A program made the translations under genes and the position numbers. Below, piece after piece: positions 1 through 64,000 of a stretch of DNA of 64,000 bases. Location: positions 62,001 to 126,000 of the forward strand of contig NZ_FWZU01000002.1 in assembly GCF_900177375.1 (NCBI RefSeq), in the 5' to 3' direction. This stretch comes from Desulfovibrio gilichinskyi. Its GTDB lineage: Bacteria > Desulfobacterota > Desulfovibrionia > Desulfovibrionales > Desulfovibrionaceae. Position 1 is the stretch's first letter, and the number at the start of each line of letters is the position of its first letter. Below the pieces are notes generated by a model. That model was not told the origin of the DNA. It searched no databases and worked only from the letters and a program-made list of their open reading frames with translations.

Positions 1-46
1 TGATGCAAGCATTGTTTTTGGGTGGCAGATGAAATTGCGTATAGGC

Positions 47-85
47 AAAAAAAAGCTCCGCACTTTTAAAAGTGCGGAGCTTTTT
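47..85 (-). terminator. Rho-independent terminator after gltX
   Basis: A perfect palindrome with a GC-rich core (gctccgcactttt / aaaagtgcggagc) is flanked by A-rich and T-rich runs on its two sides, so it could stop transcription in either direction. It begins 26 nt past the gltX stop codon. Positions 1-46 upstream of it hold no gene I can support. Confidence 0.85.
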
Positions 86-111
86 GAGTAAACATCAACT
101 TGGAGAGATAT

Positions 112-1506
112 CTAAGCGAGGGTCACAGCTCTTCTCATTCTTGCAAGAGTCTCATCTTTGCCCATAACGAGCATCAGGTCATAAAGTCCGCCGGGGCTTT
201 GTACTTTTCCGCAAAGGGCTAAACGTACAGGCTGACCGATTACTTTGAATTTGAGTTCCTTTTCAGCAAGATATCCTGTGTGGACCGCTTCAAGAGAGTC
301 ATGAGTGAACTCAGAGTCTGCTTCAATTCTGACTGTCAGTTCTTTCAGGTGATCTAAAGCTTCAGTAGTAAATACCTTTGCAACAGAGCTTTCATCGTAT
401 TCCAGATTGTCCGCGCTTACTAAGAAGAAATCACACATATCTGCCATTTCTTTATAGTTTGTTGCGCGTGGCTGGAGCAATGGAATAATTTTTTCAAGAT
501 ATTCGTCCGAAGCTTCAACCCCTTCCGGAAGGAATGAACGCATTCCGGGAATAAGTTCAGCCGGAGCTTTTGCTTTGATATATTCGCAGTTAACCCAGTC
601 CAGTTTTTTTGTATCAAAAACTGAAGGTGAGTTGCCGAGATGTTCAGTATCGAAAAACTCGATTAACTCTTCTTTTGAGAAAATTTCCTGATCACCGTGG
701 GACCAGCCTAGGCGGACCAGATAGTTTACAACGGCTTCCGGCAGGTATCCCATTTTTTCATATTCCATGACAGAAAGTGCGCCGTGTCTTTTGGAAAGCT
801 TTTTCTTGTCAGGTCCCAGAATCATAGGGACGTGGCCGAAGCGGGGGATGTCCCAGCCGAGGGCTTTGTATATCTGAATCTGGCGCGGGGTATTGTTAAC
901 ATGGTCGTCACCGCGCAGAACTTCAGTAACGCCCATGGTGTGGTCATCAACAACAACCGCAAGGTTGTATGTAGGAGTTCCGTCAGAACGACGAAGGACC
1001 ATGTCATCCATTTCTGCATTTTCTACAACGATAGGTCCTTTGATCATGTCGTTAAAGGAAGTGCGTCCATCGATAGGTGCTTTAAATCTGACAACACGGT
1101 TTTCGCCGGGGCCGATGTTTTTTTCACGGCATGAACCGTCATATTTAGGCTTGCGTTTTTCAAGCATAGCCTTTTCGCGCATGGCATCAACCTGTTCGGT
1201 GGTACAGTCGCACCAGTATGCGTGTCCGGTTTCAAGAAGTCGGTCGATGTAAGTGTTGTAAATGTCGAAGCGTTTGCTTTGGTACATCAGCTCGCCGTCC
1301 CAATCAATTCCGAGCCATTTCATTGAATCAAGGATAGCGTCGGTGTATTCCTGAGTGGATCTTTGCTGATCGGTATCTTCAATACGCAGCACAAATTTAC
1401 CGTTATTGCGACGGGCCAGAAGCCATGAAAAAAGTGCGGTTCGTGCTCCGCCGATATGTAAATGCCCGGTAGGGCTAGGTGCAAAACGTGTTACTGTATT
1501 ACTCAT
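112..1506 (-). CDS. gltX: Glutamyl-tRNA synthetase
   Basis: A class I aminoacyl-tRNA synthetase that charges tRNA-Glu with glutamate using ATP in the cytoplasm. The 464-residue length fits bacterial GltX. The N-terminal Rossmann domain carries the HIGH signature as HLHIGG (about residues 15-20), and the KMSKS loop appears as KLSKRHG near residue 235. A Cys-rich insert (C-D-C near 100) matches the GluRS zinc region. The start is placed at the second ATG: AGGAG lies 8 nt before it, whereas the first in-frame ATG (1524) overlaps that ribosome site. It ends just before a strong terminator and is separated by a hairpin from the upstream NifU-like gene, so it is probably transcribed alone. Whether it also charges tRNA-Gln cannot be told from sequence. 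Confidence 0.96.
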   Translation of the reverse strand: MSNTVTRFAPSPTGHLHIGGARTALFSWLLARRNNGKFVLRIEDTDQQRSTQEYTDAILDSMKWLGIDWDGELMYQSKRFDIYNTYIDRLLETGHAYWCDCTTEQVDAMREKAMLEKRKPKYDGSCREKNIGPGENRVVRFKAPIDGRTSFNDMIKGPIVVENAEMDDMVLRRSDGTPTYNLAVVVDDHTMGVTEVLRGDDHVNNTPRQIQIYKALGWDIPRFGHVPMILGPDKKKLSKRHGALSVMEYEKMGYLPEAVVNYLVRLGWSHGDQEIFSKEELIEFFDTEHLGNSPSVFDTKKLDWVNCEYIKAKAPAELIPGMRSFLPEGVEASDEYLEKIIPLLQPRATNYKEMADMCDFFLVSADNLEYDESSVAKVFTTEALDHLKELTVRIEADSEFTHDSLEAVHTGYLAEKELKFKVIGQPVRLALCGKVQSPGGLYDLMLVMGKDETLARMRRAVTLA

Positions 1507-1595
1507 CGGGATGTCTCCTGACATTTGGTGTGAAAAAAGGCTTATAATTGAAAAATCCGCCTCGTAGGGCGGTCTGTTCTTTTTTATATTAAATT

Positions 1596-1620
1596 GACCG
1601 GGATAAAAACAGTCCCGGTC
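1596..1620 (-). terminator. Hairpin terminator after NifU-like gene
   Basis: An 8-bp stem (gaccggga / tcccggtc) with a 9-nt loop begins 7 nt past the stop of the NifU-like gene and is followed on the minus strand by an AT-rich tail. A second short GC hairpin (1557-1572, ccgcc/ggcgg) followed by ATTTTT lies between it and gltX and may reinforce termination. Confidence 0.6.
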
Positions 1621-1626
1621 ATAAAG

Positions 1627-1851
1627 CTAATCAACAGATTCTACACCTTTTAATTCTGGAATTTCTTTAAGCAAGGTGCGCTCTACAACACTTCTTAGGG
1701 TCTTTTGAGACATAGGGCATCCTTTACATGCGCCCTGAAGACGGACCATTGCAAAGCCTTCATCTGTTACCTCAACGAGTTCAACGTCGCCACCGTCAGC
1801 TTTCAAAAAAGGTCTGACTTTTTCAAGTGCAGCTTCGACTTTATCGTACAT
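1627..1851 (-). CDS. NifU C-terminal-like Fe-S scaffold protein
   Basis: A 74-residue protein that consists only of the NifU C-terminal (Nfu) domain. Family knowledge: such proteins carry or deliver a [4Fe-4S] cluster held by a CxxC motif. That motif is visible as CKGCP around residues 43-47, inside the typical pattern of an N-terminal helix (EAALEKVRPFLKADGGDVE), beta strands and a C-terminal helix. GGAGG stands 7 nt before the ATG. It lacks the IscU-like and ferredoxin domains of full NifU, so it is more likely a general Fe-S carrier than a nitrogen-fixation protein; no nif genes are nearby. It is probably monocistronic. Confidence 0.88.
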   Translation of the reverse strand: MYDKVEAALEKVRPFLKADGGDVELVEVTDEGFAMVRLQGACKGCPMSQKTLRSVVERTLLKEIPELKGVESVD

Positions 1852-1930
1852 GGTAAATCCTCCGGTTTGGTATGCATGGTCAAATAATGCCTTTAATGAA
1901 CCTTGTCAACGCAGGGAGAATTTATGTCCG

Positions 1931-2986
1931 TTATGCCGCCATAGTAGTCAGAATTGCGAAAGCATCATCCAGAGTGGATGTCAGATCGCTACTTAGTTCT
2001 AAAAGTTTTTCCGGTGTCAGGCCGTTTTCTTCCCATCTTTGGTTGTTAATGTCCTGTATAAAAAAGTCTCCGCTGCCGCCTATGCCGAGTGTTTTAGCAA
2101 TAATATTGGCGAAGTAGACATATAGAGCTTCAGGTGATTTAACCGCTTTTTCCGGATTATGATGGTACAGAACAGATGTGACAAGTGAGAAAGGCAGGTT
2201 CCATTTGCGCAGCAGCACCCCGCCCAGCTCAGCATGGTCGAATCCGGCCACAATCCTTTCGGACTTAAACATCAGGTCTTTTTTGTTTCTTGATATGGCG
2301 GTTGCGGCAATTGCCCGTTCCGGCATAGTCATCATGAATACGGGCCTGCCTATATCGTGCAGAAGACCTGCAACAAAACACCGTTCAGGGGTACCTTTTT
2401 TAAACATTTTAGATAGCTGGCTGGCTATAATTCCGCAGGCGAAACTGTGTCTCCAAAAGAGTTCAAGATCAAGTATATCAGCAGGGATGTCCTTGAACAT
2501 ATCCATGACGGATGTGCCGAGCGCAAGTGTTGAAAGCTGTTTTGTGCCGATAACGGCAACTGCTCGTGAAATAGTGTCTATTTTGGATGGAAAGTTGTAA
2601 AATGCGCTGTTGACCATACGTAAAAGAAAAGCCGTCAAAGCGGTGTCCCGTGATATGACTCTTGCAAGATCCGTTGCAGAACTGGCCGGATCGTTAATAA
2701 CCCGCCTCATTTCAAGAAAGACTTGCGGAAGAGACGGAAGTTTTATTTCAGAACTTATAAGGGATATAGGGTCAATCGGTTCAAAGCAATCTGTCGGCAT
2801 TGGTAAGGGGGCAGCTTCTCTATAAAGTTCAGGGTGTTCAACTAGGTCGCGCGCAACGTGTGCAACCCCGAGATCAAAGAGAGTGCCTAGTACCGGCTTG
2901 CTTCTGTCGGCATGAGCAAAGCGGTTTTCCATCAGGGCTGTAGCAGTCTGAAGTGTCTGTTCAGGGATATTGATCTCTCGGGTCAT
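1931..2986 (-). CDS. HDOD domain protein
   Basis: A 351-residue cytoplasmic protein whose centre (about residues 75-280) is an HDOD domain, a relative of HD phosphohydrolases found in bacterial signalling proteins. The typical beginning LPSLPQVFLEMRRVINDP and the later GLLHDIGR are visible, so an HD pair is kept, although many HDOD proteins are not known to be enzymes. The N-terminal 70 residues match nothing I recognise. An in-frame TTG at 2995 gives a longer frame, but AAGG abuts that codon and stands 9 nt from the ATG at 2986, so the ATG is chosen. Function is unknown; HDOD proteins often take part in motility, chemotaxis or second-messenger control. Confidence 0.85.
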   Translation of the reverse strand: MTREINIPEQTLQTATALMENRFAHADRSKPVLGTLFDLGVAHVARDLVEHPELYREAAPLPMPTDCFEPIDPISLISSEIKLPSLPQVFLEMRRVINDPASSATDLARVISRDTALTAFLLRMVNSAFYNFPSKIDTISRAVAVIGTKQLSTLALGTSVMDMFKDIPADILDLELFWRHSFACGIIASQLSKMFKKGTPERCFVAGLLHDIGRPVFMMTMPERAIAATAISRNKKDLMFKSERIVAGFDHAELGGVLLRKWNLPFSLVTSVLYHHNPEKAVKSPEALYVYFANIIAKTLGIGGSGDFFIQDINNQRWEENGLTPEKLLELSSDLTSTLDDAFAILTTMAA

Positions 2987-3085
2987 GCTGTCCAACCTTG
3001 CTTGGTGTTATGTCTTAAATTTAATGTTACATTAAAATAAGTAGTTAGCAAAGAGGTGATTGCAGTTTAAGATCAGCAAATAAAA

Positions 3086-3113
3086 GAACCCGGGGAAAGG
3101 TTTCCCCGGGTTC
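3086..3113 (-). terminator. Terminator of the proVWX operon
   Basis: A 13-bp perfect stem (gaacccggggaaa / tttccccgggttc) with a GG turn is followed on the minus strand by TTTTATTT. It lies about 28 nt past the proX stop codon. Confidence 0.9.
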
Positions 3114-3140
3114 AGATTTTCGATATATTAGAGTGGATAT

Positions 3141-3992
3141 CTATTTAAGCCAAGAGTCGACTTGTTCTTTGTTTTCTTTGATAAAACGCTTAGCGTTTTC
3201 GTAAGGATCTGCGCCTTCTTCCTGATTCCAAGCCATTACTTTTTGAAGCTGGTTGGCATCTTTCCATGCAAATTTATCAAGGAAAGCATATACTTCAGGC
3301 TTATCTTCTTTCAGCCCTTTACGGACTATGGTGTTAATAGTTTCTTCCCCGCCGAGAGATCCTTTAGGATCTTTCAGATATTTCATATCCCAGCGACCGA
3401 AAAGCCAATGAGGAGACCATGCGGTAACAACTATCCATTCTTTGCGTTTAATTGCGTTGCTAAGACTTGCTGTCATGGTTGCGCCCGAGCCTCCCATGAG
3501 CTCAAAGTCTTTTAAGTCATAATCCTTCATAGCCTTTTCAGAAAGGGTCATAAGGCCGGAACCGAGATCAATACCGATGATCTTGTTATTAAATTTGTCT
3601 GCGTGTTTATTGAGGTCGGCAATTGAGTCGACTGTTACGTAACTTGGAACAGCCCATCCGAGTTTTGCGCCGGAGACAATAGGACCGAGGTTGACGACAT
3701 CTTTTTCTACTTTTTTAAGATAATCTGCGTGTGTAATCGGTAACCATGCAGTTGCCATTGCATCAACGTCTCCTGTCGCTACAGCCTGCCACATAATTGC
3801 AGCCGCGACAGGAAGGATTTCAACGTCATATCCCATGCGTTCATGCAGGACGGCTTTGATTACATTTGTGGTGGCCGTTGCGCAGTCCCATTCAACATAA
3901 GCCAGTTTGACTTTTTTATCGCCGGCAAAAGCTGTTGCGCTTAGTGAAGCGATAAGAAGGGCTGCCATAAGCAGTACCAGAATCTTTTTCAT
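3141..3992 (-). CDS. proX: Glycine betaine/proline ABC transporter substrate-binding protein
   Basis: The periplasmic binding protein of an osmoprotectant importer. A signal peptide is clear (MKKILVLLMAALLIASLSA, cleavage probably after TAFA). The rest is an OpuAC-type two-lobed domain with several tryptophans (near residues 35, 62, 71, 188, 190) of the kind that cage quaternary ammonium groups. The chosen start has GGAG 6 nt upstream; an ATG 12 nt earlier overlaps that site. It is the third gene of proV-proW-proX, separated from proW by 35 nt, and is followed by a terminator. The exact substrate (glycine betaine, proline betaine or choline) is not decided by sequence. It is most likely induced by salt stress, in line with a marine organism. 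Confidence 0.93.
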   Translation of the reverse strand: MKKILVLLMAALLIASLSATAFAGDKKVKLAYVEWDCATATTNVIKAVLHERMGYDVEILPVAAAIMWQAVATGDVDAMATAWLPITHADYLKKVEKDVVNLGPIVSGAKLGWAVPSYVTVDSIADLNKHADKFNNKIIGIDLGSGLMTLSEKAMKDYDLKDFELMGGSGATMTASLSNAIKRKEWIVVTAWSPHWLFGRWDMKYLKDPKGSLGGEETINTIVRKGLKEDKPEVYAFLDKFAWKDANQLQKVMAWNQEEGADPYENAKRFIKENKEQVDSWLK

Positions 3993-4027
3993 ACGTGTCT
4001 CCATTTTGTAAGTGTTTGTGGAAGATA

Positions 4028-4858
4028 TTATTTTTTTGAACCGATTTTCTGGAGTACGCGGTCCATAATAATGGCCACGATAACAATGCCGATACCTGCT
4101 TCAAACCCTTTACCCATCTGGAGTCGCTGAATAGCCTTCCAGACTTCTCCTCCAAGCCCTTTGGCACCGATCATGGCGGCAATTACGACCATGGACAGCG
4201 AGAGCATGACGGTCTGATTTACTCCGGCCATAATGGTAGGAGTTGCAAGCGGCAGTTCAAGTTTGATGAGTCTCTGCCAACGTGTGGAACCGAATGCTTC
4301 TGAGCATTCAATAAGCTCTTTCGGAACCTGCTGAATGCCGAGGCAGGTGAACCGGATTGCCGGAGGCATTGCAAAAATAACAGTTGAGAATATTGCAGCA
4401 ACTTTACCCAGTCCGAAGAAAGGGATTGCAGGAATGAGGTATACGAAAGCAGGCATGGTCTGCATTACGTCAAGCACAGGCATTACAGTCTTGTTTACGT
4501 ATTTGTTCATGGCGGCCAGAATTCCGGTGGGTATTCCGATCATAAGAGCCATAAGGGTTGAGACAATAACAAGTGCTATAGTGCTGAGAGTTGCCTCCCA
4601 TAATCCCATGTTCAGAATCAGCAGCAGCCCTGCAATTGAAAAAATGCCGATTCGTTTACTTTTGGTCAGTCTCCATGTGATGAGTCCTACTATGAGTATA
4701 AATACCAAAGGAGGAAGAGACAGCATGGCTGTTTGAACAAATCTTAAACCGGTATCAAGGACATCGGAAAAGGCTCTGGTTGCAAACGATAAGTGATCGA
4801 CTAAAAAATCGATACCGATTTCTATTGTGTGTCCTACTGGAATGCGTGGTATGACCAT
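4028..4858 (-). CDS. proW: Glycine betaine ABC transporter permease
   Basis: The 276-residue inner-membrane permease of the osmoprotectant importer. About six to seven hydrophobic segments are visible between residues 45 and 270. The coupling-loop EAA signature that docks to the ATPase is present as EAFGSTRWQRLIKLELPLATPT-like sequence near residues 188-209. The start ATG lies one nucleotide past the proV stop codon, so translation is coupled. It works with ProV (two ATPase copies) and ProX. It is shorter at the N terminus than E. coli ProW (about 354 residues), as is common outside enterics. Confidence 0.93.
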   Translation of the reverse strand: MVIPRIPVGHTIEIGIDFLVDHLSFATRAFSDVLDTGLRFVQTAMLSLPPLVFILIVGLITWRLTKSKRIGIFSIAGLLLILNMGLWEATLSTIALVIVSTLMALMIGIPTGILAAMNKYVNKTVMPVLDVMQTMPAFVYLIPAIPFFGLGKVAAIFSTVIFAMPPAIRFTCLGIQQVPKELIECSEAFGSTRWQRLIKLELPLATPTIMAGVNQTVMLSLSMVVIAAMIGAKGLGGEVWKAIQRLQMGKGFEAGIGIVIVAIIMDRVLQKIGSKK

Positions 4859-4859
4859 T

Positions 4860-6050
4860 TTAGTTACCCCCTCTTTCTGCTAAGGCGGCGATAAGCGATC
4901 CTCGTACAATCACGCCTTTAAGTCTGTTGTCGTCATCAACAACTGCAAGCGGATGTCCGAGGTCCTGCATTATGATAAATAAATCTTGAGCCGGTGTTGA
5001 CAGGTGCGTTGTTGTGCAGGACGTGCAGATGATGCTTGCTAAATCGCGACTCTCCTGTTCGACAAGACGCGCGCAATCCTGTGCATTGACTACTCCCATG
5101 AGCCTGCGATCTTCATTGAGTATGAAAAGACTGGATATGCTGTTCTTACGCATTTTCCTAAGGCATGACCGCGGTCCGTCAGCTTTGATGTAGCCGACAG
5201 CTTCACTCCGCTTCATTACAGATTCAGCCGTAAGTACTTTAGTAATATCTACATCTTCGACAAAACGTCTGACGTAATCATTGGCGGGATTGGTAAGAAT
5301 GTCTTCCGGTGTGCCTACCTGTACTATTTCTCCATCCTTCATAAGCACGATGCGATCGCCGAGTTTTAAAGCTTCATCAAGGTCGTGACTGATGAAAAGG
5401 ATGGTTTTTTTCATGCGATCCTGAAGATTGATAAGTTCATCCTGCATGTCACGGCGGATGAGCGGGTCAAGTGCACTGAAAGCTTCATCCATGAGAAGAA
5501 CATCCGGGTCTAAGGCTAAAGCGCGGGCTAATCCTACACGCTGCTGCATTCCGCCTGAGAGTTGACTCGGCAGTGAGTCTTCCCATCCTTTAAGGCCGAC
5601 AAGTTCAAGGGCTTCGTATGCTTTTTTGCTGCGATCTTCCGGATCCATCCCTTGAATCTCAAGCCCGTATTCTGTGTTTTGAAGTACTGTGCGGTGAGGG
5701 AACAGTGCGAAGTTCTGAAAAACCATGCCCAGCTTTTGAAGTCTTACTTTACGAAGTTCATTTTTATCCAGAGTGGTTATGTCTATTCCATCGATATAAA
5801 TATGACCTTTGGTCGGTTCGATAAGTCTGTTTATACATCTGACGAGAGTTGATTTGCCGCTGCCCGACAAACCCATTACCACCACGATCTCTCCCTCTTC
5901 GACTGAAAAGGAGGCGTTGTTAACGCCGATACCGTGCTTGGTCTTCTTCATAATTTCACTTTTAGATACTCCGTCATTAAGCATCGGAATGACTTTTCCC
6001 GGCTGCGGGCCAAAGATTTTGTAAAGGTTTTCTACTCGTATTTTTTCCAT
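4860..6050 (-). CDS. proV: Glycine betaine ABC transporter ATP-binding protein with CBS domains
   Basis: The 396-residue ATPase that drives betaine import. The nucleotide-binding domain shows Walker A GLSGSGKST (about 60-68), the ABC signature LSGGMQQR near 164, Walker B VLLMDEAFSALDP near 185 and the switch histidine in LFISHDLDEA. Residues about 280-396 form a tandem CBS module; in the OpuA/ProV family such modules sense ionic strength and gate transport. The ATG has GGAG 5 nt upstream. It is the first gene of the operon, and the 560-nt AT-rich region before it probably holds the osmotically regulated promoter. Confidence 0.95.
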   Translation of the reverse strand: MEKIRVENLYKIFGPQPGKVIPMLNDGVSKSEIMKKTKHGIGVNNASFSVEEGEIVVVMGLSGSGKSTLVRCINRLIEPTKGHIYIDGIDITTLDKNELRKVRLQKLGMVFQNFALFPHRTVLQNTEYGLEIQGMDPEDRSKKAYEALELVGLKGWEDSLPSQLSGGMQQRVGLARALALDPDVLLMDEAFSALDPLIRRDMQDELINLQDRMKKTILFISHDLDEALKLGDRIVLMKDGEIVQVGTPEDILTNPANDYVRRFVEDVDITKVLTAESVMKRSEAVGYIKADGPRSCLRKMRKNSISSLFILNEDRRLMGVVNAQDCARLVEQESRDLASIICTSCTTTHLSTPAQDLFIIMQDLGHPLAVVDDDNRLKGVIVRGSLIAALAERGGN

Positions 6051-6611
6051 GGGTTCTCCAGTTAAAATGACAAAAATGCCGTTTTCGTGAAAGCGGACAA
6101 AAAAGTTTTTGCAGATCTTGAATTAAGAGCTGCTTTTAATATACTTTATAAGTTTTTAATGTAACTTTTAATGCAGTAATAAAAAACAACATAACATATC
6201 GTTGTTGTAATGTTGATTCATTGTTATTACTTGGTGAAACTACTGTCTTTATGTCTGTTTTATTGTAAATGCAAAATGTGATTTGTTTTCATAAAGTTAG
6301 CGTGTTTTAGAATAAAAGTTTAAAGGTAGTTGTTGTCGATGAACAAGTCTTTAATTCTGTTCAGAGTAGATAAATAAGAACATATTGTCAAATGTGATAA
6401 TATTTGTTAAAAATTATCGTTATTTTTTTGTGTTGAATTGATTAAGATTAGGAAAAATTATTAATGCATTAAAGCCTATGAACGTAGTCATGGCGGGAGG
6501 TAAGAAGAATTTACTCAAATTATGAAAATCATCATGTTACTTTAAATTAGAGTACTCAAAAAACGGCCTGAAAAATGAGTTCTGAGTCCTTTTCAGGTAT
6601 TTGATTTGAAA
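6051..6611. other. AT-rich intergenic region upstream of proV
   Basis: No convincing gene on either strand. The region is very AT-rich. It holds several ATTAAAA repeats close to proV (6130-6175), nested inverted repeats at 6176-6230, and a hairpin (cctgaaaa / ttttcagg, 6567-6597) near the end of the neighbouring regulator gene. A proV promoter must lie here, but I cannot assign -35 and -10 boxes with confidence. A GGGAGG at 6493 leads only to a seven-residue frame. Confidence 0.6.
6176..6230. repeat. Nested inverted repeats upstream of proV
   Basis: An outer pair gtaataa (6176-6182) / ttattac (6224-6230) surrounds an inner pair aacaac (6185-6190) / gttgtt (6201-6206). The arrangement lies 125-180 nt before proV and could be a regulator site or a foldable element. 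The sequence is AT-rich, so chance is possible. Confidence 0.3.
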
Positions 6612-6646
6612 AAATCAGGACAGCTCTGTGAGAGCGGCCCTGATTT
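6612..6646 (-). terminator. Terminator after sigma54 activator gene
   Basis: An outer stem aaatcagg / cctgattt and an inner stem gctct / agagc with a GTG loop are followed on the minus strand by TTTTTTC. It lies 55 nt past the regulator stop codon. Confidence 0.8.
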
Positions 6647-6701
6647 AAGATGAATCAAGCGGTTAAATTTGGAAGTAAGACAAGCTTAGAACAGATTAGG
6701 A

Positions 6702-8105
6702 TTATCGTCTGGTGAGACCGTACTTTTTAAGTTTGTATTGCAGAGTGCGCCTGCTGATCCCAAGTGCGTCGGCAGTTCTTTCACGATGATTCTGGTTGGA
6801 TTCGAGTGCGTCTATTAAAGCATGCCGCTCAGCATCATCAAGTGATGTCGATGTTATTTTGCGCGGCAAAGAAGTTTCATCTGATTTGTGGGCAGAGTCG
6901 GCTGGATCTGACTTGGTGGCCGTATACGTTTGTGAACTCAGTACCTGCGGAGGCAGGAGTTCTGTTCCGAGCACTTCTGACCTGCTCAGGATTATAGCTC
7001 TTTCAAGCACGTTTTCGAGTTCGCGCACGTTTCCGGGCCAGCTGTAACGGCTTAGTGCATCGAGAAAAGATGGGCGTACTGAACGAACTTTCTTATTATT
7101 TTTCTGCCCCAGTTTTTCCAGCAGATGGGCTACCAGAGCGGGAATATCATCGGGTCTTTCTCTAAGTGGCGGAATACGTATTTCAAGTACACTTAATCTG
7201 TAAAAAAGATCCTCTCTGAAGGTTCCTTTTTCAACTTCGGCTTTAAGGTCACGGTTGGTAGCTGCAATGATACGGACGTCAGTTTCGACAGGGGCGACAC
7301 TGCCGAGCGGTTCAACAATTTTTTCCTGAATCGCTCTTAAAATTTTAGCTTGAAGAACCTGTTCCATTTCTCCGATTTCATCTAGGAACAGGGTTCCTCC
7401 TGATGCCAGTTGAAATCTGCCGGGTTTGTTGGTTGTAGCTCCGGTGAAGGCTCCTTTTACATATCCGAACAGTTCGCTTTCAAGAAGATCGGCAGGAAGG
7501 GCGGCGCAGTTTACTTTTATGAGCGGTTTATCTGCTCTATGGCTTGCGCGGTGAAGTCCTTCGGCTACAAGTTCTTTACCTGTACCAGATTCACCGAGCA
7601 CAAGAATGGTTGCTTCGGAAGGGCCGGCCTGTTCTATGAGTTCTTTGACGTTTCTCATCACCTGACTGTTTCCGATCATACGTTCGGTAACTTTAACGGC
7701 AGATCTTAAACGTTCATTTTCATCCACAAGTCTGGAATAGTTGAGAGCTTTTGCCATGACGGCTTTAAGCTCTTCGTTGTCAGCCGGTTTGGTAAGGTAG
7801 TCGAATGCGCCGTGTTTCATAGCCACAACAGCAGAACCTACGTTGCCATAGGCCGTGAGCATAATTATCGGAAGGCCCGGAACTCTTGCATGTATTTCGG
7901 TGAGCAGAGTCATGCCGTCCATACCGTTCATCCGCATATCAATCAAGGCGGTATTGAGCGTAAGAGACGGAAGCATTTCAAGAGCCTGTTCGCCTGAAAC
8001 CGCTTCGTGCACAGTCCAGCCGTCATCCTCAAGCACCGCCCGTATCAGCAGTCTGAGCGATGGTTCATCGTCTACAATAAGTACATTTTTAGTTGTCGTG
8101 GTCAT
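6702..8105 (-). CDS. Sigma54-dependent response regulator (ZraR/AtoC-like)
   Basis: A 467-residue NtrC-family activator. The receiver domain (1-120) has the acidic pair DDE near residue 12 and the phospho-acceptor Asp in ALIDMRMNG near residue 56. The AAA+ domain (about 140-370) shows Walker A GESGTGKE, the sigma54-contacting loop GAFTGA and Walker B GGTLFLDEIGEM. A Fis-type helix-turn-helix closes the protein (RTADALGISRRTLQYKLKKYG). It is encoded 3 nt after the histidine kinase gene, so the two form a pair. The sigma54 promoter at 11486-11502 in front of the ZraP-like gene is its most likely target, which makes ZraR the closest functional analogy. That link is inference from position and promoter type. 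Confidence 0.93.
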   Translation of the reverse strand: MTTTTKNVLIVDDEPSLRLLIRAVLEDDGWTVHEAVSGEQALEMLPSLTLNTALIDMRMNGMDGMTLLTEIHARVPGLPIIMLTAYGNVGSAVVAMKHGAFDYLTKPADNEELKAVMAKALNYSRLVDENERLRSAVKVTERMIGNSQVMRNVKELIEQAGPSEATILVLGESGTGKELVAEGLHRASHRADKPLIKVNCAALPADLLESELFGYVKGAFTGATTNKPGRFQLASGGTLFLDEIGEMEQVLQAKILRAIQEKIVEPLGSVAPVETDVRIIAATNRDLKAEVEKGTFREDLFYRLSVLEIRIPPLRERPDDIPALVAHLLEKLGQKNNKKVRSVRPSFLDALSRYSWPGNVRELENVLERAIILSRSEVLGTELLPPQVLSSQTYTATKSDPADSAHKSDETSLPRKITSTSLDDAERHALIDALESNQNHRERTADALGISRRTLQYKLKKYGLTRR

Positions 8106-8108
8106 ATA

Positions 8109-9824
8109 TTATGATCCTTCATTGCGAATACTGGGAAAGAAAAGTTCTACGCACGTCCCTGTTGCAGCTGAGGAAGGTATTGTTACCCTGCCGCTGTGGC
8201 CGCGCATGATTGTGTTGACTATGGCAAGCCCGAGTCCGGTCCCTTTCGGTTTATCTGTGAAGAAAGGTTCAAGAGCATGCTTGCGGACATCTTCAGGCAT
8301 ACCTGGACCGTTGTCGCAGACACTTATCCATACCCCGTGATCATTGCCCTTCGCATTGATAAATATCTGTCCTTCTCCTTCAGGCACAGCATCCAGACTG
8401 TTTACCAGAAGGTTTAAAAGAACCTGACGGATTCCATCCGGGTCTGCATAAACTTCATGCGTTTCAAGGTTGTGGTCAAGTATGGCCCCTTTGTGCTCCA
8501 GATCGAATCCAAGCAGGGTGTTCATGGATTCACACAGATCATTTAAATCAACGGATTGCTGATCCAGCTCATGAGGTTTTGATAGATATAACAGGTCGGT
8601 AACAACTCTGTTTAGACGGTCGGCTTCTTCCAGCATGGTTCTGGCGTAAGTTCCGTAAGGCTTCTCGTCTTTCAGTTTATCGGCAAATAGCTGAGCAAAT
8701 CCGCGTAATGAGCTGAGCGGATTGCGTATCTCATGGGCGACCCCCGCTGCCAGTGATCCTATGGATGCGAGTCTTCTTGCTTCATTAAGGTCGTCTTCAA
8801 GTTCGGCTATATCTGTCCTGTCTCTGATGATAACCATTGTTCTGTGCTCTTCGGAACTTTCAAAGTATGGAAAGAAAATTAATTCCAGATTCTTTCCATT
8901 GAGTTTTACATGTTCCCATAAGACATCACCGCGCCTGAATTTTTGAATAGATTCAAAGGAGAAGGTCTTCCAGCTTAGTCCTGCAAGGGATTTTCCTTCC
9001 GGGCTGTCCATCAGGGAGTGTGCTGAGCCGTTAGCTGCTAAAATTGTTTCATCCGGTGAAAGGGTCAGCAGTCCGTCAGGCATATTATCGAGAAGATTTG
9101 TCTGAAATCTTTCGAGTTTAATAATTTGCTTGTCTTCTTCTCTGCGTTGAAAATAGGCGACTGCAAGTAACCATAAGACAAATCCGGCGAGGAAAATATA
9201 GCCGGTCTGCATAAGGGCTGCTCGCCTGTACTGTTTAAATTGTGCAAGATGTTTTTCTGCACTTAACCCGAGCAGAATATAGGTTTGCTGTTCTTGAGGC
9301 GGAAGAAATCTGTTATGTTTCTGTCCATAGAGTCTTAGTAGATGAGGCTGCCCTTGCGTACCATAAAGCAGGGCTGCTTTTCCGTTGATAACAACCGGAG
9401 TGCTTGCTTCATTGAGCGAGCGGATCATGTTGAAAATAGGCGTGGGGGGAGTGAACGTGGTGGATGCATCTTTTTGTCCTACCACGACTAAGGGGTTGTC
9501 ATCCGGGCCGTACAGTCCGATAAAAAGCAGATCGCCCTGTGCGACCATTTCCTGAAAAAGTTCTCTTGCCGCCGGAACAAGATTTTCACGAGCTTGCTGA
9601 TTATGCATTCCCTGCCAGCGCATTCTGCGCATTCCGTCCGCAAGTTGAATATCAAGCCCGCGGGTAATGGACTTTGCTGAAAGAAGCATATGCTCAAACA
9701 CAGTCTGCTGCATCTGGCGCAGGTTTTGCCACGTAAGGTAGAGAGAACCTGCGCCGAGCAGCAGCAGAGCCAGAAGAGCTAAAGCCAGCGGCAATCTTTG
9801 TGATCTTTGTGAGCTTAATTCCAT
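8109..9824 (-). CDS. Membrane sensor histidine kinase (ZraS-like)
   Basis: A 571-residue kinase. Two membrane segments (about residues 12-32 and 205-225) enclose a periplasmic sensor of roughly 170 residues. A PAS-like region follows (about 240-345), then HisKA with the phospho-acceptor in GVAHEIRNPLSS and HATPase_c with N (NLLVNSLDAV), G1 (DNGPGMP) and G2 (GTGLGLAI) boxes. The ATG precedes the regulator gene by an ordinary operon spacing, and the gene lies 19 nt after the DUF4405-like gene. I see no strong ribosome site, which may mean translational coupling. The signal is unknown; in E. coli ZraS the signal is zinc and envelope stress, and nothing here proves the same ligand. Confidence 0.92.
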   Translation of the reverse strand: MELSSQRSQRLPLALALLALLLLGAGSLYLTWQNLRQMQQTVFEHMLLSAKSITRGLDIQLADGMRRMRWQGMHNQQARENLVPAARELFQEMVAQGDLLFIGLYGPDDNPLVVVGQKDASTTFTPPTPIFNMIRSLNEASTPVVINGKAALLYGTQGQPHLLRLYGQKHNRFLPPQEQQTYILLGLSAEKHLAQFKQYRRAALMQTGYIFLAGFVLWLLAVAYFQRREEDKQIIKLERFQTNLLDNMPDGLLTLSPDETILAANGSAHSLMDSPEGKSLAGLSWKTFSFESIQKFRRGDVLWEHVKLNGKNLELIFFPYFESSEEHRTMVIIRDRTDIAELEDDLNEARRLASIGSLAAGVAHEIRNPLSSLRGFAQLFADKLKDEKPYGTYARTMLEEADRLNRVVTDLLYLSKPHELDQQSVDLNDLCESMNTLLGFDLEHKGAILDHNLETHEVYADPDGIRQVLLNLLVNSLDAVPEGEGQIFINAKGNDHGVWISVCDNGPGMPEDVRKHALEPFFTDKPKGTGLGLAIVNTIMRGHSGRVTIPSSAATGTCVELFFPSIRNEGS

Positions 9825-9843
9825 TAACTAGTCTGGTTTATGT

Positions 9844-10740
9844 TTAAGGGTGTAAAAGTATTCCAATTTGACGAGGTGATGTCATATTCAACATGCCTGC
9901 AATGTCACGGATGGTTGTGGACTTGTCAACAACAGCACCTTTTTCTCTAAGTATTCCAAGAGCAGTATTGAGATCAAGATTTTGTCTCTCGCAATATTCT
10001 TCGAGTGTCAATTTGCCGAGTCCGCTTCCCGCGCCGCTTCCCATTCCGCTGCCCATGCCGCTTCCGCTGTTGTTGTAACCTGAGTCTTGGTGCATGCCGG
10101 ATTGATTAAGCGGCCCGCCTGCGTTCATGTTGGTTCTTTGCTCAGGCTGATCCTTTAAAATAATTTCGTGGAGTTCTTTGGGGGTAAGTCCGGCTTTGTC
10201 CGCAATAGCTCTGATTGATTGCGCTGTAGATTCAATTTCTATCTCCGCCCCTTTAATTGAGGCCACAGCCTTATCAAGATCAAGTCCCATGCGTTTGCAG
10301 AATACGGCAAGAGAACTGAGTTCGGCATGTCCATACGGAGGATTGCCATATTTCATTTCGCCTTGAGTTTTAAGGTAAGCAGAAAATTCAAGAACCTGCT
10401 TCATAGGTGGAAGCCCTGTTAATGATCCTATTGCAACATACAGGGTGAGAAGAATGCTGATAAAAAATGCTGCTGATGAGAAATTTGATGTGGAGGATTT
10501 TTTCTTAAGATATGCAATAATGGGTTTCCAGTTAAGCCAGATATGGATGATTGAAGCAAAAAGAAAAAGCACTCCTGTGCAGATATGGATGGAGCCCCAT
10601 TGGTCTTTACTAAGCCCAAGGAATGTCCAGTCCGCCCAGTATGCAACGCGTCCTTGTGGTACTAAATAAAGAATTATACTTGTTAGAGACAGGACGATAA
10701 TCGCAAAGAAACTGATTAATGATGTTATTTTTCTAAGCAT
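9844..10740 (-). CDS. DUF4405-like membrane protein with a duplicated C-terminal module
   Basis: A 298-residue protein. The first 125 residues hold about three to four membrane segments with histidines in GSIHICTG and ASIIHIWLNW, the layout of a small b-type cytochrome (DUF4405 style); heme binding is an inference. The C-terminal half has two related modules of about 52 residues (roughly 143-195 and 245-297). Both contain a Cys-x-Arg, an LDL motif, an IR-IA motif and a G-x-(T/S)-P turn. A flexible linker rich in Gly, Ser and Met joins them. AGGAG stands 7 nt before the ATG. It leads the operon with the histidine kinase and regulator, so it may feed a redox or envelope signal to them. Confidence 0.72.
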   Translation of the reverse strand: MLRKITSLISFFAIIVLSLTSIILYLVPQGRVAYWADWTFLGLSKDQWGSIHICTGVLFLFASIIHIWLNWKPIIAYLKKKSSTSNFSSAAFFISILLTLYVAIGSLTGLPPMKQVLEFSAYLKTQGEMKYGNPPYGHAELSSLAVFCKRMGLDLDKAVASIKGAEIEIESTAQSIRAIADKAGLTPKELHEIILKDQPEQRTNMNAGGPLNQSGMHQDSGYNNSGSGMGSGMGSGAGSGLGKLTLEEYCERQNLDLNTALGILREKGAVVDKSTTIRDIAGMLNMTSPRQIGILLHP

Positions 10741-10856
10741 TAAAAATCTCCTATCCTTTTGGTAAATTAAAATTAAATGTTACAGGAAACTGAATCAGTT
10801 TTAATGTGTTCTATTATGTATACGTAACTCTTATCTTATTAGAAAGAGAATTAATA

Positions 10857-10886
10857 AAAAAGGAGGACATATATGTCCTCCTTTTT
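10857..10886 (-). terminator. Terminator after ZraP-like gene
   Basis: A perfect palindrome (aaaaaggaggacat / atgtcctccttttt) lies about 44 nt past the ZraP-like stop codon with T-rich sequence continuing on the minus strand. It separates that gene from the DUF4405-kinase-regulator operon. Confidence 0.85.
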
Positions 10887-10929
10887 ACCCGTTTTCCTGT
10901 TTTGTGTAGATGAACGTTTAATAAAGTTA

Positions 10930-11439
10930 TTAGTTAAAGCGGGGGCATCCCTGCTGTGGATTGCAGTTTGGATTTTGGTTGTTGCCACAGCCTCCGTAGC
11001 CGTTCTGCATCATACCTCTGTTTCCGTTCTGCATCATACCCATGCCTCTTGGTCCGTTTCCAGGTCCGGGGACAACAAGCCCTGTAACCTGTTCAAGTTC
11101 ATCAGCCATCTTCTGATGAGTAGTAAACATTTTTTCTCTTACATCAGAGAGATCTTTTACCATTGCGTGGATAGTCGCTTTGTCAGCTTTACCTGAATTT
11201 ACAAGAGCATCAAGTTCTGTACGTTTAGCCCATTGTTCATTTTTGAGTGTACGGAAAGTCGTTTCGTATTTAGAAATAATTTCCTGAGCTAACTGCTGTT
11301 TTTCAGGTGCCAGCTGGTTTAAGGCTGCCCAGTTGCCTCCATTATGATATCCATTATGGTAACCACCGCCTGCCATGGCTACTGCGGCCATCGATAATAC
11401 AAATACAATTGCTAGTGGGATCAAAGTTTTTTTCTTCAT
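10930..11439 (-). CDS. ZraP/CpxP-like periplasmic stress protein
   Basis: A 169-residue secreted protein with a clear signal peptide (MKKKTLIPLAIVFVLSMAAV, cleavage after AMA). The mature part has a His/Gly-rich start (GGGYHNGYHNGG), a helical core (LNQLAPEKQQLAQEIISKYE onward) of the LTXXQ/heavy-metal-resistance type, and a tail rich in Met, Asn, Gly and Cys that could bind metal. AGGAG precedes the chosen ATG by 5 nt. A longer frame from a TTG at 11502 is rejected because it runs through the sigma54 promoter. Family knowledge: ZraP and CpxP are periplasmic chaperone/sensor accessory proteins. The nearby kinase-regulator pair and the promoter type support that role here. Confidence 0.8.
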   Translation of the reverse strand: MKKKTLIPLAIVFVLSMAAVAMAGGGYHNGYHNGGNWAALNQLAPEKQQLAQEIISKYETTFRTLKNEQWAKRTELDALVNSGKADKATIHAMVKDLSDVREKMFTTHQKMADELEQVTGLVVPGPGNGPRGMGMMQNGNRGMMQNGYGGCGNNQNPNCNPQQGCPRFN

Positions 11440-11485
11440 ATAATCTCCTACAGTTAAATGTTGTTGCCCTCTCGGAGAAGTATAC

Positions 11486-11502
11486 AGCAGTATACGTGCC
11501 AA
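11486..11502 (-). promoter_or_regulatory. Sigma54 (-24/-12) promoter of the ZraP-like gene
   Basis: On the minus strand the sequence reads TTGGCACGTATACTGCT, against the consensus TTGGCACGNNNNTTGCT. GG and GC are separated by exactly 10 nt. Transcription would start near 11475, giving a leader of about 35 nt. An NtrC-family activator is encoded 3.4 kb downstream. Confidence 0.85.
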
Positions 11503-11565
11503 AACTTTTAGTGTGGTAATATCAATGAGTTATGTTGGATTGGGGATTGTGTTGAATATGTTTTG

Positions 11566-11620
11566 GTGCAATTAACTGCACATATATTGCACAAGTGCAG
11601 CGTAATACGGGATTGGTGCA
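11566..11620 (-). promoter_or_regulatory. Candidate enhancer sites (TGCAC/GTGCA repeats)
   Basis: Five half-sites cluster 65-120 nt upstream of the sigma54 promoter. On the plus strand they are GTGCA (11566-11570) with TGCAC (11577-11581), TGCAC (11588-11592) with GTGCA (11595-11599), and GTGCA (11616-11620). They form inverted repeats similar in core to NtrC-type sites (TGCACC...GGTGCA). Position and symmetry fit enhancer binding by the adjacent sigma54 activator; binding itself is inferred. Confidence 0.6.
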
Positions 11621-11626
11621 AGCTGT

Positions 11627-13327
11627 TTAAATAATATCGGAATTATCTGTAAGCCATTTGTGCATTCCACAGGCTTTACATTGTGCGCATCCTTCCGGAG
11701 GACATGGAGGAGTCATAACCCCTTTAAGGTATCGTTCCCATTCGCGCCACAGGTAAGACTTGTTTATACCTGTTTCAATAAAATCCCACGGCAGGGGATC
11801 ATTTTTATCCAGATTGTGGTCAATAAATTTTTCAAGGTCGCCTTCGTAGTATTTGAAAGCTTTTTTCCAGCCGCCTTCTTCAGCGGCTATCATGATAAAT
11901 TTATGCAATTCTTCATTGCCACGGGCAAGAATACCTTGAAGTCTTGCTTGAAATGGTGAATCGCCTGAGAATGTTACGCCTTTATATTTTTTGGTAAGTG
12001 AGTTCACTTTAGCCAGAACATTTTTAAGTTCTGTTTCGGAGGGCATGGCTGTCCACTGAAGCGGAGTCCAAGGTTTCGGTACGAGGCAACTGGCGCCTAA
12101 GGTAATGCGCATGAATTGTTTTTTCTTGTTACCTTGTCCGCGACTGCGCGCCTGATCGATCTTCTCAAGCATGGAAGCAAATTCTTCGTAATCTGCATCG
12201 GTTTCACCGGGCCATCCTACGATAATATACATCCGTAAATGATTTACTCCCTTGGCAGCGCAAAGTTCTACCGCGCGCAGGAAGTCTTCTTCATTAAGGT
12301 TCTTGCTTGCACTGTCACGCAGCCGCTTACTTGCACCTTCTAAAGCCAGAGTGACAGTGCGGACGCCGGATGCCCGCAAAATATCGAGCAGTTCTACGGT
12401 TAACCCGTCAGCTCTGACTGAGGATAAAGAAAATTTGGTTTTTCTGTTTTTGAGCCATTCAATATAAGGGATTAGATCAGGCCAGTCTGTAAGAGCCGTT
12501 CCTACTAGACCCACTTTGGGAGGATCTGCCAGTTCAACAATCTCTTTAAGCTGGTCAAGAGAGGCGTGCCTTGGAGGTCTATAGATGTACCCTGCCGCGC
12601 AGAACCTGCACCCGTAAGGGCAGCCTCTGTTCACTTCAACCAGAAACATGTCTTTGAAAACAGCTTCCGGACTTATGAAACAGGAATATGCCGGTGTTGA
12701 CAGAACAGGAACGTGATCGTTCTCTCCACAAGGAGCAGGAGGAACAAGAGCTCTTTTGACCTTGCCTGACGTTTTTGCGGGAACGTATACTCCAGGTCTG
12801 TCTTTGATAAGTTCAAGAAAGTCATTCTTGCTTCCGCCGTCGTAGATATGCCGTTTAAGTTCGAGGCATAAATCCTTAAGTCCCGCTTCGGCTTCTCCTA
12901 CCCAGAAAAGATCGAAAAAGGGTGCTATCGGTGCAGGATTTAAAAATGCAACCGGACCTCCGGCCATAACCAGCGGGAAGCCCGGGCGTTCCGACGATAA
13001 AGCCGGAACGCCCGAATCTTTCAGCATTCTTACGGGGTGGAGATACTCCTCCTCGAAGTTTATGCTGAAGCCGATCAGGGGAAACTCGGACAGTTCTTTG
13101 TCACTGTCCATGGAAACAGAAGGCTGTCCCGGATCACCAAGAAAAAACCTTTCAACTGCAAGTTCATCTTCAGGAGCCAGCAGGCGATAAACAGCCTGCC
13201 ATCCTAAAGTGGAAAGAGCAGCACCTTTTCTGCCGGGGAAGACCAGGGCCGTGGGCAGTCGTCCACCAGTCTCTTCAGCTATAGGTTCTTCACGTCCATA
13301 ATATATAAAATCCTCTTTTACAGACAT
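11627..13327 (-). CDS. B12-binding-type radical SAM protein (TIGR03960-like)
   Basis: A 566-residue radical SAM enzyme. The [4Fe-4S] motif CxxxCxxC is seen in NRGCPYGCRFCAAGY around residue 236. The N-terminal 220 residues resemble the B12-binding-like region of the YgiQ/TIGR03960 group, although a clear cobalamin DxHxxG is not evident to me. The C-terminal end carries a Cys cluster (PPCPPEGCAQCKACG) that may bind a metal or another Fe-S cluster. It follows ftsZ by 68 nt in the same direction and may be read with the dcw operon. Its substrate is unknown; TIGR03960 proteins are often encoded beside a DUF2344 partner, which is absent here. Confidence 0.85.
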   Translation of the reverse strand: MSVKEDFIYYGREEPIAEETGGRLPTALVFPGRKGAALSTLGWQAVYRLLAPEDELAVERFFLGDPGQPSVSMDSDKELSEFPLIGFSINFEEEYLHPVRMLKDSGVPALSSERPGFPLVMAGGPVAFLNPAPIAPFFDLFWVGEAEAGLKDLCLELKRHIYDGGSKNDFLELIKDRPGVYVPAKTSGKVKRALVPPAPCGENDHVPVLSTPAYSCFISPEAVFKDMFLVEVNRGCPYGCRFCAAGYIYRPPRHASLDQLKEIVELADPPKVGLVGTALTDWPDLIPYIEWLKNRKTKFSLSSVRADGLTVELLDILRASGVRTVTLALEGASKRLRDSASKNLNEEDFLRAVELCAAKGVNHLRMYIIVGWPGETDADYEEFASMLEKIDQARSRGQGNKKKQFMRITLGASCLVPKPWTPLQWTAMPSETELKNVLAKVNSLTKKYKGVTFSGDSPFQARLQGILARGNEELHKFIMIAAEEGGWKKAFKYYEGDLEKFIDHNLDKNDPLPWDFIETGINKSYLWREWERYLKGVMTPPCPPEGCAQCKACGMHKWLTDNSDII

Positions 13328-13395
13328 GTATCAGGTTCCAGCGTGTTCCGGTAAATCAGAATTGTTTCCTTATTAATTTTCATTTGCAGACAGTA

Positions 13396-14661
13396 TTAAT
13401 CAGCCTGTTTGCGGATAAAAGTCGGTACTTCAAAATCGTCATCATCATGGAAGATGAATTCTTCTCCGCCTGAATTTGCAGCAGTTTTATTTTTCACAGG
13501 TTCAGAATTTCCAGCGGTTTCAGCCGGTTTCGCTCCTGAGCGCAGATATGCGGGAATAGAGCGGTCTTCTTCTGAATGAAGATTGCCGAGATGTCTTACA
13601 TTACCTTGTTCGGTAGCTCGTGGAGCCATGCCTCTAGGAGTAATGTTAGAACGGGTAGGCTGCTGCATTTCAATTACAGGCTGCATCGGTTTCTCTTCTG
13701 CGGAGTCGATACCTGTAGCAATAACGGTAATGCGCATTTCGTCACCGGCATCAGGATCAAAAACAGTTCCGAAGAAAATCTGTGCATCTTCGTGAGCTTC
13801 TTCGTAAATAATATTTGCAGCTTCGCTGACTTCATCAATGGTCATGTCAGGGGAGCAGGTGATGTTGATGAGTACGCCTTTAGCTCCCTCAATTGAAACA
13901 TCTTCAAGAAGGGGGCTTGTGATAGCTTTCATTGCGGCTTCGCGGGCTCTGTTTTCGCCTCTGGCTATTCCTGTACCCATGAGAGCAAGTCCGGAGCTGG
14001 ACATGACAGCCTTAACATCAGCAAAGTCAAGGTTGATTAAACCGTGAACAGTAATCAGATCGGCAATACCTTTAACACCGTAATAAAGAACTTCATCAGC
14101 TTTTTTCAGCATTTCTGAGAAAGCTGCTTTTTTAGCTGCAAGCTGGAGAAGGCGGTCGTTCGGGATAGTGATAATTGAGTCAACAACGCTTTTGAGTTCT
14201 TCAATACCTTTTTCGGCCTGAAGAAGTCTGCGTTTGCCTTCAAAGTAGAAAGGTTTGGTTACAACTGCTACGGTAAGCGCGCCGGCTTCTTTTGCAATCT
14301 GCGCAATAACAGGAGCTGCTCCTGTACCTGTTCCGCCACCCATACCGGCTGTGACGAAAACCATATCGCAGTCGCAGACGAGTTCGCGGATCTGCTCAAT
14401 GCTTTCAAGTGCAGCGTTTTTACCGATATCAGGGTTAGCGCCAGCGCCTAGACCTTTAGTCAGTTGATCACCGAGCTGAATTTTGTATTCAGCAAGAGAT
14501 TTGTTGATATCCTGAACATCTGTGTTCGCAGCAATAAAGCGAACGCCTGTAAGAGCGGACTGGATCATGTTGTTGATAGCGTTTCCGCCACCACCACCGC
14601 AACCGATTACTTTAATCTTTGCGTGACCGTCATTTTCGATTTCCATGTAATCCATCATCAT
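13396..14661 (-). CDS. ftsZ: Cell division GTPase FtsZ
   Basis: The tubulin homologue that forms the division ring. The 421-residue frame holds the glycine-rich start ([17 protein letters not shown]), the tubulin signature [10 protein letters not shown] near residue 108 and the T7 synergy loop [11 protein letters not shown] near 207. A disordered linker leads to a C-terminal peptide [11 protein letters not shown] that binds FtsA. AGGGG lies 7 nt before the ATG at 14661 and only 1 nt before the ATG at 14667, so the former is preferred. The open frame extends to 14766 inside ftsA, but no start there is plausible. It is the last division gene of the dcw operon. Confidence 0.97.
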
Positions 14662-14744
14662 TTTCATTCCCCTGTTTAAGCTTCCGTTAAGTTCAATTTC
14701 CCGGAGATCGGGTCCGGAAAAGCCTTCACCAGATGTAGCGGTGA

Positions 14745-15974
14745 CTACGCTATATCGGTGAACCACTTACGCATCCTGCCCAGAATGCGGTTGAAAACAT
14801 TTTCGTCACGAATACGGAATACCTGTTCGGAACATCCTTCTTTTTCAGCTCCGTACATCAGAAGGCCGACTGCGGTGGCATATTTGGGACTGTGAACAAC
14901 GTCTTTGAGTCCTCCGATTCCGGCTGGATAGCCGATACGAACCGGAAGGTCGAAAACCTGTTCTGCAAGTTCCTGCATGCCGTCTACCAGTGATGTCCCA
15001 CCTGTAAGAACAACTCCGGCCGCAATCAGGTTTTTGTATCCGCTGCGAATTAATTCCTGATCCACCAAAGCAATTATCTCTTCACAGCGAGGCTCGCATA
15101 TTTCAGCAAGAACACGCTTAGACATTTTGCGATGGTCACGCCCGCCGACGGAAGGAACTTCGATGGTCTCATCATTTTTGACGAGATCCGTCAGAGCTGT
15201 TCCGTATTTGACCTTGATCTGTTCAGCCGAACCCATTGGAGTTCTAAGTCCGAAAGCTATATCATTGGTCAGGTTATTGCCCCCCAAAGCGATAACCGCG
15301 GTGTGCTTGATTGAATCATTTGCAAAAATTGCGAGGTCTGTTGTGCCGCCTCCGATGTCAATAATGGCGACTCCGATTTCTCTTTCTTCTTCAGAAAGAA
15401 CAGCCTTGCTTGAAGCAAGAGATTCAAGAACAATATCAGACACATCAAGACCTGAACGGTGACATGAGCGAATGATGTTCTGCGCTGAAGTTACCGCGCC
15501 GGTAACAATGTGAACCTTAACTTCAAGGCGCACACCTGCCATTCCGAGCGGATCGGCAATGCCGCGCTGGTCGTCGACTATAAATTCCTGCGGCAGGGTG
15601 TGAATTACTTCCCTGTCCAGCGGTATAGCTACAGCTTTGGCAGCATCAATAACTCTATCAACGTCTTTTTGAGTAACTTCTCCGCCTTTAACAGCGATGA
15701 CCCCGTGGCTGTTAAAACCTTTGATGTGACTTCCTGCAATACCTGCATAAACGGAACGGATTTCACAACCAGCCATAAGCTCAGCTTCTTCAAGAGCTTT
15801 TTTTATCGATTGAACAGTCTGTTCAATATTAACAACAACGCCTTTACGGAGACCCGTAGAAGGAGCAGTGCCGATGCCGACAATGTCGACTCCGTCAGCT
15901 GTTGCTTCTCCGACAACAGCACAGATCTTAGTAGTGCCTACGTCGAGACCGACTATCAGATCAGATTTGGCCAT
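14745..15974 (-). CDS. ftsA: Cell division protein FtsA
   Basis: An actin-like ATPase of 409 residues that tethers FtsZ to the membrane. Phosphate-binding segments are visible as GLDVGTTK near residue 9, and as DIGGGTTD near 203 and GVVLTGGTS near 318. The C-terminal end ([13 protein letters not shown]) can form the amphipathic membrane-targeting helix. GAGGAGAG lies 6 nt before the ATG. It stands between ftsQ and ftsZ in the classic order. Confidence 0.97.
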
Positions 15975-16015
15975 AACATTCTCTCCTCATCACCTTAAGA
16001 TATATAGGGGCATTT

Positions 16016-16882
16016 TCATTGCAAACCGTCTTGACCGGAAGTCCGCTTTTCTACCCAGACGCGGTCTTTTCCCGCCGAGATCCTCGCAACGTTCCTGAAC
16101 TCACCCCGGTTTTTAAGGTCGTTCCAGACGGTGTTCAGGTTTGAAAGCTGTGCTTGCCAGTTATCCAGTCCCAGCCGGATTGTCAGGCCGGGTCTGTCCA
16201 TAAAAATTTCCATTCTGTTGCCGCCTTTGATATTGACCCATGCAATTTGTCCTGGATCAAAAGGCAGCTCTCTTCTGCTTAAAACTTCCATAAACTCCGG
16301 AAGAATTTTAGCCTGCTCCATGGCATCCGATTCAATATTTAAAAAAGGCAGCGATGCGAATTTGCCTGGTACAACCGGAGCAATCAGCTCTCCTGTATTG
16401 TCGCAATAAAAAAGTTTATCGCTCTGTCTCACCATGAACTGAGGTTTCTTCTCAATAATCTGAATAGACAGCTTATCCGGAAGTTTCCGTTTTATGGCGG
16501 CGGACGTAATCCAATTGTTTGCACTCAGTCTGCTTTCAACATCACCTATGTTTATGGCAAGACTGTTTTTATTAAGCCCTACCTGAGAAATCGTGAGTAT
16601 TTCACCATCACTCAATCTATGATTTCCAGTGACCGTAATGTCCTGCAGTGCAAAATATGGAAGCACTGTAAGCCACCGATATCCGGCAAGGCAGCCTAAT
16701 CCTACTAAAGCCAGCATCAGCAGGCAGATAGAAGATATGCACGTCTTGCGAAACAGGCTTGAAAAAATCTCTGAAAGCGGACGGGACGGCTCTTTACGCA
16801 TCTTGTTTACATTGCGCGGGCGAGCTTTCCTGTCTGTATTATTCAGGTTTAGACGGCTTTTGTTTAATCTTGCAACGCTCAT
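16016..16882 (-). CDS. ftsQ: Cell division protein FtsQ/DivIB
   Basis: A 288-residue bitopic membrane protein of the divisome. It has a basic cytoplasmic N-terminal region, one membrane segment (about 48-70, ISSICLLMLALVGLGCLAG), a POTRA domain (about 78-148, starting FALQDITVTGNHRLSDGEI) and a periplasmic FtsQ/DivIB domain. Family role: it links FtsL/FtsB to the rest of the divisome. Its ATG overlaps the murB stop as ATGA. Sequence conservation in this family is low, so identity rests on domain order and position between murB and ftsA. Confidence 0.92.
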   Translation of the reverse strand: MSVARLNKSRLNLNNTDRKARPRNVNKMRKEPSRPLSEIFSSLFRKTCISSICLLMLALVGLGCLAGYRWLTVLPYFALQDITVTGNHRLSDGEILTISQVGLNKNSLAINIGDVESRLSANNWITSAAIKRKLPDKLSIQIIEKKPQFMVRQSDKLFYCDNTGELIAPVVPGKFASLPFLNIESDAMEQAKILPEFMEVLSRRELPFDPGQIAWVNIKGGNRMEIFMDRPGLTIRLGLDNWQAQLSNLNTVWNDLKNRGEFRNVARISAGKDRVWVEKRTSGQDGLQ

Positions 16883-17751
16883 TGTAGTATTATTACCTCC
16901 GTCTCAAGGGTTACACCGGATTTATTCAAAACGGCCTGCGTGGCCATGTTTAAAAGTTCCAAAGCCGCGGTCCCTGTTCCCTGTCCCTTATTCACTAAAA
17001 AATTTGCGTGTACTTCAGAGAAAGCCATTCCTCCGAGGGTCTTGCCCTTGAATCCGGCTTCATCCAGAAGTTTGCCTGCGCTGAACCCTTCCGGATTTTT
17101 AAAAACGCAGCCTGCCGTTTTTTCCAGCACAGGCTGAGTGCTCTTTTTCTTATTGAAAACTTCCTGAACTTTGTTCTTAACTTCTGATTCTGTAGATTTG
17201 CTTAACGAAAATTCAGCTTCCCATACTAAGGTGAATTCACCTGTCTCCGAAGAAAAATGTCTATACCCGAAGCTCATCTCATCTGCGTTTTTCCAGAAAA
17301 GTCCTTTGCTCGGAGTCCAAAGTCTGACCCGCTTGAGTGAAGCAGCCATGTCCGTTCCGTATGATCCTGCGTTCATGGCAATGCTTCCGCCTACAGACCC
17401 GGGAATACCTGCCAGACCTTCCATTCCGCTCAGGCCGTTGCGAATTAAAAATGCAAGAAGTCCCGGCAGCCTTGTGTCTGCTGAAACCTTAACAGTCAAT
17501 CCGGAGATTTCCGGTTTAATTTTTTCTGCAAGATCCACATGCACAAATGCAAGGTTCAGTTTCCCGTCCGCTGCGAGCATATTGCTTCCTTCCCCGATAG
17601 CGATGAGTCCGGCTGATTCTCTTTCGAAAAAGAGAGATAGCTGGTCTAAGGCCGCTTCGTCCCGCACTTTTGCGAGAGCTCTGGCAGTTCCGCCAATACC
17701 TAGAGAGGTAAGGTCTGCCATTTTCGGTTCATGAAGCAATTCGAGAGTCAT
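16879..17751 (-). CDS. murB: UDP-N-acetylenolpyruvoylglucosamine reductase
   Basis: A 290-residue FAD enzyme that reduces UDP-GlcNAc-enolpyruvate to UDP-MurNAc with NADPH. FAD-binding signatures are visible: GIGGTARALAKV near 17, GEGSNMLA near 54 and PGSVGGSIAMNAGSYG near 122. The catalytic serine region is GFSAGKLLDEAGFKG, preceded by CVFKNP, and the late Glu lies in EVHANFLVN. It overlaps ftsQ by 4 nt and follows murC by 28 nt. No alternative is likely. Confidence 0.96.
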   Translation of the reverse strand: MTLELLHEPKMADLTSLGIGGTARALAKVRDEAALDQLSLFFERESAGLIAIGEGSNMLAADGKLNLAFVHVDLAEKIKPEISGLTVKVSADTRLPGLLAFLIRNGLSGMEGLAGIPGSVGGSIAMNAGSYGTDMAASLKRVRLWTPSKGLFWKNADEMSFGYRHFSSETGEFTLVWEAEFSLSKSTESEVKNKVQEVFNKKKSTQPVLEKTAGCVFKNPEGFSAGKLLDEAGFKGKTLGGMAFSEVHANFLVNKGQGTGTAALELLNMATQAVLNKSGVTLETEVIILQ

Positions 17752-17779
17752 TATTTTCTTTTTCCGTTATTCTTGCGTT

Positions 17780-19258
17780 TTAAAGCTGGGTAACTGTTTC
17801 AGCTGTTTTAGATGCACAACCGCTTTCAGATTCATCTGCCAGATATTTCAAAAAATCTTCGCCGATACGGTAGATAGATCCTGCACCCTGAGTGATAAAC
17901 AAATCACCTGGTTTTAAAATATTAGGAAGTTCATTTTCCATCATTTCAAAGTCCGGATAGAAACGTACTTTCGTTGAACTTACCTGTCTGATTCCCTGAG
18001 CCAGAGACATTCCGTTAACACCCGGAATTGGAGATTCCGAAGCCGGATAAATTTCAGTCAGCAAAAGCTCGTCTGCCAGTTCAAACGTTTTGCAGAAATC
18101 TCCGAAAAGAGCCTGTGTACGTGTGAATCTGTGCGGCTGAAAAGCTACAACCAGTCGTCTTGAAGGGTAACAGGCTTTAGCTGTTTCAAGGGTTGCCCGT
18201 ATTTCTGCCGGGTGATGTCCGTAGTCATCCACAACCAGAATGCCTTTGCATTCACCTTTCTTTTCAAATCTGCGTCCGACTCCCATGAAGTTTGAAAGTC
18301 CCTGAAGAATTGCTTCCTTATCGAGTCCCGCTTCAAGGGATACACCGATTGCTCCGAGAGCGTTCAGCACATTGTGTTTTCCGGGCTGTGCAAGTGAAAC
18401 TTCGCCAAGGAGTTCATCGTCAAGAAATACTTTGAAAAGGCTGCGAACTTCGCAGGAAATAATTTCTGCTCTGAGCCTGTTATGTTTTTCAAGGCCGTAA
18501 GTAATATACGGACGCTTGATGGTCGGCAGCAGTCTCTTAATGCCGGAGTCGTCTCCGCAAATGACGTTCATTCCATAGAAAGGGATGGCATTCATAAATG
18601 ATCTGAATGACGTATCGATGGCATCCTGATCTTTATAGAAGTCCATGTGGTCCAAATCAACGTTGGTTACAACAGTGATGATCGGCGAAAGACAAAGGAA
18701 TGATCCGTCTGATTCGTCAGCTTCAGCAATCAGGAACTGTCCTTCACCGAGACGGGCATTACTGCCGAAGGTATTTAATCTGCCGCCGATAATTACTGTC
18801 GGATCAAGCCCCGCTTCAGTAAAAATTGTTGCAAGCAATGAGGTTGTCGTTGTTTTGCCGTGTGTTCCGGCAACAGCTATGCCTGTGCGCAGACGCATCA
18901 GCTCGGCAAGCATTTCAGCTCTGGGGATGATGGGAATGCCAAGCTCGCGAGCTTTGATAAGCTCTGGATTGTCGTTAGAAATAGCGGTGGACTTAACCAC
19001 AACATCTGCGTCGGTTACGTTTTCAGCTCCGTGGCCTATGAAAACCTGTGCGCCCATTTTAAGGAGGCGTTTAACAGGAGCTCCTGCCGCAAGATCAGAG
19101 CCGGTAACTGTGAAACCCATATTGATCAGAACTTCGGCTATTCCGCTCATACCTGAGCCGCCGATACCGATCATATGAATGGTACTTACTCTGCTGCGCA
19201 TCATGGGACATGCTGGGTCCATGCGTGCTGGTACGTTAGGTCCTTCTGCTGCGATCAT
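17780..19258 (-). CDS. murC: UDP-N-acetylmuramate--L-alanine ligase
   Basis: The first Mur ligase, adding L-Ala to UDP-MurNAc. The nucleotide fold starts at [18 protein letters not shown]; the ATP loop is [12 protein letters not shown] near residue 135; the C-terminal domain carries [13 protein letters not shown]. The 492-residue frame starts about 25 residues before the usual N terminus. This start is kept because GAGAGG lies 6 nt upstream and the ATG overlaps the murG stop as ATGA, while the internal ATGs lack ribosome sites. The extra Pro/Cys-containing segment is unusual and has no predicted function. Confidence 0.95.
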
Positions 19259-20340
19259 GCCAAACCTCTCACCGTTTTCATTCGAATAATTATTTCAAGG
19301 CCGTCCACTATTGCGGCGGCTGCATCCGGACGTGCAAATTTGAGGGCCTGTTTGCCCATCTCTTGAAGCGCGTCCTGATCTGATATCAGTTTTAAAATTT
19401 CATTTGCCAGCACTTTGCCGGTCAATTTGTCTTGCGGAATTACTTTTGCAGCACCGAGTTTTTCCAGACACATTGCATTGCCTGTCTGGTGGTCATGTGT
19501 TGCATGTGGAAACGGGATGAAAATCGCCGGTTTTCCTGCTGCCGCTATTTCAAAAACTGTAGAGGCTCCTGCTCTGCAGATTACAAGCTGAGCGTCTGAA
19601 TATGCCGCGGACATGTCATGGATGAACGGTGACACCCCCATCGAGTTGACACCCGCTTTTTTATATTCAGCTTTAACTCTTTCAAAATCGTCTTTACCTG
19701 TTTGATGCCTAAGACTTATGCCTGCGCCTTTCAGCACAGGCAGTGCTTCAATTATGGCACTGTTGATTGCTGCTGCGCCTTGACTTCCACCGAAGATAAG
19801 TATGCTTTTGTCTTTTGCTTTGCCGCCGAAATCAATGATCTCTTTGCGGACCGGATTCCCGACAACTTCAATCTTATCTGCTGGAAAAGCACCGTTAGTA
19901 TCTTCAAAAGATGTGAATACCATCTTTGAAATTTTGCCTAGTATTCTGTTGCTAATCCCCGGAACACTGTTCTGCTCATGTATTGCTGTAGGTATTCCAA
20001 GTATCCATGCTGCAAACACAGGACAAAAACCTGCGTATCCACCGAAACCGATGACGGCGTCCGGCTTAAAGCCGATCAACTCTTTCAATGAAAGAACAAA
20101 CGCTTTGATTATCCAGAATGAACCGAAAATTCTTTTGAACCCGCCGCCCAGAACACCTCTGGCCGGAAGGCCTATAAACTGAAGTCCGGCGCGTTTAACC
20201 ATGTCCTTTTCCGCGCCTTTGCCGCCGAGAAATAAAATTTCACACTGAGGAAATTTTTCCTGAATTTTATCTGCTACAGCTAAAGCCGGAAAAACGTGTC
20301 CGCCTGTTCCGCCGGTAGTGATTACTATACGCTTAATCAT
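19255..20340 (-). CDS. murG: Lipid II synthase MurG
   Basis: A family 28 glycosyltransferase that adds GlcNAc to lipid I on the inner face of the membrane. The 361-residue protein starts [20 protein letters not shown], with the diagnostic GGTGGH, and has the second glycine-rich signature [14 protein letters not shown] near 180 and a UDP-binding C-terminal region ([20 protein letters not shown]). A start 45 nt upstream is possible, but GAGGGGGA precedes the chosen ATG and it overlaps the ftsW stop by 4 nt. Confidence 0.96.
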
Positions 20341-21452
20341 ACTTTCCCCCTCGAAAGGTTGAGAAGTATGCCGATGCAGATGCACGAGATAAGCATGTTC
20401 GATCCGCCATAGCTTACGAAAGGCATCGGTACTCCCTTTGGAGGTACAGTTCCCATGACAACAGCCAGATTAAGCGTAAAGCCGATAGCAAGCATGATAG
20501 TCATGCCGTAAGCTGTGAACCTGTCTTGAAGGTTTTCCTGCAGCAAAGCTATTTTGAATCCGCGCCAAAGGATAAAAGCTATAACCAGAAATACAATTGC
20601 AACGCCGACAAATCCAAGTTCTTCGCCTACTACAGCCATAATGAAGTCGTTATGGGCTTCAGGGAGAAAGAAAAGTTTTTGTTTTCCATTTCCAAGTCCC
20701 TGTCCGAAAATATTTCCGGAGCCAAAGGCATACAGAGACTGAACCAACTGGTAACCTTCATTCTGAGCACTTTTAAACGGGTCCATGAACGCAGTCATAC
20801 GCTTTAATCTGTATGGCGAACTGGTAATCAGCAGATATCCTGCCCCGCCAGCGAAAAGGAGCGAGGTCAGCAGATATGAAATACGTGTTCCGCCGACTAA
20901 GCTCATAAAAAATAAAATCATGGCCAGAAAAACTGCTCCGCCGAAATCCGGCTGCAGCATAAGAAGCAGGCACAGTGCGCCGGTAATAGCGAAAGGAGGC
21001 AGAAATCCTATACTGAATGACTTGATCATTTCCTGCTTGCGCGAGAAAAAGTATGCAAGATATAAAATAAGCGCAGGTTTACAGAACTCAAGCGGCTGAA
21101 TACGCAGCGGTCCCATGGCTATCCAGCGTCTGGCCCCGCCTGCTGCTATCGAGAGTGGTGTGAAGTCGCATAGAAATAAGAGTGCGAAGGCCACCATAAG
21201 CCAGACATAAACCAAGTTGTAAAAAAAGGATTTAGGCAGTTTTGAGCTTATGAACATCAAGAAAACGCCGATCGCAAGGAAGACAGCCTGTTTTTTGAAA
21301 AACAGGTACTTATCATCGAAAAACCGTTCAGCCATAATTCCGCTGGCAGACAGAACCATCATGAGTCCGAAGCACGCAAGCAAAAGAGCTGCGCCTAAGA
21401 GCCAATAGTCCGGCCGTTCCGGTTTATCGGAAAGTGTCTTCTTTTTATTCAA
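20337..21452 (-). CDS. ftsW: SEDS peptidoglycan polymerase FtsW
   Basis: A 371-residue membrane glycosyltransferase that polymerises lipid II at the septum with its class B PBP partner FtsI. About ten hydrophobic segments are visible, with the SEDS signatures GARRWI near 110, the catalytic-loop region around [12 protein letters not shown] near 168 and PFVSYGGSN near the end. The start codon is TTG, overlapping the murD stop as TTGA. GGAGG lies 7 nt before it, so the rare start is well supported. Confidence 0.96.
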
Positions 21453-22753
21453 GACAAATCCTCCATAATCCTTTTGAAATCATCGCCTCGTGCGGCGTAT
21501 CCTTTGTATGCGTCAAAACTTGCTGTTCCGGGAGAAAGCAGGATTGTTTCCCCTGCGGCAGAGTTCGCGAAAAGGGTGCGGACAGCTTTTTCTAAATTAT
21601 CGTGCCACGAAATTTTAAAGTCATTTGCCAGAGGTCCTTCAAAATGTTCCCGTCCAGCTCCGAATAATGCTATTTCAGCAACTTTTCCTTTCATTGCAGG
21701 AATCATTCCTGCAACATTTCCGCCTTTGAACACGCCTCCTAGCAACAGTCTGATGGGGCCGTTAAAGCTTCCCAGTGCTGCTACGACAGCATCCAGATTA
21801 GTTCCTTTAGAGTCGTCAATAAAAGTTACTCCGCCTACAGATCCGATATTTTCAATGCGGTGAGGTTTTCCTTTGAAGGTATCAAGCCCTGCCTGAAATT
21901 CGTCTCTGGATATTCCGAATTTTTCAAGTGCAAGCCACGCCGCTTCAATATTGGAACGGTTATGAACACCGGGAAGATTCGGCTGTTCTTTAATAGCGTT
22001 ACCGTCAAACCATTTAGTTTCGGCTTTTGTAAATTCAGCCGGATTAAGTTCGTCGCGCATTGAAGCTGGAAGTATTGCTAAATTTTCAGGTGTCTGGCGC
22101 GCGAAAATTTTAAGTTTGGCAGCAACGTATTCATCCATATCCAGATGGTAATCCAGATGGTTCGCGGAAATATTCAGCAAAATAGCAATGTCAGGTCTGA
22201 AAAGGTGACAGTTCTGTAATTGAAAGCTGGAAACTTCAAGAACCAGAACATCACACTGCCCTTTATCCAGAATGTATTCTGAAAGAGGCGGACCGTAGTT
22301 TGCGCCGGCAAATACAGTTTTACCTGACTGTTCAAGTATGTGTGTTATCAGAGCTGTTGTCGTTGTTTTGCCGTTTGTTCCCGTAATTGCAATCTTGGTC
22401 TCGTCTGCAAACCATGAAGCCAGTTCGAGTTCAGAAATGATCTTTCTTTCTGATATTTCACCAAGCATCGGCCTGATTTTGCTGACAGGAACACCGGGGC
22501 TGATAACGATAACTTCGGCATCTGCGAACTGTTCAGGGCATGCAGGACCTGTCATCAGCTGTGCATGCTTTCCGAGTCCCTGCAGAATATCTTCAGTAAC
22601 ATTAATATTTTCATCAACAATGCGCACAACAGCACCGAGGGCATACAGCAGCTTTGCTGCGGCAATACCTGAGCGTCCGGCTCCGGCAACTACTGCCAGT
22701 CGGTTAGTAAACATGCGGGTCTTTGTGACCTGTTTGACGAATTCGCTATCCAT
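21449..22753 (-). CDS. murD: UDP-N-acetylmuramoylalanine--D-glutamate ligase
   Basis: The 434-residue ligase that adds D-Glu to UDP-MurNAc-L-Ala. The N-terminal Rossmann start is VVAGAGRSGIAAAKLL; the ATP loop is ITGTNGKTTTTALI near 127; the catalytic and magnesium region includes SSFQLQNC and NISANHLDYH; the late motif is FIDDSKGTNLDA. AGGTAG precedes the ATG. It sits between mraY and ftsW. Confidence 0.96.
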   Translation of the reverse strand: MDSEFVKQVTKTRMFTNRLAVVAGAGRSGIAAAKLLYALGAVVRIVDENINVTEDILQGLGKHAQLMTGPACPEQFADAEVIVISPGVPVSKIRPMLGEISERKIISELELASWFADETKIAITGTNGKTTTTALITHILEQSGKTVFAGANYGPPLSEYILDKGQCDVLVLEVSSFQLQNCHLFRPDIAILLNISANHLDYHLDMDEYVAAKLKIFARQTPENLAILPASMRDELNPAEFTKAETKWFDGNAIKEQPNLPGVHNRSNIEAAWLALEKFGISRDEFQAGLDTFKGKPHRIENIGSVGGVTFIDDSKGTNLDAVVAALGSFNGPIRLLLGGVFKGGNVAGMIPAMKGKVAEIALFGAGREHFEGPLANDFKISWHDNLEKAVRTLFANSAAGETILLSPGTASFDAYKGYAARGDDFKRIMEDLS

Positions 22754-22760
22754 TTTATAT

Positions 22761-23837
22761 CTACCTGAGTTTCAGGGTGCTTAAGGCCATTAAGGCCATT
22801 AATACTGAAAGTATCCAGAATCTTATAACAATCTTTGATTCAGGAATTCCTTTGTGCTCGAAATGATGATGAAGCGGGGCCATGCGGAAAATCCGTTTAC
22901 CTCCGCTGAATTTAAAATATCCTACCTGAAGAATTACGGAGAGCGTTTCGAAAACAAATACTCCGCCTACGATGGTCAGCAAAAGTTCCTGTTTTGCTAA
23001 CACCGCGATAAATCCCAAAACTCCGCCGATGCTGAGTGATCCCACATCACCCATAAAAATCTGGGCAGGATAAGCGTTGTACCAGAGGAATCCGAGTCCT
23101 GCTCCCACTAAAGCTCCACAGAAGACAGTTACTTCTCCCACTCCGGGAACATGGGTAACGTTCAGGTAGTTTGCTATTCCCACATGTCCTGCAACATAGA
23201 TGAAAAATGCAAAGCAGCTCGTTCCGACAATGGAAGGTCCGATTGCGAGTCCGTCCAGTCCGTCTGTGAGATTAACACCGTTCGAAGAACCGATCAGTAC
23301 CAGCAATGCGAAAGGCAGGTAAAACCAGCCCAAATCGGGGCTGATGTTTTTAAAGAACGGAACAGCAAGCTCTGTGGAATACGCAGGCTGCATAATCAGC
23401 AATGAAACGGCTATTCCTGCAACGATCAACTGTCCGGTAAGCTTTGCAAGGGCTGAAAGTCCTTTGTTATGTTTCCTTACTACCTTGATGTAGTCATCAA
23501 CAAAGCCTACGGCTCCGAATCCTACGAATACAAAGATTGTAAGCCATACATATATATTAGAAAGATCAGCCCACAAAAGGGTGGAAATTAATACGCCGAA
23601 GCCTAAAAGGAGTCCGCCCATAGTCGGAGTTCCGGCTTTGCACTGATGCTTTGGGCCGTCTTCCTGAATATATTGACCGCATTTTATTTTTTGCAGCCAG
23701 CGCATCATGGCAGGGCCGAGAACAATAGTAATTATCAGTGCTGTAAGCAGGGCATAAATTGATCTGAATGTTATGTATCTGAAAACATTCAAAGCACCGA
23801 GTTGCGCGCTCAGGGGGACTAGAAAATGATAAATCAT
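22761..23837 (-). CDS. mraY: Phospho-N-acetylmuramoyl-pentapeptide transferase
   Basis: The 358-residue integral membrane enzyme that makes lipid I from UDP-MurNAc-pentapeptide and undecaprenyl phosphate. About ten membrane segments are visible. Catalytic signatures are GFVDDYIKV near 112, [10 protein letters not shown] near 188, and the C-terminal [15 protein letters not shown] lies 8 nt before the ATG, which overlaps the murF stop as ATGA. Confidence 0.97.
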
Positions 23838-25225
23838 GCTTTGTTTCCTCCGGTCTCCCCTGTGACCTCATTATTAAGTGCGTGGAAGTAATTTTCCATG
23901 CGGCAGGATCTTGACCCTTTAAAAAGAACCACCGCATTGTTTAATCCTAGTTCATGTATTCCAGTCAGAAATTCTGAAGGCTTGTTTACCGGAACCAAAG
24001 TTGATCCGTTAGTGGATGAAGCCACATCCTCGTAATGTTCACCGAAATAAAATGTAGCAGCCGGATCGATTGCGGCAATTTTTTTGCCGAGTTCACGATG
24101 AGCCCGTGTTGCATCTGCACCTAGTTCAAGCATATCTCCTAGCACCAGAATCAAAGATCTTTCCCCTGCAATTTTTTTTGCAGTATCAATAGCTTTGCTC
24201 ATGGAAAGAGGATTCGCATTGTAGGAATCGTCTATAAGAGTCCATTTACCGTAAGCGTGACAGTGAAATCTTTGCTTCGGAAGCTGTATTGTTTTTAATC
24301 TGTCAGCAATCTCTTGCAGTCCGAATCCCAGAAGCGAGGCCGCGCATGTAACAGCTGCGGCGTTTTCCGCAAAATGTGAACCGCAAGTCGGCAAAATTGT
24401 TTCAGCTGTTTCATCTCCTGCCTTAATAAGAAAACGACCTGTGCCGTCAGGCAGAGTCTCGAGCAGTTCACTGTAATAAAGTGCGTTCTTATCCTGCGAA
24501 GAGAAAGGAACGGGTTCAATGATATCAGCGGCTGCGTTCCAGAGCAGAGTATGATCCTTACAGCAAAGTCCTTTGCCATCCGGTTGCAGATATTTGAAAA
24601 GTGAAGCCTTGCTGGTGGCAATGTTCTCCATCGAGCCTAAACCTTCAAGATGAGCAGGTCCTATATTGTGGATAATTGCCATGTCCGGCATTGCCACAGG
24701 TCCGAGTTCTTCCATATCTCCGAGAAGGCTTATTCCGAGTTCCATTACCCAGAAATCTTCTTCACCGGTAGCTTCCAGCATGGACATCGGGAGTCCTATC
24801 TGGTTGTTCAGGTTCATAAAATTTTTGTGAACCGAGTATCTTCCGGCAATAACATGAGCCAGCATCTCTTTAACGGTGGTTTTCCCGGCAGAACCGGTAA
24901 CCGCAATCATTTTTGCTTTCGACTTAGTGCGCCAGTACGCAGCCAGTTTACCCAATGCTTCTATTGTGTTTCTAACCATGATGACCGGTTTATCATCAAG
25001 ATTTCGCAGATGTTTTGAAACAACGACCGCGGCAGCACCGGCCTTAAGGGCGGCTTCCGCAAAATTGTGGCCGTCGTAATTTGATCCTTCTATGCAGAAG
25101 AATACATCACCTTTGCGTACCAGCCTGCTGTCTATCCGCACGGCTGTGACTTCGGTGTCTGCTGCGCAAGGGATGTCACTTCCCCCTTTGAGCTGTTTTT
25201 CAAGTTCACATAAGGTTAGTTTCAA
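23834..25225 (-). CDS. murF: UDP-N-acetylmuramoyl-tripeptide--D-alanyl-D-alanine ligase
   Basis: The 463-residue ligase that adds D-Ala-D-Ala to the UDP-MurNAc-tripeptide. It has the MurF N-terminal domain ([21 protein letters not shown]), the ATP loop [14 protein letters not shown] near 110, and the late motif [13 protein letters not shown]. The start is TTG, overlapping the murE stop as TTGA, with AAGGAG 8 nt upstream. This is the second TTG start in the cluster. Confidence 0.96.
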
Positions 25226-26679
25226 CCGTATATCTCCTTGATTGCCGAAGTTACTTCAAGCGCGTCGCTGAAGTCGCGTTTTTTAGTTCCGATAATCTGG
25301 TACGTTTCGTGTCCTTTACCTGCGATCAAAAGAACATCACCAGATTTCATTTCTTTTACCGCTTTGCGGATTGCTAAAGCTCTATCCGGTTCTTCAATAG
25401 TCATAGGGCATTGCGTCATGCCGACGCGGACATCATTGATGATTTCAAGGGGATCTTCGGTCCTTGGATTGTCTGATGTCAAAACAGCTACATCTGAATA
25501 TTTGCATGCTGCTGCGGCCATAAGTGGACGTTTTGTCTTGTCCCGGTCTCCGCCGCAGCCGAATACAGTGATGACCCGTTTGAAATTCAGCCCCTTTAAT
25601 GTGGAAAGAACATTCTCAAGAGCATCAGGAGTGTGGGCGTAATCCACAAAAATATCGAATCCATGATCATTTCTGACTCTTTCAAGCCTTCCGGGAACAC
25701 CGTGAAAAGTTGTTGCTTTGAGCTGGGCCGGAGTAAGCCCTAAGTGCAACCCTACAGCCTGTGCTGCGAGTAGATTTGACCCGTTATGTTTACCGATAAA
25801 GTCGGTATCAATTTCCCATGAGTCTTCTCCGAACGTCATTTTAAGGAACATTCCCTTGCCGGTGCATGAAATCATTTCACCGCAAAGTTTGTCGCAAGTA
25901 AGTTCGTCAGAAGCTCCAAGTCCGAATCCTATTGAAGGTGAGTAAGACTTAAGAAGTCTTCTGCCGTAAGGATCATTGAAATTTATGATTCCACGCTTCC
26001 CGGTGAGCGGGTAGTATTTGAACAGCATTGATTTTGCTTCAAAGTATGCTTCCATGTTGCCGTGGTAATCTAAGTGGTCCTGAGTGACATTCGTCAGAAC
26101 TGCGGCGTCAAAATCAATACCTGCAACACGTTTCTGGTGAAGGGCATGTGATGATACTTCCATGACCATGACATCAACATTTGCCTTGTTCATCTGTGCG
26201 AGCATTTCATGCAGCTGCCAGCATCCAGGAGTTGTGAGAGGAGCGTCCATTTCGAATCCGGGCCAGCGGTAGCTGACGGTTCCGAGGACTCCTACTTTCA
26301 TTCCTGCGCCTGTGAGCAGTTGTTCGATCAGGTAAGATGTGGTCGTTTTGCCGTTTGTTCCGGTAATTCCAATGATCTTAACAGTTGATTTGTCAGTTTT
26401 GAAATATGCTTTAGCAAGGTCCACCAATGCTTCGCGTGGGTCAGAGTGAAGAATTAATTCTGCTGAACCAGTCGAAAGATGAGAGGCACAAACGATATAT
26501 GCGGCCCCGTTTTTAAGGGCTTGCGGAACAAAGTCCGTTCCATCGCGGAGCGGTCCGGAAATCGCGACAAAAACATCGCCGGGTTCAACTTCCCGCGAAT
26601 CTGTGCGAACCATGAGCCCCTCTTTAACTTTTTCGAGGAGTCTGTTCCATTTTGTTATGTCCATAGTACTGTCTGACAT
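25222..26679 (-). CDS. murE: UDP-N-acetylmuramoyl-tripeptide synthetase (meso-DAP type)
   Basis: The 485-residue ligase that adds the third amino acid to UDP-MurNAc-L-Ala-D-Glu. The N-terminal domain contains DSREVEPGDVFVAISG, the ATP loop is ITGTNGKTTTSYL near 108, and the C-terminal domain contains GCGGDRDKTKRPLM. The motif DNPRTEDP marks meso-diaminopimelate as the substrate, which predicts DAP-type peptidoglycan. It starts 11 nt after the ftsI stop and overlaps murF by 4 nt. Confidence 0.97.
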   Translation of the reverse strand: MSDSTMDITKWNRLLEKVKEGLMVRTDSREVEPGDVFVAISGPLRDGTDFVPQALKNGAAYIVCASHLSTGSAELILHSDPREALVDLAKAYFKTDKSTVKIIGITGTNGKTTTSYLIEQLLTGAGMKVGVLGTVSYRWPGFEMDAPLTTPGCWQLHEMLAQMNKANVDVMVMEVSSHALHQKRVAGIDFDAAVLTNVTQDHLDYHGNMEAYFEAKSMLFKYYPLTGKRGIINFNDPYGRRLLKSYSPSIGFGLGASDELTCDKLCGEMISCTGKGMFLKMTFGEDSWEIDTDFIGKHNGSNLLAAQAVGLHLGLTPAQLKATTFHGVPGRLERVRNDHGFDIFVDYAHTPDALENVLSTLKGLNFKRVITVFGCGGDRDKTKRPLMAAAACKYSDVAVLTSDNPRTEDPLEIINDVRVGMTQCPMTIEEPDRALAIRKAVKEMKSGDVLLIAGKGHETYQIIGTKKRDFSDALEVTSAIKEIYG

Positions 26680-26690
26680 ATTTGCCTTTC

Positions 26691-28637
26691 TTATGATAAC
26701 CAGAGAACTATTTCTGCGTTCTTTTCTTCAGGCCATTTATCGCCTGCAGGAGGAACCTGTTTAATTATAGTCATTCCCTGACCTTTCAGTTTGGGAATAA
26801 ATCCTTTCTTCACCATTATTTCTACAGCTCTGCGAATCGGCATTCCTGTTACATCAGGAACGATATCGCTGGAAGGTTCACTCATTGTCGAGTTCAGTTT
26901 CACAGCTTTCTTGGGCATTTCGGAATACGCCTCAACATTTGCTTCCATAATAGGTGTCGAGTTCTGTTTTTCCGGTAATTTGCCATAGTAGGCAAGAGCC
27001 TCGGTCATTATCGTTTTAACGGCAGGAGCGGCAACCTTTGACCCGTAATGATTGAGCTCAGGCTCATCTATCCAGACAAGGACAATGTATTCAGGATTAA
27101 ATCCCGGAACCATGCCTACAAATGAGCCCATATAATTGTCGCCGTATCCGCCTTTTCCTGCCTTCTGCGCAGTTCCGGTTTTTCCGGCAACAGTGATGCC
27201 GTTTATCCGTGCATTGGTTCCGGTTCCATCTTCCTGAACAACTTCGCGCATCATGGAGAGAACTTTTTCTGCTACTTTTTCGCTGAAAATTCTTTTAGGT
27301 GTTTCTTCGTCTTTTGACTTAGGTAATTTAACCAGTCGTAATGGTTTCGAAACTCCTTTATTAGCAATGCATAAGTAGGCTTTTGCCATTTGCAGAGCTG
27401 TAACGCCGATACCTTGCCCGAATGATGCTGCGGCAAGGTCAATTTCGTTCCATTCGGCGGCAGGGCGGATTGCTCCGACTCTGTCTCCGGGGATAGGAAG
27501 TCCTGTTTTGCTTCCGAATCCGAGATCCGTCAGATATTTGTGGTAGTTCTGAACTCCTAGTTCAAGCCCTATCTTTGCGGCCCCGATGTTGCTAGAATAT
27601 CTGATAATTTTATGCACCGGAAGCCAGCCGCATTTATGTGTATCATTGATATATTTACCGTTTAATTTCCATCTTCCGTTTTCACAGTCGAAGAGTTTTT
27701 CAGGGGTTACAACTCCGCTTTCTAAGGCTGCGGCGACCAAAAAAGGTTTCATAGTAGAACCGGGCTCAATCACATCAAGAGCCGCCCGGTCTCTCCAAAT
27801 TTTAGGAGAACTTGTGCGGAAAATATTCGGGTTGAATCTCGGGCAGTTGGCAAGAGCTAAAACGTCCCCTGTTGCAACTTCCACAATAACAGCAGCTCCC
27901 CACTTCGCCTCAAATTTCTTTATAGCATCAACCAATGCATTTTCAGCGATTGATTGCAGGTGGGAATCAATCGTCAGATGTACGTCTTTTCCCCGGACAT
28001 CAACTTCATGCCCCATAGCATCAAGGTAAAGTCTGCGTCCTGATGCATCCCTTTGAACAACAAATTGCGCCTTGCGTCCTGCTAACCGTTCATTGAATTC
28101 TTTTTCAATGCCTTCAAGACCTTTTCCGTCAATTCCGGCAAAGCCCAGCAGCTGTCCTGCCAGATGCTTGTTCGGGTACAGCCTCACAAATTCAGTCGTC
28201 AGGTAAACCCCCGGTAAGTCGGCTTCTTTAATTTTATTAGCTGTCCGGTCGTCAAGCTGTCTCTTAATCCAAATAAAATTCGCCTTCTTAGAGAGATCTT
28301 TTCTGAGTTTTGATCTCGAAATTCCTAGTATATTTGAAAGCTTTGCAGCTGTTCCTTCAACATCGGTGACTTTTACAGGGCGGATATAAAGTGAAGACGC
28401 TTCTACACTTGTCGCAAGCAGGTTGCCGTTTCTATCAAAAATAGAGCCGCGCTCTCCACGTTCAAGTTCCGCAGCCAGATGCTGGCGTAGTGCAAGGCGT
28501 GAAAGGTCCGCCCCTTTATAAAGCTGCAACCATGCGGCTCTACCGAGGAGGCTTGTCCACAAAATGGCGAAAAGAATCATGACGAAGAGCAATTTATTCT
28601 TGCTCGACTCCAAGCTTTCTTTTTTCCTTTTTGCCAC
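26691..28637 (-). CDS. ftsI: Septal class B penicillin-binding protein with PASTA domain
   Basis: The division transpeptidase that cross-links septal peptidoglycan with FtsW. The 648 residues hold an N-terminal membrane anchor (about 17-37), a pedestal domain (ERGSIFDRNGNLLATS) and the transpeptidase with SxxK as STMK near 294, SSN near 348 and KTG near 484. About residues 590-648 form one PASTA domain (VPDVTGMPIRRAVEIM...), absent from E. coli FtsI but common in SpoVD-like proteins. The start is GTG with CAGGAG about 8 nt upstream. It lies between ftsL and murE. Confidence 0.95.
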   Translation of the reverse strand: MAKRKKESLESSKNKLLFVMILFAILWTSLLGRAAWLQLYKGADLSRLALRQHLAAELERGERGSIFDRNGNLLATSVEASSLYIRPVKVTDVEGTAAKLSNILGISRSKLRKDLSKKANFIWIKRQLDDRTANKIKEADLPGVYLTTEFVRLYPNKHLAGQLLGFAGIDGKGLEGIEKEFNERLAGRKAQFVVQRDASGRRLYLDAMGHEVDVRGKDVHLTIDSHLQSIAENALVDAIKKFEAKWGAAVIVEVATGDVLALANCPRFNPNIFRTSSPKIWRDRAALDVIEPGSTMKPFLVAAALESGVVTPEKLFDCENGRWKLNGKYINDTHKCGWLPVHKIIRYSSNIGAAKIGLELGVQNYHKYLTDLGFGSKTGLPIPGDRVGAIRPAAEWNEIDLAAASFGQGIGVTALQMAKAYLCIANKGVSKPLRLVKLPKSKDEETPKRIFSEKVAEKVLSMMREVVQEDGTGTNARINGITVAGKTGTAQKAGKGGYGDNYMGSFVGMVPGFNPEYIVLVWIDEPELNHYGSKVAAPAVKTIMTEALAYYGKLPEKQNSTPIMEANVEAYSEMPKKAVKLNSTMSEPSSDIVPDVTGMPIRRAVEIMVKKGFIPKLKGQGMTIIKQVPPAGDKWPEEKNAEIVLWLS

Positions 28638-28664
28638 GGTGCAGGCTCCTGTTTCTTGTTGTTA

Positions 28665-28955
28665 CTACGGCTTCGTTTCCTCACGCGGTCTTCTAATCTG
28701 TCCCTGTGAGGCTGGTCCGAATCCATATTGTTTAGCTAGTTGTCTTAATCTTATCGGGGAAAGCAGGTTGTTTTTTTCAACTTCCAATTTCCCCTCGAGA
28801 GCTTCCTGCTCATTAAGTCTTTTTTCCATTCGCCGTAAATAATATGCCTTATCGACTCGCTCTATATTGAGCCAAACGGATATCAGTCCTAAAATAAGAG
28901 CTGAAATCATTGTTGCGGTTATGGCTAAAGCTATGCTTTTTGAGTCATTCTTCAT
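28665..28955 (-). CDS. ftsL: Cell division protein FtsL
   Basis: A 96-residue bitopic protein with one membrane segment (about 8-28, ALAITATMISALILGLISVW) followed by a periplasmic coiled coil with heptad leucines (RRMEKRLNEQEALEGKLEVE). FtsL proteins share little sequence, so the call rests on this topology and on the position between rsmH and ftsI. The ribosome site is weak, which suggests coupling to rsmH, whose stop codon lies 7 nt upstream. Confidence 0.85.
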   Translation of the reverse strand: MKNDSKSIALAITATMISALILGLISVWLNIERVDKAYYLRRMEKRLNEQEALEGKLEVEKNNLLSPIRLRQLAKQYGFGPASQGQIRRPREETKP

Positions 28956-28962
28956 GCCGTAA

Positions 28963-29937
28963 TCACTTTTTTCCCTGCGACCTTTCAGCCACTCGGAGTT
29001 TTGCGCTGCGACTGCGTGGGTTGATTTCCATTTCTTCTTCAGTGGGAAGAATCGGTTTTTTTGTCAGCACCTTCAGTCTTTGCTTGTTTCCGCAGGTGCA
29101 TGACGGCTGCATAGGAGGGCAGTCGCATTCTTTGGATTCGTCTATAAAAGATCTTTTAACTATTCTGTCTTCCAGTGAATGAAAGGAAATAACCGCGACT
29201 CTGGCTCCTGGATTAAGCTTTTCGGGAATTCTGTGCAGAAAGTTTTTAAGTTCTTCAAGCTCTGAATTGACCGCAATGCGTAAACCCTGAAATGTTTTTG
29301 TTGCCGGATGTGTTCTGGATAAAGCTCTCCGTTTCGCCGGATATGTTTTGGATATTATCGCAGCCAGTTCCAGAGTTGTTGTTATCTTTTTTTCATCCCT
29401 TGCTTTAATGATAGCACTGGCTATTTTTGAGCCCAGAGGTTCTTCTCCGTACAGTTTAATTATTCTGACGAGGTCAGAATATGACGCTTTATTCACTATG
29501 CTTGAAGCCGGAGGCATTCCGCCTGAAGGGTCCATTCGCATATCAAGTGGTCCGTCTTTAGCAAAACTGAAACCTCTTTCAGCACGGTCAAGGTGCAAGG
29601 AAGAAACTCCGAGATCCAGAATTACTCCATCAATTTTATCCCAGCCCATTTCATCAAGAGCTTCTTCAAATTTACTGAAAGCCAAATGAAACCTGTGAGC
29701 TCGGTCTTCAAAAGGAGCCAGCCGCATCTTTGCAAGTTCAAGCGCCTGTTCGTCTCTATCCAGCCCTATCAGTTGAGCTCCTTCGCCGGCAGCTTCAAGA
29801 ATAGCACTGGAATGCCCGCCCATACCTAAAGTCCCGTCAAGGTACAGACCGCCGGGTTTAGGAGCGATCCAGTCAATGACTTCTTTTAGAAGAACAGATG
29901 TGTGAACCTTTTCAGGGGTTGTATTCGTTGTTTCCAT
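28963..29937 (-). CDS. rsmH: 16S rRNA (cytosine(1402)-N4)-methyltransferase
   Basis: A 324-residue SAM-dependent methyltransferase (formerly MraW) that modifies C1402 of 16S rRNA. The N terminus HTSVLLKEVIDWIAPKPGG and the SAM motif DGTLGMGGHSSAIL near 34 are typical, as is the C-terminal ISFHSLEDRIVKRSF. A Cys-rich segment (CDCPPMQPSCTCGNK) near 283 matches the variable zinc-like region seen in many RsmH proteins. It is the second gene of the dcw cluster, 119 nt after mraZ. Confidence 0.96.
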   Translation of the reverse strand: METTNTTPEKVHTSVLLKEVIDWIAPKPGGLYLDGTLGMGGHSSAILEAAGEGAQLIGLDRDEQALELAKMRLAPFEDRAHRFHLAFSKFEEALDEMGWDKIDGVILDLGVSSLHLDRAERGFSFAKDGPLDMRMDPSGGMPPASSIVNKASYSDLVRIIKLYGEEPLGSKIASAIIKARDEKKITTTLELAAIISKTYPAKRRALSRTHPATKTFQGLRIAVNSELEELKNFLHRIPEKLNPGARVAVISFHSLEDRIVKRSFIDESKECDCPPMQPSCTCGNKQRLKVLTKKPILPTEEEMEINPRSRSAKLRVAERSQGKK

Positions 29938-30056
29938 GACATCCTGATTCAGTTTAGTTCTGGGGGGAACGGTCTAAATCTTTGGTGGCTTAAGGAAATT
30001 AAGTTTCCAAAATTAAATAAGAACTATGTGCAATCGTGGTGCGATGAAGCAAATCT

Positions 30057-30506
30057 CTAGAACGGGAGTTCTACTCCGCTCTGAGATAATTCTTCGGAAA
30101 CATCATCGAAATCCTGTTCAAGAAGAGCTTCAAAAGCTCTTTTATCCCAAATTTCAAATCTGTCACCGACTCCAGCCAGAACAACTTCTTTGTCCAGCTT
30201 TCCGCTTTTACGCAAATGTGAGGGAATGGTAATTCGACCTTGTTTATCAAGGTGAACTTCTTCAGAACCGGAAATGATAATGCGGATGAAATTCCTCAGG
30301 CTGCGGCTTGGGTTCTTGATTTTAGCAAGATTCTCTTCAAGAATAGCCCAGTCAGGAGGCGTGAAGCCAACAATGTTGCCTTCAAAAATAGTTAACGTCA
30401 CGAGGCCGTCCGCAGAATCAGCATAAACCTGATCCCGGAATTCTGGTGTCAGCATCAGTCTGCCTTTGGCATCCATGCTTCGATGGGCGTGACTTCTAAA
30501 CTTCAT
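30057..30506 (-). CDS. mraZ: Transcriptional regulator MraZ
   Basis: A 149-residue DNA-binding protein of two AbrB-like half-domains, each with the DxxxR pattern (MDAKGRLMLTPEFR and LDKQGRITIPSHLR). Family knowledge: MraZ forms ring-like oligomers and represses its own dcw operon by binding spaced G-rich repeats. Such repeats lie 30-54 nt upstream of this start (30536-30560). The frame opens at a GTG (30518), but GTAGG lies properly spaced before the ATG at 30506, so that start is preferred. It heads the cluster. Confidence 0.95.
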   Translation of the reverse strand: MKFRSHAHRSMDAKGRLMLTPEFRDQVYADSADGLVTLTIFEGNIVGFTPPDWAILEENLAKIKNPSRSLRNFIRIIISGSEEVHLDKQGRITIPSHLRKSGKLDKEVVLAGVGDRFEIWDKRAFEALLEQDFDDVSEELSQSGVELPF

Positions 30507-30535
30507 TTCGCCTACCACTTAACTACACAGTTCTA

Positions 30536-30560
30536 CCACCAATCCCCCCCGTCTCTCCAC
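30536..30560 (-). promoter_or_regulatory. MraZ operator: three G-rich repeats at 10-nt period
   Basis: Read on the minus strand, GTGGA (30560-30556), GGGGG (30550-30546) and GGTGG (30540-30536) are spaced exactly one helical turn apart. This matches the known MraZ site plan of three TGGG-type repeats separated by 5 nt. A TTGACT box lies a little upstream (30583-30588), but I cannot find a good -10 at the right distance. Confidence 0.7.
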
Positions 30561-30932
30561 GTGTGTGTGAAAAATAGTAAAAAGTCAAGACCTCTTTAAA
30601 AAAATGAGAGTACTAAAATGTACAGAATACGGGAGTTAATTCCTGTTTTAGAGTTTTAACAGCTTAAATATAAGGACTTTAAAAAATGATGTTGGCGAGG
30701 GGAAAAAAAGTTCTTTTTTAAAAAATAATAGCTAAAAATTGCCATCTTAAGTGAGATGCTCTTCACGAATTGGAGTATGGATGCTATAGCCCTTTGCTAT
30801 AAGGTGAATAATTTTGGAACTGACTGTTTTTTTTCGGGGAAAACTTTCTGTCGGAATTGATCAAATTGGTTGAGTCAAAAGTCTGGTTTAATTATTATGG
30901 ATAGTTTTCCCACTTCTGGAGAGTGTTACAAT
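30561..30932. other. Intergenic region between mraZ and the HD-GYP gene
   Basis: A divergent spacer of about 370 nt, AT-rich, with no gene I can support. It must hold the mraZ promoter on the minus strand and the promoter of the HD-GYP gene on the plus strand. An in-frame TTG at 30870 and ATG at 30897 could extend the HD-GYP protein, but neither has a ribosome site. Confidence 0.5.
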
Positions 30933-31946
30933 ATGAATGCAAAAGGCAAAATAACAGTTCCTGAGGGGTTGAATGAAGAATTTTATCAGATAACAGCCGA
31001 TATTATTCAAAGCTTTAACAAGTTTAGACCTCCTTTGGATCTTTTTCTTTTTAAAGAAGATATCGGGCGTATAGCTCCTTATTACAAGCTCGGTGAGCGG
31101 CTTACAAAAGAACGTATTGAAGAACTGGGCGGTTTGGTTCAGGCTGGGTTAATATTTGTTTCCCGTGCGGATCATGCTGTTTATGTTAAACATATAGCTT
31201 ATCAGCTCGATTTGGTTCTCATTGATCGCAATCTTAAAGAAAGTGAAATTGCTGATATTTTTATTGAAGCCTTAACCATGCGTATGACAGAATTTTTTGA
31301 TCAGCCTATAGCCGCTGTTATGGAAAAACTGTGGTCAGACTTGATGGTGCTTACAGAGTATCTCTGGGATGATGTCCACAGAATCAAAGCTTTGGCGAAA
31401 AGGCTGCATAAAGAGCATTCTCTTGCCAAGCACAGTGTTAACTGCGGAGTGCTTGGTATTACAATTTTCAGCAGGATCAAAGCTGATGCTTTTGCTAAAA
31501 AAGAAGTTACCAGAAATCACTTTAACCGGCTTACAGCCGGTCTGTTTCTGCATGATCTGGGGATGACAAAAATACCTGCATTCATTCGCGAAAAACCGAA
31601 ACCGCTGACTACTGATGAGCGTAGCAAGGTCGATAAACATCCGCTTATCGGTTATGAAATGCTCAGCAAGCTGGACCTTAAATATAAGGAAGTTGAAGCG
31701 TGCGTACTTGAGCATCATGAACGTTTGAACGGAAAAGGATATCCTCAGAAAAAATCAGGGAAAGACATCACCCCTCTTGGCCGGATTTGCGGAGCGGTGG
31801 ATTCGTATTGTGCCATGATTACTGAAAGACCTTATGCGGAGGCGATTGATCCTGTTACGGCAGCTTCACTTATATCGCAAGATGCCAAATATGATCCTGA
31901 GATAACCAAGTTTATTCAAGCGTGGGCTTTGACTGTAAAGAAATAG
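30933..31946 (+). CDS. HD-GYP domain protein
   Basis: A 337-residue cytoplasmic protein. The C-terminal half is an HD-GYP domain, with HDLGM near residue 206 and HHERLNGKGYP near 260. This family usually hydrolyses cyclic di-GMP, and the metal-binding His/Asp residues and the GYP triad appear intact. The first 170 residues contain a region (ITVPEGLNEEFYQITADIIQ onward) that I do not recognise; similar N-terminal regions occur in many Desulfovibrio HD-GYP proteins. The start is set at the ATG preceded by GGAGAG, although the spacing is slightly long; frames from 30870 or 30897 are possible. It is transcribed away from the dcw cluster. Confidence 0.82.
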   Translation: MNAKGKITVPEGLNEEFYQITADIIQSFNKFRPPLDLFLFKEDIGRIAPYYKLGERLTKERIEELGGLVQAGLIFVSRADHAVYVKHIAYQLDLVLIDRNLKESEIADIFIEALTMRMTEFFDQPIAAVMEKLWSDLMVLTEYLWDDVHRIKALAKRLHKEHSLAKHSVNCGVLGITIFSRIKADAFAKKEVTRNHFNRLTAGLFLHDLGMTKIPAFIREKPKPLTTDERSKVDKHPLIGYEMLSKLDLKYKEVEACVLEHHERLNGKGYPQKKSGKDITPLGRICGAVDSYCAMITERPYAEAIDPVTAASLISQDAKYDPEITKFIQAWALTVKK

Positions 31947-31970
31947 TTTTGTTAAAATATGTTTATAAAA

Positions 31971-32003
31971 AAACAGCCCGCTATATTGATTGGCGGGCTG
32001 TTT
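31971..32003. terminator. Bidirectional terminator between HD-GYP and CBS genes
   Basis: An 11-bp stem (aaacagcccgc / gcgggctgttt) with an 11-nt loop is flanked by an A run upstream and a T run downstream. It lies between two convergent stop codons and can serve both genes. Confidence 0.88.
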
Positions 32004-32025
32004 TTATTTTGCGGAAGATAAATTT

Positions 32026-32511
32026 TTAAAACTGTGTGACTAGGTCTCTGGTCAGTTCACGGTACACGTCGCTGATCAGAACAACACCTATGATACTTCC
32101 GCCTTCCTGCACCAAAGCCCATGAGCGATGTTTTTTGCGGAACAGTTCCAGCACAACAAGCATTGGGTCTCTCGGGTTAAGAATCGGGATATCTGTTTCA
32201 ATGTGCTCATCAAGCGAGCTGTGACTGCAAGCGGTTCCTGCTCTTTTGAAGGCTCTATCCCAGTCTGTGTTTTCGTCCAGACGCAAATCTTCATCTTTCA
32301 GGACTTTTTCTTCAACTGCTTTAAGCATGGTCCAAATGGATGCGACACCTTTAAGTGATCCATTTTTTTTCTTTACCACCACAATATTATTATCAGGAGC
32401 GGTTTTCATACTGTCTCGAAGAAGTCTTATTGCTTCAGCAAGACTTGCTGATTCATCAACAGTCGCAAAATCTTCGTGCATCATATCCCAGGCTCTTTTT
32501 CGCAGCAGCAT
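32026..32511 (-). CDS. CBS domain-pair protein
   Basis: A 161-residue protein made up almost wholly of two CBS motifs. The first starts WDMMHEDFATVDESASLAEAIRLL and the second contains DIPILNPRDPMLVVLELF and IIGVVLISDVYREL. CBS pairs bind adenosine ligands or act as regulatory modules. The longer frame from 32586 is rejected because AAGGAG stands 6 nt before the ATG at 32511. No catalytic domain is attached, so it probably regulates a partner encoded elsewhere. Confidence 0.85.
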   Translation of the reverse strand: MLLRKRAWDMMHEDFATVDESASLAEAIRLLRDSMKTAPDNNIVVVKKKNGSLKGVASIWTMLKAVEEKVLKDEDLRLDENTDWDRAFKRAGTACSHSSLDEHIETDIPILNPRDPMLVVLELFRKKHRSWALVQEGGSIIGVVLISDVYRELTRDLVTQF

Positions 32512-32687
32512 TAATATCTCCTTCACAAAGTATTTGTTATTTATATAAAAATATACATAGTTCAGAAAAAATGGGCAAGCATTCATTTATCTTACCCTGT
32601 TAACTGTAAATTAAAGCATATCATTCCTATTCTCGTAAAGAGCAAGAAATAATAAAAGAAATCTTTTTATTACAGAATTTAATAATC

Positions 32688-33932
32688 TTAATCAAAATCT
32701 GCAAGCAGCGGTCCTACATGAATACCAGCGACCACCGGATTTTCCATATAGCTCTGGCTTATTCTCCAATATGCCTGATGCAGAGGGGCAGAAGTTATTC
32801 CGTTTTGCAAAGAGTTGTATGCTTCCAGAAAAGCTGCCAGATGGTCACAGAGTTTGAGAAGCTCACCGTCTCTGGGGTCGTAGCAATCGTCATTGTAACG
32901 GGAATCCAGTTCTTCTGTAGTGACTTTTTTTGCACAGCCGTCGATTATCGCTGCGGATTGGAATTCTGAACCTGTATCTGATCCGAGGAAATAACCCAGT
33001 CTCAAAGCTATAGATTCATATCCATTATCGATAAGCGGTTTAGTAATTCTTGTCTCAACTTCCTGATCTTCATACTCTTTGATCAAGTCTCCGATGGTAG
33101 GATCGGCTTTTTTTACAGGGGAGATAATGTCTCGCGTAAGAAGTTCCGGAAGATCATGAAAAAGTCCTGCAAAGAAGTTATTCTGCCGTCTTGCAGGGCA
33201 GGCCCCGATTTCAAGACTGAAAAACCATGCAAAGGTCGCAACTATATAAACATGACCAAGGACAGACGTTTCCGGTATTCTAGGTGTTTGAGACCATCTT
33301 GTTTGAAATCTGAGTCGCCCGCAGAGGTCAGCGAATTTTCCTAAGGGGGTAGTTTCAGAGTTGAGCAGCTCTTGAACTCCTTTCAAGTCGCAGTGACGCT
33401 TGAGGCGTGATTTGAAATTTTCTTCTATGGCTATCAGTTCCTCATCCGGTTGATTCAGGTGTTTCAGGAGTTTGAACTCAGAATAGCTTGCGTACATGTG
33501 TGAAGCAGATAAAATTCTTGCAGAAAGAGTGGTTTCATCAGGATTTAAATGGAATTTTTTAAGTCTGTCCCAGAATTCATTCCCAAGAGGCATTAAGCGA
33601 GGGCGCAATTGTTTGAGCACCCATTCTGCCAATTTTCGATAATGCTCCGGATTCTCTTTAATTCGGTAGAAAACAGGTGGTTTAATGTCGGTGATAACTA
33701 TTCTGAACAGATATTCGAAAATTCCGCCTTCAACGATTTCATTCCCAAGTTTAATTTTTTCGCGCGGATCCATGTGTTCACTGTTCAGCGTGAAAAGAAT
33801 CCATGCCGCGATCATTTTGTGAGCCTGTTTATCCACTTCAACCAGTTCCATCGGGCGTAGTTTGTCATTCCAGCGTTTCATAAACGAGCCGGAGAAAATG
33901 AGTTGGAGTAAACTTTTTCGAATATTAGGCAT
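32688..33932 (-). CDS. HD domain phosphohydrolase (YfbR-like)
   Basis: A 414-residue cytoplasmic protein with an HD domain of the HD_3/YfbR type in its second half: the first His lies in LGHVYIVATFAWF, the HD pair in AGLFHDLPELLTRD, and the late Asp in KLCDHLAAFLEAY. YfbR-type enzymes are 5'-nucleotidases acting on deoxynucleotides, but this protein is twice as long and its first 190 residues are unfamiliar, so the substrate is open. The ribosome site is weak. It stands between the CBS gene and the adenylate cyclase gene, both on the same strand, with gaps that suggest separate units. Confidence 0.72.
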   Translation of the reverse strand: MPNIRKSLLQLIFSGSFMKRWNDKLRPMELVEVDKQAHKMIAAWILFTLNSEHMDPREKIKLGNEIVEGGIFEYLFRIVITDIKPPVFYRIKENPEHYRKLAEWVLKQLRPRLMPLGNEFWDRLKKFHLNPDETTLSARILSASHMYASYSEFKLLKHLNQPDEELIAIEENFKSRLKRHCDLKGVQELLNSETTPLGKFADLCGRLRFQTRWSQTPRIPETSVLGHVYIVATFAWFFSLEIGACPARRQNNFFAGLFHDLPELLTRDIISPVKKADPTIGDLIKEYEDQEVETRITKPLIDNGYESIALRLGYFLGSDTGSEFQSAAIIDGCAKKVTTEELDSRYNDDCYDPRDGELLKLCDHLAAFLEAYNSLQNGITSAPLHQAYWRISQSYMENPVVAGIHVGPLLADFD

Positions 33933-34008
33933 AATATATCTCGTTTATTAATAAATCAGGTTATGTTGTTTTAGTTTAATTTCAAGATGTCAGCATATCA
34001 ATTTTTTC

Positions 34009-37000
34009 TTAAAGAATATTTAACAACGGGCATTCTGAATTTTGCGGAATGAACAGCTTCATTTCGGGTTTTTCTGAGCAAATCTCTTTCATTTCGCTAA
34101 GGAGATAGGCCGCAGGTGATTTAATTAACTTAGGGCTGATTTTTAAAGGTTTGCAGAATACTTCACCCCAGTTGGTGTTGTATACAAGGCTTATTCTTTT
34201 AACAGTATCTGTTTCTCTGGGAACAGATAAATTAACAATGAAAAAAGCTTTTAAAATGCGCTCGGGTTTAAGGGTCTCCTCGATAGGTGTATCAAAGACC
34301 GTTTTCGGCGGGAAAAATTTTTTCAGCTCTGTAAATAAACTGCGTATATCACGGTCTCTTACCGGTGAGGCACTAAGGTCCATTTTAATTTTTATACTGC
34401 TGTCGTATAATTTGTTCAGCACCAGCCAAACAAGCATTGGCGAAAGTGTCGGACTTGATTTAATTTCTGTGATAACATTTCTTGAACCTGATTCATCAAG
34501 AGATTCACCGTTTAAGATCCACTTTTTAGCGTTGGGGCGGGATACTATAATATTGTTGAAAAAATGCTTTTTCGGACCCGGCAGGCAAAGTCTGGCCACT
34601 TTGAATTGGCGTTTTGTGTAGTTTGCCGAAATCTTACGTCCGAGTTTTGTAAGATCTTCAGGTGAGATGGAAACTCCGGAAAAACGATCCTGCTCTTTTC
34701 TGATTTTTTTATATGTATTGATCATGAAAAGATTTATCTGTTCACCCAGATTAAGCACTGATTTGAAATCTGTAATGCTATCATCGGTTTGTTTTTTGGA
34801 CTCTGCACTTTGTTTAGAAATATTCGCGGTAAATTCATTGAGTTCTTTTTCTTCCGGACGCTCAGGAACTTTATCTGTATTATTTCCTTCAAGCATCCCG
34901 CACTTTAACCGCAAAGCCATTCCTGTAAGCCATGCATTTTTGAATTCACTCTGGCTGTTATAAAAAAAGGCAAGCTCTTGATACATAAGCATATATGGGT
35001 CGATATGGCGTAAATCCCGTCGCCCTTCAAGGATGTTTTTCTTGATTGCCTCACACAGCAGGGGAGCTTTTGTCCCTGAAGTGTAACGTTCAAGCAGTCC
35101 GAATTTCATAATAGATTTGAAAGGACTTTTAACACCTTTAACAATCTGCCAGAGTGATGCTCCAAAAAATTCTTCCCCCGGGATGCGTGGAACATTGCCC
35201 AGATCTACAGCAAAGTTTTGTCCTTTCAATGCTGCAACCCGTTTCTTTGCGGTCTGGTAGATTTTGTCGTTTGCGTTAGCAGGAGTGAACCACCAAAGTG
35301 GTGGCTTGCCTGCGATAAGGAGGGCCGATCTATAGAATTCTTCTTTGAGAATAGCCCCCTGAGCGGAACCGGAGCTTTCAGCGTCACTTATTCCAAAATT
35401 ATTATCTTTCACGTCCTGTACATCCATCAGGAAAAAGTGAACTTCTACTGAGAATTCGTGCATGGCCCATTCTTCGATCAAATTCAGCTTGTTTTTCAAA
35501 AGGTCTCGGTTTGCAGCTGAGCTGAGCGAGAAATCGCAACATACCCAGCAATCAAGATCTGATGCAGGAGTTTGAGCTATTGTTCCTACACTTCCTATTG
35601 TAAGAATTGTCAGGATAGGAATAAATCCTTCAGATGGGGATTCCTGTTCAATTTTTGGAAAAAGTTCCTCCAGAATAGAAGCTGCTTCAGGCGACAGAGT
35701 GTATCCGGCAATTTGAGCAGGAACCGGGGCAGAAGCTAATTTCAATCCTTTTTCAAATTTGTCTGTGTGGATAAGCGCAGGCAGAATTTTGAAAAAATCT
35801 TTTGCCTTAGCGTCTAATTTTTCTTCAGCCCAACTTGCACGCCGTTCATTGTTCTCTGCAAATTTTTCATAATTGCTGGCGATGTCTTTTACTGCGAACC
35901 ATCTTTTTATTGCTTTATAAATCAGTTCACGTGAAGGCTCATCAAATTTGCTTAAACCTGCCGGTTTTTTCTTAAGCCGTTCCCTTTCCGTCAGGCGTGC
36001 GTTAAGTGTTTTTCTCATTGCGGTCAGCAGAGCTGAAGCATCTGTGGAAATATTAACAGCCTGACATTTTCCCATTGAACAATTGACTAATGAAATATTG
36101 CTTACTTCAGTGTTGTTGAAGAGAGTCTTTTTAAAATCGGAGTTTTTAAAGGTAACTCCATGTATTGCTCCCCTGAAAAAAACAGCTTCCCGAAAATCAG
36201 AAATATTGAAAGTGCATGATTTTATCTGAGTTCTGAAGAAATAAGCACCTGCTAAGGTGGTGGCTGAGAATTTATTGTTGTTGATTGCGCATAGAAAAAA
36301 TGTCGCAGTATCGAAGTGTGTTGCTGCACTTGAGCACTGCATGATTGAAGTATCATAAAGCATTGCTTTGCTGAATGAGCATCCAGAAAATGTGCAGTTT
36401 TTGAAGGTGCATTCTTTCAGTATTACATTTGAAAAAGATGTCGATTCAAATTTACACCCTACAAACTTACATTTTTCCATAGTTGATGCACTAAAATCGG
36501 AACCAGAGAATGAGCAAAATTGAAAAGTTATATCTCGCGCTAGACTTCTCACCCGGTTAAGTTTGTGGGCTCGCTGGTTTGAAATTTGAGCATCTGAATA
36601 AACATCCGGTAAAGAATCCGAATCGTCTATTTCTTTGCCGAAAATTCTTTTAAAGCCTTTAGTCATCAGCTTTTTTTCAATATTTAATACAATTGGTGCG
36701 CCTATTTTAATAAAATCCACTCCTGAAACATTTCTCCCTGAGGGGGATGGAGGTTTAGGCGGCGTAGCAGGGGTATCTAATCTGACGGAATCTGCAATCA
36801 GTTCGCTTAGTTCTTTATCCGGGTTACTGCGAAAACTTTTCCGCATTGCCGATATGCTTTGTCCGAAACAATGCGGGTCTTCTTCGCAGAGAGTGGAAAA
36901 TAGTGCCGAAATGACAGGAGTATGAAAGCGTGGAGAAATTTTCGCCATGAATTTTGTGAAATTATCGCTGTCCAGTCTGGGAAGTCTATTGATTATCTCA

Positions 37001-37920
37001 GCTCTTATTTTAGGAGCTTGATTGAAAAGTCCGGCGAAAGCTGCGCCGCTTTTTTGCTTCCCGAATTTAGCGATAATATCCATGGCGGCTTTGCCGAGAG
37101 ACAGAGTCGGGGATTTTGCAAGCGGAATAATTTCTTTTAAAAGTGTCTGGTCGATTGATTCTGCAAGTTTACTTATTGCAAAAAGAACTTTTTCCATGAC
37201 CAGCGGGTCCATGGATTTGAGATGCAGAGCCACATCTGTAACAAGTTCAATTTCCGGGTAGGGTGGGACTGTTTCTGAAAAATAACTTATTTTTTCCAGA
37301 GATTCAGGATTGATAAATTCATTGCGGCATTTGGACCCATAGTTTCCTGTCATGAACTTTTCCAAAGTGAAAAAGGTCATCTGTCCTTTTTTAGTCCCAT
37401 TTTCTTTGAAGAAGCAAACCGCTTTTTCCGGTTCGAAATCGGAAACTTTAGAGATAATCGTGCGGGCAAAGTTTTCCCGCTCGTGGTGCAGTTTATGGCC
37501 CAGAGCGATCATTCTGTCGGCAATGGCAATATGGGATGTTTGTGTTTGTCTGTTAAACCATTCTTTGACTTTTGAAAGGGGCATCAGCTTATTGGAAAGT
37601 ATTTCCGCGGCAAGCGTATGTCCTAAAAGATCCAGATTGGATAGCGCGTCAAGCGATATGAAGACAGCAGAATCGTCTGATTTATTTGCAGAAGGTGTAG
37701 ACGGCGTTGAAGTTGCTTCAGTCTCTAATGATTTGATGGCGAGACCGTAAAAAAGTACTGCAAATTTAGCATCTTGCTGGGGGTTGGAATTTACTGCCGG
37801 ATATGGGAATCTTGATTCAATTTTGGACCGCAGTTCATATAGTTGTCTGTCTTCAAGCTGGTAAAGATTGAAGCGTCGTAATTCGCGTAGCAGATTCTCA
37901 TTATTTACCGATTCAGCCAT
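34009..37920 (-). CDS. Class I adenylate cyclase with HEAT-like and pentapeptide-repeat regions
   Basis: A 1303-residue protein, far longer than E. coli CyaA (848). Residues about 690-1303 match class I adenylate cyclase, which makes cAMP from ATP. The nucleotidyltransferase signature GSVGTIAQTPASDLDCWVCC lies near 770-795, followed by a region (EEWAMHEFSVEVHFFLMD, LKEEFYRSALLIAGKP) that closely tracks the E. coli enzyme. Residues about 465-625 are pentapeptide repeats (A/C/S-x-F pattern, such as CKFVGCKFESTSF). Residues about 220-370 look like HEAT-type helical repeats. No membrane segment is seen. No clear ribosome site precedes the ATG; a hairpin lies 14 nt upstream. Catalytic activity is likely because the Asp pair is intact. 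Confidence 0.85.
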   Translation of the reverse strand: MAESVNNENLLRELRRFNLYQLEDRQLYELRSKIESRFPYPAVNSNPQQDAKFAVLFYGLAIKSLETEATSTPSTPSANKSDDSAVFISLDALSNLDLLGHTLAAEILSNKLMPLSKVKEWFNRQTQTSHIAIADRMIALGHKLHHERENFARTIISKVSDFEPEKAVCFFKENGTKKGQMTFFTLEKFMTGNYGSKCRNEFINPESLEKISYFSETVPPYPEIELVTDVALHLKSMDPLVMEKVLFAISKLAESIDQTLLKEIIPLAKSPTLSLGKAAMDIIAKFGKQKSGAAFAGLFNQAPKIRAEIINRLPRLDSDNFTKFMAKISPRFHTPVISALFSTLCEEDPHCFGQSISAMRKSFRSNPDKELSELIADSVRLDTPATPPKPPSPSGRNVSGVDFIKIGAPIVLNIEKKLMTKGFKRIFGKEIDDSDSLPDVYSDAQISNQRAHKLNRVRSLARDITFQFCSFSGSDFSASTMEKCKFVGCKFESTSFSNVILKECTFKNCTFSGCSFSKAMLYDTSIMQCSSAATHFDTATFFLCAINNNKFSATTLAGAYFFRTQIKSCTFNISDFREAVFFRGAIHGVTFKNSDFKKTLFNNTEVSNISLVNCSMGKCQAVNISTDASALLTAMRKTLNARLTERERLKKKPAGLSKFDEPSRELIYKAIKRWFAVKDIASNYEKFAENNERRASWAEEKLDAKAKDFFKILPALIHTDKFEKGLKLASAPVPAQIAGYTLSPEAASILEELFPKIEQESPSEGFIPILTILTIGSVGTIAQTPASDLDCWVCCDFSLSSAANRDLLKNKLNLIEEWAMHEFSVEVHFFLMDVQDVKDNNFGISDAESSGSAQGAILKEEFYRSALLIAGKPPLWWFTPANANDKIYQTAKKRVAALKGQNFAVDLGNVPRIPGEEFFGASLWQIVKGVKSPFKSIMKFGLLERYTSGTKAPLLCEAIKKNILEGRRDLRHIDPYMLMYQELAFFYNSQSEFKNAWLTGMALRLKCGMLEGNNTDKVPERPEEKELNEFTANISKQSAESKKQTDDSITDFKSVLNLGEQINLFMINTYKKIRKEQDRFSGVSISPEDLTKLGRKISANYTKRQFKVARLCLPGPKKHFFNNIIVSRPNAKKWILNGESLDESGSRNVITEIKSSPTLSPMLVWLVLNKLYDSSIKIKMDLSASPVRDRDIRSLFTELKKFFPPKTVFDTPIEETLKPERILKAFFIVNLSVPRETDTVKRISLVYNTNWGEVFCKPLKISPKLIKSPAAYLLSEMKEICSEKPEMKLFIPQNSECPLLNIL

Positions 37921-37933
37921 AAGTTTTCATAAT

Positions 37934-37965
37934 CACGGAACCCTGAAGTTATTCAGGATTCCGTG
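37934..37965 (-). terminator. Hairpin between rlmD and the cyclase gene
   Basis: Stem arms cacggaa...cctgaa / ttcagg...ttccgtg enclose a GTTA loop with one mismatch. It follows rlmD by about 70 nt and precedes the cyclase ATG by 14 nt. There is no T run on the minus strand, so it may act as a weak terminator of rlmD or as a control element in the cyclase leader. Confidence 0.5.
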
Positions 37966-38033
37966 AGGATATATTTATCGTTTTCAAAAATGGAAGTAGT
38001 CCCTGTCACCCTTTGCCATATTTTTGAATTGTG

Positions 38034-39437
38034 TCAGCTTTTACTGTGTCTCGTCAACAAAGCAATACATTCAATATGCGCAGTGTGCGGGAACATATCT
38101 ACTGAGCTGAACTTCGTAAGTGTGTACTTTTCTTCCAGTCTTTCTGCATCACGTGCGAGAGTTGACGGATTGCAGGATACGTAAACAATCTTTTCAGGAG
38201 CCAATGATAGTATACGTTCAAGAGTAGGGGCCGGAACACCGCTTCGCGGAGGGTCTAATACAATTATATCCGGCTTCGGCAGTTCTGTTGGAACTTCGCC
38301 TTCGTTTGATAAGTTGGCGGTGATATACTGGCTGTTTTCAATTCCGTTCAGTTTGGCATTTTCTCGCGCAGAGAGGACTGTTTCCTTGGAAATTTCGAAC
38401 CCGATAACTTTTTTTACATTGCTCGCCATAAACATGCCGATTCCGCCCGATCCGCAGAACAGGTCATAGACAACATCCGTTGCAGCAGGTGATGCAATAT
38501 CTAAGCATCTTTGGAAGAGGACTTCTGCTCCGGAGGAGTTGGTTTGGAAAAATGCGTTGGGGCTGATTTTATAACTGACAGATCCGCCGTCGGATTTTTT
38601 CAAAGTTTCAGTGATAAACGGTTCTCCGGTCAGAGAAATAAGGCGTTCACCTGAGGCAATGTCCGGTCTGCCGATGCGGGTTGAGTGCGCAAAGGTTTTA
38701 AGATTTGGAATCTTGGCAAACAGAAGTTCTTCAAGTCCTTTGATGGGACTGTGAGTTTTTGAAGGAGCGGTGATCACATGGATCATTATTTTGCCGCTAT
38801 CGTGAGAAACGCGGACAACAAGTTTACGCCAATATCCACCTTTGCCATGTCTGAATGTTCCGAACTCGCTTTTAGTGCAGTACTCTTCTACTAAAGCCGG
38901 AATGTTCCGGCAGGACTCAGGTAAGAGCGGGCAGGAGCTGACGCTTACAACTTCGGTTTCCGATCCGCGTTTTTTAAATCCTACAGAGAGCTCTTTTCCA
39001 TATCCCTGAAAAGAAAAATCCATTCTATTGCGGTAACCGGTCTGAAGAGGAGAACCTATGGTGTCTTGACCCATACCTTCAGTATCTTTCGTTATTTTGC
39101 CTATTCTTGCCAAAGTATCACTGACCTGCCGACCTTTCCAGTAAATTTGAGAACCGTAAGCAATGTCCTGATGCAGGCATCCGCCGCAGATTCCGAAGTG
39201 TTCACAAAAAGGAGTGGCTTCTTCTTTCGATGGGGTTATGACTTCAAGCCGTTTAGCGAAGGCAAATCTTTTTTTGAGCTTAGTAATTTCGCAGCGCAGC
39301 ACCTGTCCGGGCACTGCGTTATCAACAAAAATAGTCAATCCTTCATGGCGGGCAATGCCCTGGCCTCCGAAAGCTAAAGACTCAATCTCAATTTCTATAG
39401 TACTGCCCTTTGCAAGGGCATTGTTTTCATTAGTCAT
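38034..39437 (-). CDS. rlmD: 23S rRNA (uracil-C5)-methyltransferase, RumA family
   Basis: A 467-residue SAM-dependent methyltransferase of the RlmD/RumA/RlmC family that makes 5-methyluridine in 23S rRNA. It has an N-terminal TRAM domain (1-65), an Fe-S motif (CEHFGICGGCLHQ, near 78-90) with a later Cys, SAM motifs (VVYDLFCGSGGIGMFMA), the IVLDPPRSG motif and the catalytic Cys in YVSCNPSTLARD near 425. The family members that target U1939, U747 or tRNA U54 are hard to separate by eye; RlmD is the most likely from length and the TRAM plus Fe-S layout. Divergent from the small gene at 39476. Confidence 0.85.
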   Translation of the reverse strand: MTNENNALAKGSTIEIEIESLAFGGQGIARHEGLTIFVDNAVPGQVLRCEITKLKKRFAFAKRLEVITPSKEEATPFCEHFGICGGCLHQDIAYGSQIYWKGRQVSDTLARIGKITKDTEGMGQDTIGSPLQTGYRNRMDFSFQGYGKELSVGFKKRGSETEVVSVSSCPLLPESCRNIPALVEEYCTKSEFGTFRHGKGGYWRKLVVRVSHDSGKIMIHVITAPSKTHSPIKGLEELLFAKIPNLKTFAHSTRIGRPDIASGERLISLTGEPFITETLKKSDGGSVSYKISPNAFFQTNSSGAEVLFQRCLDIASPAATDVVYDLFCGSGGIGMFMASNVKKVIGFEISKETVLSARENAKLNGIENSQYITANLSNEGEVPTELPKPDIIVLDPPRSGVPAPTLERILSLAPEKIVYVSCNPSTLARDAERLEEKYTLTKFSSVDMFPHTAHIECIALLTRHSKS

Positions 39438-39439
39438 AT

Positions 39440-39469
39440 TTGACAGTTCTCCTTGAGCCGCTGTATCTT
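39440..39469 (+). promoter_or_regulatory. Candidate sigma70 promoter of the small plus-strand gene
   Basis: A perfect -35 box TTGACA (39440-39445) and a TATCTT -10 (39464-39469, four of six matches) are 18 nt apart. The expected start of transcription, about 7 nt on, falls at the ATG of the next gene (39476), so the message may be leaderless. No Shine-Dalgarno sequence precedes that ATG. Confidence 0.45.
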
Positions 39470-39475
39470 TGGCTC

Positions 39476-39784
39476 ATGATTGATAAAGCAACCGCTCTCG
39501 AGTCGGTGCTGCGGAAGTTAAAAACGCTTCCTGTAGGGCACTGCATAGACCTGCGAACATACAAACGCAACCGTTCTCTGCTTCTTATACACTATCAGAG
39601 CGAGAAGTTCATTATATATGAAGAGGGTTACGAGTCGATTGAGCATACTGTAACGTTGAAAGAAATACGCAAGACCTTGAAAAATCTCTTTAAGGTTGAA
39701 TTTCCACGCAGTAATAAAATTAGAATGTATGAACTTGGTAAATATGACGATTCTATGCGTGAACGGGATATTAAGAAGTTATAA
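39476..39784 (+). CDS. Small conserved-looking protein of unknown function
   Basis: A 102-residue cytoplasmic protein with mixed charge and no membrane segment or recognised motif. It begins MIDKATALESVLRKLKTLPV and has a basic C-terminal third (LKEIRKTLKNLFKVEFPRSNK). An upstream in-frame TTG at 39440 is part of the -35 box and is not used here. It is divergent from rlmD with only 38 nt between, which fixes its promoter in that gap. Codon use resembles its neighbours. Nothing in the sequence gives a function; a nucleic-acid-binding role is only a guess from charge. Confidence 0.65.
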   Translation: MIDKATALESVLRKLKTLPVGHCIDLRTYKRNRSLLLIHYQSEKFIIYEEGYESIEHTVTLKEIRKTLKNLFKVEFPRSNKIRMYELGKYDDSMRERDIKKL

Positions 39785-39876
39785 ATTATCGATCTTTACT
39801 TGCAAAAAAAGCGTATTCTGAATAGAGGAACAGAGTTGTAACTGGATTTATATATATCATACGGCAGGAGATTTTT

Positions 39877-40605
39877 ATGTTTAAAAGAACGTTTTTAATG
39901 ATGTTTGTGTTCCTAATTTTTGCAAGTACAGCTTACGCCGAAGAAGCGGCTGAAAACAGTACTGAAGTTAATGCAACGTCGACTGTAAGTGCTGCATTTC
40001 CTGTTCAAGTTGTTCCCGCAGACTATAAGGAAGAGGGCGTTGCTTCGTGGTATGGTGAGGAATTTCAAGGTAAAGTCACTGCAAGCGGCGAACCGTATGA
40101 TATGGATAAGCTGACAGCCGCTCATAATTATCTTCCGCTTGGCGTAAAAGTTACTGTGACTAATTTAGATTCCGGAAAAAGTGCTGATGTCACTATAAAT
40201 GATAGAGGGCCGTTTGTGCCTGACCGTATAATTGATCTTTCACGCGCTGCCGCAGATAAACTGGGCTTTACTGATGTCGGCAAAGCGAATGTACGTATTG
40301 AACCTTACCGTCCTGAAGAGAAAGTAGAAGTTGTTGCAAAGCCTGCTGAGCATAAACTTTACGGATCATTTTATATTCAAGTCGGCGCATATAAGGTTAA
40401 AGAAAATGCTGACAGGCTCATTGAGCGGCTTGAAAAGGCCGGGTTCCATAATGCCAGAATTGTACGGATTGTGACTGACAGTGCTCAAATCTTCAAGGTT
40501 CAGCTTGGAATGTATAAATCTCTTGCCAGTGCACGTAAGGCCAATCTTAAAATAGGTCCGGGGTTTCCGGGAACGTTTATACTTGCTGATGTGATTCAGT
40601 ATTAA
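39877..40605 (+). CDS. rlpA: RlpA-type septal lytic transglycosylase with SPOR domain
   Basis: A 242-residue exported protein. The signal peptide (MFKRTFLMMFVFLIFASTAYA) has no lipobox Cys, so the protein is probably soluble in the periplasm rather than a lipoprotein. The double-psi beta-barrel domain (about 50-150) starts GVASWYGEEFQGKVTASGE and keeps the catalytic candidates His in TAAHNYLPLG and Asp in INDRGPFVPDRIIDLS. The C-terminal SPOR domain (about 165-240, GSFYIQVGAYKVKENADRL) binds denuded glycan at the division site. Family enzymes cleave naked glycan strands during daughter-cell separation. AGGAG precedes the ATG by 6 nt, and a terminator follows. Confidence 0.93.
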   Translation: MFKRTFLMMFVFLIFASTAYAEEAAENSTEVNATSTVSAAFPVQVVPADYKEEGVASWYGEEFQGKVTASGEPYDMDKLTAAHNYLPLGVKVTVTNLDSGKSADVTINDRGPFVPDRIIDLSRAAADKLGFTDVGKANVRIEPYRPEEKVEVVAKPAEHKLYGSFYIQVGAYKVKENADRLIERLEKAGFHNARIVRIVTDSAQIFKVQLGMYKSLASARKANLKIGPGFPGTFILADVIQY

Positions 40606-40632
40606 AATTTATATTTTCAGATTAACAGTCGG

Positions 40633-40672
40633 AAAAAATCCCGCGTTCGAATTTTCGAACGCGGGATTTTTT
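40633..40672. terminator. Bidirectional terminator between rlpA and fxsA
   Basis: A long perfect stem (aaaaaatcccgcgttcga / tcgaacgcgggatttttt) with a 4-nt loop lies between the convergent stop codons. The A and T runs let it work on both strands. Confidence 0.92.
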
Positions 40673-40683
40673 TAGGTCAATTT

Positions 40684-41184
40684 TTATTGAAGAGGTTTGT
40701 CTTTATCGTCAGGGCTGTGAGCTTCAATATCAATCACGTTTTCGATTTTTTGCGAGCTAGGTTCCTGATTGGTCCAGGCTTTGAATTCTGTGTGCTGGTA
40801 GGTCATGTGTACATTCGGACTTTTTTTCCAGTCTACCATTTTAATGCGTAACCACCGTTTAAAATATCCGCGTGTCAGCGGGAAGAGCAGAAGCAGTCCG
40901 AGTGTATCAGTGATGAATCCGGGAGTGAGCAGGGTGAGTCCTGCTGCAAAAATGATAACTGCATCAAGAATTTCTTCGGCGGGCATTATGCCTTGATCCA
41001 TGTTCTCGCGAACCTTCTGCATCGCAGCCATTCCTTGCGAACGGGCAAGTGCCGCTCCGACAAAGGCTGTAAGCAAAACCAACATAACTGTATTAAGTGT
41101 GCCTAGTTCGCCGCCGATCTTAACAAGAAGATATAAATCAAATATTGGAACAAGAACAAAGGCTAAAAAGAGTTTGCCAAGCAT
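40684..41184 (-). CDS. fxsA: FxsA-family membrane protein
   Basis: A 166-residue inner-membrane protein with three to four hydrophobic segments (about 3-20, 29-48, 75-105). It matches FxsA, known in E. coli for its dosage effect that relieves F-plasmid exclusion of phage T7; its cellular job is unknown. Signatures are MLGKLFLAFVLVPIFDLYLL near the start and PGFITDTLGLLLLFPLTR near 94. The longer frame from 41253 is rejected because GGAG stands 7 nt before the ATG at 41184. It follows the TauE/SafE gene by 25 nt, so the two are probably an operon. Confidence 0.88.
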   Translation of the reverse strand: MLGKLFLAFVLVPIFDLYLLVKIGGELGTLNTVMLVLLTAFVGAALARSQGMAAMQKVRENMDQGIMPAEEILDAVIIFAAGLTLLTPGFITDTLGLLLLFPLTRGYFKRWLRIKMVDWKKSPNVHMTYQHTEFKAWTNQEPSSQKIENVIDIEAHSPDDKDKPLQ

Positions 41185-41209
41185 TAATTTTCTCCGTGCT
41201 TTAAAAATC

Positions 41210-41935
41210 TTATCCGATGCTTTCAAAAATAAGCATGATTCCCATGAAGACAAGCAGAATCATAACCATTCTTTTGTATAGTTCGTCGGAAATTTTTCCT
41301 GCAAGTGAATACCCAAGGGAAACGCCTAGCAGTACTGGAATAAGAGAAGCAAGAAAAAGTTTAAAAACATAAAAAGTAGTTATGCCGCTTATTAAGTGTC
41401 CCGCAGCTCCAAAAGTTGCCGAGGTTATAAAGAATCCGGCAAGAGTTGATTTAAGCTCATCTTTTTCCCAACCCATAACCGCAGCATAAATAATGGCAGG
41501 AGGGCCGCCTGCACTGACTGTGGCTGTGAGAAAGCCAGTTGAAAACCCTCCAAGCAGTCCCCATGAAGGATGTAATTTTAGAACTACAGGTTTAATAAGC
41601 AGGGAATACGCAGCATATCCGGTAAGGAGTACACCGAGTAAAAACATAATAATATCAGAATTTACTTGTTTAACAACAATAGTTCCGAAGATAGCTCCGG
41701 GAATACTGCCTATGGTTAGCGGAAGAACTTTTTTAAGATCAATCTTTGCTCTCAGGTTGAGAACCATTTTAAGATTAATGATAACTCCGCACAAAGTGCA
41801 GACTGCCACAGCTGTTTTGATATCAAGGACAAATGCAAGCAGGGGCATGGCGATCATTGCTGATCCGAACCCTGTTAAACCTTGCAAAAATCCTGCGCTG
41901 AGGAAAATTAGTGGAACAAGGATAAATGGTGTCAT
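41210..41935 (-). CDS. TauE/SafE (TSUP) family permease
   Basis: A 241-residue membrane protein with about seven to eight hydrophobic segments and the two family motifs, GFLQGLTGFGSAMIAMPLLAF-like at the N terminus and GFSTGFLTATVSAGGPP near 130. TSUP proteins move sulfite, sulfonates, sulfoacetate or other small anions. In a sulfate reducer a sulfur anion is attractive, but the sequence does not decide. It is paired with fxsA downstream. The selenoprotein candidate ends 72 nt upstream on the same strand. Confidence 0.85.
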   Translation of the reverse strand: MTPFILVPLIFLSAGFLQGLTGFGSAMIAMPLLAFVLDIKTAVAVCTLCGVIINLKMVLNLRAKIDLKKVLPLTIGSIPGAIFGTIVVKQVNSDIIMFLLGVLLTGYAAYSLLIKPVVLKLHPSWGLLGGFSTGFLTATVSAGGPPAIIYAAVMGWEKDELKSTLAGFFITSATFGAAGHLISGITTFYVFKLFLASLIPVLLGVSLGYSLAGKISDELYKRMVMILLVFMGIMLIFESIG

Positions 41936-42007
41936 AAAAATACTATGGAGTGAAAAAACTGCCTGCGGGAGGCGAGTCTGTTCGAAATTTGGTTGAGATT
42001 TAAGAGA

Positions 42008-42232
42008 CTAGTATTTGCGAAGTACTAAAAGAGTTTTATGGTTGTGTACGGAAGTTTCGCTTATGACTTTAGCTTTTTTGACATCGGCGATAATGTCGAT
42101 TCTGTTGCGCTGGCCCAGGGCTATTTCTACGGATAAGGTTTCACCTGAATTAAGATCTTTGAGACGCGAACTCGTCTCTATGAATCCTGTTCAACAGTCG
42201 GCCCAGCAGACAATTGGTTCATTATTATTCAT
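42008..42232 (-). CDS. Candidate selenoprotein with in-frame TGA (Sec14)
   Basis: Reading the TGA at 42191-42193 as selenocysteine (U) gives 74 residues beginning MNNNEPIVCWADCUTGFIET and ending TAG. The Sec follows a Cys-x3-Cys pair, a redox-like arrangement. The part after the TGA is a plausible charged beta/alpha protein (LSVEIALGQRNRIDIIADV), yet it has no in-frame ATG, GTG or TTG, so it cannot be made without reading through the TGA. A hairpin of SECIS type follows the TGA (42161-42178). The ribosome site is weak (GAG 10 nt before the ATG). The alternative is a short decayed gene. I do not recognise the family; a thiol or selenol redox role is only inferred. Ordinary gene callers would miss it or call an antisense frame at 42015-42284. 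Confidence 0.7.
42161..42178 (-). promoter_or_regulatory. Bacterial SECIS-like hairpin
   Basis: On the minus strand a perfect 6-bp stem GAGACG / CGTCTC encloses the loop AGTTCG, with G at the second loop position. The loop begins 18 nt after the TGA, inside the 16-37 nt window used for bacterial SECIS elements, which bind SelB. Confidence 0.65.
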
Positions 42233-42250
42233 AGTGGTTGATCTCGAAGT

Positions 42251-42282
42251 AAGGGCCGGATTCCTTACAGAATCCGGCCCTT
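42251..42282 (-). terminator. Hairpin after the S1-domain gene
   Basis: A perfect 12-bp stem (aagggccggatt / aatccggccctt) with an 8-nt loop starts 5 nt past the S1 gene stop. It lacks a T run on the minus strand. The selenoprotein ATG follows 18 nt later, so some readthrough from the S1 gene would be the simplest way to transcribe it. Confidence 0.65.
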
Positions 42283-42287
42283 GAATA

Positions 42288-43793
42288 TTATTTCTTATTT
42301 TTCATGGCTTCTTGGAGTTTCATTCCAAGAAGTCCGCCGAATCCACTGGAGTCGCCGGAAGTAGTGACTTTGGGTTCAGCAGCTTTACGCGGTGAAGATT
42401 TTTTAGGAGCAGCAGGTTTTGCATACTTCTTCCAATCTGTATCTTCTTTAGGTTCGCCTGTGGTCAGGGTTACCTTGCGGTCAGCTAAGTTGATTTCTTC
42501 AATGGTCAGTTTAACTTTCTGGCCTGGAGTCAACGCTTCCAGCTCATTTTTCCTTTCTGAGCGGGTAATACGTGACATGGGCAGAAGGCCGGTAATTCCA
42601 GGAGCAAGGCTTACGAAAATACCGAATTCGGCTTTATTTTCGACAACGCCTTCAACTTCTGTTCCGACTTTGAAAGATTCCGCCGCGTCAAGCCATGGAT
42701 CACCTTCAGCATCTTTCATGCTGAGCGCAATACGGCGTTTAACGAGGTCAAGATCTTTAATCATGACGGAAACTTCCTGTCCGGCAGTGACTTCTTCACT
42801 TGGTTTGTGAACGCGCTTGGTATAGCTCATTTCAGAAATATGAACTAAACCTTCGATGCCTGGTGCGATTTCAACAAATACGCCGAAATCTGTGCAACGG
42901 GCAACTGTTCCGGTAACCTTGTCGCCGGATTTAAACTTTTCACCGACTTCGTCCCAAGGGTCAGCCTGAAGCTGCTTGAGAGAAAGACTGATCTTAAGTC
43001 CTTTTCCGTCCTTACGCGGTTCCATGGCAAGGATTCTGACAGTGATGTCATCACCTGGCTGAACGATGTCTTCGGGCTTAGCAGATCGTGACCAGCTAAG
43101 TTCTGACACGTGGACCATTCCTTCCACTCCGGGGACAAGTTCCACAAATGCGCCGAAGGCCATAAGTTTGGTAACTTTACCTTCAAGAACTGCTCCAGGC
43201 TCAACCTCCGCGATGAATTTCTCGCGGGATTTTTCCTGTTCAACCTCAAGAAGAGCTCTGCGGGAAACAACTACGTTGCGTCCGCCTTCCTCAAACTTGA
43301 TGATCTTGAAATTGTGTGTTTCACCCACGTATTGTTCCGGGGTTTCCACGAAAGTTGCGTCAATCTGGCTGACGGGGCAGAACACCTTGCGGTGCATCAT
43401 GCTGACTCTGAAACCGCCTTTGCAGGTTTCCATAACCTTGCCTTCTACCGGTAGGCCGCTTTCATATGCATCGTTGAGCATATTGAGGCCGCCTGCGCCG
43501 GACATGGCTTTGGATAGGCTGATTCCATTATTGTCAATGGAGATAACGTAAAGTTCTACGGCATCTCCTTCCTTAACGGTCAGTTCGCCTTCTGAATCAG
43601 TAAGCTCGTCACGGTTAACTATTCCGTCAACTTTTGAGCCTGTGTCTACAAACACAGAGTCTTTAGTGACTGAAATTACAGTTCCTTTAACTAGATCACC
43701 GACCTGAAGGTTGTCGTTTGATTCTGACTGAAAAGCTTCAAACAGTTCGGCAAAGTTTTCTTCGCCATTTGCTTCCAAGTTATGCTCGGACAT
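42288..43793 (-). CDS. S1 RNA-binding repeat protein (ribosomal protein S1-like)
   Basis: A 501-residue protein with five S1 repeats, at about 28-95, 112-180, 199-272, 288-358 and 372-442. Repeats 3 to 5 carry the strongest pattern (GxVxxxxxFGxFVEL.PG.EG.VH.SE). A basic, Pro/Ala/Ser-rich tail follows (KKYAKPAAPKKSSPRKAAE). Family role: binds mRNA on the 30S subunit and helps initiation, especially on weak ribosome sites. It has one repeat fewer than E. coli S1 (557 residues), so rpsA is likely but not certain; a second S1-like protein may exist elsewhere. AGGAG lies 8 nt before the ATG. Confidence 0.88.
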   Translation of the reverse strand: MSEHNLEANGEENFAELFEAFQSESNDNLQVGDLVKGTVISVTKDSVFVDTGSKVDGIVNRDELTDSEGELTVKEGDAVELYVISIDNNGISLSKAMSGAGGLNMLNDAYESGLPVEGKVMETCKGGFRVSMMHRKVFCPVSQIDATFVETPEQYVGETHNFKIIKFEEGGRNVVVSRRALLEVEQEKSREKFIAEVEPGAVLEGKVTKLMAFGAFVELVPGVEGMVHVSELSWSRSAKPEDIVQPGDDITVRILAMEPRKDGKGLKISLSLKQLQADPWDEVGEKFKSGDKVTGTVARCTDFGVFVEIAPGIEGLVHISEMSYTKRVHKPSEEVTAGQEVSVMIKDLDLVKRRIALSMKDAEGDPWLDAAESFKVGTEVEGVVENKAEFGIFVSLAPGITGLLPMSRITRSERKNELEALTPGQKVKLTIEEINLADRKVTLTTGEPKEDTDWKKYAKPAAPKKSSPRKAAEPKVTTSGDSSGFGGLLGMKLQEAMKNKK

Positions 43794-43896
43794 TCTCTGT
43801 ACTCCTGGAGGGAAAAGTCATCGCGACAGATGTGTTTTTTAGTGACGCGAACATTGGGAACCTAACGGTATTGGAAGCATTTTTCAAACGATTTAT

Positions 43897-44661
43897 TCAA
43901 GATATTTTCGGTAATGATTTTCCATAGAGGGCAGAACCGAGTGCTCCGACCATATCCGGCCCTTCCGGGATGAGTGGTTTGATGCCAAGAGCCTGTGTTA
44001 ACATGTTGATAACACAAGGATTGTTTGCAACGCCTCCTGCAAATACAAACGGTTCGTGTAGGCCGACTCTATGCAGCATATTTGTTGTGCGGCGAACAAT
44101 GGAAGCATGTAAACCAAGGGCAATATCACGCGGATTTTTGCCTTGGGCCATCAAAGAGGTCGCTTCTGTCTCCGCAAAAACAGTGCACATGCTGTTTATT
44201 GTGAGCGGCTCAGTCCCCCCAAGTGCGTAATTTCCGAATTCTTCAATGGGGATTTGAAAAACAGTTGAGAGATGTTCAAGAAATTTTCCTGTTCCGGCTG
44301 CGCAGCGATCATTCATTTCGAATTTGGCAACCTTGCCGTCTTTCATAAGTGAGATTGCTTTAGTATCCTGCCCCCCGATATCGAGAATGGTGCGAGCGTC
44401 CGGGAAAAGGTGCGAAATGCCGAGTGCGTATGCTTTTATTTCAGTCAGTGATACGCAGGGGACTTTGCATATTTCTTCGGTTACAAGCTTTCTGCCGTAG
44501 CCTGTTGCGGAAATCAGATCAGCTTTAACTCCGTCCAGAATGATTTTTAACTGTGAGGCGGGATCGAAAGTTGTGGGGAGCTTGCGTTCCAGTACTATTT
44601 TATTGTCATTAAGAAGTACTAATTCCATTGATCGTGAGCCGATATCAATTCCAGCAATCAT
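43897..44661 (-). CDS. BadF/HgdC-type ATP-dependent reductase (activator) of a double-cubane protein
   Basis: A 254-residue ASKHA-fold ATPase of the 2-hydroxyglutaryl-CoA dehydratase activator family. It has phosphate loops GIDIGSRSMELVLL at the start and LDIGGQDTKA near 96. The two cysteines that hold the [4Fe-4S] cluster across the dimer are seen in NDRCAAGTGKFLE and INSMCTVFAETE. Such proteins pass electrons to a partner with ATP hydrolysis. The partner gene lies 67 nt upstream. The start is set at ATG 44661, which begins the conserved MIAGIDIG; the longer frame from 44700 runs through the intergenic hairpin. Confidence 0.88.
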   Translation of the reverse strand: MIAGIDIGSRSMELVLLNDNKIVLERKLPTTFDPASQLKIILDGVKADLISATGYGRKLVTEEICKVPCVSLTEIKAYALGISHLFPDARTILDIGGQDTKAISLMKDGKVAKFEMNDRCAAGTGKFLEHLSTVFQIPIEEFGNYALGGTEPLTINSMCTVFAETEATSLMAQGKNPRDIALGLHASIVRRTTNMLHRVGLHEPFVFAGGVANNPCVINMLTQALGIKPLIPEGPDMVGALGSALYGKSLPKIS

Positions 44662-44681
44662 TTTTAACTCAGCTTGTTGAT

Positions 44682-44707
44682 ATGAGGGGCGGTAAACCAC
44701 CCCTCAT
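44682..44707 (-). repeat. Intercistronic hairpin between the two reductase-system genes
   Basis: The minus-strand transcript can form an 11-bp stem (AUGAGGGGUGG / CCGCCCCUCAU) with a UUUA loop. The one non-Watson-Crick position is a U-G wobble on this strand, but a C-A mismatch on the other, so the structure favours the minus-strand RNA. No T run follows. It may tune processing or the ratio of the two proteins. Confidence 0.5.
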
Positions 44708-44728
44708 ATTATTTATCTGCAGGATCGT

Positions 44729-46006
44729 TTAGGAAATCATTTCCACAAAGGCTTCAATTCTTGTTTTAAGCTGTTCGACATCTTCCATGCTGTAATCTGT
44801 TTCAATTGCAAGCATGGGGACATCATTTTCTGCAAGTGTTTTTTCAACTTTGAAGGCTTCATGAGTATAGGGCTGGCAGAACATGAGTGAGTAATGGATA
44901 ACTCCGTCAACGCCGGTTTCTTTTGCGAGAGCTTTAATATTGTCCATGCGTTCGTTATTTGGAGTGAAGCAGGCACAGTCTATTTTCATATAGCGGTCGC
45001 AAAGGGCATCAATCATCTCTTCAACGGTTTCGCCTGATTCATCAACAAGATCACGGCTGTTGCGTGTTCCGATGCATGATTCTTCTGCGACAACGACTGC
45101 TCCTGAACCTTCAATTATGTAGGGTAATTTCCAGTTAGGAACAGCCATTGGACAGCCGGAGAGCATAAGCCTCGGTGTATTTTCAGGGACGATGCCTTCG
45201 TTTTTGGCAATACGTTCTTCTATTTGATCACATAGTGTATTGATGGACTGTGTGAAACGGATAGGGTCATCATAAAAGCTGACCTGATTGATGAGAAGAA
45301 CGTCACGTCCGGAAATAGGTGTTGGTTTAGCGGCGCGCAGTTTGTTGAGTCTCTGCAGAGCGCGTCTTTTATCGTTAACTATTTTTATGCCCTTTTTAAG
45401 GGACTCGGCAGTTACGGCCTTACCAGTAACTTCTTCAAGTTTATCTTTCAAGCGCAGAACTTCAGATTTCCACAAAATTCTGTCGCTGGCTTCCTTGCGC
45501 TGCGGTACTTCCATGATATGCATGGGAGCCATTTCGCCGAAGGCTTCGTATGCTTTTTTCTTACCGTCGCAGGTTGTTTCACCGATGATGAGGTCACATG
45601 ATTCGGTGTAAGGGCAGATTTTTGCCATTTTAAAGCCGATGAAAGATTTTATCAATGCGCAAGTGTTGCGGGGAACGATAGTTTCGGCAGCTTCGGTTCC
45701 GGCATCTGCTCCGGCGCAAAGGCCGACCTGAACAGCATCAACCGCGAGAGAAAGTTCTTCTGGAACGAAAACGCAGAAAGTTCCTATTATTTTTTTGCCT
45801 TCAGCTTTGGCATCCATCAATTCTTTAATACGGAGACCATGCACTTCTGAGAGTACAAAGTCTAGATATTCCATGCCCTTGAGACGTCCTTCCTGGGTCA
45901 TATAAATATCACCGTAGAATTTGCCGAGCACTTCGAGAAGCCCGTCATGGGCTGCGATATCAAGATTCAGATTTTCCCACATTTCTTTATACGCCGATTC
46001 TGACAT
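44729..46006 (-). CDS. Double-cubane cluster protein-like (2-hydroxyacyl-CoA dehydratase D family)
   Basis: A 425-residue protein of the HgdB/FldC family. Conserved cysteines occur at TFCVFVPEEL near 77, RNTCALIKSF near 115, PYTESCDLIIGETTCDGKKK near 132-147, LSGCPMAVPNWK near 287, VAEESCIGTRN near 309 and MKIDCACF near 342. True 2-hydroxyacyl-CoA dehydratases need two different subunits of this family plus the activator. Here a single subunit is paired with one activator, which matches the two-gene layout of double-cubane cluster protein ([8Fe-9S]) and its reductase. That family reduces small molecules such as acetylene in vitro, and its natural substrate is unknown. GAGGG precedes the ATG. 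The call as DCCP rather than a dehydratase is inference from operon content. Confidence 0.78.
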   Translation of the reverse strand: MSESAYKEMWENLNLDIAAHDGLLEVLGKFYGDIYMTQEGRLKGMEYLDFVLSEVHGLRIKELMDAKAEGKKIIGTFCVFVPEELSLAVDAVQVGLCAGADAGTEAAETIVPRNTCALIKSFIGFKMAKICPYTESCDLIIGETTCDGKKKAYEAFGEMAPMHIMEVPQRKEASDRILWKSEVLRLKDKLEEVTGKAVTAESLKKGIKIVNDKRRALQRLNKLRAAKPTPISGRDVLLINQVSFYDDPIRFTQSINTLCDQIEERIAKNEGIVPENTPRLMLSGCPMAVPNWKLPYIIEGSGAVVVAEESCIGTRNSRDLVDESGETVEEMIDALCDRYMKIDCACFTPNNERMDNIKALAKETGVDGVIHYSLMFCQPYTHEAFKVEKTLAENDVPMLAIETDYSMEDVEQLKTRIEAFVEMIS

Positions 46007-46202
46007 GATTTGTTCCCTCGCGAAATTTGTTGGATTTTATTAAAATAGAATCATCAGAATTAATGGAGTTCAGATAATAGAACAAATTGATAAAATTTAT
46101 CTTTTGCTTGGTTTGGTATTTGTAAAAGCTATATCTCGAAAGATAGTCGACTAGCTTTAATAAATTTATTCATATACTTCTGCCGCATACAAAGTAGAGA
46201 GG

Positions 46203-47801
46203 ATGCAATTGAAGAAAGCGGAAGCAACGGCTTATGCTCGCGGTTTAATTCCTGAAAGAGAATTTTGCGCAGCTTATATGGACCTTAGAAATTTGAGAGG
46301 ACTTTTGCAAAACAGTCCTGACTGCGCTGATTATGAAATTATTAAAGCTGTATGGGATGTGATTGTCGAGCAGCGGTATTCTGACCAGACTATGTCACGT
46401 CTTCTCTATAGGGAATGTTCAAAATCCTTAGCTGCTGTGGGAGCATTCTGCACGGATTCAAAGCTTTCATCAAAGGCTCTCAGTCTTCAGATTCAGGCCG
46501 CGAGCACCTGCAGTGAACATGCTTCAATAGAGGCATCCGGCGGGCTTGGCGTTTTACCGTTTGAGCTGGTTCTTCCTGATTCTCCATCTAAATTTTCAGG
46601 TAATTCACCATCTATCACGTGGAATGAACTACTACAGGCGGGAAACGTTACAAGTGAACCGGTCTTTTCAGGGCGCAGCGCAGTGATGGAATCCGCAGGT
46701 GATAATCAGATTTTTGCGGTAAAAATTGCGCGCAACGGGGAATCTGCTGAAGGGCTTCACCTTGAAGGTAAATGGATGGAAATGCTTCGTGCTGAGGCTA
46801 AATCCTGCTCCGTGCGGTTTGACTGCCCACGGCCATTTTCTGTTTCAGATAAAATACTTTTCAAGATTACAGGTCTTCCTGAAAACTGTCCTGATAATCT
46901 GCACAAAGACGGCTACGCAATGGCTTATCATGCGCACAGCGATTACTTTGCGTATCCGAACGATGACAGAGAAGGTAAGCGTACAGAGCCTCAGGATTTC
47001 TTGGAAATAATGTCCAGAAATTCATATATATTGGGCTGGCTTGCAGGAAGAGGCATTGTGCATGATGCCCCCATTCCGCTGTTCCATAACAGAGTGCAGG
47101 CCATGCGCCGCACAGACGAAGGCGTATACCAGTGGCATAGGTTCGGGCGGCTGGATCGCTGGCTTGAGTCATGCCGGTTCCCGAATTTCGGGCGTTCAGG
47201 ACTGCGTGATTTTGAACATCTGCAAGTGATGAAACCCGGTTCAGATAAATTTTACAGAGCCATCGGTTCTCATTTTATGAGCATACTGCTGGTCATAGGC
47301 AGTTGGTTCAGAGCGCAGAACCCAGAGCTGTGCGGACTGGATGAGAATAATGAACCCATCGATGCCCGTTCGCTTTTTGATCCTGACTTTTTTGAAAAAG
47401 CTGTGATGTCATGTTTCACAGAATACTACAGAGGTTTTACGGGGTTTGAGTTTCAGCACGAAATTGATTTGCACATCCCCAAACTGGTAAAATGTATGAT
47501 CGAGCAAATGGGTGTCGACAATCATATGTTCGAGTTCATGCGGATAGTCGATCAGAATATACTAGAGGATCAAGAGTTCCGTAATTATCTGCTGAAATAC
47601 GGAATGGCACCTGAAAAAGTCGCAGAGCTTAAGAAAGGGGAAGCAGACGTTCCGCTTGTAACAGGGCCGCATCTAGGAAATTTCAACGGAGTTATTTCAC
47701 TGCCCGAGATAATAGAATGGTCCGCAATGGCCGCGGGATGCTGCGTTGCGGCTAAGTCGCTCGGTGGTCGGTGGGTTGGGGCCAGGCTTGGGGCGGTGTA
47801 G
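46203..47801 (+). CDS. Kinase-fold protein, possibly SidJ-like pseudokinase
   Basis: A 532-residue cytoplasmic protein with no signal peptide. Residues about 140-310 carry marks of a protein-kinase fold: Lys174 in IFAVKIAR (beta-3 lysine), Glu188 in GLHLEGKWMEML (helix C) and a loop GIVHDAPIPLFHNRVQ (285-299) reminiscent of HRD...N. No canonical DFG is evident. The pattern recalls SidJ-related pseudokinases, which in Legionella carry out glutamylation, but I cannot confirm homology by eye. GAGAGG abuts the ATG at 46203, and a TTG at 46209 has ideal spacing, so translation may start there. It is divergent from the double-cubane operon and convergent with pbpC. Confidence 0.6.
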   Translation: MQLKKAEATAYARGLIPEREFCAAYMDLRNLRGLLQNSPDCADYEIIKAVWDVIVEQRYSDQTMSRLLYRECSKSLAAVGAFCTDSKLSSKALSLQIQAASTCSEHASIEASGGLGVLPFELVLPDSPSKFSGNSPSITWNELLQAGNVTSEPVFSGRSAVMESAGDNQIFAVKIARNGESAEGLHLEGKWMEMLRAEAKSCSVRFDCPRPFSVSDKILFKITGLPENCPDNLHKDGYAMAYHAHSDYFAYPNDDREGKRTEPQDFLEIMSRNSYILGWLAGRGIVHDAPIPLFHNRVQAMRRTDEGVYQWHRFGRLDRWLESCRFPNFGRSGLRDFEHLQVMKPGSDKFYRAIGSHFMSILLVIGSWFRAQNPELCGLDENNEPIDARSLFDPDFFEKAVMSCFTEYYRGFTGFEFQHEIDLHIPKLVKCMIEQMGVDNHMFEFMRIVDQNILEDQEFRNYLLKYGMAPEKVAELKKGEADVPLVTGPHLGNFNGVISLPEIIEWSAMAAGCCVAAKSLGGRWVGARLGAV

Positions 47802-47817
47802 CGGGATTACTTCCCGC
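47801..47817. terminator. Short hairpin between convergent genes
   Basis: A 6-bp GC stem (gcggga / tcccgc) with a 5-nt loop overlaps the two convergent stop codons. It lacks a T run, so termination by it is uncertain. Confidence 0.35.
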
Positions 47818-50128
47818 CCAGCACTTCAAAGATAATAGAATCCGTGCGGCCCAGTGAATCCGTTACGGATATCTTGTGTTTGCCAGCTTCAACTTCTGTG
47901 AAAAGGTTTTGATTAAACTCGCCCTTCTTGACTAACCTTCCGTCCAGAAACCAGTATAATGTTCCGCTGTCTGCTTCTGCGTCCGCTTTAAGCCCTATCT
48001 GTTGATACTTTAACGGAGTATCTTTTCGCAATAAATAAGGAGTGCTTGATGCCGGAGAAACTATTTTGGGTGCATTTCCTGCGGGGATAAGATCGCAGTC
48101 GGGTGCTAGCGGCGGAATTAGCGGCACTTCCATGTTATTTTCTGCGCGCCATCTGGCAAGCTGAGGCGGAAGAGTTCTGATAATCATTTTTTTTAGTTTT
48201 TTACGATCTAAACATTCACCGGAAAGACGGAATCCGCTCTTCGGGTCTATGAAAATCTGTTTGCAATATTCACACGGTTTAAGCTGTGTTTTGCCTGAAA
48301 GGGTCTGTATAGTGATTCTTTCGGTGCAAAACGGCCCGGGCAGTTGATGGCTGTGAGCGCAGACCTGTATTTCGGTTATTCCCGGACCATCCGGTTTAGG
48401 CGGCAGTTTACCGCCGGGGGATGTTATGCGCAGTAAATCAAAAAGCAACGGCCCCGCGTGTGACGCTCCCGAGATACCTTTACGTGGTCTTCCGTCAGGA
48501 TTCCCAACCCATACGCCAACTGCGTAATCGCCTGAAATGCCTATTGCCCAAGCATCTCTGTGACCGAATGAAGTTCCTGTTTTCCACGCCGTTTCCGGCA
48601 TGTCGCTGGTCAGCATCCAAGTATCGTTCATTTCCGGTCTGGATACTTTTGAAAGCATTTGCAGCGTAATCCATGATACTTCGGGCGAAAACAATTGCGA
48701 GCTGATATTATCAGCAGACGGAGTTATCTTGAAAGGGCGATACCGCCCGTTGTCAGCCAGACTTGCATATAAATTTGTCAGTTCCGTAAGTTTTACTTCG
48801 CACCCGCCGAGGACCAGCGGCAGACCATATTCCATAGGTTTTTTATCCAGCGTAGTCAGTCCGCCTTTTCTCAGCAGGGTGACAAAATCACTTACACCTG
48901 TTCTGGCTAATGTTTTAACCGCCGGAACATTCAGTGAACGGGCCAGAGCTTCACGCATTTCCACTTGTCCGGACCATGTCCGGTCATAATTTTCAGGTGA
49001 ATATCCTGAAAAATCCACCGGAATATCATATAAAAATGTTGCCGGGACCATCAACCCCTTATCCATTGCCAGCGCGTAAAGGAAAGGTTTTAGAGTCGAA
49101 CCTGGGGAGCGTTTGGTCTCTGCAAGATTAATCGCGCCGCCGTAGCCTTTTTCAAAGAAATCAGCGGAACCTACCAGCGCGCGGATTTCACGCGTTGGAA
49201 TATGGATGATGACGCAAGCCGCGTTATCAATATCCGCATTTCGTAAGCGTGAAACATATTCTTTAAGACGTGCTTCGGCTGTCTGCTGCAATTTGTAATT
49301 TAAAGTTGTCATTATTTCGGGTGGTAAGCCGTTTCTTTCAATCACCATTCTGGAAAAATGAGAAGCTTTAAGAGGGACAGGGAGTATTGCCGTCGGAAGC
49401 GGAACTTCTTTATTGCGTGCGACTTCTGCAGTTGGAAAAACGCCGCGTTCTTCCAGCTGGTCCATTACGTGATTCCGCCCGAGTTTAGCCTGCTGCGGGT
49501 GTCTGAGCGGATCGTAAAAAGCTGGTCCGCGGGGCAAAGTGGTAAGCAGTGCTGATTCCGCAAGAGACAGCGTTGAAGGATCATGACCAAAATAAAAATG
49601 TGAGGCCGCCGCAACTCCTTCGATATTTCCGCCGTAGGGGAGCATATTCAGATAAATTTCAAGTAGTTCTTCATTCGAATGATGCAGCTTAAGCTGTACT
49701 GCTCTGAATGATTCTTTGAGTTTGGCAGAAAAGGTGCGGGGTTCAGGAGTTGCCATGCGCGCAATCTGCATGGGAATGGTTGATGCCCCTGAAACAACGC
49801 GACCTGCAAGCAGGTTGGAGAGTGCCGCACGCACAACAGATATGGGATTGATTCCGGGGTGATATCTGTACCAGCCATCTTCAGAAGCTAAAAGTGACCG
49901 TATCAGCACCGGCGAGACTTTTGAAATATTCGTGTGCATCCGTCGAGCTTCGTCCGCAGGTAGAAAAATACGGAGCGGTTTGTGATCACGATCATAAACA
50001 ACAGTCGCAGTGTCGGGGTGAAGTTTGTGTTCAGGAAAGGGAAAAACCATATCCAACGCAAAAAAGGCGACAAAGCAAAAAGCAATGCCGCCTAGAGTAA
50101 TCAGTAATTTTTTATTTCTACTCACCAA
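47807..50128 (-). CDS. pbpC: Penicillin-binding protein 1C
   Basis: A 773-residue bifunctional peptidoglycan synthase with an N-terminal membrane anchor (about 8-26). The GT51 domain (about 50-230) includes SEDGWYRYHPG, QIARMATPEPRTFSAK and ELLEIYLNMLPYGGNIEGV. The transpeptidase has STLK near 342, SLN near 399 and KTGTS near 518. A C-terminal BiPBP_C domain (about 690-773) identifies the PBP1C group. The start is a rare TTG (50128) or the adjacent GTG (50125), both overlapping the end of the alpha-2-macroglobulin gene. In E. coli PBP1C is also encoded beside an alpha-2-macroglobulin, and the pair is thought to act in envelope defence and repair. Confidence 0.94.
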   Translation of the reverse strand: MVSRNKKLLITLGGIAFCFVAFFALDMVFPFPEHKLHPDTATVVYDRDHKPLRIFLPADEARRMHTNISKVSPVLIRSLLASEDGWYRYHPGINPISVVRAALSNLLAGRVVSGASTIPMQIARMATPEPRTFSAKLKESFRAVQLKLHHSNEELLEIYLNMLPYGGNIEGVAAASHFYFGHDPSTLSLAESALLTTLPRGPAFYDPLRHPQQAKLGRNHVMDQLEERGVFPTAEVARNKEVPLPTAILPVPLKASHFSRMVIERNGLPPEIMTTLNYKLQQTAEARLKEYVSRLRNADIDNAACVIIHIPTREIRALVGSADFFEKGYGGAINLAETKRSPGSTLKPFLYALAMDKGLMVPATFLYDIPVDFSGYSPENYDRTWSGQVEMREALARSLNVPAVKTLARTGVSDFVTLLRKGGLTTLDKKPMEYGLPLVLGGCEVKLTELTNLYASLADNGRYRPFKITPSADNISSQLFSPEVSWITLQMLSKVSRPEMNDTWMLTSDMPETAWKTGTSFGHRDAWAIGISGDYAVGVWVGNPDGRPRKGISGASHAGPLLFDLLRITSPGGKLPPKPDGPGITEIQVCAHSHQLPGPFCTERITIQTLSGKTQLKPCEYCKQIFIDPKSGFRLSGECLDRKKLKKMIIRTLPPQLARWRAENNMEVPLIPPLAPDCDLIPAGNAPKIVSPASSTPYLLRKDTPLKYQQIGLKADAEADSGTLYWFLDGRLVKKGEFNQNLFTEVEAGKHKISVTDSLGRTDSIIFEVLGGK

Positions 50129-53100
50129 TTACCATTTTTCCGATATCCGTGGCTCCTGCCACTTCAGGGTTATACATAGCTTCGACCTGTGCCGGAGGAA
50201 TCTTAAATTCACCTCGGGTAACGGCCCGTAGCAGAATCACTTGTTCCACTTCCCCGTCTTTGGGAATATCGGTGAAGACGAGCACTCTGTCATCCCTTAT
50301 GTCGACATGATCAGGGCTGACTTTTTCTCTTTCAATCCAAGGTAAATCTTCGCGCGTGGCAAGCTTGGTGTTTTCCGGTTCAAGGCCGGATGGCAGTAAG
50401 CATTGAATGACGGCATTTGATACTTCATTGTCCGTGCTCGAAACAACAGTTCTCATTGCAACAAGTTGTCCCTGTTTAATTTCTTCCGGATTTAACGGTT
50501 CACCGTCGCGGGTAAGGAACTCACGCTTTATTGTCAGTCCGTTAGAGAACGGCTTCCAGTTGGCGATTAAAGGTACTGCTCGTGAATTTATGGTCCACAC
50601 TGCGGTTCCTGCTGCCGGAACTGAATCAAGTTCAACTGAAAGCGTAGCATCCCCGTGAACAGTTACAACGGTTGTTGAGTTGCTGCCGAACTTGTCAAGC
50701 TCTACGCCGTTGCTCATGATCCGGCCCGAAGGAATAGGCTCAGCTTTTGTCTGTCCGAAGAATGAGCCGAGGGCCATGAATCCTAGTGCATTATCCTGTG
50801 TTACATCTTTTCCGTTATCTGCCATAAGATTTGACAATTTCTGAATCATTTTGGGTATGGAATCATCTGTTTTGTCGGACTCCATGCGGACAAGAGTTTC
50901 AAGTGCCAGATCACGTGTTTCGGAACTGAAGACGTTTTCTTTGTCCGTCTTAGAAACAGGAGCAGGCTTAGTAGATAAAAGCTGCATATATGCTTTCATG
51001 TCACCTGTTGCGGCGAAGGCTCCGCCGAGCAGGGTTAATGAAAGCTCATCGAGTTTAGTGATTTTTTGTTCTCGCAAATAATTCATGGGGCCGTGCATGG
51101 GGTTGCCGCATTTTGCCAAAACGTAGAGTGCATAGCTTGCTAACCTGTATGAACCTTTATCACTGAGTTCTCCGGCAAGGTTCGAAACGTAATTCATAGC
51201 TGAATTTAACAGCAGGGTATCAACCTGATAACCGGAAATTCCCGCTTCGTAGAGGAAGTGCAGTGCGTAGACAGAAGTCCATTTATCGGTATTACGTCCG
51301 TTCGGCCATAACGAGAAACCGCCGTCTCCGCTCTGCATCATGGAAAGTTTGGTTAGCGCGGACTGCACCATGTATTGCGGCGAGTTCTTCTCAAAACTTT
51401 CAGGAGAAAGTTCACGGGCAAGTTCCGGGAACTTCAGCAGCGGGAAAGCTCCTGATATTACCTGCTCGGTACATCCGTAAGGATATTGCAAAAGGTAATC
51501 GAGTTTTCCTGCCATGCGGATCATGGGCTGATTGCCGACGGTCAGTGTCCGGCTGATAGTTGAATTCATCATTCCTTCTGATTTAGACGGGAATGATGTT
51601 TCCTTGTCTTTAAGGAATCCGGACTCACTGCTGCGCGTTGCAGGTAGGGCCGGACGAATATTCATATCAACCGTTGCCACGGCATTTTCTTTGTTGCCTG
51701 CTGCTGTGAAGGTAAAGGCTGATTCGCCGATATCTTTACCGGTTCTGGCTTTAAAGAATGTGGTGGTTTGCCTGTCTTTAGCAACGGCTAATGAATCAAG
51801 ATTCATATTTGTCTGGAAAGAACCGGTTGATTTAACGGTGACGGTAAAATTGCCGTCAGTCGGCGTATCGTTGCGGACGCTTACAGGAATTTCGAAGCTT
51901 TCTTCAGGAGCAAGGAAGCGTGGCAGAGTCGGTGTTACCATCAGCGGCGAACGGACTGTCATCAAGTTTGATGACGAGCCGAATTTTTCTCCGTCGGTAA
52001 CAACAGCCATAATCCTCAAGGCTCCGTTAAATTCGGGGATTTTCGCATCAAACGAAGCGTTTCCGTCTTGGTCTGCTGTGATTAAACCTGACCAGAACGT
52101 AACAGGTTTGACGCGCCTGATAGAACCGCTGCCTGTGAATTGTTTCATCATAGCCAGAGCTTCACCGCCACCGGCAGGAGATTTGTTGATAGGACCGGCG
52201 TCAGGCATGAGCATGCCGAAAGTATCCGACCATCTCACTCCAAGTGCTCTTTTGGCGTAAAAATAGGTAAACGGATCAGGAGTTTTTTGTCCTGCAAGTC
52301 TTAGTATTCCTTCATCTACAGCTGCAATAGTCAGCTTTGCTCCGGGGGTTGTTTTCACTTTGAATGTGACCGTTTTTTCAGGACGGGTTGTTTCAGGAGA
52401 AGTGATATCAACTGGGAGTTTGTTGGACTGCCTGTTTACGAAAATAGGCACAGCTCCGACCGCGCGGGCTGAAGCGCCGGGCTCAAGATCTTTGACAGAC
52501 CTGATCAGAGTTGCAGTTACATAAGCGTTAGGACTCAATTCTTTCTGCACCGGAACGGAAATGGTTGCCGTATTTCCTGTTATAGTCAGTGTTTTCATCC
52601 AGCGTACAGAGCGGTCTTCAACCGTAACAAGCATCTGTCCTGAGAAAGGAGTGCGGAGCTGGAACTCTGCCATTTCTCCGGCCTTGTAATCACCGCTTCT
52701 AGTCGGGATTATATCCAGTCTGGAAGGATTTTTAAGTGCCCATGGAGAATAACCCCATCCGCCGCAGAAGAAATCTGCCTGCGCGGAAACGCCTGATTCC
52801 GGATCACTCAGTATTACGCGATAGCTTCCGAATTGAACCGGCGTTACTTTAAATGAACCTTGAGATTCAGAGGGAGATATTTTGCGTGTCTCAATAAGCT
52901 GGGGGTCGCGTTCGGTCACATACCTGAATCCGCCGGACGCAGTGGTGCGTATAATGGTCTGCCAGCGATCTCTGTATAAGGTCATGATCATCTTGGGAGC
53001 CACTGTCTTTTCACCTTCCGGAGTAAGGGTCACGTAATCGAGTTTGACCTCTTCGTTCTCTTCATATCCTTGTTTAGTGAGCTCCTTAAGACCGGGATAG

Positions 53101-55517
53101 AATTTGGATATATTTATAGGTTCAGTCTTTATGGCCGTAACTCCGCGACCGCCTGTTTCACTGATTCTTGCTGTCAGTCTGGCTTGCAAGGCTGAGTCGG
53201 ATTTAAGTTTTCCGGGGATAAGAACGGAGAATGAGTGCTTGCCTGCTTCGTCAAGAGTGTCATCCGCAACCAATATTTCTAAAGGTTTAAAGGAGCTTGA
53301 ATCAGTATTGAAGCGGAACTGCTCGTAGCCGTGGGGACTGAATTCACACGGCTCAAGTGATACTCTTGCTGTAACAGGCAGATTTTCAGCCGGAGGCCCG
53401 AAAAGATATCTGCCGTCAACTTCAAAATCTAAGCTTTCGCCCGGAGAAGTAATTTTGGATGTGATTATTTCCGCAGCTATTCTGTCCGGCATAAAGTCTT
53501 CTACTGAGTAACGATAGTTTCCGATATTTTCGTTGCCTGCCAGAATATTGATAGAGAAATGTCCTGTCGGTGAATAATCAGGAATTTCCCGTTTGAATTC
53601 AACCATACCCTGACTGTCTGTGGTGGTTGTTTTGCGGGAAAGTTCTCTGCCGCGTTGATCTAAGTAGACTAGGACCACAGGCATTTTGCTTGACGGCACA
53701 AGCTTCTCATTTCTGATAATTGCCACGCCTTTGACTGTTTCACCTGGACGGTAAAGATCTCTTTCTCCGTATGAAAAGGCTGTGAATCCCTTCTGGGAAA
53801 GTCTTTGTCCGGCTACATCAAGACCAGCCATGTCGGTTGCAAAATGGTCTAAAAGAAGAAAGGTCATGTCATTATTGGATGTGACAATAACCATATAAGG
53901 AGTACCTACATCACGGAGGAAATCATTCTCATTGATGATGAGCATTCCTCTAGTGTTTGTAGTTCCGCTTGCCATGAGCTGATTCCGGTCACTGATAACC
54001 TGCACCTTTGCATCCATAACAGGCTTAAGAGTCGAGACCGAAGAAACCCAGAACAGTGTTTTATTTTCGCCCTGTTTAGCTACAATTCCCAGATCAGTAA
54101 TCATTACCCAACGCTGAGCTTTCTCGCCTTGGCGGGGAACTCCGGCGCTGACTCTGTATAACCCTTTTCCGCCTTCAGCTATAAAGCTTTGCAGCGATAG
54201 CGGGGTGACAGTCTTTTGGTTCTGCTTGCCCTTAGTCGTTATTCTGCCAGAGAAAATTTTATTTCCGAGCGCAGGGGATATGTCATTTCCGTAAGTATTT
54301 GAATCAAAAGCCATGTATCCATAATGGGTGAACAGCGAGAACAGATTGTTCGGGAAAACACGGTCAACTTCCACATCCACATGGTCGGTGTTGACGGTCT
54401 TAATTCCTAAAGTTTTGTAGCCTGTTTCAGACAGGAACATTCCGTTGGCAGTGAAGTCTGCATAAGGAGTGATGTCCGGAAGACTTATTTTTGCAACGAG
54501 TTCTTTTTCAAGCACTGCGCCGTCTGCGGCGGTTAGTCCTTTTTTGAAGGTTAGCTCATATTTGTAGCCCGGCAAAAATGAGCCGGACAGGATGAGCTTG
54601 TTGCCGGACGAAGAGGCCGATACAGGAACCTCAGGCTTGATTGAAATCATTTCCAGTCCTTGCGCAGGAATAACAGGACTTGAAAAACCAAGTTCTATAC
54701 TTGAACCGGAAATTGTGCTTGATCCGGTATATCCTTCGTATTTCAGAACTGGATCGAAAACTATTTCAATGGTTTTATCATAGTCTTTGCCAAGTACCAT
54801 GCTGTCTTTACCGTCAGGCATGTCTTTAGCTATTTTCAGCGTATATACTTTTTTATCAGTGGTTTTTTCAATTGGAGAACTTACAAAACTCTGTGAGTAA
54901 TCGTTATAATTGCTGTTAAGGCTTACGGGGATCTCTTTACCGTCGGGCCCTGTAAGAGAAATATTTTTGAGGGTCTGCTCGGCACTCACATAGTTACTGA
55001 AAGTGAAGCTTCCAGCTATTCTGATTTGTTTGCCGGGGCCTTCAACAGGTTCAGTCCATAAGTTGATTTCATTAACTACAAAACTGCCTGTCTGGACAGA
55101 AAAAGAGGTTCTTCCTGCAAGGGTTTGCCCTTTGGGGAGAAATTTATCCGGTTCCATTTTGATTGTGAATCTTGTGTCCGGAGCAAACGAAGGATCAGCC
55201 GTAAATTTAAGCCCGTAAGGATTAATCCATCTCCATTCACCTTTCACTTCCGGGGTTATTTGCGCCGGAGGAGTTGCAAGCGGGGCTGATGCTTCTTGAG
55301 GTCCTATCGGTTTGTCAAAAGCAATGAGCAGTTCCGAGTAACCCTGACTGTCGAGGCTTACATCCGTAACGACAGCTCCGTCTCCAGCTTCTTTGCGCTG
55401 TGAAACTGACTCATATTTGTTTTTAAGCAGGGCGGAAGCTTGTATAATGCAAAGCATAAGCAGCATTCCGATAATGATATTTTTCTTGTCTCTGAAAGGT
55501 GACGGTCCTCTGTCCAT
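50118..55517 (-). CDS. Bacterial alpha-2-macroglobulin (YfhM-like)
   Basis: An 1799-residue periplasmic protease trap. The N-terminal hydrophobic segment (about 13-30, NIIIGMLLMLCIIQASALL) has no clear lipobox, so it may be membrane-anchored rather than a lipoprotein. The middle contains macroglobulin and bait-region domains (AFSYGERDLYRPGETVKG marks the MG domain). The thioester motif is intact as YGCTEQ near residue 1347, followed by the alpha-6/alpha-6 toroid (SGDGGFSLWPNGRNTDKWTS). Proteases that cut the bait region would be trapped by thioester reaction. GAGG lies 8 nt before the ATG. The gene overlaps pbpC by 11 nt, so the two are translated together. Confidence 0.93.
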   Translation of the reverse strand: MDRGPSPFRDKKNIIIGMLLMLCIIQASALLKNKYESVSQRKEAGDGAVVTDVSLDSQGYSELLIAFDKPIGPQEASAPLATPPAQITPEVKGEWRWINPYGLKFTADPSFAPDTRFTIKMEPDKFLPKGQTLAGRTSFSVQTGSFVVNEINLWTEPVEGPGKQIRIAGSFTFSNYVSAEQTLKNISLTGPDGKEIPVSLNSNYNDYSQSFVSSPIEKTTDKKVYTLKIAKDMPDGKDSMVLGKDYDKTIEIVFDPVLKYEGYTGSSTISGSSIELGFSSPVIPAQGLEMISIKPEVPVSASSSGNKLILSGSFLPGYKYELTFKKGLTAADGAVLEKELVAKISLPDITPYADFTANGMFLSETGYKTLGIKTVNTDHVDVEVDRVFPNNLFSLFTHYGYMAFDSNTYGNDISPALGNKIFSGRITTKGKQNQKTVTPLSLQSFIAEGGKGLYRVSAGVPRQGEKAQRWVMITDLGIVAKQGENKTLFWVSSVSTLKPVMDAKVQVISDRNQLMASGTTNTRGMLIINENDFLRDVGTPYMVIVTSNNDMTFLLLDHFATDMAGLDVAGQRLSQKGFTAFSYGERDLYRPGETVKGVAIIRNEKLVPSSKMPVVLVYLDQRGRELSRKTTTTDSQGMVEFKREIPDYSPTGHFSINILAGNENIGNYRYSVEDFMPDRIAAEIITSKITSPGESLDFEVDGRYLFGPPAENLPVTARVSLEPCEFSPHGYEQFRFNTDSSSFKPLEILVADDTLDEAGKHSFSVLIPGKLKSDSALQARLTARISETGGRGVTAIKTEPINISKFYPGLKELTKQGYEENEEVKLDYVTLTPEGEKTVAPKMIMTLYRDRWQTIIRTTASGGFRYVTERDPQLIETRKISPSESQGSFKVTPVQFGSYRVILSDPESGVSAQADFFCGGWGYSPWALKNPSRLDIIPTRSGDYKAGEMAEFQLRTPFSGQMLVTVEDRSVRWMKTLTITGNTATISVPVQKELSPNAYVTATLIRSVKDLEPGASARAVGAVPIFVNRQSNKLPVDITSPETTRPEKTVTFKVKTTPGAKLTIAAVDEGILRLAGQKTPDPFTYFYAKRALGVRWSDTFGMLMPDAGPINKSPAGGGEALAMMKQFTGSGSIRRVKPVTFWSGLITADQDGNASFDAKIPEFNGALRIMAVVTDGEKFGSSSNLMTVRSPLMVTPTLPRFLAPEESFEIPVSVRNDTPTDGNFTVTVKSTGSFQTNMNLDSLAVAKDRQTTTFFKARTGKDIGESAFTFTAAGNKENAVATVDMNIRPALPATRSSESGFLKDKETSFPSKSEGMMNSTISRTLTVGNQPMIRMAGKLDYLLQYPYGCTEQVISGAFPLLKFPELARELSPESFEKNSPQYMVQSALTKLSMMQSGDGGFSLWPNGRNTDKWTSVYALHFLYEAGISGYQVDTLLLNSAMNYVSNLAGELSDKGSYRLASYALYVLAKCGNPMHGPMNYLREQKITKLDELSLTLLGGAFAATGDMKAYMQLLSTKPAPVSKTDKENVFSSETRDLALETLVRMESDKTDDSIPKMIQKLSNLMADNGKDVTQDNALGFMALGSFFGQTKAEPIPSGRIMSNGVELDKFGSNSTTVVTVHGDATLSVELDSVPAAGTAVWTINSRAVPLIANWKPFSNGLTIKREFLTRDGEPLNPEEIKQGQLVAMRTVVSSTDNEVSNAVIQCLLPSGLEPENTKLATREDLPWIEREKVSPDHVDIRDDRVLVFTDIPKDGEVEQVILLRAVTRGEFKIPPAQVEAMYNPEVAGATDIGKMVIGE

Positions 55518-55776
55518 GGGGTAATCCTCATCATATATAGCGTTTATTCATTAATGTCGTGGTAACGGGATCATACTGCCATTTTTTTTACATATAGTCA
55601 TCGTAAGATGTAGCTTTACTTGTTAAATAAACGCAGGGGATCAATTCTGTGATAATTGATATGTTTGCTTGCGAATTTGCCTGAATCCGCGGTATGAGAT
55701 GATGAAATAGGTGTAGTTGTTTTATAATTATATTATAATTATTAACTGATTGTAAATGTTTCGGAGTGTGAGAATT

Positions 55777-56184
55777 ATGGAAAAGCATAATATTGCAATT
55801 GTAGGGCTCGGCCGTGTAGGGACAGTTTTTTTAGAAAAGGTTTTACGCAGTGACGGTGTGCTTATAATTAAAAGCGTGTGCGAACCGGCTGACACCGCCG
55901 GTAAAAAAATGGCACTTGCCCATGGAATTCCGATAGGCTGTATTGATGACATCATCAAGTCAGGTGTGGACGTAGATGTTATTTTTGACTTTACAGGAGA
56001 TGAACAGGTTGCGGAACTTTTACGCGGCAAACTGGAAGAATCTGGAAATAACTATACTCAGGTTGCACAGAAAAGAATCGCACGGTTGATCTGGTCTCTT
56101 ATTGCCGACGATGATTATCTGCCGGAAGTAGAAGCCACAAAATATCAGTCCTATGCCGATATGCTTTTGTCACAGCAAAAGTAA
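55777..56184 (+). CDS. Small Rossmann-fold protein, oxidoreductase-like
   Basis: A 135-residue protein opening with a nucleotide-binding motif, IAIVGLGRVGTVFLEKV, and ending the fold with VDVIFDFTGDEQVAELL. This resembles the NAD(P)-binding half of homoserine or aspartate dehydrogenases or of TrkA-like proteins, but the catalytic domain is absent, so it is probably a nucleotide sensor or a stand-alone fragment. The start is set at ATG 55777, with GGAG about 10 nt before; a frame from 55756 is possible but lacks a ribosome site. It is convergent with the kinase gene. Confidence 0.65.
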   Translation: MEKHNIAIVGLGRVGTVFLEKVLRSDGVLIIKSVCEPADTAGKKMALAHGIPIGCIDDIIKSGVDVDVIFDFTGDEQVAELLRGKLEESGNNYTQVAQKRIARLIWSLIADDDYLPEVEATKYQSYADMLLSQQK

Positions 56185-56201
56185 AATTATTCGGGTTAAT
56201 C

Positions 56202-58628
56202 CTATGAGTTTGTGAAGATAGGGAGAGTAATGGTGAATCTTGTTCCTTCGCCGGGATTGGAGTCGGCTGCTATAGTTCCACCGTGGTTATGCGTAATAAT
56301 GAAATACGAAACAGATAAACCAAGTCCGCTTCCTGCTCCTGGGGCTTTTGAAGTGTAAAAAGGTTCAAATATTCTTTTTAAATTTTTTTCAGGAATCCCG
56401 GGACCATTATCTTCGATTTCAATGCGGATGGAATTTTTGTCAATCGAAGTGCTGATTGTGATTGTGGGAATTTCGGTTCTGTCAGCCTTTTCTGCCAGGG
56501 CTTGAGCCGCATTTTTTATCAAATTCAAAATGACCTGACTGATTTCCATTTCAGTAAAGTTAAAGTTTGGAAGCGGGCTGTACTCTCTTATAATTTTTAT
56601 CTTTTTGAAATCGTATTGTTTTTTAAGATCATAGTCGTTAGCGGCCAGTGACAATGCGCTTTCAATCACATTTTCAACGTTGCCGAGTGTTTTGGCGGAG
56701 TTACTTTTGCGGCTGAAATCCAGCATGGATTTTATAATGGTAGCCGCGCGTGTTCCGGCATCTTGGATGTTGGACAAGTAATAATTTATTCCCCGTTTTT
56801 CCATATAATTTTGCATGTTTGTAAGATCTATACCGCATTCGTTTGCAATAGGTATGTTACCGGGGAGTTTTGGCGAAGTCCTTCGGATAATATTCTGGGT
56901 GACTTGCAGAATAACTCCAAGTGGATTGTTGATTTCATGAGCCATGCCTGCGGCAAGACCACCGACAGACATCATTTTTTCTGTCTGGATCATGATTTCC
57001 TGCATTTTTTTGCGCTCAGTAATATCACGCATAACAATCAGCAGTCTCTTTTTCCCGCCGATAGTAGCAACTCTTGCTAAGTTGTCAGTCCAGAAAGGAT
57101 CGCCTTGAACATCTTTTACCATCCACTCGAAATGAACAGCTTCGCCAAGTAGAGCTTTTGTGAACAACTCACTAGCATATTTGTTGTCATAAGGAGGTGT
57201 GTTGAAACTGATTTCTTCAGGACTCATGCCAATTGCCTGCATTCTGGAAAGTCCGAAAAAGTCTAGAAAAGCCTGATTGATATCAATAAAAATCCGTTTT
57301 TCAATGTCCAGCACTCCGATGGCTTCTTTAGTAGAGTTGAATATTTCGCGATAGGTTATTTCAGATTTTAAAAGATCTTTTCTGGCGGATTCCCGGCTGT
57401 CGATCATTTTGTTGGCAAGGACAGCCATTTGATTAAACTCTTTAAAAGCTATCTTTGATTGATCAATTTTGACAGGAGAGTCAGTTCCTTTGCGGAAAAA
57501 ACTTTCAAAAGAATCAAAGTTATCCGATAGAATCCTTTTAAATTTTTCAGTAAAAAAGAAAACGGCCAGTGCCAGAAGAGAAAAAAGTACACATACTGCT
57601 GAAATTTGTATTATAACCTTTTCAAATAGATCTTCTTTTTTATTATTAAGGATTTGTTCTATCTGTGTAAGATTTTCTCCGGAACCTACGTACCAATCCC
57701 AGTCCGGGACAGGCAGGCAGTAGCTGATTTTTTTTACCGGATCATACGATGTATCAATTGAAGGCACAGTATAGTTTAAGAAGCCGCCGCCTGACTTTGC
57801 AAGGTTAATCAAATCTTGCATAATTGCAGCACTTTTCGGGTTTTTACCATGCAATACATTATTCCCTTTTCCAGGACCTTGCAGGACTAATCCTTCATAG
57901 GTTCCGACAAAGAAATAATCATCTTTATTGTTATTCATCTGTCCTAAACGTTTAAGAACTTCATTTTGAGTTGCTTTCTTAATTGAATTATAGTTTTGCC
58001 CTGTTCCTATAACCCAGTCAAAAGGTGCAAAGTATTTTATATATGTTACTTTTTTAGAATACTTGTCTGTATCATCTGGTGTTGGTGAAATAAACTCAAG
58101 AAATCCCTCTTTTTGAGACTTGGCAAGTTCAATCATTTCTTTAGTGATGGCTCTTCCGTCAGGAGTTGTCAGTTGCAGCACATTTACATGATCTAATTTC
58201 TGATTGTCTGATGACATGATTTGTATCCCATTCATGCCAAGTGCAAATACATAATCGTTGTTATTCTTATGAACAAGAAACCGTAATGCTTCTACAATCA
58301 ACCGTTTCAGCTCTTCTTTATTTTTTGTATCTTTATATGTTTCATATAAGTGGCTGGCTACGTTGTGCGCCTCTAACAATTCTGATTTAATAGAGTCTAT
58401 TGCTACGGCCCGCGCTTTGTTTTTGCTGAAATCAATGTAGTCGACGACTCTGTTCATTTCGGCTTTAAGAGATGTTTTGACGAGGCCCATAGCAGCTTTT
58501 TCGGCCTGATGGCTGGCAGCATAATAGTTTGAAATCATGAAATAAAATATGATTCCACCGAATATAATAATCGTTGAAATACAGAATATGAACATATAAC
58601 GGGCAAGTGTAGAGACTATACTCTTCAT
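56202..58628 (-). CDS. Sensor histidine kinase with double Cache and PAS domains
   Basis: An 808-residue membrane kinase. A first membrane segment (about 12-32) is followed by a long periplasmic sensor with two Cache-like repeats; each contains the pattern KNNNDYVFALGMNG / NNNKDDYFFVGTYEG and a later F-DW-(V/Y)IG(T/S)G. A second membrane segment lies near 340-360, then a linker, PAS (about 430-540), HisKA with GMAHEINNPLGVI near 570 and HATPase with NLIKNAAQAL, DNGPGIP and GSGLGLSV. No receiver or regulator gene is adjacent, so its partner is unknown. Cache domains of this type bind small organic acids or amino acids. Confidence 0.9.
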   Translation of the reverse strand: MKSIVSTLARYMFIFCISTIIIFGGIIFYFMISNYYAASHQAEKAAMGLVKTSLKAEMNRVVDYIDFSKNKARAVAIDSIKSELLEAHNVASHLYETYKDTKNKEELKRLIVEALRFLVHKNNNDYVFALGMNGIQIMSSDNQKLDHVNVLQLTTPDGRAITKEMIELAKSQKEGFLEFISPTPDDTDKYSKKVTYIKYFAPFDWVIGTGQNYNSIKKATQNEVLKRLGQMNNNKDDYFFVGTYEGLVLQGPGKGNNVLHGKNPKSAAIMQDLINLAKSGGGFLNYTVPSIDTSYDPVKKISYCLPVPDWDWYVGSGENLTQIEQILNNKKEDLFEKVIIQISAVCVLFSLLALAVFFFTEKFKRILSDNFDSFESFFRKGTDSPVKIDQSKIAFKEFNQMAVLANKMIDSRESARKDLLKSEITYREIFNSTKEAIGVLDIEKRIFIDINQAFLDFFGLSRMQAIGMSPEEISFNTPPYDNKYASELFTKALLGEAVHFEWMVKDVQGDPFWTDNLARVATIGGKKRLLIVMRDITERKKMQEIMIQTEKMMSVGGLAAGMAHEINNPLGVILQVTQNIIRRTSPKLPGNIPIANECGIDLTNMQNYMEKRGINYYLSNIQDAGTRAATIIKSMLDFSRKSNSAKTLGNVENVIESALSLAANDYDLKKQYDFKKIKIIREYSPLPNFNFTEMEISQVILNLIKNAAQALAEKADRTEIPTITISTSIDKNSIRIEIEDNGPGIPEKNLKRIFEPFYTSKAPGAGSGLGLSVSYFIITHNHGGTIAADSNPGEGTRFTITLPIFTNS

Positions 58629-58938
58629 ATAAACACCGATTTTTTAACTATAAAATATTGTTACAAGAGTTAATTTTCAAGACAGCTGAATAAATATGCA
58701 GCTGTTTGAAAAATAAAGTTGATTAAAGGAAGTCTTGTCTTTTTATTAGCATTACACTCTTAATGAGACAAGAAAGGATTTAACTATTCAGATTACAGTT
58801 ATAAATAGTAGTTGCATGAGTTTACATCCGCGGAAGGTCTGAGAGTATTCTTTGAAAAGACGGGATATTGATAATCATAGGCGAATAACAGGCTCTACCT
58901 CAAAGAAAGGGGCAGTGAAGAATCCTGGTAAAAAGAAA
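58629..58938. other. Intergenic region between the kinase and tRNA-Arg
   Basis: About 310 nt without a gene I can support. It is AT-rich and holds an imperfect ttgtct...agacaa inverted pair near 58733-58782 whose meaning is unclear. The kinase promoter must lie here, reading on the minus strand. Confidence 0.45.
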
Positions 58939-58966
58939 AAGGACTTAGATTTTCATCTAAGTCCTT
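58939..58966 (-). terminator. Terminator of tRNA-Arg
   Basis: A 12-bp perfect stem (aaggacttagat / atctaagtcctt) with a 4-nt loop is followed on the minus strand by TTTCTTTT. It lies just past the tRNA 3' end. Confidence 0.92.
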
Positions 58967-58976
58967 GATATTCTTG

Positions 58977-59053
58977 TGGTGCGCCTGAGAGGATTCGAAC
59001 CTCTGGCCTACGGATTCGTAGTCCGGCGCTCTATCCAGCTGAGCTACAGGCGC
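58977..59053 (-). tRNA. tRNA-Arg(ACG)
   Basis: A 77-nt cloverleaf with acceptor stem GCGCCTG / CAGGCGC, anticodon loop CTACGAA (anticodon ACG), a TTCGAAT T-loop and an encoded ACCA 3' end. The wobble A is normally edited to inosine by TadA to read CGU, CGC and CGA. A promoter and a terminator flank it closely, so it is a single-gene unit. Confidence 0.97.
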
Positions 59054-59066
59054 GCTTCGGAAGAAA

Positions 59067-59095
59067 GTACTATGGAGAAAGTTCATTTTCGTCAA
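59067..59095 (-). promoter_or_regulatory. Candidate promoter of tRNA-Arg
   Basis: TTGACG (59095-59090) and TAGTAC (59072-59067) are 17 nt apart on the minus strand, and the -10 lies 13 nt before the mature 5' end. The -10 is a weak match, but position and spacing are right. Confidence 0.5.
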
Positions 59096-59186
59096 GCATT
59101 TTTTGAAATAAAGATGAACTTTTTTGACTTTAAAAATAGACTTACTTTGCGTATAATATTTAACTATATAAATTTGTTAGTTAAAA

Positions 59187-59597
59187 TTAAATTTTATTGT
59201 TTTGGATAAAAACAAGAAGTGGAAGTGCTGCAAGAGCTATCAGGACTAAAATCCATATTTTACCTTTAAAAATATTGTAATCAGAAAACAATTTAACCCA
59301 TGAATTATTCATAATAAAATGGCCGAAGATGAATTCAAAGGCGATGGTCATTGTCAGCCACATAAATCCTATCAGGAGTGCTTCTTCTGAAGAGTGTAAT
59401 GGCAATAATTTTTGGCAAAAAAGGGTGTAAAATGTAAAAAGGGCGATTGCTGTGACGGACGAAAGCTGGTGTGCTGATAGCTCACCCATAAACTTTGCGT
59501 ATACCGTTTCTCTGATAACGCCGTTAGCTATTGCTATGAAAACCATAGGAATCCATGCGGCTCCGTAAATAGCAACCGTTTGCAGGTGTATGCTCAT
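59187..59597 (-). CDS. Small integral membrane protein of unknown function
   Basis: A 136-residue protein with four hydrophobic segments (about 8-25, 43-62, 72-92, 112-130). It has conserved-looking features I recall from a family of unnamed bacterial membrane proteins: ANGVIRETVYAKFMGELSAHQLS near 24 and FEFIFGHFIMNNSW near 87. GAGGA precedes the ATG, which overlaps the stop of the MFS-ApbE gene as ATGA, so the two products are probably made together. A role in assembling or supplying the ApbE step is possible but not shown. Confidence 0.7.
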   Translation of the reverse strand: MSIHLQTVAIYGAAWIPMVFIAIANGVIRETVYAKFMGELSAHQLSSVTAIALFTFYTLFCQKLLPLHSSEEALLIGFMWLTMTIAFEFIFGHFIMNNSWVKLFSDYNIFKGKIWILVLIALAALPLLVFIQNNKI

Positions 59598-61801
59598 TTG
59601 TTTTCCTCAGGACGCATGGCTTTTGGAACGGTCGTAATCTCTGGGAAATTGTCGGTTGTATGAATGGATTCATCCGGCAGAACCCACATGGCGGAACAAT
59701 TTGGATAAAACCGTTTCAGAAATTTCGTTCCTACTTCCGGTCCCATTATAAAAACAGTTGTGGCTAGGGCGTCAGCCGTTTCTGCATTCGGCGCAATGGC
59801 TGTTGTCGCTATACTCTCATGTGATGATCGCAGGAGGAATGGATCGAAAATGTGATGTTTCCTCATTTTATCGTTACCCGAAACAGGAGTGATGAACTGG
59901 TAATAATCACCGGAACCGCAAACAGCCATATTCTTAATAGTAATTTCTCCGAGCAATCCTTTTGCCCTTGGATTTTTAAGTCCGATGGTCCATGTCCTGT
60001 TTCCGTAACCGAAAAAATCTCCTCCGGCTTCAACTAAGCCGTTGGCTATGCCTGATTTTTTTAGCTCTGCGGCGGCCGCATCAATAATAGTTCCTTTGGC
60101 CATTCCGCCAAGGTCGAGGGCCATTCCCTTGCGGGGAAGTTTTACAGTTCCTTTATTGTGGTCAATTTCTACGAGTCTGTAATTGATAAGGGGTTTTCGT
60201 TTTTGAAAAGTTTCAGGATTCAAGGCATAATAAAAATCCGTTGTAGTGATGGCGCCAATGGTAATGTCGAATGTGCCGTTTGAATTGCCGCTGAATTTTA
60301 AACCCCGCTCAATCAATTTAAGCGCGTTCTCTGAAACAGAAACATCTCTGAGTCCTGCTTCTTTGTTAATCCTCCCGATTGATCCTCTTTTATTACGATG
60401 ATCAAAATCTTTTTGTAGAGTGCGCATTTCCGCGATTGCATCACGGGCGGCTTGCTGAGCTTTTTTTTCTGAAGAAGTTTCAAGAGTTAAATTCACAATG
60501 GTTCCCATCGCGACATCGGTATAGCGAAAGAATGAGTTCTCTTGGTTGTGCCTTTTCAGTAACCCTTTAGGGATAAGAAAGATTATGAGCAGAAAAACAA
60601 TTGCAGGAACTATAAGGCATTTTTTGCGTTTAAATCTGGAATAAAGGGCCTTACACATAAGCGGCAGGCAAAGAATTGCTCCTGCAAGCGCGATCAGTTG
60701 AAATGAAACCGTAAGCTTCGCAGAAAACTTGATAATTGTTCCGGCAAGCAGAGGGCCTACTATAAATCCTAGATTAGTGATCAAATTTGCAAGGCCGATT
60801 GTTTTTCCCTGTTTATTACTCACTTCAGCACATATCGCCATTGAGCCTGGGATTGAAAGGGCTGAACCGGATCCGATAGTGATGCCCGCCCAGACAAAAT
60901 CAGTGATATTCGTGCAATTTGCTAAAAAATATAGCCCACCAGCACTTATAAGAAGTCCTGAGCAGATGATAAATTCGCGCTTAGCTCTGGAAAAGAAACG
61001 ACCTGCAAGTGGTAGTAAAAAAATGGTCGCAAGATTTGGAATAGAAAAAAGTATTCCTGTTGTTATGGATGGTAAATGCAAGCTGGATTTGAGCAGGACC
61101 GGGTAGAATGCTACCAACCCTCCTATGCCGATCGTCCTTCCGAATACGGCAAGCAGAGTAAAGGCGAAAGTCTGTTTATTCTCGATTTGATCAAGGGGCG
61201 GAGCTGTTTTGTGTATGGAATTATGTGGCAGGTCGCAAAACGATAAAAGTAAAAATGACGCCAGCATAAATACAGAAAGCGCGGTAAGGACTGGAATAAA
61301 ATCCTTATCTATATATAGAATGCCGCCGAGCAGTGGCCCGAGGAAGAATGCTGTATTGATTCCTGCCGCCAGTATTGAAAATCTTTTGGTGAGTCTGCTC
61401 CCCTTAGACTGCGCACCTATGGCAGCCATTCCGACAGTTTTTATTGCTCCGGCGCACAGTCCCAGAACGAATTGTATGGCATAAAGAGAATTAAGAGACG
61501 GAGATATAAGGTATATGAGCGGCAGCAGAGCTGCAACACTTGTTGCTGTAAGCAAAAGTCTTTTTGATCCGCTGCGGTCAGAAATTGTTCCTGAAAGAGG
61601 GGCAATGAGTAACTTTGCAATAAAATACCCGCTGAAAGCAGTCCCCAGCCACATCCCTCCGGCCATTTCATCAAGGCTTAAAAGGGGTAGCGTGAATGTA
61701 AAAATGCCGATCCCTATCGAGGCTGTAAAGATGGCAACGATAAGGAGTGGAATCTGGATCTGTTTTAGCTTTTGGCTACGCTTCGAACTATAAATGTGCA
61801 T
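59594..61801 (-). CDS. MFS transporter-ApbE flavin transferase fusion
   Basis: A 735-residue fusion in one uninterrupted frame. Residues 1-385 are a 12-helix major facilitator transporter with the loop motif SGTISDRSGSKRLLL near 70. A further hydrophobic segment (about 395-415) would bring the rest outside the membrane. Residues about 430-725 are ApbE, which attaches FMN from FAD to Thr or Ser of proteins such as NqrB/RnfG; DLGGMAKG near 566, HHIFDP near 655 and ETADALATTVFIMG near 688 are intact. The start overlaps the end of the TetR gene by 37 nt with no usable later start, so the fusion is regulated with it. The transporter may supply or export flavin, but substrate is unknown. Confidence 0.85.
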   Translation of the reverse strand: MHIYSSKRSQKLKQIQIPLLIVAIFTASIGIGIFTFTLPLLSLDEMAGGMWLGTAFSGYFIAKLLIAPLSGTISDRSGSKRLLLTATSVAALLPLIYLISPSLNSLYAIQFVLGLCAGAIKTVGMAAIGAQSKGSRLTKRFSILAAGINTAFFLGPLLGGILYIDKDFIPVLTALSVFMLASFLLLSFCDLPHNSIHKTAPPLDQIENKQTFAFTLLAVFGRTIGIGGLVAFYPVLLKSSLHLPSITTGILFSIPNLATIFLLPLAGRFFSRAKREFIICSGLLISAGGLYFLANCTNITDFVWAGITIGSGSALSIPGSMAICAEVSNKQGKTIGLANLITNLGFIVGPLLAGTIIKFSAKLTVSFQLIALAGAILCLPLMCKALYSRFKRKKCLIVPAIVFLLIIFLIPKGLLKRHNQENSFFRYTDVAMGTIVNLTLETSSEKKAQQAARDAIAEMRTLQKDFDHRNKRGSIGRINKEAGLRDVSVSENALKLIERGLKFSGNSNGTFDITIGAITTTDFYYALNPETFQKRKPLINYRLVEIDHNKGTVKLPRKGMALDLGGMAKGTIIDAAAAELKKSGIANGLVEAGGDFFGYGNRTWTIGLKNPRAKGLLGEITIKNMAVCGSGDYYQFITPVSGNDKMRKHHIFDPFLLRSSHESIATTAIAPNAETADALATTVFIMGPEVGTKFLKRFYPNCSAMWVLPDESIHTTDNFPEITTVPKAMRPEENK

Positions 61802-62337
61802 GCTTCTTCAAATAGCTCTGGAATTTGGTACGGTGCTAGGAATACAGTGCGGACTGCTCCGACAATGTGGCCATAAATAAGGAAGGAAGTTTGTGGAAGC
61901 GGGACTTCTTTTATGGAGCCGTCTTCCATCCCTTTTCTCAAATAAGTTTCAATTTGGTCGATAAGTGTTTGAAATTTTGCGGCAATAGCGTGTCTATCCA
62001 GTTGCGGGTTTTCATCACTGAACGGCGAACATCTAAGTAGGGTCGGGAACGTCGTTTTGTGTGCACTTGTAAAATCAAAATAAGATTCAACAAATATTCT
62101 TAAGGCATCGAGTCCGTTTTCAGCCTTATCAGCTTTCTGGGTGAAAATGCTCAGCATCTGATCTATCAGAGCCATGCCTGCTTCGAGGAACAGATTGTCT
62201 TTATTGCCGAAGTAGTGCGATACCAGTCCCGAGGCTACTCCTGCGTGATCTGCAACCATCTTCAGAGTTGTTCCGGTGAATCCGTGTTTTCCGAATTGTT
62301 CCTGTGCGGCAAGGAGTATCCTTTGTTTTTTGGGCAT
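61765..62337 (-). CDS. TetR-family transcriptional regulator
   Basis: A 190-residue repressor-type protein. The N-terminal helix-turn-helix region (about 5-50) reads RILLAAQEQFGKHGFTGTT and VASGLVSHYFGNKDNLF, and the rest is a helical ligand-binding domain. The start is placed at ATG 62337, with GGAG 9 nt upstream; the ATG at 62352 has no ribosome site. It is the first gene of a three-gene operon with the MFS-ApbE fusion and the small membrane protein, so it most likely controls them in response to a transported or flavin-related compound. Confidence 0.9.
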   Translation of the reverse strand: MPKKQRILLAAQEQFGKHGFTGTTLKMVADHAGVASGLVSHYFGNKDNLFLEAGMALIDQMLSIFTQKADKAENGLDALRIFVESYFDFTSAHKTTFPTLLRCSPFSDENPQLDRHAIAAKFQTLIDQIETYLRKGMEDGSIKEVPLPQTSFLIYGHIVGAVRTVFLAPYQIPELFEEACTFIVRSVAKS

Positions 62338-63444
62338 CTTTGCTAGCTCCATAGCTTTTTAAAGCATGATTGAAGTGAAACTTCGTTGCTGATACAGATA
62401 GTTTTAAAAAAAGTCCGCTTTTAATTTTCCTCCTTTTTGTTCGTATTACTTTGCTCCGTAACACAAATGGAATTATAAATAATCCTTATTTTGCGGTCAG
62501 CTGTAGATTTTAAGTTAAAAAAGTTGTTAAGCAAAAAAATATTTTGTTCTTATAACAAGCAAAGAATAACTGGGGCCACAAATCTTTGGGAGTGTTTTTA
62601 CGTCATGTTCAAGTACGGTAAGTTATTATTTTAAAATAGATAAATAAAAGTAACATCTATTTTAAAATAATAGCACATATTTGTCCTGCAAAATAATTAA
62701 AAGTTGTCAACAAAATTTTGAATATTGATTGACCAGCCAATTAAGGGATGGTATTACATTTATCAATATAAGGAAATGGCTTTAGTCGTTTCAGTTGACA
62801 AGCAGTGTTGAGAGTTCTGTGGTTCTGGTTTTTTTATTTCTCTCCGGAAATCGTAGTAAGCAGCTCATGGGTGGGTTTCGTCGAGTCGATTTCTGGGTGG
62901 TCGGAGGATATATGCCAGTTGGAAGTCAAAACATATTTGCCGTATCAGATTTAGCAAGCTTTAAATCGCGGCAACAAAACGAAATTCAAAATAGCTTCAT
63001 GGCTGTTTTCATTTTCTACTTTCTGTTTGTTTTCTTATTCTTTTCTATCCTGCCTTTTTTTGCCTTTCTAAAAAATATATGTAGATCTTTTTCGCCAAGT
63101 ACGGCTTTATTTAAAAGGTCCTTCTTGCACATCAAATCCAGTTTTCAGCACATCCATTCCAGAAAACCATTCCATTTAATACCTTCACATAACAACCCGA
63201 TCTTTCCGGATCGTTTGTCGCCATCAAATTATGAAATATTCCCATACAGGGAATTATTTATTTTAAACCGGGTTTATTACTCATTGTCTGGAAATAATTT
63301 ACCGTTTTTCCAGAGCATTTGAGGGGGTGGCAACGCTATAAGCAGCGAAACTGTTTGTAGTATTTTTGTCACATTTAATCAGGCTGATGAGGTTATGCTG
63401 GTAGTCCATTAATGCGGGAGTATTTCCGTCAAAGGAGGATGATT
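62338..63444. other. Long non-coding region between TetR and fumarate reductase genes
   Basis: About 1.1 kb with no convincing gene. It holds two AT palindromes (62624-62672). A plus-strand frame at 62912-63322 starts at ATG with GGAGGA upstream and encodes one hydrophobic segment, but its Phe/Ser-rich, low-complexity remainder looks non-coding. The promoter and leader of the fumarate reductase operon should lie near its end. Confidence 0.5.
62624..62672. repeat. Two AT palindromes forming a perfect 18-bp inverted repeat
   Basis: Arms at 62624-62641 and 62655-62672 are perfect inverted copies with a 13-nt spacer. Each arm contains the 12-nt palindrome TATTTTAAAATA (62627-62638 and 62658-62669), with centres 31 bp apart, or about three helical turns. 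This fits two operator sites on the same face of the DNA, perhaps for the TetR regulator encoded 290 nt away or for a redox regulator of fumarate reductase. Confidence 0.5.
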
Positions 63445-64000
63445 ATGGCTGTGGATGTATCTTCGCACGTAGTGCGGCCTGGAAAACGTGATGCGGTTCT
63501 TGACTGGCTGCAAATGCTCACAGGGGCAGGTCTGGTTCTCTTCATGTGGTGTCACATGCTGCTTGTTTCATCGGTTGTTATTTCTCCGAAACTTATGAAT
63601 GCGATAGCCGGTTTTTTTGAGTCAACCTATATGGTTCAAGTTGGCGGTCCTTTGATTTTCTTAGCTTTTTTGCTACATTTCGTGCTGGCAGCAAGGAAAA
63701 TACCTTTCCGCTCTGACGGTCAGGCCGCCATTTGGCAGCATGCAAGAATGCTTAAGCATCGTGACACATGGCTCTGGGTGGTGCAGGCAGTAACGGCCAT
63801 GATTATTCTTGTCATGGGAGCTATTCATATGTGGGTCGTTTTAAATGACCTTCCCATCACCGCTGCAAAATCAGCCGCTCGTGTATCCGACGGATGGTGG
63901 CTGTTATTCTACCTTGTTCTTCTGCCCTGCGCTGAACTGCACGTCAGTGTCGGCTTTTACCGCATCGGCGTTAAGTGGGGAGTTGTTAAGACGGAAGGAA
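63445..64000 (+). CDS. frdC: Fumarate reductase cytochrome b subunit (partial)
   Basis: The first 185 residues of a diheme membrane subunit resembling Wolinella-type quinol:fumarate reductase; the gene runs off the window end. It has hydrophobic segments near 25-48, 65-83, 112-133 and 150-172. Histidines at 37, 78, 128 and 166 are placed to ligate two hemes. AAAGGAGG lies 6 nt before the ATG. The flavoprotein and iron-sulfur subunits are expected just downstream, outside the window. It could work as succinate dehydrogenase in the reverse direction. Confidence 0.9.
   Translation, partial: MAVDVSSHVVRPGKRDAVLDWLQMLTGAGLVLFMWCHMLLVSSVVISPKLMNAIAGFFESTYMVQVGGPLIFLAFLLHFVLAARKIPFRSDGQAAIWQHARMLKHRDTWLWVVQAVTAMIILVMGAIHMWVVLNDLPITAAKSAARVSDGWWLLFYLVLLPCAELHVSVGFYRIGVKWGVVKTEG

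Follow-up and report, generated by a model that had tools for sequence, protein, structure and literature searches.

The minus strand of the window, by which we mean the whole 64,000-nucleotide stretch of Desulfovibrio gilichinskyi DNA analysed here, very probably carries a real selenoprotein gene of 74 codons, running from an ATG at 42232 to a TAG at 42010-42008 and containing one in-frame TGA. Placed by its sequence and predicted fold, the protein belongs with the TusA/SirA sulfur carriers, and it appears to be a previously unlisted selenium-containing TusA relative present in many sulfate-reducing bacteria. The computations support the conserved UGA gene, the covarying hairpin that follows the UGA, the presence of SelB and tRNA-Sec, the TusA relation and, in one lineage, linkage to a selenium regulator. 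We consider the proposal as a whole probable, namely that a TusA/SirA-fold selenoprotein whose UGA is decoded via SelB, tRNA-Sec and the hairpin serves to carry sulfur or selenium, with selenium metabolism as the most likely setting.

Reading frame and distribution of homologues

With the TGA written as U, translation gives 74 residues (MNNNEPIVCWADCUTGFIETSSRLKDLNSGETLSVEIALGQRNRIDIIADVKKAKVISETSVHNHKTLLVLRKY). The initial annotation had placed the gene at 42008..42232 without giving a strand; read from 42008, the plus strand is interrupted by stops, and it is the minus strand that carries the frame, where the features described are correct. A single in-frame TGA stands at codon 14 (42191..42193, minus strand), right after a Cys-x3-Cys motif whose codons are at 42206..42208 (Cys9) and 42194..42196 (Cys13) on the same strand. 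As also reported, no ATG, GTG or TTG follows the TGA in frame (sequence read by eye). The gene is overlapped by a mechanically called 89-aa ORF on the plus strand (42015-42284), in a different frame.

The coding sequence proved intact on both sides of the TGA, the frame being kept in homologues and dN/dS being low before and after it. Among eight sequences of the same genus (NG86), the median dN/dS was 0.22 for the 7 codons preceding the TGA, where 10 of 28 pairs were usable, and 0.24 for the part that follows, where 17 of the 28 were usable; these ratios are rough because mean dS was high (1.3 before and 1.8 after). Differences 3' of the TGA numbered 628, 490 and 1010 at codon positions 1, 2 and 3, respectively.

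Homologues keeping the frame across the TGA, a check suggested by the initial annotation, were found in genomes of the family, the class and the phylum. With the window protein as tblastn query, 43 of 149 same-family genomes (own genome counted) carry a homologue, each with exactly one TGA. A profile built on 30 sequences of the window's family (A1) detected homologues in 54/348 class genomes and 21/395 phylum genomes (own genome counted), all with one TGA. A broader profile of 35 sequences (A4; 11 members common to both alignments) gave 33 matches in a 395-genome phylum sample, 32 of them with one TGA; the remaining match was rejected as a Cys orthologue, being a classical TusA with CPVP. We also scanned named genome contigs with a TGA-specific DNA pattern and obtained 30 stretches, 26 of which continue as family members. 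The carriers include Desulfacinum hydrothermale, Desulfacinum infernum, Fundidesulfovibrio agrisoli, Halodesulfovibrio spirochaetisodalis, Desulforhabdus sp., Desulfoferrobacter suflitae and Syntrophobacteraceae. The other four stretches (L127, L129, L136 and L138) do not continue as the family and were set aside; a profile search of their genomes, which is of little weight, found no match. An exact-peptide scan of genome contigs also gave no match, with a pattern that writes Sec as Cys and in a collection from which near relatives may be missing.

The Cys-x3-Cys part of the motif has a narrower range than the Cys-Sec pair. Cys13 is invariant in A1 and A4. Cys9 is present in 30/30 aligned members of the window's family, where the motif of the initial annotation thus stands, but not in the members examined beyond that family: Leu occupies its position in L100, the one class member from another family examined, and the examined members outside the class read DYRGDCU, DSRKDCU and the like. 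As judged from the aligned sequences, the core motif of the family is [DE]-C-U, with Cys-x3-Cys limited to the window's family; note that D-C-U was examined in a subset of loci, not in every homologue match. A divergent subfamily (DSRKDCUKGLVGVGLRFR-like; L079, L082, L208, L210-L212, L214 and L215) has two additional residues after the first helix.

The hairpin after the TGA and the selenocysteine machinery

A SECIS-like apical hairpin lies at 42161..42178 on the minus strand, with arms GAGACG (42178-42173) and CGUCUC (42166-42161) enclosing the loop AGUUCG (42172-42167). The TGA-to-loop spacing is 18 nt and the second loop base is G, so that the perfect hairpin of the initial annotation was accurately described. 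Support for it comes from comparison among homologues; the single-sequence fold only modestly beats chance (9/200 shuffles fold equally well, z -1.9).

For this comparison we used the 66 distinct sequences among 111 entries, many of which are duplicates. The median stem is 7 bp, and the loop of the best stem begins at +19 in 62/66. The positions +19 to +22 read AGTT in 56 of the 66, and the seventh codon after the TGA encodes Ser in 57, of which 56 use AGT; by comparison, among the window's mechanically called ORFs of at least 300 aa, AGT accounts for 11.5% of 1046 Ser codons. When the better of two registers is taken for each sequence, two hairpin sizes emerge, with a 4-base loop in 41 sequences and a 6-base loop in 25. 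The arms co-vary: 388/396 cells are paired, compared to 329.7 (sd 4.4; at most 344 over 1000 dealings) under random dealing of the 3' arms, a control that covers related sequences and is therefore not a probability. Pair types switch on both sides, for instance from C-G to U-A. The mean folding energy of the 66 sequences is -16.0 versus -11.1 for synonymous shuffles, with p<=0.05 reached for stem length in 38/66 and for energy in 26/66. When a single register is imposed on 30 sequences, 82.8% of cells are paired, and none of 500 shuffles reached as high a value. RNAalifold, applied to alignment A2 with its mixed loop sizes, returned no consensus structure, and Rfam at gathering scores matched a tRNA alone in the window. 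By simple pairing the hairpin is short or off-register in L097, L025, L137 and L148; the loop serine codon of L097 is TCC.

Both selB and selC, whose presence the initial annotation had proposed to check, are represented in the own genome, SelB scoring 386 bits (cut-off 242) and tRNA-Sec 80 bits. SelB is above the cut-off in 39 of the 43 same-family carriers. The four others (G014, G022, G077 and G145) are fragmented genomes with completeness of 95, 67, 89 and 75%, respectively, and G014 and G077 have a strong tRNA-Sec match. Overall, the conserved frame, the covarying hairpin, SelB with tRNA-Sec and the lack of an own start after the TGA support the earlier claim of a small, unannotated selenoprotein.

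Relation to TusA/SirA and to listed selenoproteins

The protein had first been assigned to no recognised family. That it is a selenoprotein stands, and the family can now be placed, by sequence and predicted fold, with TusA/SirA (PF01206, which includes YeeD/TsuB). Pfam and NCBIfam scans with the window protein alone gave no match. Pfam TusA matched 5/30 members at E up to 5 and 4/35 at E up to 1, the best score (27.9 bits, L007) missing the gathering score of 28.6 bits. The match of L007 aligns 61 residues on 61 profile positions and begins at the counterpart of Cys13, at profile position 10. The predicted model, computed with Cys in place of Sec, has the size and the beta-alpha-beta-alpha-beta-beta fold of TusA and a catalytic-type Cys before helix 1; if Cys13 is the counterpart, strand 2 begins 19 residues after this Cys in the model of either protein. 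The protein differs from TusA/SirA in having C-U-x-[GAP] in place of the CPxP motif, in staying under the Pfam cut-off and in possessing Sec and a SECIS-like hairpin. Most likely, Cys13 corresponds to TusA's catalytic Cys and Sec14 replaces the next Pro, the sequence register being uncertain by one residue (Cys13 versus Sec14). Matches to BRCT_2 (5/35 members, best E 0.0044) and other weak Pfam matches were set aside as chance, and a profile search of PDB sequences found no convincing relative (best E 0.01, a PRDM9 zinc-finger chain).

The initial annotation had proposed a search for homologues with Cys or Sec at this site; Sec alone was seen, and the TusA residue there is most likely Pro. Classical TusA is a relative that bears a Cys, but the most likely counterpart of this Cys is Cys13 and not Sec14. 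Profile searches in samples of two phyla revealed no Cys orthologue; phyla beyond those two were covered by the TGA pattern scan, which is blind to Cys forms. In the second of the two phyla, that of genome G726, ten weak matches came from 359 genomes, and all six that were examined are TusA-like proteins with CPMT.

Several known proteins share single traits with this one. YedF (TIGR03527) has a TusA-type domain and, in a passage of PMC5322559, a tie to selenium genes, and in one locus it lies near the selenoprotein gene together with selD. It differs by a second, DsrE-like domain and by a CPxP with Cys, whereas the selenoprotein is a single 74-residue domain with no NCBIfam YedF match; a YedF-like gene is present separately in the own genome. 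The Cys-Sec selenoproteins SaoL, SaoC, HgcA, KCU-star and MbdU have the CU motif in common with it (Table 1, PMC13188914) but are listed as other families, and the 30 + 35 members matched no such NCBIfam model. DsrE-like and rhodanese-like selenoproteins and Sec-containing YeeE/YedE are likewise Sec versions of sulfur-transfer or transport proteins, of other domain families according to the same Table 1.

Table 1 of that 2026 review, which covers 119 selenoprotein families and subfamilies and includes those of Haft and Tolstoy 2025, has no TusA or SirA entry (PMC13188914). NCBIfam of June 2026, scanned with the 30 + 35 members, gave no credible match (best E 0.009). Among the literature matches listed, outside whose scope bioRxiv preprints lie, none describes a TusA-type selenoprotein by its title or the start of its abstract. 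According to the deep-Sep study, it now seems that every known selenoprotein has homologues containing Cys, and families lacking such homologues may be filtered out by the method (PMC12013277). The TusA-like family would sit in this blind spot, having Sec forms and classical TusA as relatives and no Cys orthologue in the sampled genomes. Sec apparently entered at the Pro beside the catalytic Cys and not via replacement of a Cys; Sec would then have been gained by a different route. In many sulfate reducers, the predicted gene set would lack the protein where gene callers end at the TGA.

Gene neighbourhood and candidate functions

In the window, all neighbouring genes considered lie on the minus strand. 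Upstream is a gene of the 30S ribosomal protein S1 type (42288..43793; NF010379, 741 bits, cut-off 648), preceded by a BadF/BadG-type (HgdC-like) ATPase activase gene (43897..44700; PF01869, 146 bits) and a 2-hydroxyglutaryl-CoA dehydratase D-component-like gene (44729..46006; PF06050, 411 bits). Downstream is a TauE/SafE membrane transporter gene (41210..41935; PF01925, 118.9 bits), with the same order in L084 and L085. Genes for 2-hydroxyglutaryl-CoA dehydratase and its activase are among the associations of YedF and DUF3343 in a selenium gene cluster, according to part of PMC5322559; their position just upstream of S1 in the window may be due to chance.

We surveyed the context of 36 loci: 3 of the window's genus, 15 others of the class and 18 outside the class. 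MqnB (182.7 bits, cut-off 124.7), MqnD-like (PF02621) and CbiK were HMM-checked in one locus each, other names being given by eye. The three genus loci all have the order S1, selenoprotein, TauE, FxsA. In 14/15 of the other class loci the selenoprotein gene lies between MenG-like and nucleotide-sugar dehydrogenase-like genes on one side and MqnB and polyprenyl synthase-like genes on the other, with an MqnD-like gene in 7/15. Outside the class, a LysR gene stands directly upstream in 5/18 loci, and all three of the five that were tested score above the cut-off of NF040786, the selenium metabolism-associated LysR regulator. In one of these loci (L111), a selenium-type LysR and the TusA-like selenoprotein are followed by a gene that looks PadR-like by eye and, 2-4 kb on, by selD (345 bits, cut-off 125) and yedF (223.5 bits, cut-off 110). 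A passage of the 2015 study cited above ties LysR_Se, YedF and YedE to selenium use (PMC5322559). A CbiK-like gene occurs in 7/18 loci outside the class, and 6/18 show no markers, save the locus's own query in one.

From these data we infer a carrier role, with its donor and acceptor. SelB and tRNA-Sec would decode the UGA, the SECIS being the hairpin at +13 to +30, and the catalytic Cys of TusA would be kept while the next residue, Pro in CPxP, becomes selenocysteine. In TusA, the Cys of CPxP, which sits at the beginning of a helix, gets sulfur from IscS, as described in part of PMC11073785. In the selenoprotein family, the position of Sec at the helix beginning should lower its pKa. The vicinal Cys-Sec at the start of helix 1 could take S or Se as a persulfide or perselenide from a donor of the desulfurase or lyase type, and the atom would be released reductively as a Cys-S-Se-Sec bond closes. 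The protein would thereby carry selenium or sulfur inside the cell, most likely for selenium metabolism.

A plain thiol/selenol redox protein of TusA fold, that is a reductase or peroxide scavenger acting through Cys-Sec without carrying S or Se, is possible, if rather unlikely. A vicinal Cys-Sec pair could make a selenenylsulfide, no sulfur-metabolism gene is constant near the selenoprotein gene, and most uncharacterised selenoproteins likely have redox functions according to section 7 of the 2026 review (PMC13188914). Against it, the TusA-family proteins described in part of PMC11073785 carry sulfur or handle thiosulfate, and the neighbourhood with LysR and selD-yedF suggests selenium metabolism. 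The futalosine-pathway neighbours flanking the gene in the other class loci could instead point to menaquinone synthesis or quinone-linked electron flow; we hold this to be improbable, as the context is found neither in the three genus loci nor in the 18 outside the class, and to our knowledge no futalosine step needs a sulfur carrier. Slimmer still are the chances of a metal-binding or metal-trafficking role with the CxxxCU group as ligand: it has three ligand residues close together in the 30 aligned window-family members, but the first Cys is absent in L100 and in the examined members outside the class, leaving Cys-Sec alone. That the TGA is an ordinary stop, where standard callers end, leaving a 13-residue peptide or pseudogene with the overlapping plus-strand ORF as the real gene, is scarcely credible, since homologues throughout the phylum retain the TGA and the frame, both flanks of the TGA show signs of purifying selection and the hairpin covaries.

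The carrier reading has a more specific version. How selenium reaches SelD inside the cell is described as 'incompletely elucidated' (PMC13188914), and a Sec-containing TusA behind a selenium-type LysR, once near selD-yedF, is a testable candidate for it. The combination of a family without any Cys orthologue, a Sec that arose at the Pro beside the catalytic Cys and a dedicated selenium carrier feeding SelD is one that we regard as doubtful; were such a carrier real, a selenoprotein would be needed for making selenoproteins.

Some smaller features of the locus were also noted. One same-genus genome (G105, locus L181) keeps the order S1, TauE, FxsA but lacks the selenoprotein gene, tblastn at E 10 giving chance-level matches only, and no Cys copy was found there. 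Between the S1 and selenoprotein genes of the window lies a 14-bp hairpin (42250..42283, no strand assigned), which may be the terminator of S1 although no good T run accompanies it on the minus strand; in G105, S1 is followed by a comparable inverted repeat that does have a T run (by eye). The selenoprotein start has no clear Shine-Dalgarno in the window's genus (by eye), and several other genera have GGAGG.
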